A stretch of 39,481 bases of DNA, taken from NCBI GenBank assembly GCA_030024085.1, contig JASEJE010000029.1:1-39481 (forward strand), written 5' to 3'. Both the position numbers and the translations under genes were made by a program. The notes under the pieces were generated by a model. The model was not told the DNA's origin. It was given only the letters and a program-made list of their open reading frames with translations, and made no database searches. The DNA comes from Bacillota bacterium. Lineage in GTDB: Bacteria > Bacillota > SHA-98 > UBA4971. Positions 1 to 39,481 of this stretch are shown here, piece by piece; position 1 is the first letter of the stretch, and each line of letters starts with the position of its first letter.

Positions 1-56
1 CCCTGGCGACGACCTGCGCGCTGAAAAGTAGCGCGAATTTGTGGCGATCTACTTAC
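1..56 (-). repeat. Interspersed palindromic repeat, copy D (cut by window start)
   Basis: Read on the minus strand, this stretch begins TAAGTA, then GATCGCCAC, then AAATTCGCGC, then TACTTTTCAGCG. It closely matches the left end of the complete copy at 34246-34457, with only a few substitutions over the first 35-40 bases. The outer end lies near base 56, so the element runs leftwards out of the window. It sits about 70 bp upstream of the RNase G start codon. Identification rests on direct comparison of copies within the window. Confidence 0.8.
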
Positions 57-127
57 AGTGCCCCGGCGGGGCGCCGTGCCCGACCGGGTCTTCCCCACAG
101 GGGACTTGTTTTGAGGAGTGAAAACGG

Positions 128-1897
128 ATGTCCAAGGAAATAGTGGTGAACGTGCGGCCGGTTGAAAGCCGGGCTGCTGTGATAGAGGATGGGCACCTGG
201 TGGAGATCCAGATCGAAAGACAGGCTCACCAGAGATACGTCGGGAACATTTACAAGGGCCGTGTGGAAAACGTGCTCCCTGGCATGCAGGCCGCCTTCGT
301 CGACGTGGGACTCGAACGCAACGCATTTCTGTACGTGGAAGACGCGCTGAAGGCGAGAGAGGGGCGGTTCGACGACCTCGACGTGGAGGATTTGAAGGCC
401 CTCTCGATAAGGGACGTCCTCAAGGAAGGGCAGCAGATAATAGTCCAGATCACAAAAGAACCCATCGGGACCAAGGGCGCCCGGGTGGTGACCCAGGTGA
501 CTCTCCCCGGCCGGAATGTGGTGCTCATGCCGACCGTGGACTACGTGGGAGTGAGCAGGCGGATCTCCAATGACGAGGAGCGCTCCCGGCTCAAGAAAAT
601 CGCAGCCAGGGCCAAGCCTCGCGGCTGCGGGGTCATCGTCCGCACGGCCGCGGAGGGGAAGGACGAGAAGGAGATATCTCAGGAGATCGGGTTTCTCGTG
701 AAGCTGTGGCGCCGCATCAAGATGAAGGCCCGCCGCGCACCGGCCCCGGCCCTGCTGCATCGCGACTACGATCTCATCTACAGGATAATGAGGGACCTGC
801 TCTCGGAGGACGTGGACCAGTTCATCGTGGACGACGCCCACGAGTTCGAGAAGGCCAAGGATCTTCTGAACATCATGTCCCCGCAGCTCAAGGGCAAGCT
901 CAAGTACTATGCGGAAGAGGAGCCGATCTTCGACCACTACGCCATCGAAGAGGAGATCGAGAAGGCGCTGAGGCACAGGGTGTGGCTTTCGTGCGGGGGG
1001 TACCTGGTGTTCGACCGCACCGAGGCTCTTACCAGCATCGATGTCAACACCGGCAGGTTCATCGGCACCACCAACCTGCAGGATACGGTCCTCAAGACGA
1101 ACCTGGAGGCTGCAACGGAGATCGCCCACCAGCTCAGGCTCAGGAACATCGGAGGAATCATCATAATCGATTTCATTGATATGGACTCCGAGGACGCGCG
1201 CCAGCAGGTGATAAGAAGACTCGAGGAGGAGCTGAAAAAGGACAAGACGCGCGCCACGGTGCTGGGGTTCACCCACCTCGGCCTCCTGGAGATGACGAGA
1301 AAGAAGACTCGTCCCGGCCTGGAGGACGTTCTCTCGCGACCGTGCCCGTACTGTGACGGCCGTGGCCATGTACTGTCAGAAGAGACGCTGGCTCTCCGGG
1401 CGGAGAAGGAAATAAGGCGCATGGCGGCGAGGCAGGCCGAGGAGGCTATGCTGGTGTCGCTGCATCCCAGTGTGGCGGCGCTTCTCATAGGCCAGGGCGG
1501 GAGCAACCTCTCCAGGATCGAGCAGGAGACTGGGAAGGTCATCTACGTCAAGGGCAACCCTGCCCTCCACATCGAGGACATGGACGTGGTCGCCACGGGA
1601 ACGAGGGAGGAAGTTGAGAAGCGCGCGTTGCCTGTGAGTGTGGGCGACATCCTTGAGGTCGAGGTGCAGGAGCCGCACGCATCGAACCCGAGCAACGGGA
1701 TCACGCGTATCGACGGATACATCGTGGACATCGACGGGGCCGGAAAGCTTGTGGGCAAGAGGGTCAAGGTGGAGATCGCGAAGGTGTTCCGAACTTATGC
1801 GCGGGCGAAGCCTCGCGACATCGCGGGCGGCGGCCCGCCCGGTACCGGCGAGACAGGCATGGGGTTGCAGGCCGGGACGGGAAACGGCGGAATTTGA
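128..1897 (+). CDS. rng: Ribonuclease G/E family endoribonuclease with C-terminal TRAM-like domain
   Basis: This is a 589-residue RNase E/G family endonuclease, which cleaves single-stranded RNA during rRNA maturation and mRNA decay. An S1-like RNA-binding region covers about residues 35-125. The two metal-binding aspartates of the DNase I-like catalytic domain are visible as D305 in TSIDVNTGRF and D348 in IIIDFIDM. The zinc-link motif CPYC lies at 406-409. Residues from about 503 to 565 (VSVGD, then GITRIDGYIVDI, then KRVKVEIAKV) resemble a TRAM RNA-binding domain, which makes the protein about 100 residues longer than E. coli RNase G. The ATG follows GAGGAG at 8-9 nt. In many Clostridia rng directly precedes rplU, as here. 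Family assignment is firm; the TRAM call is by motif resemblance. Confidence 0.95.
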   Translation: MSKEIVVNVRPVESRAAVIEDGHLVEIQIERQAHQRYVGNIYKGRVENVLPGMQAAFVDVGLERNAFLYVEDALKAREGRFDDLDVEDLKALSIRDVLKEGQQIIVQITKEPIGTKGARVVTQVTLPGRNVVLMPTVDYVGVSRRISNDEERSRLKKIAARAKPRGCGVIVRTAAEGKDEKEISQEIGFLVKLWRRIKMKARRAPAPALLHRDYDLIYRIMRDLLSEDVDQFIVDDAHEFEKAKDLLNIMSPQLKGKLKYYAEEEPIFDHYAIEEEIEKALRHRVWLSCGGYLVFDRTEALTSIDVNTGRFIGTTNLQDTVLKTNLEAATEIAHQLRLRNIGGIIIIDFIDMDSEDARQQVIRRLEEELKKDKTRATVLGFTHLGLLEMTRKKTRPGLEDVLSRPCPYCDGRGHVLSEETLALRAEKEIRRMAARQAEEAMLVSLHPSVAALLIGQGGSNLSRIEQETGKVIYVKGNPALHIEDMDVVATGTREEVEKRALPVSVGDILEVEVQEPHASNPSNGITRIDGYIVDIDGAGKLVGKRVKVEIAKVFRTYARAKPRDIAGGGPPGTGETGMGLQAGTGNGGI

Positions 1898-1923
1898 CAC
1901 GGGTTGTCGGGTTGTGGTAAACT
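1894..1923 (+). promoter_or_regulatory. Housekeeping sigma-A-type promoter for rplU-rpmA
   Basis: A perfect -35 box TTGACA (1894-1899) is followed after 18 bp by TAAACT (1918-1923), which matches TATAAT at four of six positions. The -35 box overlaps the rng stop codon (TGA, 1895-1897). Transcription would start near 1930 and give rplU a 5' leader of about 115 nt. Confidence 0.6.
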
Positions 1924-1929
1924 TCGCAC

Positions 1930-2043
1930 TGTGGGCGCGTGTCGCCATGCCGCACGGGGCAGGCCCCTGATGAAAACGCGGAGCAGGAAGCCCCGCGTGC
2001 CTGGCCCCGGCGAGTCCGAGCGAGAGGAGACGCGAAAGGCAAC
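1930..2043 (+). promoter_or_regulatory. 5' leader of rplU, candidate ribosomal-protein autoregulatory leader
   Basis: About 115 nt lie between the inferred transcription start and the rplU ATG with no convincing coding content. The stretch is rich in short self-complementary G/C blocks, for example GGGGC at about 1958 and GCCCC at about 1989. L21 operons of Firmicutes often carry a structured leader (the L21_leader family in Rfam). I could not match the consensus by eye, so this assignment rests on position and composition only. Confidence 0.3.
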
Positions 2044-2436
2044 ATGTATGCGGTGATCGAGACAGGCGGCAAGCAGTATCGGGTGCAAGAGGGGGATGTC
2101 CTCCGCGTGGAGAAGCTGGCCCCGGGTGCGGACAGGACCGTTGAGTTCGACCGGGTGCTGATGGTCACAGCCGGTGATGGAGACGTCAGGGTTGGGACGC
2201 CATATGTCCCTGGCGCGAAGGTTATCGCCAGGGTAGTCTCTGAGGGCAAGTCCCGCAAGCTACTGGTGTTCAAGTATAAGGCGAAGAAGAACTACAGAAG
2301 GCGCTATGGCCACAGGCAGCCCTTTACGGAAGTGCGCGTGCAGAGCATCCAGAGGGAGGCTCCTGTGGCGGAGGCCGGGGCGCCGGAGGCCGGCGCGGAT
2401 GTGCCCGCGAACCCTTCTGACGGCGGGGAGGTGTGA
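2044..2436 (+). CDS. rplU: 50S ribosomal protein L21
   Basis: Large-subunit ribosomal protein L21, which binds 23S rRNA domain I and contacts L20. It opens [18 protein letters not shown], the diagnostic N-terminus, and contains the conserved [17 protein letters not shown] block. The reading frame stays open further upstream, but the family N-terminus fixes the start at this ATG, preceded by AAAGG. At 130 residues it exceeds the usual length of about 103. The extra 25 or so C-terminal residues are Ala/Gly/Glu/Pro-rich and probably disordered. rpmA begins 3 nt after the stop. The prp (ysxB) gene that usually separates rplU and rpmA in Firmicutes is absent. Confidence 0.97.
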
Positions 2437-2439
2437 TGG

Positions 2440-2709
2440 ATGGCTCACAAGAAAGGCGTTGGTAGCTCAAGGAACGGTCGTGACTCGAGGTCAAAGAGGC
2501 TTGGCGTGAAGGAACACGCCGGCGAGTTCGTCCCGGCCGGGAGCATCCTTGTGCGGCAGCGCGGCACAAGGATCCGCCCGGGGGTGAATGTCGGCGTGGG
2601 TTCGGATGACACCCTCTACGCCACGGCGAGTGGTCGGGTGGCGTTCGAACGGTGCGGCAGGGACGGGAAGCGCGTCAGCGTGTACCCGGCGGAAGTCGCA
2701 GGCTCCTAG
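2440..2709 (+). CDS. rpmA: 50S ribosomal protein L27
   Basis: Large-subunit ribosomal protein L27, 89 residues, whose N-terminal tail reaches the peptidyl-transferase centre. It begins [16 protein letters not shown] directly, as in Proteobacteria. In most Firmicutes L27 carries a short N-terminal extension cleaved by the cysteine protease Prp. The absence of both the extension and the prp gene here is self-consistent. A strong GGGGAGG lies 8 nt before the ATG. The gene is co-transcribed with rplU and is followed by a repeat fragment and a rho-independent terminator. Confidence 0.97.
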
Positions 2710-2712
2710 CAT

Positions 2713-2815
2713 CTCCTAAGTGCGGGTTCAGAAATCGCCGCCACTTGTTCGGGGGTTGTCGGTGTTGCCCTCCGAGGACGGCGTGCTTGCGGCGTGCTCC
2801 CGGAGTCTTCGGGTG
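2713..2815 (+). repeat. Interspersed palindromic repeat, copy E (left half only)
   Basis: The sequence starts CCTAAGTGCGG, passes through GCCGCCACTTG and reaches TTGTCGGTGTTGCC then CTCCGAGGACGGCG. It aligns nearly base for base with the left part of copy A at 33957. The CACCGGCAAC arm present in the right half of complete copies is missing, so the copy is truncated or diverged after about 2815. It lies immediately downstream of the rpmA stop codon. Confidence 0.75.
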
Positions 2816-2831
2816 GAGCGGTGCATATGTA

Positions 2832-4113
<1,282 letters not shown>

Positions 4114-4129
4114 CGCGGGAGGCTTGATT

Positions 4130-4777
4130 GTGGCGTCTGACAACGCGTCCTTCAAGAGAGACGTGGCGGAAGCCCGTAGACTCGGCATCATGGGCGGCAC
4201 GTTCGACCCGATCCACTACGGGCACCTGGTCACGGCGGAGGTGGCCAGGGTCAAGTTCCATCTTGACGTGGTCGTCTTCGTGCCTTCCGGAGTCCCTCCC
4301 CATAAGCACGGGGTGGAGATATCGCCTGGCAGGGACCGCTACATGATGACGGTGCTCGCGACCGCGACGAACCCGCACTTCGAGGTGTCCAGGATCGAGA
4401 TGGATCGGCCCGGGCCGTCGTACACCGTGGACACGATCAGTGAGTTTCGGACGAGGTGCCGGCCCGGCACCCAGCTGTTCTTCATCACCGGGGCGGACGC
4501 GGCGGTGGAGATACTCACATGGAAAGACGCCCAAGAGCTCCTGCGAATGTGCGCCTTCATAGTTGCAACAAGGCCGGGATACTGCACGACCCGCCTCGAG
4601 GCGGAACTCGAGCGCGCCCGGGCCGTCTCCACGCACGGGATCTTCGTGGTCGAGGTGCCGGCTCTGGCCATATCGTCCACGGATATCAGAGCCCGAGTCA
4701 GACAGGGGGACCCGATTCGTTACCTTCTCCCGGAAAGCGTGGAAAACTACATACGAAAGGCTGGTCTTTATTTGTAG
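4130..4777 (+). CDS. nadD: Nicotinate-nucleotide adenylyltransferase
   Basis: Transfers AMP from ATP to nicotinate mononucleotide to make deamido-NAD in NAD biosynthesis. The 215-residue protein shows the nucleotidyltransferase signature [11 protein letters not shown] at 22-32, and the C-terminal ISSTDIR motif at 181-187 followed by [13 protein letters not shown] at 4130 was chosen because GGGAGG (4117-4122) lies 7 nt upstream and the length fits the family; an in-frame TTG at 4124 is too close to it. The start lies 16 nt after the obgE stop, so the two are probably co-transcribed. The HD-domain gene yqeK that usually follows nadD in Bacillus is absent; an RNA gene and an RRM gene occupy its place. 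Confidence 0.95.
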
Positions 4778-4824
4778 TACCCGGTTGGCACAGGGAGTTT
4801 TTTCCCGCGCGGGGCTTGCGGCCG

Positions 4825-4853
4825 TTTACATATGGCAGCCCTGGTGGTATAAT
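4825..4853 (+). promoter_or_regulatory. Strong sigma-A promoter for the noncoding transcript
   Basis: TTTACA (4825-4830) and a perfect TATAAT (4848-4853) are separated by 17 bp. This is one of the best housekeeping promoters in the window. It sits in a noncoding stretch 50 bp after nadD and drives the structured transcript described next. Confidence 0.85.
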
Positions 4854-4859
4854 AACATA

Positions 4860-5157
4860 CAGGGAAATGCAGGAGTCTGGAGAATCCAGAAGCTGGAGGT
4901 CAGGCAGGTTGCCGTAAGACTGCGACTTGCGCACGCGGGTCAAAGTGTGCGAGCCCAACTGAAAACTCGAGCCTGTTTGCGTTCGTGTTTGGCGGGGTTC
5001 CGTGGTTCAGGTCTTTCCGTAGGCGGAGTCCGATCGGGGCAGTCAGAGCCGATACGCAGCACGGCGGCCAGATGCTGGGAAGCGGATGGCCGCACCACGA
5101 TCTGAATAGAGTGTGCGGATGGAGAACCAAGGTATCTTGCAACCTTGGTTTTTCTTT
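4860..5157 (+). ncRNA. Structured noncoding RNA or long 5' leader of the RRM gene, unidentified
   Basis: A region of about 298 nt is bounded by a consensus promoter and an intrinsic terminator and holds no convincing gene. Visible hairpins are TCTGGA-GAA-TCCAGA (4877-4891), a 9-bp stem CTTGCGCAC with GTGTGCGAG (4926-4953, two G-U pairs), and a GCGGCC/GGCCGC stem at about 5070-5095. A 16-codon ORF begins at about 4866 but has a poor ribosome site. I looked for hallmarks of RNase P RNA, tmRNA and SRP RNA and found none. A 6S-type RNA or an attenuation leader for the RNA-binding protein gene that starts 26 nt after the terminator are both possible. Confidence 0.55.
5125..5157 (+). terminator. 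Rho-independent terminator of the noncoding RNA / attenuator before the RRM gene
   Basis: A perfect 9-bp stem pairs AACCAAGGT (5125-5133) with ACCTTGGTT (5142-5150) around an 8-nt loop and runs into TTTCTTT. It lies between the promoter at 4825 and the RRM start codon, so it either ends an independent RNA or acts as an attenuator. Confidence 0.85.
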
Positions 5158-5182
5158 CATAATGAGCCGGAGGTGGTATGAA

Positions 5183-5440
5183 GTGACGAAAACCTTGTAT
5201 GTGGGAAACCTGCCCTGGGGGGTGACCGAGGAAGACCTGAACGAGGCGTTCAGGGCAGTAGCGGACGTCAAGAGCACTAGAGTGATCACTGACAGGGAGA
5301 CGGGAAGGTCGCGTGGGTTCGGGTTCGTGGAAGTTGACGACGAGGATGTCGAGCGCGTGGTGGCAGCCATGAACGGGACCGACCTCGGCGGCAGGCAGAT
5401 CATCGTCAACGAGGCGAGGCCCCGCCAGCAAAGGTATTAG
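5183..5440 (+). CDS. RRM-type RNA-binding protein
   Basis: A single RNA recognition motif protein of 85 residues that binds single-stranded RNA. RNP2 is LYVGNL at 5-10 and RNP1 is RGFGFVEV at 44-51, with the aromatic residues for RNA stacking intact. A short basic tail (ARPRQQRY) follows. GTG at 5183 was chosen because GGAGGT lies 8 nt upstream and the protein then opens with TKTLYVGNLPW, typical of these small bacterial RRM proteins. It replaces yqeK in the usual nadD-yqeK-rsfS order. The structured leader before it suggests possible autoregulation, which is an inference. Its RNA targets are unknown. Confidence 0.92.
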   Translation: MTKTLYVGNLPWGVTEEDLNEAFRAVADVKSTRVITDRETGRSRGFGFVEVDDEDVERVVAAMNGTDLGGRQIIVNEARPRQQRY

Positions 5441-5494
5441 AGTTCGTTTCCGGCGTTCCTCGATGGCGTTGATACGAATGGAGGGCAGGCAGGC

Positions 5495-5902
5495 ATAGAT
5501 CCACTATCCATTGCAGAGATAGCCCGTGCTGCTGCCGAGGACAAGAAGGCCGAAGACGTGGTGGTCCTCGACGTCCAGGACCTGACGATCATCGCAGACT
5601 ACTTCGTCATCGCGAGCGGGACATCGCGCACGCAGGTCAAAGCCATCGCCGACGCGGTGCTGCACGAGCTCAAGGAACGGGATGTGCTTCCCCGGCACAG
5701 GGAGGGCGCCGTCGAGGCCGGGTGGATCATACTCGATTATGCCGACACCGTGGTTCACGTATTCCACGCTCGAGAGCGAGAGTATTATGACCTTGAGCGC
5801 CTTTACAGAGGCGCCCGCGTAGTGGAGAGCCGTGCCGGGGAACGCCCCGGTGAGGCTGGCGGCGAGGTTCGCGAGGTCCGCGGGTCGAGCGGGTCGACCT
5901 GA
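5495..5902 (+). CDS. rsfS: Ribosome silencing factor RsfS, apparent AUA start codon
   Basis: Binds L14 on the 50S subunit and blocks subunit joining during starvation. The core is unmistakable: VVLDVQDLTIIADYFVIASGTS, then GWIILDYADTVVHVF, then YYDLERLY. Conserved N-terminal sequence (DPLSIAEIARAAAEDKKAED) extends upstream of the first standard in-frame start, the GTG at 5558. No ATG, GTG or TTG occurs in this frame between the RRM stop (5440) and 5558. The best start is ATA at 5495, preceded by GGAGGG at 5480-5485 with 9-nt spacing. This gives a 135-residue protein of family-typical N-terminus. A sequencing error of ATG to ATA is the main alternative. The C-terminal 25 residues are a low-complexity tail. 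Confidence 0.9.
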   Translation: MDPLSIAEIARAAAEDKKAEDVVVLDVQDLTIIADYFVIASGTSRTQVKAIADAVLHELKERDVLPRHREGAVEAGWIILDYADTVVHVFHAREREYYDLERLYRGARVVESRAGERPGEAGGEVREVRGSSGST

Positions 5903-5904
5903 CC

Positions 5905-5933
5905 TTGACTTGCGCGGGAGGGTCTGCTATAAT
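5905..5933 (+). promoter_or_regulatory. Sigma-A promoter of tRNA-Ala
   Basis: TTGACT (5905-5910) and TATAAT (5928-5933) are spaced by 17 bp, about 45 bp upstream of the mature tRNA. The promoter begins 3 nt after the rsfS stop codon. Confidence 0.85.
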
Positions 5934-5977
5934 CGCAGTTGACAGCAACGAGTAACCAAATACGGGACGATGTGTCT

Positions 5978-6053
5978 GGGGACGTAGCTCAGTTGGGAGA
6001 GCGCGTGAATGGCATTCACGAGGTCGTGGGTTCGATTCCCATCGTCTCCACCA
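5978..6053 (+). tRNA. tRNA-Ala (anticodon GGC)
   Basis: A 76-nt cloverleaf with the CCA end encoded. The acceptor stem GGGGACG pairs with CGTCTCC and contains the G3-U70 wobble that is the identity element for alanyl-tRNA synthetase. The D arm is GCTC/GAGC. The anticodon stem CGTGA/TCACG encloses the loop ATGGCAT with anticodon GGC. The T arm GTGGG-TTCGATT-CCCAT is standard. A T6 run follows directly after CCA. Confidence 0.97.
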
Positions 6054-6099
6054 TTTTTTGTCATCATACTGACTGAGCGCTAACTTGTGTGATGTCGGC

Positions 6100-6140
6100 A
6101 AGATGCCCCCCGCCCCTCGGGACGGGGGGCATCTTCGTCT
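6100..6140 (+). terminator. Strong rho-independent terminator downstream of tRNA-Ala
   Basis: A perfect 13-bp stem pairs AAGATGCCCCCCG (6100-6112) with CGGGGGGCATCTT (6123-6135) around a 10-nt loop and is followed by CGTCTTTC. It separates the tRNA unit from comEA. Confidence 0.85.
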
Positions 6141-6246
6141 TTCGCCCGGAAATCGTCGCTATGGGTTAGTCTGCCACGACAGGAAATGTGCTCCGTGAAT
6201 TGAACCTCCTGAGGCGCAACCAGAGAATGGTGGGGAGGTGGGTTTC

Positions 6247-6957
6247 ATGTTCGATCTGTCGAGGCGCCAGAGGTTCGTCGCGTCCGTGCTGATCGTCGCG
6301 TTCGGCGTCGGGGGCGTTCTCCTCGCGGCAAGACGTCCGGGAGCCGGCGAGGTCGTGGTGACCGCTGGCCCGGGGCCGTCGTCCGGGGGCGAGCGAGCCG
6401 AGGCCGCGGAGAGGCAGGAGCCTGCCGGAAGGTCCCTGGCTGGGGGGCAGGTGACCGTGCATGTCTGCGGGGCCGTGATGACTCCGGGCGTTTACACCCT
6501 TCCCGCGGGGTCGCGTGTGGCGGATGCCGTTCGGTTGGCAGGAGGCCTGGCACCCGGGGCATGCATGGAACTCGTGAACATGGCCGCAGTGCTCTCTGAT
6601 GCGGCGCAGGTTTACATTCCGGCAAGGCAGGCGAAAGGGCCCGAGCCAGACCCGGCATCCTCATCTCGCGCCGCTGCCGGCGTCGGAAGTGCGTCTCCGC
6701 GACCCGGAGGCGGGGCGTCATCTCAAGGTGGCGATGCATGCGATACGAAGGCCGGGGTGCAAACGCGCGTCAACATAAACACAGCGGGCCTTGCCGAGCT
6801 GGATTCTCTCCCTGGCATAGGGCTGGCGCTTGCAGGGAGGATCATCGAGCATCGGAACACGAGGGGCAGATTCGAGAGGCCTGAGGATCTCATGAACGTG
6901 TCCGGCATCGGGCCGGCAAAATACGAGGCGTTGAAAGACCTCATCACCGTCTACTGA
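6247..6957 (+). CDS. comEA: Competence DNA receptor ComEA (SLBB plus helix-hairpin-helix)
   Basis: Membrane-anchored double-stranded DNA receptor for transformation, 236 residues. An N-terminal transmembrane anchor is seen at about residues 10-28 (VASVLIVAFGVGGVLLAA). An SLBB domain follows (VTVHVCGAVMTPGVYTLP to VYIPARQ), then a Ser/Gly-rich linker, then two tandem helix-hairpin-helix motifs at the C-terminus (VNINTAGLAELDSLPGIG and LMNVSGIGPAKYEALK). ATG at 6247 has GGAGG 8 nt upstream; the GTG at 6238 overlaps that site. comEB is absent between comEA and comEC, unlike B. subtilis. Confidence 0.94.
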   Translation: MFDLSRRQRFVASVLIVAFGVGGVLLAARRPGAGEVVVTAGPGPSSGGERAEAAERQEPAGRSLAGGQVTVHVCGAVMTPGVYTLPAGSRVADAVRLAGGLAPGACMELVNMAAVLSDAAQVYIPARQAKGPEPDPASSSRAAAGVGSASPRPGGGASSQGGDACDTKAGVQTRVNINTAGLAELDSLPGIGLALAGRIIEHRNTRGRFERPEDLMNVSGIGPAKYEALKDLITVY

Positions 6958-7057
6958 GCTGCCGGGACGGCCTGGAGAGCATCCGGGCGACCGGACCATC
7001 CCTCATCTGCCCGGGTTGCGCCGGGTCGTTGCGCTGTCAGACGGAGGCCGACCGCCT

Positions 7058-9493
7058 ATGGGGGGAGAGACTGTTCTTCTGTGTGCCCTGGCCCTGTTCG
7101 GGACCGGCGGGGCGATAATGAAGGCATGGGGAGCCACGTGTGTACTGGGCCCGGTGGCGCTCCTTGCGGTCGTCGCCGTGCTCGAGATGTGGCGCATGGC
7201 CGGGAGACGGCGGGTCGGTCCCGATCCTCGAAGTCTAGCTGTATGGGCTTTCGTCTTCCTGGCAGGTGCAGCCTCCATGAAGCTCCAGCTTTCGCGTCGG
7301 CCCTGCGACCAGTCCCTCGGGAGGCTCGCCTCTTCCCGCAGGGTTGTGCTGGTCGGGGTGGTCGTCGGCATTCCGGAGGCGGCTTCCGATGGCCGCCTGC
7401 GTGCAATCGTGAAGCTGGAATCGGCAAACGGCGATACGGCTGCGGCCGGGGTGAGGGTGCTCATCGTTGCGGAGGGCCACGACCCGGGCCGGTCCCCGCT
7501 CGTTTCAGGCGGGCGGGTGCGGGCGGCCGGGCGGTTCTATCTTCCTCGCCCTCCGGCGAACCCCGGCGAGCCCGACATGCGCGTCGTCATGGGTTGCCGG
7601 GGGATATCAGGAACCCTGTACGTTCGCACCCCCGATGACATTGACCTGCTGTCCATTGGACAACCCGGGGTGCCCTCTGGTCTGGCCGGCGCGCTCCGCG
7701 ACCACGTGACCGCAATCACCCGGGCCACGTTGCCCGAAAACCAGGCGGCCATCCTCTCCGGCATGCTCTTCGGCACCGCGCCGCCGGAGATGAGCGACAG
7801 CCTCCAGGCCACCGGCACATCTCACCTCTTTGCCGTATCAGGCCTGCACGTCGGGCTGGTCGCGGCGGTTGTTTACGGGCTTCTCGGTGGATTGCGCCTG
7901 AGCGGGCCTGCTCTTCTTGCACCCTGTCTCGTCGCCGTCTGGGTTTATGCCATGGCCTGTGGAATGCGCCCATCTGTGGTGCGGGCGGCGATCATGCTGT
8001 CATGTGCCGGCGCCTGCTCGCTCGTGCGTCGAAAGGGGAACGCCAGAGGATTCCTCTATCTTGCCGGTCTTCTCATGGTGATCCAGAACCCCCTGGTGAT
8101 GTTCGATCCGGGCGCCCAGATGTCGTTTGCGGCCGTTTTCAGCATCCTCCACCTCTCCGCTCGGCTGAGGCAGGCGCTCCGGCCACTTCCGGCACCCGTG
8201 GCCGAACCCTTCTCGGCGTCTCTGGCAGCACACGTCGGGGTGACACCACTTGGGGCATGGTACTTCGGCCGCGTCACGCCGGTTGCGGTCATCGCCAACA
8301 TCCCCTGTCTTGCCCTTGCAGGCATAGCCGTGACAACAGGGTTTGCGGCGGGTGTCGTGGGAGTCGTTCATCTCCCGGCCGCTGCCGCACTCAACAGCGC
8401 CAATTCCCTGGTGCTGCTCGCGCTGGAGAGAGTGATCGATCTCTTTGCCAGGCTGCCCTTTGGGTCGTTCACGGTGGCGCGCCCGCCGGTGTGGGCGGTC
8501 CTGGGCACCTATGGCCTGTTGCTCGCGACAGGCGCACCGCGACCGGTGAGACGAGCGCTCGGAACGATGCGGCGGCGCCTCGATATACTCGGGCCTGCTG
8601 CCGCCGCGGCGGTCGTGTGGGTTGCCGTGCTCCGGCCGGGCGTGCTCGAGGTCGTGTTCCTGTCGGTCGGACAGGGCGACTCCGCATTCATCCGGAGCCC
8701 GTCAGGCCGTACCATCCTGGTGGATGGCGGAGGCACAGCGGGGCCTGGGCCAGACCCCGGGGCGGAGGTGGTCGTGCCCTACCTGCTGCGTCGGGGCGTG
8801 AACCGCCTCGACGTAGTGGTCGTCACCCACCCCCACCAGGACCATGTGGGCGGGCTTCTTGAGGTGATCCAGCGTCTCAGGGTGGAGGTGGTTCTGAAAC
8901 CTCCAGTGCCAGAGGAGATCAGGCCCGATCTCGACAGGCGCCTTGTGGCCGTTGCTCGCGAAAGGGGTGTGCCTGTCGTCGAGGTGGTAGGTGGAGGACA
9001 GGTGAGTATGGGGGACGGGGTCACCATTTCCGTTCTTCACCCGCCGCCGCCCGGCGCGGGTCCCCGGGAACACGACCTGAACGACCTGTCCATCGTGATG
9101 ATGGTCACGTTTCAGGGTTTGGAGGTGCTGTTCACAGGAGACGCGGGCCCAGAGGTCCTGGAGGCGCTCACGAAGAGAGGAATCAGCCTGGACGCGGACG
9201 TCCTCAAGGTGCCGCACCATGGGGCGCGAGGGGCCTGCCCACCGGGCGTGCTTGAGGCCATATCACCGGACTGGGCGGTGATACCCGTAGGTCCCAACAC
9301 GTTCGGGCACCCGGCCGGAGACACCATCGAGTCACTGGCGCGGTCCGGGGCGCGTGTGTTTCGTACTGACACCCACGGGGCGGTGACCGCCAGGGGGCGA
9401 GACGATCGGGTTCGTCTGTTCACAGTGAGAGGGGCTGTACCAGATTGCGGCGAAAAAGGTCGGCTTCTGGAAGGAATGGGGCCTCGCGGGTAG
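7058..9493 (+). CDS. comEC: DNA internalization channel ComEC/Rec2
   Basis: Polytopic membrane channel that takes single-stranded DNA into the cytoplasm during transformation, about 811 residues. N-terminal membrane segments and a DUF4131-like region come first. The competence domain starts at about residue 225 with LPENQAAILSGMLFG and the hallmark VSGLHVGL around H264. The C-terminal metallo-beta-lactamase-like domain begins at about residue 530 (FLSVGQGDSAFI) and carries HPHQDHVGG at 591-599, FTGDAG and VPHHGA. ATG at 7058 has GGAGG 10 nt upstream; a TTG at 7016 would add 14 residues without a clear ribosome site. It follows comEA by 100 bp and is probably in the same operon. Confidence 0.95.
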   Translation: MGGETVLLCALALFGTGGAIMKAWGATCVLGPVALLAVVAVLEMWRMAGRRRVGPDPRSLAVWAFVFLAGAASMKLQLSRRPCDQSLGRLASSRRVVLVGVVVGIPEAASDGRLRAIVKLESANGDTAAAGVRVLIVAEGHDPGRSPLVSGGRVRAAGRFYLPRPPANPGEPDMRVVMGCRGISGTLYVRTPDDIDLLSIGQPGVPSGLAGALRDHVTAITRATLPENQAAILSGMLFGTAPPEMSDSLQATGTSHLFAVSGLHVGLVAAVVYGLLGGLRLSGPALLAPCLVAVWVYAMACGMRPSVVRAAIMLSCAGACSLVRRKGNARGFLYLAGLLMVIQNPLVMFDPGAQMSFAAVFSILHLSARLRQALRPLPAPVAEPFSASLAAHVGVTPLGAWYFGRVTPVAVIANIPCLALAGIAVTTGFAAGVVGVVHLPAAAALNSANSLVLLALERVIDLFARLPFGSFTVARPPVWAVLGTYGLLLATGAPRPVRRALGTMRRRLDILGPAAAAAVVWVAVLRPGVLEVVFLSVGQGDSAFIRSPSGRTILVDGGGTAGPGPDPGAEVVVPYLLRRGVNRLDVVVVTHPHQDHVGGLLEVIQRLRVEVVLKPPVPEEIRPDLDRRLVAVARERGVPVVEVVGGGQVSMGDGVTISVLHPPPPGAGPREHDLNDLSIVMMVTFQGLEVLFTGDAGPEVLEALTKRGISLDADVLKVPHHGARGACPPGVLEAISPDWAVIPVGPNTFGHPAGDTIESLARSGARVFRTDTHGAVTARGRDDRVRLFTVRGAVPDCGEKGRLLEGMGPRG

Positions 9494-9792
9494 AATTATT
9501 AACATCCTGCACGTACCAAGCGTGTGGAAGCGAACAGGAGCCACGGCGGAAACCCGATGGTCTCCTGCTCCAGCCGGGTCGCGCCAAATCCTTGGAAAAG
9601 GGGGTGAGCGCGAGGTTTCACGATGGCGCGGAGCGTGCATGCACCGCGTCCTGTGGTGTATGGCGGTGATTGCGAGGTAGAACGATGACCGGAGGACAAC
9701 TGGGGAATCGACCACCGAGCAACTCGAGTCAAGCACGAAAGGGGGGACTCCCTGGTGTGCGCGCTTTCGGCATGGCACGTCAGGGGAGCCAG
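9494..9792 (+). other. Intergenic region before the transporter cassette
   Basis: About 300 bp between comEC and the solute-binding protein start. The frame of the downstream gene stays open back to 9670, but the extra residues look neither like a signal peptide nor like the family. I see no consensus sigma-A promoter, CRE site or Pho box, so how the cassette is transcribed is unresolved. Confidence 0.5.
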
Positions 9793-11058
9793 TTGAAACG
9801 AGCGATTGTTGGCATTGTGACCATGAGCATCCTCGCTATGCTCTTCGCAGGGATAGCGCCTGTGTCGGCGGGCTCCAAGGTGACCATAACGTTCTGGCAC
9901 GGAATGGGATCGGCCCTGGGCAAGACCGTGGACGAGCTTGTCGCAGAGTTCCAGAAGCAGAACCCGGACATCATCGTGAAAGCTGAGTACCAGGGCAATT
10001 ACAGCGCCCTCAACCAGAAGATAATGGCCGCGCTCGCGGCGAAAAAGCCTCCCACGATGGCGCAGGCGTACGGGAACTGGGTAGCCGAGTACGTGAAGTC
10101 CGGCGCCGTGAAGCCGGTTGAGGACTTCTTCGCAGGCCCCGGCGGGCTCTCGAAGGATGAGATAGAGGACTTCTGGCCGCAGCTTCGCGTCGGCTGCACC
10201 TTTGACGGGAAGATGTACACCCTTCCGTTCAACAAGAGCGTCGCAATATACATCTACAACCTCACGGCCCTGAAGGAGGCCGGCCTCAAGCCGCCCAAGA
10301 CGTGGGAGGATCTCCTCGCCGCCTCGAAAGCAACGACCGTCGTGAAGGATGGCAAGGTCACCCGCTACGGAATCGTGCTCAGGCCGAACGTCGACTACTT
10401 CGCGAACATGCTTTTCACCAACGGCGGTCGCTATATCGACGAGAGCGGCAAGAAGGCCGTGTTTAACGGGCCTGAAGGCGTCGAGGCCCTTCAGTTCATG
10501 GTCGACATGCTCCACAAGTACAAAGTCGCCTATTACATACCGGGCTATGCCGACGCCGACTTCGGAGCCGGCAAGACGTGTGGCTACTTCGCAACATCGG
10601 CGAGCTACTCGTACACCGACAAGGCTGTCGGCGGCAAGTTCGAGTGGGGCATTGGTCCGATACCCTACAAGAGAGGCCCGGCGGCCCCTGTGGCGGGCAC
10701 CGATCTCGTCATGTTCGCCTCCGCCAGCCCCGAAGAGCAGCAGGCCGCGTGGAAGTTCATGAAATGGCTCACGAACGCGACTCAGACAGCGCACTGGGCT
10801 ATCGAGACCGGCTACATCCCGGTGAGGAGATCAGCTCTCCACTTGCAGGCGATGAAGGACTGGATGGCCGCGAACCCGAGGAACGCTGCCAGCCTGGACG
10901 CCCTCCAGTACGCTGTCACCGACCCCAATATCGCGGAGTGGCAGGACATTCGAGAGATCATCAGCCAGGCCGTCGAGGAAGCGTTCCTCCTGAAGGCGAC
11001 CCCTAAGGAAGCGCTGGACAAGGCCGCCGCGAAGACCAACGCCCTCCTTGCGAAATAG
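9793..11058 (+). CDS. ABC transporter solute-binding protein, UgpB-like (family 1 extracellular)
   Basis: Secreted substrate-binding component of an importer. After TTG at 9793 (GGGGAG upstream) comes a clean signal peptide: KRAIV, a hydrophobic core and a type I site VSA-GS at about 26/27. Further in-frame starts at 9757 (GTG) and 9772 (ATG) are possible. The mature part resembles glycerol-3-phosphate-binding UgpB: FWHGMGSALGKTVDELVAEF near the N-terminus, YQGNY, LPFNKSVAIYIYN, a PPKTWEDL block and TGYIPVRRSAL. The substrate may therefore be glycerol-3-phosphate or a related organophosphate, but sugars cannot be excluded. No lipobox cysteine is present, unusual for a monoderm binding protein. 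Its partners are the permeases at 13501 and 14440. Confidence 0.88.
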   Translation: MKRAIVGIVTMSILAMLFAGIAPVSAGSKVTITFWHGMGSALGKTVDELVAEFQKQNPDIIVKAEYQGNYSALNQKIMAALAAKKPPTMAQAYGNWVAEYVKSGAVKPVEDFFAGPGGLSKDEIEDFWPQLRVGCTFDGKMYTLPFNKSVAIYIYNLTALKEAGLKPPKTWEDLLAASKATTVVKDGKVTRYGIVLRPNVDYFANMLFTNGGRYIDESGKKAVFNGPEGVEALQFMVDMLHKYKVAYYIPGYADADFGAGKTCGYFATSASYSYTDKAVGGKFEWGIGPIPYKRGPAAPVAGTDLVMFASASPEEQQAAWKFMKWLTNATQTAHWAIETGYIPVRRSALHLQAMKDWMAANPRNAASLDALQYAVTDPNIAEWQDIREIISQAVEEAFLLKATPKEALDKAAAKTNALLAK

Positions 11059-11227
11059 GTCGCCCTTTATCGGAACGCATTCGATCCCGTCGGCCTCAGG
11101 CGCCGGTCTTGCGAGGCGGGCTGCAAGGGCACCGTCCCCTGCTTGCAACACCGTGAGACCCTGGAGAAGAGGCGCCACCGCCCAACCCACGCTTGACGTG
11201 GCCAAGGCGCAAGTTGCCTGGAGGAAC

Positions 11228-11262
11228 GGTCCGGGGCGGCCGTGCCTGCGTCGCCCCGGACC
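11228..11262 (+). promoter_or_regulatory. Intercistronic hairpin between binding protein and phosphoesterase genes
   Basis: A perfect 11-bp stem pairs GGTCCGGGGCG (11228-11238) with CGCCCCGGACC (11252-11262) around a 13-nt loop, without a T tract. Such hairpins downstream of binding-protein genes commonly stabilise the upstream message or partly block read-through, letting the binding protein exceed the membrane components. That role is an inference here. Confidence 0.55.
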
Positions 11263-11297
11263 CCCGTCCCGTGTATTCCGAGGGAGGAGGTGCACCC

Positions 11298-13430
11298 ATG
11301 CTGCGCGGAAGAAAGGGCTTGTGGCAGGCCATCATATGTGTCCTCCTGGTGCTCATGGTTGTCTCTGGCCGTGCCTTTGCCGAGGAAACAGGGTGGAGCT
11401 TCTATTTCGGTCAGATTCACTCGCACACGTCGTATTCCGATGGGGTGCTCACACCCGTCGAAGCGTACCCATACGCCAGAGATGTGGCAGGCCTCGATTT
11501 CCTCGGGATCACAGAGCACGGGTACTACATGTTCGAGAACCCGCATCACTGGGAGGCCCTCACAGAGGCCGCGAAGCGGTTTACGGAGCCCGGAAGGTTC
11601 GTGGCGTTCAGGGGCACCGAATGGACGCACGGCGCCGGACACATATCCGTCATCGAGGCCCCGGAGCCCTGCTCGCGCGACGTCCAGATAGGCTTCGACG
11701 ACCTTGTGGCCTGGATGGAGGGCAAAGGCGGCATCGCCAGCTTCAACCACCCCGGCAGGAATGAACAGGGGAACTGGGACGACTTCAAGTACTCCCTCGG
11801 AGGCAACAGGACGATACGACTTCTCGAGGTGGGCTCAGGCCCATACCCCAGGAACACATTCTATGAGGCATCGTACATCCGCGCTCTAGACCGCGGGTGG
11901 CAGGTGGGCGCCATCAACAGCCAGGACAATCACAGGGCCGACTGGGGCACTGCGGCGGACACGAGAACAGGGGTGGTGGCGCGGGCACTCACGCGGGAAG
12001 ACCTGATGGAGGCCCTTCGGGCCATGCGTACGTACTCTACCGAGGACAGGAACGTCCAGGTCAAGTTCATGGGGAACGGCAGGTGGATGGGGGAGGTGCT
12101 GCTCATCGGCGAGGTGGAGTTCGAGATCGACATATCCGACCCCGACCCGGGCGATACCGTGCACGAGGTGGACCTCCGGTCGACTGGCGGGGCAACGATC
12201 ATGACGCTCGAGGGTTCCGGCGATGAGGGCGGGCCCGACCGACCTTTCCGGAGGTCGTTTACGCTCGCGCCGAACCAGGGGTACAACTGGTACTACCTGC
12301 GCATCGAACAGACGGACGGCGATGTGATCGTGACGAGTCCCATCTGGGTCAAGAGCCCGTCTGATCTCATGATCGTCGATCTCCGGTTCGACGTCCCCTT
12401 GGCCAAGAAGGGCGCGAAAGGGTACCTTCGGGGCGAGGTCGTGAACCTGGGAGCCAAGCCCGTGCAGGGGGCCATCGTCGAGTTCGCGGCGGCAGCGGGG
12501 AAGGTGAGGCTGCCTATAGGAGCGGTGAAAACTGATCTGGAACCGGGCGCGACCGTGCCCATCTCGCTCGAGTGGGCGTGCCCGGTGAGCGGCGATGTCA
12601 CTGTGAGCGCCGCGGTGGTCGACCCGTCCATGCTCGCATACACAGGAAACGTCTACTCGCTTCCCGTGCGGGTACTGCCGGAAACCCTTCCGAAGGTCGT
12701 TGTCGACGAGGGCCACAACAACCGCTCGAGCGGGTTTGCAAGGCGGTTTCTGGATGTGCTGGCCGGCGCGGGGTGTGAGGGCGTGCTGAACCAGGGGAGG
12801 ATAACTCCTGACTCCCTCGAAGGGGCGTCGGCCCTCGTTGTAGCCAACCCTGAGCCAGGGATCTCCCTGACGCCCACGACGTTCGACGAATCCGAGCTCG
12901 CTGCCATGCGCAAGTTCGTGGACGCTGGAGGTTCGCTTGTCCTCGCCGGGTCTTCGGATGCGTCGGACCCGTCGCGGAGCGTATCCCAGCTCAACGCGAT
13001 TCTGACAGCCGTCGGCTCGTCGATGAGGTTCTCCGACGACGAGGTTCAGCAAGAGGAAGGCTCGAAGGTAAGCTCAACCGTTGCGTGCAGCCTGACCCCG
13101 GAGGGCGAGAAAACCCTTGGGAGGCTGGCGCTACCCATCCGCATGATGCAGGCATGCTCCATCGCAAGTGACGGGTTCGGCGCGCTCGTCGGGCGTGAGG
13201 GCCTCGTGGTCCTCGCGGTCGGAGGCGATGATACGCGAAGCGCCGATACTAACGGGAAAGGGCCGTGCCATCTCTATGCGTCCCGGCCTGTCGTGTGTGC
13301 CTCTGAGCGTGTAGGAAAGGGGCGGGTCGTGGCAATGGGCGCGCCTGTATACTCGGTCTACGATCTTCGTCCCGATCTCGGGAACGAGGAGTTCATGGTG
13401 AATCTGGTCGCATGGCTCCTGTCACAGTGA
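11298..13430 (+). CDS. Secreted PHP-domain metal-dependent phosphoesterase, CehA/McbA-like
   Basis: Exported 710-residue protein. The signal peptide covers about residues 1-28 (hydrophobic core, AFA-EE). The PHP domain starts at about 36 and keeps its metal ligands: H41 and H43 in QIHSHTSYSDG, E73 and H74 in GITEHG, H151 in FNHPG, and D210/H212 in NSQDNH. PHP domains hydrolyse phosphomonoesters or diesters, and CehA-type members act on esters. After about residue 300 come beta-rich segments, a CARDB-like stretch (DLRFDVPLAKKGAKGYLRGEV) and a C-terminal Rossmann-like or glutamine-amidotransferase-like region (VVVDEGHNN, then FVDAGGSLVLAGS). Lying between an UgpB-like binding protein and its permeases, it may release the transported substrate outside the cell. 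GGAGGAGG precedes the ATG. Confidence 0.85.
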   Translation: MLRGRKGLWQAIICVLLVLMVVSGRAFAEETGWSFYFGQIHSHTSYSDGVLTPVEAYPYARDVAGLDFLGITEHGYYMFENPHHWEALTEAAKRFTEPGRFVAFRGTEWTHGAGHISVIEAPEPCSRDVQIGFDDLVAWMEGKGGIASFNHPGRNEQGNWDDFKYSLGGNRTIRLLEVGSGPYPRNTFYEASYIRALDRGWQVGAINSQDNHRADWGTAADTRTGVVARALTREDLMEALRAMRTYSTEDRNVQVKFMGNGRWMGEVLLIGEVEFEIDISDPDPGDTVHEVDLRSTGGATIMTLEGSGDEGGPDRPFRRSFTLAPNQGYNWYYLRIEQTDGDVIVTSPIWVKSPSDLMIVDLRFDVPLAKKGAKGYLRGEVVNLGAKPVQGAIVEFAAAAGKVRLPIGAVKTDLEPGATVPISLEWACPVSGDVTVSAAVVDPSMLAYTGNVYSLPVRVLPETLPKVVVDEGHNNRSSGFARRFLDVLAGAGCEGVLNQGRITPDSLEGASALVVANPEPGISLTPTTFDESELAAMRKFVDAGGSLVLAGSSDASDPSRSVSQLNAILTAVGSSMRFSDDEVQQEEGSKVSSTVACSLTPEGEKTLGRLALPIRMMQACSIASDGFGALVGREGLVVLAVGGDDTRSADTNGKGPCHLYASRPVVCASERVGKGRVVAMGAPVYSVYDLRPDLGNEEFMVNLVAWLLSQ

Positions 13431-13500
13431 CCGGAGTATAGCCGCTGCAAGCCCCGGGCGACCGATTCGCCGGGCCGTATTTTGAAGGTGGTGCTTTCAG

Positions 13501-14421
13501 GTGCTGGCTCACAAGACTCAAGCAAACGACGCGGCCAGACGGCGCAGGTATCTGAAGGAGACGTTCACGGCCTACCTCTACCTGCTACCTGCCACCGCGG
13601 TACTCGTGATCTTTCACTTTGCGCCCGTGTTCTATGCATTCTACGTCAGCCTCCTGGACTGGAACTACATAAGCCCGAATCCTGCTTTCGTGGGGATTGC
13701 AAACTATGCCGCGCTCCTTCAGGACTCCGACTTCGTGACGTCGCTTCTGAACACGGTGTACTACGTTGTGGGCACCGTTCCGACCTCGATGGCAGCTGCG
13801 CTGCTGGTGGCGATCCTTCTGAACCAGAAGATCAGGGGGCTCGCCTGGTACCGCACGGTGTATTTCCTGCCAGTCATCACCGCTGCAAACGCAGTGGCCA
13901 TAATCTGGTTCTGGATATACCATCCTGATTACTCCGGGTTGCTCAACGGCTTCCTGGACAAGCTGGGGCTTCCCATCCAGTCGTGGCTCCTCGACCCGAA
14001 ATGGGCCATGCCTTGCATAATCCTTATGAGCATCTGGAAGGGGCTCGGGTACAACGTCGTGATATTCCTCGCGGGGCTCCAGAACATTTCCACCGAGTAT
14101 TACGAGGCCGCGCAGATAGACGGCGCGAGGGGCTGGTCCATTTTCAGGCACATCACCTGGCCGCTTCTGTCGCCGACCACATTCTTCGTCCTCATCATAT
14201 CGGTCATCGGCTCGTTCCAGGTGTTCAGCCAGGTATACGTCATGACGAGGGGCGGCCCACTCAAGAGCACGCTCGTGGTTGTGTACTACCTGTACAAGAT
14301 CGGATTCGAGGACTTCAAGATGGGCTACGCGTCGGCGATGGCATACGCGCTCTTCGTCATAATCTTCGTCCTCACCCTGCTGCAGCGGAAGTACATCGGC
14401 TCGCGGGTTCACTACCAGTGA
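13501..14421 (+). CDS. ABC transporter permease, UgpA/MalF-like
   Basis: Inner-membrane permease of 306 residues with six predicted transmembrane segments, the first at about residues 26-50 (YLYLLPATAVLVIFHFAPV). The cytoplasmic EAA loop that docks the ATPase is YEAAQIDGARGWSIFRHI at about 200-217. The N-terminal PxFxxFVGxxNY-type region (PNPAFVGIANYAALL) is typical of family-1 sugar/glycerol-phosphate permeases. GTG at 13501 follows GAAGGTGG. No ATP-binding subunit is encoded nearby, so a shared MsmK/UgpC-type ATPase elsewhere is presumed. It pairs with the permease starting 18 bp downstream. Confidence 0.93.
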   Translation: MLAHKTQANDAARRRRYLKETFTAYLYLLPATAVLVIFHFAPVFYAFYVSLLDWNYISPNPAFVGIANYAALLQDSDFVTSLLNTVYYVVGTVPTSMAAALLVAILLNQKIRGLAWYRTVYFLPVITAANAVAIIWFWIYHPDYSGLLNGFLDKLGLPIQSWLLDPKWAMPCIILMSIWKGLGYNVVIFLAGLQNISTEYYEAAQIDGARGWSIFRHITWPLLSPTTFFVLIISVIGSFQVFSQVYVMTRGGPLKSTLVVVYYLYKIGFEDFKMGYASAMAYALFVIIFVLTLLQRKYIGSRVHYQ

Positions 14422-14439
14422 GAAGGGGGCTTTGATAAG

Positions 14440-15300
14440 ATGAACCACGTCAGAACCCATCATAGACCCGGAACACTGCCCGCCCGCCTCCTTCGGTCCG
14501 TGGGCATCCACGCTCTTCTCCTGGCAGGGGCCGTCATCATGCTTGCGCCGTTCGCCTGGATGCTCTCCACGTCGCTCAAGGACTATAGTGAGGTATTCAC
14601 CGTCCCTATCAGGTGGATACCTTCGCGCCTCGTATGGTCGAACTACGTGGACGCGTGGAACGAGGCCCCGTTCGCGAGGTACTTCTTCAACAGCGCCTTC
14701 GTGGCGACGGCCACCACCATCGGCCAGCTCGCGTTCTCGGCGCTGGCCGCCTACGCCTTCGCCACCATGAACTTCTTCGGGCGGGAGGTCATCTTCACGC
14801 TCTTCCTGGGCACGATGATGATACCAGACCAGATGACACTGGTGCCCAACTACGTGCTTCTGTTCAAGCTGAACTGGATCGATACTTACTACGCCCTCAT
14901 CGTGCCGTGGCTTGGAAGCGTGTTCAGCATATTCCTTATGAGGCAGTTCTTTCAGACGATACCGAAGGAGCTCTACGACGCCGCCCAGATCGACGGGTGT
15001 ACCCGTTTCGGCTATCTCTGGAGGGTCATGGCGCCGCTTTCCCGGCCCGTGTTCATCACGTGCGGCCTGTTCACGTTCATCGGGAGCTGGAACGCCTTCC
15101 TCTGGCCCCTCATCGTCACGAACACCGACAGGATGCGCACTATCCAGGTGGGGCTGTCCACGTTCATGCAGGAGCACGGCACCGTGCCGACCCTGTTGAT
15201 GGCGGCGTCCACGATGGCTATAATGCCTGTAGTGATCGGATTCTTCTTCGTCCAGAGACAGTTCATCCAGGGAATCGCGCGCACGGGCCTGAAGAGCTGA
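14440..15300 (+). CDS. ABC transporter permease, UgpE/MalG-like
   Basis: Second permease of the importer, 286 residues, six predicted transmembrane segments. The family hallmarks are PFAWMLSTSLKDYSEVF near the N-terminus, the LMRQFFQTIPKELYDAAQIDG EAA loop in the middle and the C-terminal QRQFIQGIARTGLK. AAGGGGG lies 10 nt before the ATG. It closes the cassette of binding protein, phosphoesterase and two permeases; the next gene, holA, is a housekeeping gene, so the cassette looks like an insertion between comEC and holA, which are near neighbours in many Firmicutes. Confidence 0.93.
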   Translation: MNHVRTHHRPGTLPARLLRSVGIHALLLAGAVIMLAPFAWMLSTSLKDYSEVFTVPIRWIPSRLVWSNYVDAWNEAPFARYFFNSAFVATATTIGQLAFSALAAYAFATMNFFGREVIFTLFLGTMMIPDQMTLVPNYVLLFKLNWIDTYYALIVPWLGSVFSIFLMRQFFQTIPKELYDAAQIDGCTRFGYLWRVMAPLSRPVFITCGLFTFIGSWNAFLWPLIVTNTDRMRTIQVGLSTFMQEHGTVPTLLMAASTMAIMPVVIGFFFVQRQFIQGIARTGLKS

Positions 15301-15340
15301 CGAGGCGCGCCTGGTCCCTACCGGGGAGCGATATGACAGG

Positions 15341-16423
15341 ATGGCCTCAAGCGCCGGCGAAGTTGCAAACGACATACGCACCGGCAGGCTGAAGCAGGTT
15401 TACCTGCTGTATGGCGAGGAGGAGTACCTCCGTGACGCATCAGCGAAGAGGATAGTCGACGCAAGCCTCGAGCCGGACACGCGAGACTTCAACTACGCCG
15501 TCTTCCGGGCGGGCGAGGCAGACGTCGCATCCGTGGCGTCCGCGATCATGTCGCCTCCGGCGTTCGCTGAAAGGCGCGTGGTCGTCTTCCGCGGGTTCGA
15601 CGAGATATCCGCCGACCAGCAGAGATCCCTTGTGGGCGCGCTTCAGAGGATGCCCCGGACGAGCCGCGTGGTCCTCATCGCAACCAGCGTCGACGAGAGA
15701 AGCGGCCCATGCAAGGCCATTGCAGGGCTGGGGCGGGTGGTGCGGTACAGGCGCCTCTACGAGAACGAGGCGGTGGCTTGGCTTGCCGCGCACGCGAGGG
15801 AACTTGGCATCGACGTCCGTCCCGAGGCCCGCGAATACCTCGTGCAGGCGCTCGGCACGAGCATCGCCAGGCTTGCCCAGGGTTTCGAGAAGGCGTGCGA
15901 TTACGCTGGGATCGCAGTGGGGACGGGGTCGCGGGGCGGCGGCACGGGGGCAGGCACAGGCGCCGGCGGGGGAAGGCAGGTCACGCTCGATGACGTGAAG
16001 GCGGCGTCTACAGGCGAACCTGCCCTCGGCATCTTCGACCTGGTGGACGCCGTGGGGGAGAGGAACACCGCCAAAGCCGTTGCGGCCGTCCGCAGGCTGC
16101 TCGGTTTCGGAGAGGTGCCCGTCCGCATCCTCGCCATGATCGCCCGGCAGATTCGTCTCGTCCTCCAGACAAAAGCCCTGCAGGCCGAAGGCGCGACCGT
16201 GCAAAAGATCGTCGCCGTCACTCGGCTGCAGGACTTCGTGGTGCGGAAATGCCTTGCCCAGGCGAGAAACTTCGAGATCGAGGAGATCGAGGACGCGTTC
16301 GCTGCCCTCGCCCAGGCCGACGTGGATCTCAAGACTTCCGGTGCCACAGAGGAAGTAGTGCTGGAGAGGCTCATTGTGCACCTGTGTACTTACAGGTCAG
16401 GGGACGACGCAGCCAGGCCCTGA
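15341..16423 (+). CDS. holA: DNA polymerase III delta subunit
   Basis: Clamp-loader subunit that opens the beta sliding clamp. The 360-residue protein starts with the family pattern QVYLLYGEEEYLRDASAKRIV, continues with a Rossmann-like AAA+ region lacking a Walker A motif (normal for delta) and ends with a helical collar domain (FDLVDAVGERNTAKAVAAVRRLL, then ILAMIARQIRLVL). A Gly-rich insertion at about residues 193-211 (GGGTGAGTGAGGG) is lineage-specific and probably a flexible loop. GGGGAG lies 12 nt before the ATG, slightly long. The gene is convergent with rpsT, the standard Firmicutes arrangement. Confidence 0.95.
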   Translation: MASSAGEVANDIRTGRLKQVYLLYGEEEYLRDASAKRIVDASLEPDTRDFNYAVFRAGEADVASVASAIMSPPAFAERRVVVFRGFDEISADQQRSLVGALQRMPRTSRVVLIATSVDERSGPCKAIAGLGRVVRYRRLYENEAVAWLAAHARELGIDVRPEAREYLVQALGTSIARLAQGFEKACDYAGIAVGTGSRGGGTGAGTGAGGGRQVTLDDVKAASTGEPALGIFDLVDAVGERNTAKAVAAVRRLLGFGEVPVRILAMIARQIRLVLQTKALQAEGATVQKIVAVTRLQDFVVRKCLAQARNFEIEEIEDAFAALAQADVDLKTSGATEEVVLERLIVHLCTYRSGDDAARP

Positions 16424-16516
16424 CGGGCATGACACCGCGTCGGCGCTGGCACAGTGCCGCGACCGCATCCGCTGACTTGGCAGCCGGCCGATGTCCCGAA
16501 ATCGCTAACCCTCGCT

Positions 16517-16810
16517 TCATTGCTGGGCCGCCGGTGCACCCTGCGCCCCCGCAAGGGCAACGAGCTTCTTCGCGAGGCGGGACTTTCGTCGCGCCGCCTG
16601 GTTCTTGTGGATGACGCCCTTCTTGGCCGCCTTGTCTATGGCGCTCATAGCCTTCCGCAGGGCGGCCTCGGCCGCCGAAGCGTCACCCTGCCCGATCTGG
16701 GCCTCGTACTTCTTGACAGCGGTCTTGACAGACGATCTTGTTGACGCATTCCGCAGGGTGCGCACCCGGGCCACCCGGACTCTCTTCTCCGCCGACTTGA
16801 TGTTAGGCAA
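16517..16810 (-). CDS. rpsT: 30S ribosomal protein S20
   Basis: Small-subunit primary rRNA-binding protein S20, 97 residues, all-helical and highly basic. It begins PNIKSAEKRVRVARVRTLRNAS and contains AAKKGVIHKNQAARRKSRLAKK, both diagnostic. The initiator is TTG (16808-16810 on the minus strand) with AAGGGGG about 9 nt upstream; non-ATG starts are common in rpsT. The frame remains open upstream but family alignment fixes this start. The C-terminus carries an Ala/Gln-rich tail. It is the only gene I support on the minus strand. Confidence 0.96.
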   Translation of the reverse strand: MPNIKSAEKRVRVARVRTLRNASTRSSVKTAVKKYEAQIGQGDASAAEAALRKAMSAIDKAAKKGVIHKNQAARRKSRLAKKLVALAGAQGAPAAQQ

Positions 16811-16850
16811 ACACTTCAACCCCCTTGCAACTTGGCCGATCACGAAACCA

Positions 16851-16879
16851 ATTCTACCATGACCCGCCTTCGACTGCAA
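16851..16879 (-). promoter_or_regulatory. Sigma-A promoter of rpsT
   Basis: On the minus strand TTGCAG (16879-16874) and TAGAAT (16856-16851) are separated by 17 bp. The promoter lies about 40 bp upstream of the rpsT TTG start codon. Confidence 0.7.
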
Positions 16880-17016
16880 CACGCTTTCGCGTCGCGGCGC
16901 CGGGAATCGGTCATTCCCGGGATACCGGCAGGTGCCGATGGGCAGAATAGGTTGCAGACAGGGCTTACGCCCTCGGCTGCACACATTCTGCCGGCACGGA
17001 CGCGGAGGTCAAAGCG

Positions 17017-17349
17017 GTGCTGTTCGGGGCTGCGACGAGGTTCCTCGCGTGCACCGTCGTCGTGTTGAGCCTGAGTTATGTGATGCCCGGCTTCGCCGCC
17101 GGTGGCTTCTCCGGGGCGATACCCGCGGCCCTCGTCGCGGCGACGTCCGGGTACCTCGCCGAGGGCCTTTTCGTACACCGGCCGGGACCACTAGGCCGCG
17201 CGCTCGTGGGGTTCATCGCGGGCGGGTCCGGTGTCTACCTTACGCAGTTCCTCGTCCCCGGCATGACCGTGCCCTTGACCGGTGCGCTTCTCACCGGCAT
17301 CGCCGTGGGGGCCGTCGACCTGCTGGTGCCGGTTCAAACCAGGCAGTGA
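17017..17349 (+). CDS. Small hydrophobic membrane protein, phage-holin-like
   Basis: A 110-residue protein with three to four transmembrane segments (about 6-25, 30-48, 60-80 and 84-103) and almost no charged loops. A repeated design is visible: two halves each with a Gly/Ala-rich helix and a P-G turn (VMPGF and LVPGMT). Small proteins of this kind, often labelled phage holin family, occur next to gpr in Clostridia, but I cannot assign a function. GTG at 17017 has GGAGGT 7 nt upstream. It ends 43 bp before gpr and may be co-transcribed with it. Confidence 0.75.
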   Translation: MLFGAATRFLACTVVVLSLSYVMPGFAAGGFSGAIPAALVAATSGYLAEGLFVHRPGPLGRALVGFIAGGSGVYLTQFLVPGMTVPLTGALLTGIAVGAVDLLVPVQTRQ

Positions 17350-17392
17350 GTTCGTGGCTGCCAAAGCTGTCGCAAATGGAGGGTGATGACGG

Positions 17393-18472
17393 GTGCGCTT
17401 ATCCGGCAGGCGTAGCGTGCGTTCGAGCAGGGGTGGCGGCCTTCGCATCCCTGGCGGAGGCGTTGAAAAGCCCGGGGGTGGGTCCCGGGATGTTCTCTGG
17501 GATAGCTTCGGTGTAAGAACGGACCTCGCGATTGAGGCGCGCGAGCTGCTGTCACGTAGCACCGGCGCCGAGCTTCCGGGCGTCCTCTCGGAATCTGAAA
17601 GGACCCGGTACGCAACCGTAACCCGCGTCAAGGTCCTTACCGAAGAGGCCGAGAGGGCTCTTGGGAAAGTCCGGGGCAACTACATCACGATAGAGTCCCC
17701 ACATCTTCGCAGTAGCAGTAAGGAAGTCCAGGAGGAGCTCGCCCAGACCTTCGCCCGCGAGTTCCTACGGCTTGCCCCTCTCGCGCCTAACGCAACGGTG
17801 CTCGTGGCGGGCCTCGGCAACTGGCAGGCCACCCCCGACGCCCTCGGGCCGCGCACGGTGGAGTACCTCACCGTGACCCGGCATCTCCACGGTCTCGTCC
17901 CTCCGGAACTCCGGGGCGGAATGCGGCCGGTATGCGCGATCGCCCCGGGAGTGCTGGGCTTGACGGGGATCGAGACAGGCGAGATAATCCGTGGGATCGT
18001 GAGCAACGTCAGGCCGGACCTTGTCGTGGTGGTGGACGCCCTCGCCTCTATGTCCACGAGCCGACTGGGGACGACCATCCAGATGGGCGATACAGGGATC
18101 AGGCCGGGGTCCGGTGTGGGCAACAAACGTCTCGGGATCACCAGGGAGAGCCTGGGCGTGCCTGTGATTGCCGTCGGAGTGCCCACCGTGGTAGCCGCGG
18201 AGACCATCGCTCTCGACGCCATGGAGTTCATGCAGCGCCAGGCACCTGTGCCCGGCGGCGGACCGCGGCAGGGCGGGTCGGGTGCGCCGGGCGCGCCCGA
18301 GAGGCGGCAGTTCCTCAGGCAGGTGCTCGCACCGTACTTCGGGACTCTCGTCGTCACCCCCAAGGAAGTCGACGACCTCGTGGAGGACCTCGCCACCGTC
18401 GTCGCCGGCGGCCTCAACGCCGCTCTCCACCCGTCGATGGACTGGGACAAGATCCTCGCCTATCTCTCGTAG
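17393..18472 (+). CDS. gpr: Germination protease GPR
   Basis: Spore protease that degrades small acid-soluble spore proteins at germination. The 359-residue zymogen has the family core VRTDLAIEARELL at about 41, then VAGLGNWQATPDALGP, then VVVDALASMSTSRLGTTIQ and TGIRPGSGVGNKR. The aspartic-type active-site region around VVDALA is intact. The propeptide before RTDLA would be about 40 residues, against about 15 in B. megaterium, so either the propeptide is long (it is Gly/Arg-rich) or translation begins slightly later. GTG at 17393 has GGAGGG 9 nt upstream. A disordered Pro/Gly insertion occurs near residues 285-302. This gene is strong evidence for endospore formation. Confidence 0.95.
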   Translation: MRLSGRRSVRSSRGGGLRIPGGGVEKPGGGSRDVLWDSFGVRTDLAIEARELLSRSTGAELPGVLSESERTRYATVTRVKVLTEEAERALGKVRGNYITIESPHLRSSSKEVQEELAQTFAREFLRLAPLAPNATVLVAGLGNWQATPDALGPRTVEYLTVTRHLHGLVPPELRGGMRPVCAIAPGVLGLTGIETGEIIRGIVSNVRPDLVVVVDALASMSTSRLGTTIQMGDTGIRPGSGVGNKRLGITRESLGVPVIAVGVPTVVAAETIALDAMEFMQRQAPVPGGGPRQGGSGAPGAPERRQFLRQVLAPYFGTLVVTPKEVDDLVEDLATVVAGGLNAALHPSMDWDKILAYLS

Positions 18473-18570
18473 TCTAAACTCCACGCCCCGCTCATATAGA
18501 TGAGTTGAGCAGGCAGGGATCGCTCTGGACCGACTGGACAGGCAAGCCCTGCGGCCAGGAGGGTGGGGTT

Positions 18571-19890
18571 GTGTTGAGGTCTGCGTGGAGAAACCGAAGG
18601 TTGGCCTGGCGCCGCCGAAGGCGCATGCGGGGCGGCATGCTGGCTGACCGGCGGGCGGGCGCGGCGAAGCTGTGGGGTCCTGCTTTCCTGTACTCTGCAA
18701 TCTTGCTGGCTGGCCTGGGTATGGGCGTGGCCGGCTTTCTGGAGCTTGGGAGCGCGCCGGCCGATGGCGGGGTTCTCCCGGTATTCAGCGGGTTCCTTGT
18801 CGAGGGAGAAGACCGGCTCGCGGGGGTAACCGGAGCGTTCGTCAGCGCCATCGCGCCCCACGGGCTCGTGGAGAGCGCGATTCCGATGTTCGCGGGGGTA
18901 CGCAGGAGCGATGCGCTTGTCCCGGAGCCACCGTCGCAGGGGCTGCGGTCCATGGTGCTTGCCCTCTCCAGGGCTGACCTCCAGGATCCGGCGACGTTTC
19001 TGACCATAGGCATACCTGGGTTTCGAACATCCGAGAAGGCCACCTCCGCAGCTGCGAGGGAGGCGGGCGCCAATCGCGGGGCTGAAGCCCCTGTGATCCC
19101 GCCGCGGGGCGGGGTTGGCTTTCCCGACGAGGGGAGCACGATGGAACACTCTCCGGCGGACCGCGTCCGCCCGCCGCAGGAACCGCTGCCGCCGGTTGTG
19201 ATTCCACGTCCGCTGCCTGCCAGGCCTTCGCCGCAAGAGCACCGGATCCCGACCAGCGGGTGGGGGGACAAACCTCTTGTGTTCATCTATCATTCGCACA
19301 GTTCTGAAGCGTACCGGCTGACCTCAGGAGCGGATCATGTCTGGGGCAGTGACGAAGGGGTCATCACCGTGGGCGATGTGCTCGCGAAAGCCCTTGAGGA
19401 GAAATACAACATCCCCGTCGTGCATTCGCGCAAGGTCCATGACTATCCGGTCTGGAGGGAGGCGTACATCAATTCCTACAAGACCGTGTCCGAGGCCCTT
19501 CAGAAACACCCCACGGTGGAGATGGTATTCGACGTGCACAGGGACGCCGGCACGATGCGCCTTTCGGGCGCGCCCACGGTGGAGATAAGCGGCCGAAAGG
19601 CGGCGCGCGTGTTCATTGTGGTAACCACTGACCGCTTCGGGCTCCCCCACCCGAACTGGCGCGAGAACCTGGCGTTCGCGTATTATCTCAACGCGAAGAT
19701 AGATGAGATGTACCCGGGACTTTCGCGGGGCATCAACGTCCGCGACGACGCCAGGTGGAACCAGCACGTCCACAACAGGGCGGTCATCCTCGAGATCGGC
19801 TGCGAGCAGAACACGAGGCAGGAGGCGGAGGCTTCCGCGCTTTGCCTCGCGGACGTCATCGTATCCGTGCTGGGGGACATCCAGCGATGA
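18571..19890 (+). CDS. spoIIP: Stage II sporulation protein P (peptidoglycan amidase/endopeptidase)
   Basis: Membrane-anchored cell-wall hydrolase that works with SpoIID and SpoIIM in engulfment of the forespore. The 439-residue protein has a basic N-terminus, a transmembrane anchor at about 34-55 and a variable Pro-rich linker (about 190-225). The catalytic domain follows with zinc-type motifs H241-S-H243-SSE, D321-V-H323-RD and E408-IGCEQNT. GTG at 18571 was chosen since GGAGGG lies 7 nt upstream; an in-frame TTG at 18505 has no ribosome site. gpr followed by spoIIP is the standard order, but lepA and hemW, which usually come next, are missing. Confidence 0.95.
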   Translation: MLRSAWRNRRLAWRRRRRMRGGMLADRRAGAAKLWGPAFLYSAILLAGLGMGVAGFLELGSAPADGGVLPVFSGFLVEGEDRLAGVTGAFVSAIAPHGLVESAIPMFAGVRRSDALVPEPPSQGLRSMVLALSRADLQDPATFLTIGIPGFRTSEKATSAAAREAGANRGAEAPVIPPRGGVGFPDEGSTMEHSPADRVRPPQEPLPPVVIPRPLPARPSPQEHRIPTSGWGDKPLVFIYHSHSSEAYRLTSGADHVWGSDEGVITVGDVLAKALEEKYNIPVVHSRKVHDYPVWREAYINSYKTVSEALQKHPTVEMVFDVHRDAGTMRLSGAPTVEISGRKAARVFIVVTTDRFGLPHPNWRENLAFAYYLNAKIDEMYPGLSRGINVRDDARWNQHVHNRAVILEIGCEQNTRQEAEASALCLADVIVSVLGDIQR

Positions 19891-20501
19891 GGTACGCGGA
19901 CGCCGCCCGGGTGGCCGCCTGGCCTCTGTGCGTCGTTCTCTTCGTTGCCCTCACCGCTTGCGGGCTGCATATTGCGGAACGGGCGCAGCACGACCTCGTC
20001 GGGGTGGACATGCCTGTGTCGTCTGTGAACATCCAGAGGCTTGGAGAACGCATCTACCGGGTCACCCTGCTCGGCGCCGCGTATCGCGTGGACCTCGGCC
20101 ACGAGGTGGCCACTGCCCGACGGGCCGTGATGGAGACATCGGCGGTTTCCCGCAAGATGGCCCGTCGGGCGGTCGCGGTTGCAAGGCTGGTCGCCTCGAC
20201 GCTGGTCTCAGCCCTGAACGAAGCGAGTTCACGGCTCCGGGCGCGGCGACCCGACGATCAGGGTGCCGGAGGCAAGTCGCCGAGGTCCGAGACCCATCTG
20301 CAGTCTCAGCAGCAGCAGCAGCGGCCCCAATCCCAATCCCAGTCCCAATCCCAATCCCAGGCGCAGCCGCAACGGTCGCAGATGCAACCGCCGCCGCGGA
20401 CCGACCCACAGTCACAGCGCAGGCACGCAGCGGGCGGAAGGCAGGAGGGGGCGCGCCCTGCGTCGAAAAGGGTCCTCGAAGAGTGGATACGACCTGAATG
20501 A
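19887..20501 (+). CDS. Uncharacterised protein with N-terminal anchor and Gln/Ser-rich tail
   Basis: A 204-residue protein starting at an ATGA overlap with the spoIIP stop, so translationally coupled to it. Residues 7-26 form a hydrophobic segment ending in TACG, which could be a signal anchor or a lipoprotein site (LTAC). A short globular part follows (VGVDMPVSSVNIQRLGERIYRVTLLGAAYRVDLG). A helical stretch comes next, then a low-complexity Gln/Ser/Pro-rich region from about residue 138. I recognise no family. Coupling to spoIIP suggests a sporulation or envelope role, which is an inference. Confidence 0.7.
   Translation: MRYADAARVAAWPLCVVLFVALTACGLHIAERAQHDLVGVDMPVSSVNIQRLGERIYRVTLLGAAYRVDLGHEVATARRAVMETSAVSRKMARRAVAVARLVASTLVSALNEASSRLRARRPDDQGAGGKSPRSETHLQSQQQQQRPQSQSQSQSQSQAQPQRSQMQPPPRTDPQSQRRHAAGGRQEGARPASKRVLEEWIRPE
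20307..20360 (+). repeat. In-frame CAG and CCCARY short tandem repeats
   Basis: Five CAG trinucleotides (20307-20321) are followed by six hexanucleotide units of the form CCCAAT or CCCAGT (20326-20360). They encode the poly-Gln and Gln-Ser runs in the tail of the preceding protein. Both unit lengths are multiples of three, so copy-number change would alter tail length without a frameshift. Confidence 0.85.
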
Positions 20502-20523
20502 CTTGAGGAGGCGGGAAGTCGCA

Positions 20524-20949
20524 GTGTATTGCATCACCCACTTTCTCGCCGGCGCCATCGTGGGAGCGTCAATGCCCGGCCCGCTCGGCGCTGCCTGCGC
20601 GGGGCTCGTGAGCCACGCCGTGCTCGACGCTGTGCCCCACTCGGATTACGGCCGGGCGTGGCAGGGGGTGATTGACGTCGCCTGCGCGGGGCTCGTGGCC
20701 CTGGTCATCCTGATGGCGGGGGCCGACGTCCGCGCTGTGGCCGGCGGGGTCGGTGGGGCCTTACCCGACATCGAGGTTGCGGCCGCCTTCCTGTTCCCGG
20801 GCGCGTACAGGCCGCACGGCCGCCTTCGCCTGGTCTTTCCGAGCCATAGCGGCTTTCTGGGCCACGGACGTCTCGCATTCCCGTGGGGCGTCCTCACTCA
20901 GGTCGTCGCCATCGCCGGGCTCGCAGCGCTGTTCCTGTGGGCATTCTGA
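20524..20949 (+). CDS. Small integral membrane protein with HxxLDxxPHxD motif
   Basis: A 141-residue hydrophobic protein with three to four transmembrane segments. The pattern HFLAGAIVGA, then SHAVLDAVPHSDYG, then GALPDIEVAAA and FPSHSGFLGH resembles membrane-bound metal-dependent hydrolase-like proteins (DUF457/YdjM type), whose His/Asp residues are arranged similarly. A catalytic activity is not established. GTG at 20524 has GGAGG 12 nt upstream; an in-frame TTG at 20503 is the alternative but would overlap that site. The gene occupies the place of hemW before hrcA and lies just after the Gln-rich protein gene. Confidence 0.75.
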   Translation: MYCITHFLAGAIVGASMPGPLGAACAGLVSHAVLDAVPHSDYGRAWQGVIDVACAGLVALVILMAGADVRAVAGGVGGALPDIEVAAAFLFPGAYRPHGRLRLVFPSHSGFLGHGRLAFPWGVLTQVVAIAGLAALFLWAF

Positions 20950-21075
20950 GCCCGGGCTCGGGGGGGCTTGCCGCAATCTGACAGTGGGTCGGGGTTGGCA
21001 GGCGTGGGCTGGATTGGTCCGCGCGCCACGCGGAAAAGCGGAGAAAGCGCGCGGAGAAGACCGGAGAAAACGCGC

Positions 21076-21105
21076 TTGACAAAGGCCGAAACAGGGTGGT
21101 ATGTT
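21076..21105 (+). promoter_or_regulatory. Heat-shock operon promoter (sigma-A type)
   Basis: A perfect TTGACA (21076-21081) and TATGTT (21100-21105), matching TATAAT at four of six positions, are spaced by 18 bp. The CIRCE operator begins 13 bp after the -10 box, so bound HrcA would overlap the transcription start. Confidence 0.75.
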
Positions 21106-21118
21106 TATCGCGGGAAGT

Positions 21119-21145
21119 TTAGCACTCTGGCCGTGCGAGTGCTAA
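21119..21145 (+). promoter_or_regulatory. CIRCE operator (HrcA binding site)
   Basis: TTAGCACTC, nine bases, then GAGTGCTAA: a perfect match to the CIRCE consensus. It lies just before the hrcA ribosome site (GGAGGAGG at 21147). It predicts autoregulation of hrcA and heat induction of the chaperone genes behind it. It is the only CIRCE in the window. Confidence 0.97.
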
Positions 21146-21161
21146 CGGAGGAGGATCCGCC

Positions 21162-22211
21162 ATGGGCTTCCAGCCGGTGATGGACGCCAGAAAAAAGCGG
21201 ATACTGGAAGCAGTCACCGACGATTACATCAGCACCGCTGAGCCGGTGGGGTCGCGCACGATCGCGCGCAGGTACAACCTGGGGGTCAGCCCCGCAACCA
21301 TCAGGAACGAGATGGCGGACCTCGAGGAGTCTGGTTACCTCGAGCAGCCTCACACGTCAGCAGGGCGCATCCCGTCGGAGAAAGGTTACCGGTTCTACGT
21401 GGATTTCATCATGAAGCGGAAACCCGTCTCCGAGGAGGAGAGGGCGCGCATCAGACGCGCCCTGGCGGAAAGGCGGCGCGAGATCGACCTCATAGTCGAG
21501 GAGACCGCGAGGATACTCGCATACCTGTCGAGGTACGCTGCGTTTGTGCTCTCCCCGATCTCCAGGGCGGGCGTGTTCCGGAGGATCGAACTCATGCCGG
21601 TCGACGGCCAGACCGTGCTGGTCGTTCTCATCATCGACCCCGGTTTCGTGCGCACGCACTTGATAGCGACGTCTCGCACGCTCACGAGGGAGCAGCTTGC
21701 GAACATCGCGGAGTTTCTGAACTTGCGCCTCGCTGGTCTGTCGCTGTCTCACATAGGCTCGTCGTTGCTACGCGAGATCAAGGAGGAGCTGGACGATTAC
21801 AACACCCTCGTCGATGCCGCCATCGAGGCCATTGCACGTTTTCTCGAAAACCGCCACGAGGAGCAGATATACAGCGATGGCCAGGTCAACCTCCTCGAGC
21901 AGCCGGAGTTTCAGGACATCCTGAAAGCCAGGAGCGTGCTGGAGTTTTTTGCCGAAGACGACGCTCTGCGTAGCCTGCTCTCAGGTGCGGCTGAGGTGGG
22001 CGGCGTGACGGTGACCATCGGCCGCGAAGCGGGCCATCCCAGCATGGGCATGTGCAGCATGGTGAGCGCTCCGTATGAGGTGCGGGGCGTGCGTATGGGT
22101 GCGCTGGGCGTGGTGGGCCCGACACGCATGCATTACTCGCGTGTCGTGGCTCTGGTTGAACTAGTCGCGGAGAACCTTGGCGATGTTCTGACGAGGATCC
22201 TCGTCACGTGA
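21162..22211 (+). CDS. hrcA: Heat-inducible transcription repressor HrcA
   Basis: Represses class I heat-shock genes by binding CIRCE; its folding depends on a chaperonin, usually GroEL. The 349-residue protein has an N-terminal winged helix (RKKRILEAVTDDYISTAEPVGSRTIARRY and VSPATIRNEMADLEESGYLEQPHTSAGRIPSEKGYRFYVD), a GAF-like middle domain and the C-terminal SMVSAPYEVRGVRMGALGVVGPTRMHYSRV signature. The start ATG has GGAGGAGG 7 nt upstream. As the first gene after CIRCE it heads an operon with an archaeal-type chaperonin, grpE, dnaK and dnaJ. groES/groEL are not in this window, so which chaperonin matures HrcA here is open. Confidence 0.97.
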   Translation: MGFQPVMDARKKRILEAVTDDYISTAEPVGSRTIARRYNLGVSPATIRNEMADLEESGYLEQPHTSAGRIPSEKGYRFYVDFIMKRKPVSEEERARIRRALAERRREIDLIVEETARILAYLSRYAAFVLSPISRAGVFRRIELMPVDGQTVLVVLIIDPGFVRTHLIATSRTLTREQLANIAEFLNLRLAGLSLSHIGSSLLREIKEELDDYNTLVDAAIEAIARFLENRHEEQIYSDGQVNLLEQPEFQDILKARSVLEFFAEDDALRSLLSGAAEVGGVTVTIGREAGHPSMGMCSMVSAPYEVRGVRMGALGVVGPTRMHYSRVVALVELVAENLGDVLTRILVT

Positions 22212-22217
22212 AAGATC

Positions 22218-22248
22218 CCGACGGCTACCGGGTGCCATCGGCGTTTTT
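22218..22248 (+). terminator. Terminator-like hairpin between hrcA and the chaperonin gene
   Basis: CCGACGGC (22218-22225) pairs with GCCATCGG (22234-22241) except for one central mismatch, around an 8-nt loop. It is followed by CGTTTTT. It begins 7 nt after the hrcA stop. As the downstream genes would otherwise share the CIRCE promoter, it may be a partial terminator or a processing site that sets the hrcA-to-chaperone ratio. Confidence 0.55.
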
Positions 22249-22255
22249 CCGGCGC

Positions 22256-22282
22256 ATGGGGTTAAGGTCAGCTTAGCCCCAT
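22256..22282 (+). promoter_or_regulatory. 11-bp inverted repeat upstream of the chaperonin gene
   Basis: ATGGGGTTAAG (22256-22266) and CTTAGCCCCAT (22272-22282) are complementary apart from one G-U position, with a 5-nt spacer. The repeat lies 8 bp after the terminator-like hairpin and about 30 bp before the TTG start. It could be an RNA hairpin or the operator of an unknown regulator. It does not match CIRCE. Confidence 0.6.
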
Positions 22283-22312
22283 CAAACTGTTTCGGGGGAG
22301 AGAGGGGTCTTC

Positions 22313-23875
22313 TTGAGCGAGGCGCGGAAGTCGACTGAGACCGGGGGAAGCGAGAGATTGGCGGCACTCGTCTCCAACGCCGCCGCACTCCGGGCGGTCG
22401 CGTCTGCTGTCGAGGGAACCATCGGTCCCAAGGGGCTGGATACCATGCTTGTGGACCGCTTCGGGGACGTGGTGGTGACCAACGATGGCTGCACGATACT
22501 TGAACGGATGGAGGCCACCCATCCGGCGGCGAGGATGCTTATAAACGTCGCCAGGGCGCAGCAGGAGGAGATCGGCGACGGCACCACAACCGCCACCATC
22601 ATGGCGAGCGCCATCGTGCAGGCGGGCCTCGACGTGGTGGCCGAGGGCGTGCCCGTTCCGCGCCTCATAGAGGGAGTGAGACTCGCCGCGAAGGCCGCCC
22701 TTGATGCGCTGGAGGAGTCGTCGCGGCCGCTGCGTGGACCCGATGATCCGCTTCTCCTCCGCGTGGCGCACACGGCGGGAAGGGGCCATGAGGACATAGC
22801 CATGCTCGCGGTGGAGGCCGCGAGACTCGTGGGCAAGGCGAGCCTCCTCGACCCCGCCTTCCGACTGCGGGACGCCATCGTGGCCCAGGAAGGCGCGAAG
22901 AGTGAGGTCTTCATGGGCGTCATAGTGAAGCGCGGCAGGCAGAACAGGCACATGCCCGGGGGGGCGGCCCCCGCAAGGATCCTGATACTCGATGACGCCC
23001 TGGAACCTGAGAAACTCGATGCAGAAGCGCTCGCTACTGAGCTCGGAATTGAAAGACACCTTGCGCTGCAGGATGAATTCGAGCGCAACTTGAGACGGCT
23101 CGTGGCGTGCGGGGTCAACGTGATTCTCGTGGACCGCGGGACGTCGGACATCGCCGAGGATATCCTGACAGACGCAGGGGTCCTGGTGGCTACAAGGGTG
23201 TCCTGGCGGGACCTCCTGCGAGTGGCTGAGCACACCGGCGCCCGTCCTGTGAAGCGCGCCTGGCTTGCCAGGCCCCCGGACGAGATCGAGAAGGTCGTTG
23301 GGGCGGCCGACAGGGTGTATGAGGACGAGAAGCTGTCGGAGATCCGCGTCGTGGGCGGGCGCGGCAAGCCCATGGCCACGATTGTGGTGGGTGCCGCGAC
23401 GAGCGACGTCGTTGGGGAGCGCGAGCGCATCGCCCATGACGCCGTCTCGGCGGTCCAGGCTGCGGTGGCAGGCGGGGTCGTTCCAGGCGGCGGCGCGGCC
23501 GAGATCGCGGCCGCAAGGCGCCTTCTCGCTGTGAGACAAGAGGTGAAGGGCATGACGGCCTACGGCGTCGACTGCGTCATGGCGGCGCTTCGCCGCCCGC
23601 TGGCCCAGATCGTGCAGAACGCCGGCTATAACCCGCTCGAGAAGGTCGAAGAAGTGATCGCGGCCCAGGGAGATACGGGCGACGACAGCCTCGCCGTGAA
23701 CTGCGATACGGGTGAGATAGCCGACATGGTCGCCCTCGGGGTCGTGGACCCCACCCTGGTGAAGGTATACGCGTTGAGGGCGGCGGCCGAGGTCGGCGAG
23801 GCGGTGCTGAGGATTGACAGGATAGTGAAAAAGAGAGAGGATAACGTGGGTGAATCGAAGGAGGCAGACACGTGA
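22313..23875 (+). CDS. Archaeal-like (group III / thermosome-type) chaperonin
   Basis: ATP-dependent protein-folding chaperonin of the thermosome/CCT architecture rather than GroEL. The 520-residue sequence shows the thermosome motifs [10 protein letters not shown] at 36-44, VTNDGCTIL, the phosphate loop GDGTTT at 88-93, the apical [20 protein letters not shown] stretch, [27 protein letters not shown] and [18 protein letters not shown]. It would have a built-in lid and need no GroES. Location between hrcA and grpE is the arrangement described for bacterial group III chaperonins, as in Carboxydothermus hydrogenoformans. The start is TTG with AGGGG upstream. It overlaps grpE by 4 nt, so expression is coupled to DnaK-system genes. 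The Gly-Met-rich C-terminal tail of other chaperonins is absent. Confidence 0.95.
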
Positions 23876-24516
23876 GCGAGGAGGCTTGTGGGGCTCAGGG
23901 CGGCGAACCCGCCGCCGAGCAAGCGGAAGGCACGCAGGAGGCCTCCGCGGCCCAGGTGGATCTCGAAGCCGAGCTTCGTCAGGAGATAGCCCTCAAGGAG
24001 AAGTACCTCGCGGGCTGGCAACGCGCCCAGGCTGACCTGGAGAACCTGAAGAAGCGTGTGGCGCGCGAACAGGCGGAGATCCGCGCGGTCGTCGTGGAGG
24101 CGTTCGTCAAGAACATGCTCCCAGCCCTCGACAGCCTGGAGCGGGCAACAAAGCATGCGAGGAGCAGCGGGGCCGACGATAGTACAACGCAAGGCCTGGG
24201 TCTCGTGATGAACAAGTTTCTGGAGTGCCTCGAGAGAGAGGGCATAACGCCGATCTCGGCCTCGGGGGAACCGTACGACCCCATGAGGCACGAGGCCATA
24301 CTGCGCGTGCCGACCGCAGAAGTGGAGGAAGGCACCGTTCTGGATGAGGTCCAGCGAGGTTACGCATCGAAGGATCGCGTCATCAGGCCCGCGCTCGTCA
24401 CCGTTGCGTGCAGGCCGACCGCGGAGCCCGAGGAGGCTGCATATGGTGCCGGAGGAGACCAGGAACCCGACGGGCGCGGACAGCCGGGAAACGGCGATGC
24501 CGGGGCCGGTGAATAG
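23872..24516 (+). CDS. grpE: Nucleotide exchange factor GrpE
   Basis: Releases ADP from DnaK. The 214-residue protein has an acidic disordered N-terminus, a long coiled coil (about 30-75: ELRQEIALKEKYLAGWQRAQADLENLKKRVAREQ) and the beta-domain with YDPMRHEAILRVPTAEVEEGTVLDEVQRGYASKDRVIRPALVTV. GTG at 23872 overlaps the chaperonin stop and has AAGGAGG 8 nt upstream. The C-terminal 30 residues are a Gly/Glu-rich tail. A gap of 141 bp without recognisable signals separates it from dnaK. Confidence 0.96.
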   Translation: MSEEACGAQGGEPAAEQAEGTQEASAAQVDLEAELRQEIALKEKYLAGWQRAQADLENLKKRVAREQAEIRAVVVEAFVKNMLPALDSLERATKHARSSGADDSTTQGLGLVMNKFLECLEREGITPISASGEPYDPMRHEAILRVPTAEVEEGTVLDEVQRGYASKDRVIRPALVTVACRPTAEPEEAAYGAGGDQEPDGRGQPGNGDAGAGE

Positions 24517-24657
24517 TGAGCAAGGTAAGCGCCGGCTGACCATTGGTCGCCGCGGTGGCGCCAGGGTTCGGGGCGACGGAAGAGAAGTGGCGCCGATATC
24601 GTGAAGGTGTGGTGCTCGGCGCTTCCGGGATATAGCAGAAGACGAGGGGGTAAGACG

Positions 24658-26562
24658 ATGTCACGGGTGGTAGGAATAGACCTCGGAACCACCAACTCAG
24701 TCATCGCCGTGATGGAAGGCGGAGAGGCCAGGGTCATCCCGAACGCCGAAGGGTCACGGCTCACTCCATCAGTGGTGGCGTTCTCCAAGACGGGGGAGCG
24801 CATGGTCGGACAGGTCGCCAAGAGACAGGCAGTGGTGAATCCTGAGAGGACGGTCCTGTCCATCAAGAGGAAGATGGGGACGACCCACAGGGTGACGATA
24901 GACGACAAGGAGTACACGCCGCAGGAGATATCCGCCATGATCCTGCGCAAGCTCAAGGAGGACGCCGAGGCGTACCTGGGCGAGAAGATCGAAAAGGCCG
25001 TCATCACGGTTCCCGCATACTTCACCGACTCTCAGAGACAGGCCACCAAGGACGCCGGGAAGATCGCGGGCCTCGAGGTCCTCAGGATCATCAACGAACC
25101 CACCGCGGCCGCACTGGCGTACGGGCTCGACAAGGGTCAGGATCACACGATCCTCGTGTTCGACCTGGGCGGCGGCACCTTCGATGTCTCCATCCTGGAA
25201 CTCGGAGACGGCGTGTTCGAGGTCAAGGCGACCTCCGGCAACAACCTCCTGGGCGGCGACGACTTCGATAGAAGGATCGTGGACTATGTCGCGGAGGAGT
25301 TCGCGAAGCAGCACGGCATGGACCTGCGTAAAGACAGGGTAGCCCTGCAGCGGCTGACCGAGGCGGCGGAAAAGGCCAAGGTGGAGCTGTCCGGGCTTCT
25401 CACGGCCAGCATAAGCCTGCCGTTCGTCGCGGCCGACTCGAAGGGCCAGCCGTTGCATCTGGATATGACGCTCTCCAGGGCGAAGCTGGAGGAACTCACG
25501 CAGGATCTCATCGAAAAGACCCTCGGCCCCACGCGCAGGGCTCTCGCGGACGCCGGGCTCGAGCCCGGGGACATCGACAAGGTGATCCTCGTCGGCGGGC
25601 AAACGCGCATGCCTGCAGTGCAGAAGGCCATCAGGGATCTCATCGGCAAGGAACCCCACAAGGGCGTGAACCCTGACGAAGTGGTGGCGCTTGGCGCTGC
25701 CATCCAGGCCGGGGTGCTCGCAGGCGAGGTCCACGATGTGCTGCTCCTCGACGTGACCCCGCTGTCGCTCGGCATCGAGACGCTCGGCGGCGTGTTCACG
25801 AAGCTGATAGAGCGCAACACGACCATTCCCACCACCAAGAAGCAGGTATTCTCCACGGCGGCGGACAACCAGACGACCGTGGAGATCAACGTGCTCCAGG
25901 GCGAGCGACCCATGGCGGCGGACAACGTGTCCCTCGGGAGGTTCCAGCTCACGGGAATACCGCCTGCGCCGCGCGGGATACCGCAGATCGAGGTGGCGTT
26001 CGATATCGACGTGAACGGCATAGTCCACGTGTCAGCTAAGGACCTCGGCACGGGCAGGGAGCAGAAGATCACCATAACGTCCTCGAGCGGAGTGGCCCGC
26101 GAGGACATCGAGCGGATGGTGAAGGAGGCGGAGGCCCACGCTGATGAGGACAGGCGCAAGCGCGAGGAGGTCGAACTCCGTAACGAGGCCGACTCCCTGG
26201 TGTACACGGCCGAAAAGACGCTCAAGGAGCACAGGGACAAGATATCAGGCGAGCAGGCGGCTAAGGTCGAGCGGGCGCGGGACGACCTGCGCTCCGCGCT
26301 TGCGGGCAAGGACATAGCAACCATCAAGGCGCGCAAGGAGGACCTCCTCAGCGCGCTGCACGAGGTGACAACGGCCATGTACAGCCGCGCCGGGGCGGCC
26401 GGAGCGGCCGGTGCCGGCGGAGCGGGCGCCGCAGGCGGAGCCGGTGCTGCAGGTGACGGGGCGACCGGGGCAGGCGGCTCCCGGGGCAGCGCCGGTGGAA
26501 CCAGGCCAGGCGGACGCGACGATGTGGTTGACGCCGAGTATAAAGAGGTCAAAGACGAGTAA
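24658..26562 (+). CDS. dnaK: Chaperone protein DnaK (Hsp70)
   Basis: ATP-driven Hsp70 chaperone, 634 residues. The nucleotide-binding domain opens with [11 protein letters not shown] (4-14) and holds [30 protein letters not shown] and [13 protein letters not shown]. The interdomain linker is [15 protein letters not shown], followed by the substrate-binding domain and the lid. The tail (about 580-620) is unusually Gly/Ala-rich before the [13 protein letters not shown] end typical of bacterial DnaK. The start ATG follows GAGGGGG; upstream in-frame codons to 24601 lack family similarity. It belongs to the CIRCE operon. Confidence 0.98.
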
Positions 26563-26608
26563 CCCCGCATGTTGCGGCGTGCGCGCCGCTCGCCCAGGGG
26601 TGTGAGAA

Positions 26609-27757
26609 TTGGCAAAGCGCGACTACTATGAGATCCTGGGTGTGGATAAGGGCGCAAGCCAGGAGGAAATCAAGAAAGCCTTCCGGAAGCTTGCGCGCAA
26701 ATACCACCCGGACATGAACAAAGAAGACCCCTCCGCCGAGGAGAAGTTCAAGGAGATAAACGAGGCATACGAGGTGCTCTCGGATGCGGAGAAGCGCCGA
26801 CGCTACGACCAGTTCGGCCATGCCGCGGAAGGCCCGACGGCCGGGCCCGGCGGCATGGGCGGCTGGGACTTCGGCGATCTCGGCTCGTCCTTCGACAGCA
26901 TCTTTGACATGTTCTTCGGCGGAGGCTTCGGCGGCACGCGGGCGGCGAGGCCGGGCCCCGAGAGGGGCGCCGATCTGCGCTACGATCTCGAGATCTCGCT
27001 GGAGGAGGCCGCTTCGGGCCTCGAGAGGGATATCGAGGTGGTGCGACTGGAGGCGTGCTCTACCTGTGGCGGCACAGGAGCGAAGCCGGGCACGTCGCCT
27101 GTGACGTGCCCGGTGTGCGGTGGCCGCGGCCAGACGACCCAGGTGCGTACCACCGCCTTCGGCAGGTTCACCAGCATCACCACATGTCCGCGGTGTGGCG
27201 GAGAGGGCAGGGTGGTCGAATCGCCGTGCCAGACGTGCCAGGGCCGGGGCAGGGTCCGCAAGCGCAAGAAGATTAAAGTAAAGATCCCGGCCGGGGTAGA
27301 CTCCGGAATGCGCGTGCGAGTCTCCGGGGAGGGCGAGGCCGGGGTGCGCGGTGGGCCGCCGGGGGACCTTTTCGTGTTCATCACCGTGAGACCGCACGAG
27401 ATCTTCCAGCGTGAGGGGAACGATATAGTCTGCGATATCCCGATAAGCGTGTGGCAGGCGGCTCTCGGCGATGACATAGAGCTGCCCGCTATCGAAGGCC
27501 GGGCGTCGCTCCACATCCCGGAGGGCACTCAGACGGGCACGGCCTTTCGCCTGCGGGGCAAGGGGATTCCCGACGTGCACGGCGGCCCGCGGGGAGACCA
27601 GTACGTCAGGGTGAAAGTGGTGACGCCCACGAGGCTCAGCGACAGGGAGAAGGAGCTTATCCGGGAGCTTGCGAAGCTACGGGGTGCGCACAAAGCTGAC
27701 GATGAGCCGAAAGGTTTCTTCAAGAAGGTCCGCGATGCGTGGGAACGACACGCGTGA
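26609..27757 (+). CDS. dnaJ: Chaperone protein DnaJ (Hsp40)
   Basis: J-domain co-chaperone that stimulates DnaK ATPase. The 382-residue protein has the J domain with H33-P34-D35, a Gly/Phe-rich linker (about 85-115) and the zinc-finger domain with four CxxCxGxG-type motifs between C150 and about 212 ([32 protein letters not shown]). The C-terminal beta-domains follow ([21 protein letters not shown]). It is a full type I DnaJ. The start is TTG with AGGGGTG upstream. The C-terminal 23 bases overlap rsmE. prmA, which often sits between dnaJ and rsmE, is absent. Confidence 0.97.
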
Positions 27758-28535
27758 GCGGGGACGTCCCAGGTTCTTCGTCCCAGGCCAGGCCGCGGAC
27801 GGGGCCATCATCGCCATAGCCGGTCAGGATGCCCGCCACATCGTGCGCGTCCTCAGGCTCGGGCCCGGAGACGAGATCGAGGCGGTGGACGGCGCCGGGG
27901 CGGAGCGTCGAGGCCGCATCGTGAGCGTGGACGATGACGAGGTGATGGTGATGCTGACAGAGGGCAGCGTTGCGTGCCGCGAGCCCTCTGTATTCATTAC
28001 TGTCCTTCAGGGACTCCCGAAAGGCGACAAGATGGACGAGATCGTGAGGAAGAACACCGAGCTCGGCGTAAGCCGGTTCGTGCCTGTAGTGACCGACCGC
28101 ACCGTGGCACGGCCGGACCAGCCGGGGGTAAGGCGCCGCGTTGACCGGTGGAGGCGGGTTGCGCGCGAGGCCGCAAAGCAATCCGGGCGGCAGCGGATAC
28201 CCGATGTGCTCGACATCATGAGTTTTCGCGAGTCGCTCGAGCAGGTAGCCTTCGATGCGGGCGCTGGCAATGCACGCGATGGAGATCGCCTAATCCTGCT
28301 CCTGTGGGAGCTGGAGAGATCCCGGGGCATCCGGGACGTGCTGCGCGAACGCGCCGGCGTCGGCAACGTCCTGGTTTTCATCGGGCCGGAGGGCGGCTTC
28401 TCCGCAGACGAGGTGGACGAGGCCGTGGGGCGCGGCGCGGTCACCTGCAGCCTCGGTCCGCGGATCCTCCGCACGGAGACGGCAGGGCTCGTGGTAAGCT
28501 CCATCATTCTTTACGAGGCCGGGGAGATGGGCTAG
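27735..28535 (+). CDS. rsmE: 16S rRNA (uracil-1498-N3)-methyltransferase RsmE
   Basis: SPOUT-family methyltransferase that modifies U1498 of 16S rRNA with S-adenosylmethionine. The 266-residue protein has an N-terminal PUA-like domain (RFFVPG, then [22 protein letters not shown]) and the knotted catalytic domain with [37 protein letters not shown] and [17 protein letters not shown] at 27735 inside the dnaJ 3' end has AAGG 7 nt upstream and gives a normal length. The stop is immediately followed by the mtaB start codon, so the genes are translationally coupled. Confidence 0.95.
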
Positions 28536-29912
28536 TTGCCTCAGAAGCCGCCGAGATGCGCCTTCCATACCCTTGGGTGCAAGGTGAACCAGTATGACAC
28601 CGGGAGCTTGATGAGGCTGTTTCGTGAGCGGGGCTACGATATAGTGGACTTCGACTCCCCGGCCGACGTGTACTGCATCAATACGTGCACTGTCACGAGC
28701 ATGAGTGAGAAGAAGTCGAGGCAGGCGATTCGCCGGGCGAAGCGGAGATGCCCGTCGGCCGTCGTCGCGGTCGTGGGATGCTATGCGCAGGTCGCCCCGG
28801 AGGAGGTTGCGGCCATTCCCGGCGTCGATGTGGTGGCAGGCATCGGTGAGAGAGGGATGGTCGTGGACCTCGTCGAGAGGGCGAGGCGCGGCGAAGGCCC
28901 CATCGTGGAGGTGAGCGTGCGCCGGCCCGGCGGCAGGTTCGAGGAGCTTCCATGCGCTCGGCCCGAGACGCGAACGCGCGGGTTCGTCAAGGTCCAGGAG
29001 GGGTGCGACGAGTTCTGCTCATATTGCAGGGTTCCTTACGCGCGCGGGGCGTCCAGGAGCAGGGACCCCAAGGACGTCCTTGCGGAGGTCCGTAGGTTCG
29101 TCGAGGTCGGCCACAGGGAGATCGTCCTGACCGGCATCCACCTCGGGGCGTACGGGAGGGACTTGCCCGGGGCGGCGGGGGGCGTCCGGCCGGATCTCGC
29201 GTGGCTGGTCGAGCGCGTCCACGAGACGAGGGGCCTCGGGCGCGTGCGGCTGAGTTCGGTGGAACCCCTGGATGTCAATGAACGTCTCATACGGGTGGTG
29301 TCCGACCTTCCGAAGGTGGCGAAGCACTTCCACATCCCCCTTCAGAGCGGTGACGATGAGACTCTCGAGATGATGAACAGGAAGTACCGCACGTCCGATT
29401 ATGAGCGTCTCATCCACCGGATCCGTGAGCAGATCCGACCCTGTGGCATCACCACTGACATCATGGTGGGCTTCCCCGGGGAGACTGAAGAGAGATTCAT
29501 GCGGTCTTGCGAGTTCGCAAGGCGCGTGGGCTTCTCCAGGATGCACGTGTTCGCATACTCACCCCGGCCCGGCACCCGGGCCGCCCGTATGCAGGGGCAG
29601 GTGGACGCCACCACCAGGCGCGTGCGGAGTGAGGCCATGATAAGCCTCGGCCGGGAGCTTGCGTTCGAGTTCCACCGGAGCCTGGTGGGGACGCGCGAGG
29701 AGGTGCTGGTGGAGGAGGAGGACCCGGGCGACGGGTTCCTGCACGGCTTCGGGAGCACCTACGTGAGGGTCCGGTTTCCTGGAGGCCCCGGCGCAGGCGG
29801 CGAGCTCGTACCCGTGTCCGTGGTCGCCGCGGAGCCCGACGGCGTCCTCGCTGCACGAGTTTCGCGTCTGGAGGCCCGGGAGGAAGGATCGGAGGGGTCG
29901 AGGGAGAAGTAA
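28536..29912 (+). CDS. mtaB: tRNA (N6-L-threonylcarbamoyladenosine-37-C2)-methylthiotransferase MtaB
   Basis: Radical-SAM enzyme that converts t6A37 to ms2t6A37 in ANN-decoding tRNAs. The 458-residue protein has an N-terminal UPF0004 domain with the cysteines for the second 4Fe-4S cluster (TLGCKVNQYD, INTCTVT, VVGCYAQ). The radical-SAM motif is C157-xxx-C161-xx-C164 in GCDEFCSYCRVPYARG. IPLQSGDDETLEMMNRKY and the C-terminal TRAM domain (VGTREEVLVEEE to VSVVA) follow. The MtaB rather than MiaB subgroup is inferred from the TLGCKVNQYD opening and the Firmicutes position after rsmE. TTG follows the rsmE stop without a gap, with GGGGAG upstream. Confidence 0.94.
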   Translation: MPQKPPRCAFHTLGCKVNQYDTGSLMRLFRERGYDIVDFDSPADVYCINTCTVTSMSEKKSRQAIRRAKRRCPSAVVAVVGCYAQVAPEEVAAIPGVDVVAGIGERGMVVDLVERARRGEGPIVEVSVRRPGGRFEELPCARPETRTRGFVKVQEGCDEFCSYCRVPYARGASRSRDPKDVLAEVRRFVEVGHREIVLTGIHLGAYGRDLPGAAGGVRPDLAWLVERVHETRGLGRVRLSSVEPLDVNERLIRVVSDLPKVAKHFHIPLQSGDDETLEMMNRKYRTSDYERLIHRIREQIRPCGITTDIMVGFPGETEERFMRSCEFARRVGFSRMHVFAYSPRPGTRAARMQGQVDATTRRVRSEAMISLGRELAFEFHRSLVGTREEVLVEEEDPGDGFLHGFGSTYVRVRFPGGPGAGGELVPVSVVAAEPDGVLAARVSRLEAREEGSEGSREK

Positions 29913-29947
29913 TGTACTCTGCAGAGAGTTGTGGAGGAGGGGCAGCC

Positions 29948-30334
29948 ATGGATGCAACCGGGACCGATGGCCTTTCCCGCACCGACGCGGTGGAACGGGA
30001 CTGTCTGTTCTGCAGGATCGCAAGACGTGAGGTCCATGCCGACGTTCTGTTCGAGGACGACCGGGTGCTCGCCTTTCGAGACATCAACCCCCAGGCGCCG
30101 GTGCATGTATTGGTCATTCCGAAGCGGCACATCGGGTCCCTGGCCGATCTGACCGGGAGCGACGAGGACCTGATGGGACACACGTTCGTCGTCGCGTCGA
30201 GCCTTGCCTCTGAGCTCGGGGTCACCGACGGCTTCCGGGTGGTGGGCAACTGCGGCGAGAAGGCGGGCCAGAGCGTGTTCCATATTCATATCCACCTTCT
30301 CGGGGGGAGGCGGTTCGGGTGGCCTCCGGGGTGA
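29948..30334 (+). CDS. HIT-family nucleotide-binding protein (HinT-like)
   Basis: Histidine-triad nucleotide hydrolase, probably a purine nucleoside phosphoramidase. The 128-residue protein has the N-terminal CLFCRIARREV (zinc-type cysteines as in many bacterial HIT proteins), DDRVLAFRDINPQAPVHVLVIPKRHI and the catalytic triad H112-I-H114-I-H116-LLGGR. ATG at 29948 was preferred over the ATG at 29912 because GGAGGAGGGG lies just before it and the family N-terminus then fits. It closes the heat-shock/RNA-modification cluster and precedes the rpsU promoter. Confidence 0.94.
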   Translation: MDATGTDGLSRTDAVERDCLFCRIARREVHADVLFEDDRVLAFRDINPQAPVHVLVIPKRHIGSLADLTGSDEDLMGHTFVVASSLASELGVTDGFRVVGNCGEKAGQSVFHIHIHLLGGRRFGWPPG

Positions 30335-30410
30335 TATGGCATCAGGCCGGGTCCGGGCGGCGCCTGGCCAGACCCGGGCGGCCGCAGTCTGCGATGGGCC
30401 AGGTTCCAGA

Positions 30411-30440
30411 TTGACACGTGATCGAGCGCTGGGGTATAAT
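30411..30440 (+). promoter_or_regulatory. Sigma-A promoter of rpsU
   Basis: Perfect TTGACA (30411-30416) and perfect TATAAT (30435-30440) are separated by 18 bp. Transcription from about 30447 gives an rpsU leader of about 108 nt in which I see no strong hairpin. Confidence 0.85.
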
Positions 30441-30554
30441 CGGGCGTAGGTCTTTTCGGCGAGTGCCCGACTGCACTCCGCCACCACAGGCTGGTTTCGT
30501 ACAGGTCGCAGCACCGTCGGGTTGAGATCGTGGTTGCGGAGGGAGGGAGATCGG

Positions 30555-30731
30555 ATGTCGGAGGTACGTGTCGGAAAAAACGAATCCCTCGATAGCGCGC
30601 TCCGCAGGTTCAAGCGGGAGTGCCAGAGGTCGGGAGTGTTCTCTGAGTTTCGGAAGCACGAGCATTATGAGAAGCCGAGCGTGCGGCGCAAGAAGAAGTC
30701 GGAGGCTGCACGCAAGCGTAAGTTCCGCTAA
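30555..30731 (+). CDS. rpsU: 30S ribosomal protein S21
   Basis: Small-subunit protein S21, 58 residues, involved in initiation near the 3' end of 16S rRNA. The sequence [55 protein letters not shown] in pieces matches the family along its full length: the [16 protein letters not shown] opening and the basic C-terminal tail are both present. ATG at 30555 follows GGGAGGGAG. It is transcribed from its own promoter and followed at once by a terminator. A GatB/YqeY-type gene, common next to rpsU in Bacillus, is absent. Confidence 0.97.
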
Positions 30732-30752
30732 TACAGCCACTAGACAGTCGAT

Positions 30753-30782
30753 GATGCCCGACTCTCGTCGGGCATCGTTTGT
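30753..30782 (+). terminator. Rho-independent terminator after rpsU
   Basis: A perfect 10-bp stem GATGCCCGAC / GTCGGGCATC (30753-30762 and 30767-30776) with a TCTC loop is followed by GTTTGT. The T tract is short, so some read-through into nfeD, which has no obvious promoter of its own, is possible. Confidence 0.8.
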
Positions 30783-30825
30783 ATGCACCCGGCGGCAGGC
30801 TACCGGGATAGAGCGGGGGGTTGAA

Positions 30826-32160
30826 ATGAGGCGCGTTTCCCATCGGATCGTCGTGGTTCTTCTGGCCCTGGCGGTTGCGAGTGGATTTGCGCTCGCGTTT
30901 GCGGCGGACCGCGCGCGCTCGCAGCAGGCTCCGGGCGACAGAACCGTATATGTGCTCAGCATAGAGGGACCCATCGAGCCGGGCCTTGCGGCGTACCTGA
31001 AGAGAGGGATCGACGCTGCGGAGGGTGCGCGGGCCGCGGCCGTGTTGATCGAGGTCGATACCTTCGGAGGCCGTGTTGACGCCGCTACCGAGATACGCGA
31101 TCTCATCTTCGACCTCGGGGTGCCTTCCGTGGCCTTCGTGAAAGGGAGGGCGTGGTCGGCCGGGGCGCTCGTCACGCTCGCTGCCGAGAAGATCGCGATG
31201 GCCCCCGGTGCGAGCATCGGCGCTGCCGAGACGATCCCCAAGGAGGAGAAAACCATCTCCGCGCTGCGCGGGGAGTTCGAGGCGACCGCCGAGACCAGAG
31301 GACGCGACCCCGAGGTTGCTGCGGCCATGGTCGATGCTGATGTAGTCATAGAGGGTCTCATAGGGTCCGGAAAGCTCCTGACCCTCACGGCGCAGCAGGC
31401 AAAGGAGATCGGCTTCATCGATCTCGTGGCGGGAACCAGGCGGGAGGTGCTGCGGGAGTTCGGCTTCTCCGACGCACGTCTGGTCGACGTGCGCCAGAAC
31501 TGGGCTGAAAAGGTGGCGCGCTTCCTCACGGAGCCCACTGTAAGCTCCATGCTGCTGATCATTGGCTTCCTCGGTCTCCTCTTCGAGGTCACCTCGCCTG
31601 GTTGGGGGGTGCCGGGCACGGCCGGGGTGGCGGCGCTCGCGCTCTTCTTCGGCGGCAGGATGATCGCAGGCATCGCAGGATGGGAGGTCGCGGGCCTCTT
31701 CATCCTGGGCTTCATCCTGCTCATGGCAGAGGCTTTCCTCATACCCGGGTTCGGCATCGCAGGCATAGGCGGGATCGTGGCGATATTCGCCTCGCTGGTC
31801 CTGAGCTTCAGGGACGTGCGCGAGGCTGCATTCGTGATTTCATTCTCTCTCGTGGTCACTGCGTTCATCGTTGCGACGGCGTTCAAGTACCTGGGGAGAT
31901 CGCCTGCGCTCGGACGGTTCATTCTGAGAACGAGCGAGGGCGCCCGCGAGGGTTACGTCGCGACGCCCGGGCGTCAGGCATACCTGGGCCGGGTAGGAAA
32001 AACCCTGACCGTCATGCGGCCGAGCGGCACCGTCCTCGTCGATGACGCAAGGCTCGATGCAGTGTCGGAGGGGGACTTCATTCCGAAGGGCGCCGTCGTG
32101 GAGGTCGTGAACGTCGATGGGCCGCGCCTCGTGGTGCGCGTCCACGAGGAGGGAGAGTAG
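30826..32160 (+). CDS. NfeD family membrane-bound serine protease (NfeD1b type)
   Basis: A long-form NfeD protein, 444 residues, partner of flotillin-like FloA in membrane microdomains. It has a signal peptide (about 1-27), then a ClpP/SppA-like protease domain (VYVLSIEGPIEPGLAAYLKRGI, VDTFGGRV) with the presumed nucleophile S111 in GRAWSAGALVTLAAEKIAMAPGASIGAA. Four transmembrane helices follow (about 240-355), then a C-terminal OB-fold NfeD domain (LGRVGKTLTVMRPSGTVLVDD to VNVDGPRLVVR). ATG at 30826 is preceded by a GC-rich GGGGGG site. It lies about 170 bp before floA, the typical pairing. Confidence 0.93.
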   Translation: MRRVSHRIVVVLLALAVASGFALAFAADRARSQQAPGDRTVYVLSIEGPIEPGLAAYLKRGIDAAEGARAAAVLIEVDTFGGRVDAATEIRDLIFDLGVPSVAFVKGRAWSAGALVTLAAEKIAMAPGASIGAAETIPKEEKTISALRGEFEATAETRGRDPEVAAAMVDADVVIEGLIGSGKLLTLTAQQAKEIGFIDLVAGTRREVLREFGFSDARLVDVRQNWAEKVARFLTEPTVSSMLLIIGFLGLLFEVTSPGWGVPGTAGVAALALFFGGRMIAGIAGWEVAGLFILGFILLMAEAFLIPGFGIAGIGGIVAIFASLVLSFRDVREAAFVISFSLVVTAFIVATAFKYLGRSPALGRFILRTSEGAREGYVATPGRQAYLGRVGKTLTVMRPSGTVLVDDARLDAVSEGDFIPKGAVVEVVNVDGPRLVVRVHEEGE

Positions 32161-32334
32161 CGCCGGGTATGGGGTTGGAGGCTTTCGCTGCGCGCTGCGA
32201 GCGCGCCGGCCCCGGGGTGCAACGATGGTAGCCTGGAAGCTTCCGCCAGGCTCGCGTGATATGTGAACCAGCACTTGACTGTGGCTTTTCCGGGCGGCAC
32301 TGGGCTGCCAGAAAACAACCGGGAGGTAATGGAA

Positions 32335-33348
32335 ATGGGAGCGGCTTACGCGTTTCTGGTCCTGCCTGTCTTCATCATCGTCGGTCTACTCATCCTGCTG
32401 AACTTCGTGCCGGTGGGTCTCTGGATATCCGCGTGGGCGGCCGGGGTGCACGTGGGCATCTTCACCCTGGTAGGGATGCGCCTGCGCCGGGTTCCGCCGG
32501 GGCGGATCATCCTGCCGCTCATCAAGGCGGTGAAGGCCGGCCTTCAGGTGAGCGTGGACAAGCTGGAGGCGCACTTCCTTGCCGGGGGCAACGTCGACCG
32601 TGTCGTTGATGCGCTCATCGCGGCCCAGCGAGCGGAGATCAACCTGTCCTTCGAGCGAGGCTGCGCCATAGACCTTGCGGGCAGGAACGTCCTCGAGGCC
32701 GTCCAGATGAGCGTGAACCCCAAGGTCATCGAGACGCCCGTGGTGGCCGCGGTCGCAAAGGACGGCATCGAGCTCAAGGCCAAGGCCCGGGTGACGGTGC
32801 GGGCCAACATCGACAGGCTCGTCGGCGGCGCGGGCGAGGCCACCATCATCGCGAGGGTTGGCGAGGGCGTGGTGACAACCGTGGGCTCGGCCGAGAGCCA
32901 CAAGGAGGTGCTGGAGAACCCCGACAAGATCTCCCGCACCGTGCTGAGCAAGGGCCTCGACGCGGGCACCGCCTTCGAGATCCTCTCCATCGACATAGCC
33001 GACGTGGACGTCGGAAGGAACATCGGTGCTCAGCTCCAGATGGACCAGGCGGAGGCCGACAAGAACATCGCCCAGGCAAAGGCGGCCGAGCGGAGGTTCG
33101 CGGCGCTCGCGCGCGAACAGGAGATGAAAGCGCAGGTCCAGGAGATGCGCGCGCGCGTGGTTCAGGCGGAGGCCGAGGTGCCGAGGGCCCTTGCCGACGC
33201 GCTCCGTTCAGGGAAGCTGGGCGTGCTCGACTACTACCAGTTACAGAATGTGCTGGCCGACACGCGCATGAGGCAGTCCATAGCGGGCGTCGGCGAACCG
33301 CGGGAACCCGTCGATGCGTCGCCCACGGAAGAAGAGAAGAAGAAGTGA
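32335..33348 (+). CDS. floA: Flotillin-like protein FloA
   Basis: Membrane scaffold of bacterial lipid microdomains, 337 residues. The N-terminus is a hydrophobic membrane-inserting region (about 4-50: [22 protein letters not shown]). The body is an SPFH-like domain ([60 protein letters not shown]). Next is a helical coiled-coil stretch rich in Ala/Glu/Gln ([20 protein letters not shown]), then the conserved [27 protein letters not shown] at 32335 has GGGAGGT 7 nt upstream and is preferred over the ATG at 32329 that touches this site. It forms an operon with nfeD. Confidence 0.95.
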
Positions 33349-33355
33349 TGCTCTG

Positions 33356-33961
33356 ATGGATGCCCTCTTCGGGCTTCTGTTTCTGCTCTATATGGCTGCC
33401 GTGGTCATAGCGGCCGTGTCGAAGGGACGCCAGGGGAAGACCAGGGGTGCGGGTGCCCCCTGGCCCAGGGTACCGCCGCTGCAGGCGCCGGGGACCGGCG
33501 CCGGCGTGCCGGAGGGCCCCGCGGTCGGTCCTGTGACGCCCACGGCCCAGCAGGATGTCCGCATCGAGCCGGACCGCGCGCTTGAACCCGGGCCGGAACC
33601 CGGAACCGCCGGAGGTCCCGTCGCAGCGTACCCGGGACATCGACGGCCGGCTGAGACGGGAAGAGGGCGCGATGCACGTCGCCCGATGTCGGAGGAGTGG
33701 CTGTCGGAAGAAGGTCTCAGCCTGGAATGGGCCGAGGCCGGGGCGTGGACGGGCGAGGGACCGCGCCGCTGGCCCGCGTCTTCCCGCCGCCGTGCCGTCG
33801 CGTCGCCGGAGGGTCGTGAGGGGCGGCGGCGCGACCTGCCGCGGGCACGAGACGCAGCGGAACTCATCGGTGATTTCAACCAGGCAGATCTCATGCGCGC
33901 AGTGGTCCTGGCTGAGGTGCTGGGCCCTCCCCGTGCCCTCAGACGTAGTATAAGGCTCTAA
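33356..33961 (+). CDS. Uncharacterised membrane-anchored protein with LGPPRAL tail
   Basis: A 201-residue protein beginning 7 nt after floA. It has one N-terminal transmembrane helix (about 3-22: ALFGLLFLLYMAAVVIAAV), a long Pro/Gly/Arg-rich disordered middle and a short conserved-looking C-terminal helix (DFNQADLMRAVVLAEVLGPPRALR). Similar EVLGPPRAL-type tails occur in uncharacterised proteins of other Clostridia. The function is unknown; being next to nfeD-floA suggests the membrane microdomain. Its TAA stop lies inside repeat copy A, so the repeat may have replaced the original C-terminus. The ribosome site is weak. Confidence 0.7.
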   Translation: MDALFGLLFLLYMAAVVIAAVSKGRQGKTRGAGAPWPRVPPLQAPGTGAGVPEGPAVGPVTPTAQQDVRIEPDRALEPGPEPGTAGGPVAAYPGHRRPAETGRGRDARRPMSEEWLSEEGLSLEWAEAGAWTGEGPRRWPASSRRRAVASPEGREGRRRDLPRARDAAELIGDFNQADLMRAVVLAEVLGPPRALRRSIRL

Positions 33962-34178
33962 GTGCGGATTCAGAGATCACCGCCACTTTGCCAGGCGTTG
34001 CCGGTGTTGCACTCCGAGGACTGCGCGCTTGCGGTACGCCTCGTTGGATTTGGCGTTCAGGGTTGCCAAATCGGAAGCGCCCCGTCGTGCAAGCACCGGC
34101 AACCCGGAAGCCTCTCCCAAACCGGCATGGACTTGTGAACTCACAGTTGGCGATTGTCTTCAAAACCTGCACCCAGAG
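33957..34178 (+). repeat. Interspersed palindromic repeat, copy A
   Basis: An element of about 220 bp with no coding potential. The left end TCTAAGTGCGG and following 35 bases align with copy E. Inside are two nested perfect inverted repeats: GTTGCCGGTG (33997-34006) with CACCGGCAAC (34094-34103), and GATTTGGC (34047-34054) with GCCAAATC (34065-34072). The right end, near TTGGCGATTGTCTTC, is a degenerate inverse of the left end, so the right boundary is approximate. Its first bases supply the stop codon of the preceding gene. Confidence 0.8.
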
Positions 34179-34205
34179 AAACGCCTGAACACAGGAAACG
34201 CGCAA

Positions 34206-34236
34206 GCGCCCGGCTCCGGCCGGGCGCCACTGTTTT
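34206..34236 (+). terminator. Terminator-like hairpin between repeat copies A and B
   Basis: A perfect 9-bp stem GCGCCCGGC (34206-34214) / GCCGGGCGC (34219-34227) with a TCCG loop is followed by CACTGTTTT. It could terminate the nfeD-floA transcript. The T tract is offset from the stem, so efficiency is uncertain. Confidence 0.5.
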
Positions 34237-34245
34237 GTGGCGGGA

Positions 34246-34457
34246 CCTAAGTAGATGGCCACAAGTTCGCGCTACTTTTCAGCGGGTGAGTCCTGTCCAG
34301 GGTTGCCGGTGTTGCCCTCCGGGGACGGCGCGTGCGGTGAGATGCGTTCGAATTTGGCGCGCGGGCTAGCCAAATTCCAGGCGCCCCGCCCTAGCAAGCA
34401 CCGGCAACCCCAACACCGTCAGGGAAGATGGCGCGAACTTATGGCGCCATACTTAGG
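34246..34457 (+). repeat. Interspersed palindromic repeat, complete copy B (MITE-like)
   Basis: A 212-bp element with 27-bp imperfect terminal inverted repeats, CCTAAGTA then nine bases then AAGTTCGCGC at the left and its inverse at the right (GCGCGAACTT, nine bases, TACTTAGG); the arms match at 22 of 27 positions. Nested inside are a perfect 12-bp inverted repeat GGGTTGCCGGTG (34300-34311) / CACCGGCAACCC (34399-34410) and a 9-bp one GAATTTGGC (34350-34358) / GCCAAATTC (34369-34377). There is no transposase. The inverted ends suggest a non-autonomous mobile element; the nested stems would also fold as RNA. With copy A it fills most of the 678 bp between the LGPPRAL gene and yqfC. Confidence 0.9.
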
Positions 34458-34639
34458 AGCAACTTGCCCTGCCTGCAAGAATACACTTGAGTAGTGCGAT
34501 AGTGCTAGCCGGGGCGGTTTCCGCGGTCGGGCGCGCCCGGGCACGCCTCGCACCGGTGGTGCGGGCAGGCCCGGCGGATGCCGCGGATAGCCTGGCTGGA
34601 AAGGCCGGAGGCGCGGTGCACGCTGACGACAGGGACGGC

Positions 34640-34909
34640 ATGACTGGCCGCATGGAAGAAAGGCTCGCCGACGTTTTTGAGATTCCGAAGAACGTCCTCC
34701 TCGACATGCCGAGGCTCGTCCTCGTCGGCAACGTGCAACTCGTCGTCGAGAACCACCAGGGCATTCTCGAGTACAGGCAACAGATAGTCAGGCTGGCGAC
34801 GTCCAGAGGCGAGATCGCAGTGGAAGGAAAGGGCCTGTCGATTGCCAGGATCACGAGAGCCGAAGTGGCCATCGAGGGGCACATACAGCGCATCTCACTC
34901 TCAGGATGA
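34640..34909 (+). CDS. yqfC: Sporulation protein YqfC
   Basis: Small sporulation protein of the YabP/YqfC family, 89 residues. The core ERLADVFEIPKNVLLDMPRLVLVGNVQLVVENHQGILEY followed by GEIAVEGKGLSIARITRAEVAIEGHIQRI matches the family throughout. ATG at 34640 was chosen because the family begins just before ERLAD and AGGGA lies upstream; the frame is open to 34487 but without similarity. In Bacillus yqfC and yqfD are transcribed by the mother-cell factor sigma-E. I see only a weak candidate promoter in the 180 bp after the repeat. Confidence 0.9.
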   Translation: MTGRMEERLADVFEIPKNVLLDMPRLVLVGNVQLVVENHQGILEYRQQIVRLATSRGEIAVEGKGLSIARITRAEVAIEGHIQRISLSG

Positions 34910-34991
34910 AGCCTGCGCTCGCCGGCCGGCCGGATCTGGGCGAGCCACCAGGTTTGGGGCCAGGCGGCGGCCCCGGGGGGAGGGGCGGTCC

Positions 34992-36206
34992 GTGGCTCTG
35001 GCGGACGTGTGGTCTTACATCAAGGGGTATGTTATAATACGGGTCAAGGGAAGAGCCCTTGAGAGGTTCGTGAACACGGCCCTGGCGCGAGGGATAGAGC
35101 TCTGGGATATAACCAGGGTCGACGACTGGTCGCTCGTCGCAAGGGCCTATCTTCGCGATCTTCCCTCTCTCGGACCGATACTGAAGGAGACGGATTGCCG
35201 GGGGCGAATCGAGGGGAAAGTGGGCGTGCCCTTCCTCGTAAGAAGGCTCGCCAGGCGAAGGGGCCTCGTCGCCGGTGCAATCCTCTTTTCTGTTGCACTG
35301 TATGCTTTCTCGTCGTTCGTGTGGTTCGTTGACGTCACGGGGTTCGAACGAACAAGGCCCGAGGCGGTCCTCGAGCTGGCCGCAAGGCAGGGTGTGCGAC
35401 CTGGAGCGCTGAAGAGGTCTATCGACCCTGGAGAGGTCTCAAGGACCATTCTGGCGGAGTTTCCGGACCTTGCGTGGGCCGCTGTCCACATCAGGGGCAC
35501 GATGGTGACCATCGAGATGGTGGAGAAGACCCTGCCTGAGGTGCGGCCCGGGGTAGTCGACGTGGTTGCCGCCGAGGACGCGCTCATCACCAACATGATC
35601 GTGCTCTCGGGGGAGCCCCTCGTGAACGAGGGCGACACCGTCACAAAGGGACAGGTGCTCATAGCGGGCATGATCGTCCGCCCGGGAGACGGCGAGTCCA
35701 GGGAGGCCGAGGTAGTCAACGCCCGCGGGATAGTCCTGGGAAGGGTGTGGCGCGCCCACTCCGAAATGTGCAGGCTGGTCATGGAGCATGTCACCGAGAC
35801 CGGCAGGGTGGCCCGATCCCACCGCTTCACAGTGGGCGGTCTGACCCTCGTGCTGGGCCCCAAGACGGCCCCTTTCGCCGACTGTGAGGAGGAGCAGAGG
35901 TCGTACGCGCTGCCCATCCGTGGCGGCTCCAGCACATCCATCGCGCTGGAGGTCACGACCTACCGTGAGGTCGTGCGCAGCGCCGAGGTTCTCGACAAGG
36001 AAGAGGTGCTGGCAAAAGCCCGCGGAAGGGCGCGTTCGGCGCTCGAGGCGCGAGTTCCGCGAGGCGCCCGGGTCCTTGACGAGAGGGAAGATGTCAGGTA
36101 CTCTCAAGGCGGAGTGCTTACCTTCACAATGACGGTAGAGACTTGCGAGGACATAGCGAGGGAGAGGAGGCAAGAGCGGGGAATTGAACGTCCAGACCGC
36201 TCCTGA
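34992..36206 (+). CDS. yqfD: Sporulation protein YqfD
   Basis: Conserved mother-cell sporulation membrane protein, 404 residues, of unknown biochemical role. The N-terminal cytoplasmic part opens DVWSYIKGYVIIRVKGRALERFVNTALARGIELWDI, as in the family. A transmembrane helix sits at about 88-108 (GLVAGAILFSVALYAFSSFVWF), followed by an extracytoplasmic region with the conserved IRGTMVTIEMVEKTLPE and NEGDTVTKGQVLIAG blocks. GTG at 34992 has GGGGGGAGGGG 8 nt upstream. It begins 82 bp after yqfC and overlaps phoH by 23 bp. Confidence 0.92.
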   Translation: MALADVWSYIKGYVIIRVKGRALERFVNTALARGIELWDITRVDDWSLVARAYLRDLPSLGPILKETDCRGRIEGKVGVPFLVRRLARRRGLVAGAILFSVALYAFSSFVWFVDVTGFERTRPEAVLELAARQGVRPGALKRSIDPGEVSRTILAEFPDLAWAAVHIRGTMVTIEMVEKTLPEVRPGVVDVVAAEDALITNMIVLSGEPLVNEGDTVTKGQVLIAGMIVRPGDGESREAEVVNARGIVLGRVWRAHSEMCRLVMEHVTETGRVARSHRFTVGGLTLVLGPKTAPFADCEEEQRSYALPIRGGSSTSIALEVTTYREVVRSAEVLDKEEVLAKARGRARSALEARVPRGARVLDEREDVRYSQGGVLTFTMTVETCEDIARERRQERGIERPDRS

Positions 36207-37161
36207 AAAGCTGCCGCTTCGGGATGTTCAGGAGGCCATGGCCCTGTTCGGAAGGCGGGACGAGACGCTTCGGCTCGTCGAGAAGGAGCTTGGCGTCATC
36301 ATATCGTCTCGCGGGGATGATGTGGCCATCGATGGTGACCCGTCAAGGGTGGCACGGGCGCGCCAGGTGCTCGCGGAGCTCCTGGAGCTCGTGAGGGCCG
36401 GGCATCGGCTCACATCGGGCGACATCAGGTACGCCATAGAGATGGTGAGAGAGGACAGTGGGACAAGCCTCGTGGACGTCATGAGCGACGTTGTCCAGGT
36501 TACCACGAGGGGGAGGCGGATATGCCCCAAGACCCTGGGCCAGAAACGGTATATCGAGGCCATGAGGAGGTCAGGGATAGTCTTCGCCATCGGCCCGGCT
36601 GGCACGGGCAAGACCTATCTGGCCATGGCGATGGCCATCGCCGCGCTCAAGAACAAGGAGGTATCGCGGATCGCGCTGACTCGCCCTGTGGTCGAGGCCG
36701 GTGAGAAACTGGGCTTCCTGCCGGGCGACCTCCAGGAGAAGGTCGACCCTTACCTGAGGCCACTTTATGACGCCATATACGACATCGTGGGCGTCGATAC
36801 CTTCAGGAAACACATGGAGAGGGGCATCATCGAGATAGCGCCTCTTGCGTACATGCGCGGGCGGACTCTCGATGATTCCTTCATCATCCTGGACGAGGCG
36901 CAGAACACCACGCACGAGCAGATGAAGATGTTCCTGACCAGGATGGGGTTCGGCTCGAGGGTGGTCGTGACCGGGGACCTCACCCAGACCGACCTCCCCA
37001 GCCGGAAGTTCTCGGGCCTGGAGGAGGTCCAGCACATCCTGCGGGGCGTGGAAGGGGTCGAGTTCGTGTACCTCACCGACCGGGATGTGGTCCGCAACGA
37101 GCTCGTCCAGAAGGTCATCAGGGCATACGAAAGATACGAACATGAGAAGGAAGAAGCATAG
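36184..37161 (+). CDS. phoH: PhoH-like ATPase
   Basis: Cytoplasmic P-loop ATPase of the PhoH family, linked to RNA metabolism and phosphate stress, 325 residues. The N-terminal KH-like segment (LRLVEKELGVIISSRGDDVAIDG) precedes the ATPase domain with Walker A GPAGTGKT at 137-144, TRPVVEAGEKLGFLPGDLQEKVDPY and Walker B DEAQN from D237, followed by the sensor VVVTGDLTQTDLP. TTG at 36184 lies within the yqfD 3' end with GGGGAA nearby; the family N-terminus supports it. yqfD-phoH-pgpH is the expected Firmicutes order, normally leading on to ybeY beyond this window. Confidence 0.95.
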   Translation: MNVQTAPEKLPLRDVQEAMALFGRRDETLRLVEKELGVIISSRGDDVAIDGDPSRVARARQVLAELLELVRAGHRLTSGDIRYAIEMVREDSGTSLVDVMSDVVQVTTRGRRICPKTLGQKRYIEAMRRSGIVFAIGPAGTGKTYLAMAMAIAALKNKEVSRIALTRPVVEAGEKLGFLPGDLQEKVDPYLRPLYDAIYDIVGVDTFRKHMERGIIEIAPLAYMRGRTLDDSFIILDEAQNTTHEQMKMFLTRMGFGSRVVVTGDLTQTDLPSRKFSGLEEVQHILRGVEGVEFVYLTDRDVVRNELVQKVIRAYERYEHEKEEA

Positions 37162-37172
37162 GGGGGAGATGC

Positions 37173-39365
37173 ATGCCTGGTCCGATGGGAAAGCCCGCCG
37201 CAAACGCGCCGGCTGCGGCCGAGAGGATGGCCGGATTGTGGTCTGATCCCGTGCTTCACCGTGCCCTGGTGGCGGTGGGCGTCACCATCGCGCTGGTCGT
37301 GATCCTCTCTACAGTCCTCGTGCCCGGGAGAGTTGACCTCGAAGTGGGCCAGCCCAGCAGGGTTGATGTGGAGGCGTCGCGCGACATCGTCAACCGCCCG
37401 GCCACCGAGCGTCTGCGTGAGGATGCGGCGAGGGAGGCGATAAAGGAAGCCAACGCGTCGCCTGCAAACTACGACATCAGCCTTGCCGCGAGCATCAGTG
37501 CCGAGGATACCGTAGACCTCATGTTCGACGCCATTGCGGACGAGCGGCGTAAGCTGGGCGTGGTGCAGCATGGCGTGAACGGCGTGGACGGTCAGGCCGC
37601 CTGGCGGAGCGCGAACATCGATGACGCTGTGTCGCGGTTCGCCGGCAGAGCTGCAAGGGATTTCGGCACGAAGCTCTCGCGGGAGACCATAGAGGCGCTC
37701 ATGGTCCTCTCTCCGCAGGACTTCGATGCGGCGCGAACCGGCGCCAAGGCGGTCGTGGGCAGGATCATGAGGGAGATGCGAGTCAGCAAGGAGACGCTCG
37801 ACGCTGCGACGAATCGCGCCGCGGACGCCGTGCGGTCGCTCGGCCTGCCAGGCGCAACCGCAAAGGCCGTCACCGAGGTCGTCACAAGTCAGATAAGCCC
37901 CAACCTGGTCCTTAACCCCGGCAAGGTGGAGAGGGCGCGCGAGGCGGCCATGCGGCAGGTCAAGCCGGTGATGATCCTCAAGGGCCAGGTCGTGCTGAGG
38001 CGGGGCGAGATCGCCACCGAGGATCACATCGCGATCTTGCAGGACCTCGGGCTTCTCGCGCCGAGATTCGACCCATTCATGATCGGCAGCATCATCGTCC
38101 TCGTTGCCGTGCTCGTCGCCGTGATCGGGATGTATCTGTACCTTCACAGGCGCGACGTGTTCTACAGCGCGAAGCTGTTGCTCCTCCTTGGCACGGTCGT
38201 CGTGATGATCGCGCTGTCAGCTGCGGTGATATGCTCCATTCCGTGGCCTGGTGCCGGCTTCCTCGTCCCCGTGAGCCTCGGGACCATGCTCATAGCGGTG
38301 CTCGTGGACGCGAGGCTGTCCGCTCTCTCTGCCATGGTATTCGGCGCCCTGACAGGCGTGATCGGCGGCGGGTCGTTTTCTGTGGCTACGGTAGCCGCGG
38401 TTTCAGGTCTCGTTGGTACGTTCTGCGTAACCAAGATATCCGAGAGATCTGACCTCATGCGCGCTGGCGCCGTGGTCGGCGCCGCGGGCGCGGTGCTGAT
38501 CGCGGCCATGGGCCCCACGGGAGGCGACCCCTCGATTTCACGGTTCTGGTATCTCGGCGCCATAAACGGCGTGTTATCGACGGTGGTGACCATTGGATTC
38601 CTGCCGTTCTTCGAGAATGTGTTCCGCATAACGTCCTCCGTCAAGCTGCTGGAGCTGTCCAACCCCACGCAGCCGCTACTCAGGAGGCTCCTGGTGGAAG
38701 CGCCGGGGACCTATCACCACAGCATAATCGTGGGCAACCTGGCCGAGGCGGCTGCTGAGGCCGTGGGGGCCGACTCGCTCCTCGTGCGCGTGGGATCGTA
38801 CTACCACGACGTGGGCAAGATGAAACGCCCCTACTTCTTCGTGGAGAACCAGCTCATGCAGGACAACCCGCACGACAAGATAGCTCCCACCTTGAGCACT
38901 CTCGTCATAACGTCCCATGTGAAGGACGGGGTCGAGATGGGGCTTCGGCACAGGCTCCCGGAATCCATCATCGACATCATCCGGGAGCACCACGGGACGA
39001 GCCTGGTGCCGTATTTCTACCACAAGGCGACAGACGGCGGGCGCGAGGAAACCGTGGACGAGAAGGACTTCCGCTATCCCGGCCCCAAGCCGCAGACCAA
39101 GGAGTCCGCCATAGTGATGCTGGCCGACTCGGTCGAGGCGGCCGTGCGCTCGCTGGCGAAGCCGACGCCCGGCCGAATCGAGGGGCTCGTGCGGAAGATA
39201 ATAAGGGAAAGGCTTGCAGACGGGCAGTTCGATGAGTGTAACCTGACGCTCAAAGACCTGGACGGGGTCGCGCGGGCCTTCGTGCGCGTGCTGACAGGGA
39301 TATTCCACGCAAGAATCGAGTACCCCGACATGGGGCTCAAAGACCTCGAGGCGAAACGGGCGTAG
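37173..39365 (+). CDS. pgpH: Cyclic-di-AMP phosphodiesterase PgpH (7TMR-HD, YqfF)
   Basis: Membrane HD-domain phosphodiesterase that hydrolyses c-di-AMP, 730 residues. One N-terminal transmembrane helix (about 30-50) is followed by a large extracellular 7TMR-HDED domain (about 60-300), a block of seven transmembrane helices (about 308-490) and the C-terminal HD domain. Metal ligands are seen in TYHHSIIVGNLAEAAAEAVGAD (H515/H516), YYHDVGKM (H545/D546), TSHVKDGV and REHHGTSL. GGGGGGAG precedes the ATG. It ends 32 bp before repeat copy C; ybeY is not reached. Confidence 0.95.
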   Translation: MPGPMGKPAANAPAAAERMAGLWSDPVLHRALVAVGVTIALVVILSTVLVPGRVDLEVGQPSRVDVEASRDIVNRPATERLREDAAREAIKEANASPANYDISLAASISAEDTVDLMFDAIADERRKLGVVQHGVNGVDGQAAWRSANIDDAVSRFAGRAARDFGTKLSRETIEALMVLSPQDFDAARTGAKAVVGRIMREMRVSKETLDAATNRAADAVRSLGLPGATAKAVTEVVTSQISPNLVLNPGKVERAREAAMRQVKPVMILKGQVVLRRGEIATEDHIAILQDLGLLAPRFDPFMIGSIIVLVAVLVAVIGMYLYLHRRDVFYSAKLLLLLGTVVVMIALSAAVICSIPWPGAGFLVPVSLGTMLIAVLVDARLSALSAMVFGALTGVIGGGSFSVATVAAVSGLVGTFCVTKISERSDLMRAGAVVGAAGAVLIAAMGPTGGDPSISRFWYLGAINGVLSTVVTIGFLPFFENVFRITSSVKLLELSNPTQPLLRRLLVEAPGTYHHSIIVGNLAEAAAEAVGADSLLVRVGSYYHDVGKMKRPYFFVENQLMQDNPHDKIAPTLSTLVITSHVKDGVEMGLRHRLPESIIDIIREHHGTSLVPYFYHKATDGGREETVDEKDFRYPGPKPQTKESAIVMLADSVEAAVRSLAKPTPGRIEGLVRKIIRERLADGQFDECNLTLKDLDGVARAFVRVLTGIFHARIEYPDMGLKDLEAKRA

Positions 39366-39397
39366 GGTTTCCGCCGTCGGGCCGGTACCGGTACCGG

Positions 39398-39481
39398 TCT
39401 AGGTAGATGGCCACAAGTTCGCGCTCCTTTTCAGCGGGTGAGTCCTGTCCAGGGTTGCCGGTGTTGCACTCCGGGGACGGC
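39398..39481 (+). repeat. Interspersed palindromic repeat, copy C (cut by window end)
   Basis: From TCTAGGTAGATGGCC onward the sequence matches the first 84 bases of complete copy B with only about four substitutions, including the AAGTTCGCGC end motif and the inner GGTTGCCGGTG arm. It lies 32 bp after the pgpH stop in the same orientation as copy B and is interrupted by the end of the window. Confidence 0.9.

Follow-up and report, generated by a model that had tools for sequence, protein, structure and literature searches.

Among described systems, RUP (repeat unit of pneumococcus) resembles the element analysed here in being small and free of open reading frames, in having about 100 or more intergenic copies and TA at its ends, and in having inverted ends like those of an IS630 element; RUP has been proposed to be mobilised by IS630-Spn1 (PMC2229807, PMC3049150). 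RUP of Streptococcus pneumoniae is set apart by its description as a 107-bp, AT-rich sequence (PMC3049150), whereas the present element is about 210 bp long and GC-rich, with a CTAG target resolved by empty sites, a covarying three-way core shared among its copies, several end subfamilies and a number of landings in stop codons. IS630 of Shigella sonnei transposes to the TA of 5'-CTAG-3', going by the title of Tenzen and Ohtsubo (1991) as cited in PMC2170065, and ISY100, a member of the same family, duplicates TA (PMC2170065). The apparent TA duplication and, as far as that title describes IS630, the CTAG preference are thus features our element has in common with them, although both are autonomous and encode a transposase while it carries no gene. 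Correia/NEMIS and ERIC, which differ from it in host and size, are likewise palindromic and MITE-like with TA termini (PMC2229807). REP/REPIN units with their RAYT are also high-copy intergenic palindromes, but most of the genomes heavily loaded with our element lack a Y1 transposase, its CTAG target is symmetrical and its TA duplication pattern is different. For ERIC and NEMIS, RNA-level or IHF roles have been reported, whereas the pair changes described below argue against an RNA role in the present case.

The window, meaning the whole analysed stretch of 39,481 nucleotides, contains one complete copy of the type that we call type I (copy B) and four other copies or parts of copies. The features are as follows.

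34247..34456, plus strand: copy B, complete type I element with target, made up of C, TA (34248-34249), the element proper (34250-34453), TA (34454-34455) and G; from sequence, an alignment of 30 copies and empty CTAG sites at other loci
34247..34280, plus strand: left terminal inverted repeat of copy B, CTAAGTAGATGGCCACAAGTTCGCGCTACTTTTC; from the 30-copy alignment, and like the IS630-family ends of the class
34423..34456, minus strand: right terminal inverted repeat of copy B, CTAAGTATGGCGCCATAAGTTCGCGCCATCTTCC reading inward; from sequence
34301..34409, plus strand: conserved core palindrome, a three-way junction modelled as R1; covariance model match of 86.9 bits, pair counts
34301..34315, plus strand: 5' arm of stem P1, GGTTGCCGGTG TTGC; folding, pair counts
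34394-34409: 3' arm of stem P1, GCAA, one bulged base, CACCGGCAACC
34320..34324, plus strand: 5' arm of stem P2, CGGGG, with the 3' arm CCCCG at 34384-34388
34326..34347, plus strand: stem P3 region, a divergent variant in copy B; folding, pair counts
34350..34377, plus strand: stem-loop P4, GAATTTGGC (34350-34358) with GCCAAATTC (34369-34377)
33958..34150, plus strand: copy A, of a related subfamily, left end CTAAGTGCGG...CCACTTTGCCAGG; core covariance model, 102.8 bits, and comparison of the left end with an IS630 end
2716..2798, plus strand: copy C, left part of an element of the copy A type
1..55, minus strand: copy D, type I left end cut by the contig end
39399..39481, plus strand: copy E, type I copy of which the contig end leaves the left 83 bp

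The neighbours of copy B are floA (32263-33348) and a yabP/yqfC-like gene (34487-34909). The preliminary description had placed it at 34246-34457, which is one flanking base too many on each side of the exact 210-bp limits, CTAAG...CTTAG; the imperfect inverted ends that it noted are real, with 25 of the first 34 positions equal between left and right, and the left repeat is also self-folding (AAGTAG...CTACTT). The nested perfect inverted repeats of 12 bp (34300-34311/34399-34410) and 9 bp (34350-34358/34369-34377) are present as described, and the four further copies listed there (A, C, D and E) are all genuine. Copy A is complete, with a core at 33996-34104 and a degenerate right end (...CACAGTTGG). 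The contig starts and stops inside copies D and E (1-55 and 39399-39481), and the repeat therefore breaks the assembly. Elsewhere in the window a tRNA-Ala (GGC) occupies 5978-6053, where an Rfam tmRNA model also matches below threshold.

The repeat is much more widespread than the window shows. When the parent genome G000 (3.11 Mb, 65 contigs) was searched with copy B, copy B itself came back at E 1e-107 and the next copy at 1e-98; there were 378 first-look candidates and 40 scored near-complete copies of 90-100% identity, and the end pattern, allowing up to two mismatches, occurred 229 times against none for the reversed control. Repetition of copy B in this genome is far beyond chance. A census by iterated profiles over 1.19 Mb of G000 (38% of the genome) found 176 copies or pieces covering 2.5% of bases, a density that extrapolates to roughly 460 copies per genome. 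At least three subfamilies can be distinguished: 101 of the 176 belong to type I, 63 to profile III and 12 to profile II. These profile names are operational, and profile III mixes two kinds of element, with ends CTAAGTGTGGG (the kind of copy A) and CTAAGTGAGGG. In two places (C62:97525-97612 and C22:40303-40375 of G000) the core has been deleted and the ends are joined, leaving about 73-88 bp.

By the covariance model, the core is present in 14 of 17 genomes of the class. Within the parent's genus, G000 to G004 have about 40 to 150 matches each and G005 has 3; another genus of the same family has 0-11, and one genus of a second family has 26-101, with the high counts being lower bounds, as 150 candidates were scored per genome. 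Among 398 genomes of the phylum, matches fell only in members of the class (12 genomes), and none of the 383 genomes sampled from the phylum outside the class had the element; the plasmids and phages searched gave no match either. Chance explains the pattern matches in Nocardia, Erwinia, viral contigs and others, where the core model gives no match. The repeats form an IS630-type MITE family, with an unusually clear target, in one class of uncultured Bacillota. The earlier statement that no named family matches holds for the databases searched, Rfam among them, but the kind of element, of which RUP is an example, is already known.

We considered the target site in 88 near-complete copies. A majority of them end in C-TA-AG...CT-TA-G, with scattered transitions, and the bases beyond are unbiased, so any target duplication reaches no further. 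Orthologous empty sites were found in three genomes: GGGGCTAGG in G002, opposite copy C22:152181; GGCTAGCTAG in G003, opposite a copy on C93 of G004; and CCACTAGACC in G004, opposite a copy on C95 of G003. These fit an insertion into CTAG in which TA would be duplicated, giving C-TA-[AG...CT]-TA-G, a pattern that in sequence alone looks the same as insertion at CT^AG without duplication; sites reading CCAG fit either. The P4 loop of copy B contains a CTAG (34366-34369), and at C55:93997-94216 a type III right end adjoins the CTAG in the P4 loop of a type I copy, as if nested. CTAG is 6.5-fold under-represented in the 1.19 Mb of G000 (616 seen versus about 4,006 expected from base composition); 145 of the 616 words lie inside elements, and 233 noncoding words are left outside them, as compared with 176 copies.

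The preliminary description had proposed a MITE mobilised in trans, and the terminal repeats, target, empty sites and IS630 ends all agree with this. Related ends (CTAAGT...) with the same flanks occur on IS630-family elements or relics of the class. In G015, from another family of the class, a 1,143-bp IS630-family element with a broken transposase reading frame has C-TA on one side and TA-G on the other, and further copies in G015 and G016 have the same limits. The left end of the 1,143-bp element has GCCACTTTGCCAGGC in common with copy A; when CTAAGTTAGTGTCCAATTAAATTTGCCACTTTGCCAGGC of G015 is set against CTAAGTGCGGATTCAGAGATCACCGCCACTTTGCCAGGC of copy A, the last 15 bases are identical in register. 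Decayed IS630 pieces occur within the parent's genus in G001, G004 and G005, and two deletion derivatives among these relics have ends like those of type I: CTAAGTCGAGCGCCATAAGT (G005; shuffle p 0.0015) and CTAAGTAAGAGCGCATAAGT (G004; shuffle p <0.0005) resemble CTAAGTATGGCGCCATAAGT, the right end of type I. The IS ends and the element ends are alike rather than identical, agreeing at 16-17 of 30 inner positions. A scan of the IS630 loci at a strict cut-off for TA-flanked inverted repeats gave nothing useful; the ends were recognised through CTAAGT and then confirmed by multi-copy alignment. Since related ends and the same flanks belong to IS630 elements and relics, mobilisation in trans, as judged from ends and target, appears well supported.

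The search for a transposase with the same ends succeeded in part, in that IS630 elements and relics with related ends exist, but no intact transposase with the element's ends was found in G000 or the class relatives examined. Neither a DDE_3 domain nor the transposase domain of G015 had a match in G000. We also looked for an autonomous element with these ends in the examined G000 DNA and found none; the more widely spaced pairs of ends proved to be neighbouring MITEs. We infer that the mobiliser would have been an IS630 element that has decayed in G000 or disappeared from it.

The copies are overwhelmingly intergenic (170 of 176, versus 11% of random positions), with gene context here and below taken from a simple purpose-made gene caller rather than published annotation. 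Thirty-six of the 176 provide the stop codon, mostly TAA, of a called neighbouring gene. At C22:143829 the gene ends CCC-TAA with the element, while without it the ends are CTC-TGA in G003 and CTG-TAG in G002; at C55:108593 the end with the element is NPN-TAA and the homologous end in G002 is KPN-TGA. The stop codon of this C55 gene (about 108590-108593) holds a type I copy in G000, its homologue in G003 and G004 holds a copy with a type III end (CTAAGTGAGGG), and thus different elements used one homologous site. Stop codons account for much the same proportion of landings (36/176) as of noncoding CTAG words (39/233; p 0.37), and no special preference for stop codons is needed because CTAG is so rare and landings in coding sequence are removed. 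Stop-codon landing is a neutral by-product of the CTAG target. The copies prefer neither convergent nor divergent spacers, and their distance to the upstream stop (median 52 bp) is shorter than that to the downstream start (median 147 bp, p 1e-4). In the 1.19 Mb, copies between genes of the same direction show an orientation skew, 75 being antisense to the flanking genes and 46 sense (binomial p about 0.01).

A 110-bp core is common to all subfamilies and consists of stem P1 (15 bp, one base bulged), stem P2 and the hairpins P3 and P4. P3 is GGCGCGC/GCGCGCC or GCGCCCC/GGGGCGC in most relatives, and P4 is replaced in type III by CAAAATCCGGCC/GGCCGGATTTTG; between subfamilies both hairpins are swapped as whole units and remain paired. 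P1 is conserved in sequence, too, from one family of the class to another. The full element folds better than shuffled sequences (z -5.8). The core of copy B alone folds modestly (z -1.7), and those of its relatives much better (z -5 to -8). The covariance model gave 128 core matches in the DNA examined, some of the weakest being the same places on the opposite strand. In the alignment of these matches 95% of cells pair, 27 of 36 pairs vary on both sides, and 238 cells are compensated as against 75±13 when shuffled and at most 98 when slid, all counted in an alignment fitted to the model, which favours pairing counts (A3, unedited genomic matches aligned to the model, whose seed A2 has row 6 one base short). 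The earlier remark that the inner stems are kept while their sequences differ is borne out. RNAalifold on a mixed alignment recovered mainly P1 and part of P2, because MAFFT had set the P3 and P4 arms of different subfamilies out of register; building the model from well-aligned members corrected this.

Our preferred reading, to which we assign a probability of roughly 85%, is that a transposase of the IS630/Tc1-mariner type, acting in trans, moves this non-autonomous transposon (MITE) into the TA of CTAG sites, and that its palindromic core is kept at the DNA level. After recognising the inverted ends of about 30 bp (AGTA...), such an enzyme would excise the element and integrate it at a CTAG with duplication of TA. 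Since the bases that follow the duplicated TA are the element's own AG, a C-TAG stop that is hit would become C-TAA, still in frame, whichever way round the element lies, making stop codons harmless landing sites. The element spread to its present numbers in G000, where the transposase would now be decayed or lost. The core would be kept in propagating copies as residents drift, the intact palindromes most likely helping in transposition or maintenance.

The stable folds and the strong covariation might also be expected of a structured RNA or 3'-UTR device kept locus by locus, whose transcript folds and affects mRNA ends, a role that has been proposed for ERIC or BOX; the closeness to upstream stops and the 75:46 orientation skew would agree with it as well. 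The type of mismatch, however, argues otherwise. A palindrome constrained only as DNA should show G·T and A·C mismatches equally, while an RNA stem favours G·T on the transcribed strand, as RNA pairing should tolerate G·T only. The core has 74 G·T and 77 A·C mismatches (p 0.87), and within type I the ratios are 33:34 in P1 and 19:24 in P4. Moreover, the paired columns of 69 type I copies contain 692 one-sided changes versus 47 compensated ones; this makes the residents look neutral and places the matching changes in lineages that were spreading. Equal G·T and A·C together with decay of one arm at a time indicates DNA-level constraint on propagating copies rather than an RNA working at each locus. 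Convergent and divergent spacers are not preferred, the closeness to stops follows in part from landing in stop codons, and Rfam cmscan of the window at E<=1 gave nothing on the element. We thus rejected an RNA role as the main reading, on the mismatch balance and the mostly one-sided resident changes, and regard it as improbable; of the preliminary suggestion of a structured RNA or a protein-binding site, only the latter may stand, at the DNA level.

The same balance of mismatches, and the presence of compensation in all stems, would also result if the element were a MITE whose core arms were matched by DNA-level correction (template switching or hairpin-guided repair) instead of selection. 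We infer either DNA-level constraint in propagating copies or arm-to-arm correction of this kind, but correction in place cannot be frequent with so few compensated changes in residents, and alone it would not give a P1 sequence conserved across families of the class, so we consider it unlikely as the whole explanation. A more specific form of the DNA-level reading makes the core an active DNA-hairpin or cruciform signal that the element needs in order to propagate and to which the transposase, the replication machinery or a host protein would bind, its design kept while IS630-type ends were swapped or diverged around it; this is a tentative and rather unlikely idea. REP/REPIN-like units moved by a Y1 (HUH) single-strand transposase (RAYT) would account for the terminal hairpins and the absence of a long duplication, since both ends can form hairpins with AAGTAG/AAGTAT feet and the core is a bulged hairpin. 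This explanation is largely refuted and very improbable, as Y1_Tnp is absent from the copy-rich G000, G001, G003 and G004 in a search that does find it in E. coli and other controls, the palindromic CTAG is conserved on both sides, unlike a Y1 target, and the related ends belong to IS630 elements.

If the core were such a propagation signal, the MITE would be modular, its amplification module being separate and selected for structure. Comparing G·T with A·C mismatches tells whether a covarying repeat is constrained as DNA or as RNA, which is important wherever palindromic repeats are taken for RNA structures. For the uncultured Bacillota, the analysis adds a large and well-resolved bacterial MITE family, with its target, empty sites, IS ends, subfamilies and host range, the copies of which break assemblies. 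It also illustrates how an element that targets CTAG can fill its host genome cheaply, by landing in noncoding CTAG words and in stop codons, where C-TAG becomes C-TAA.
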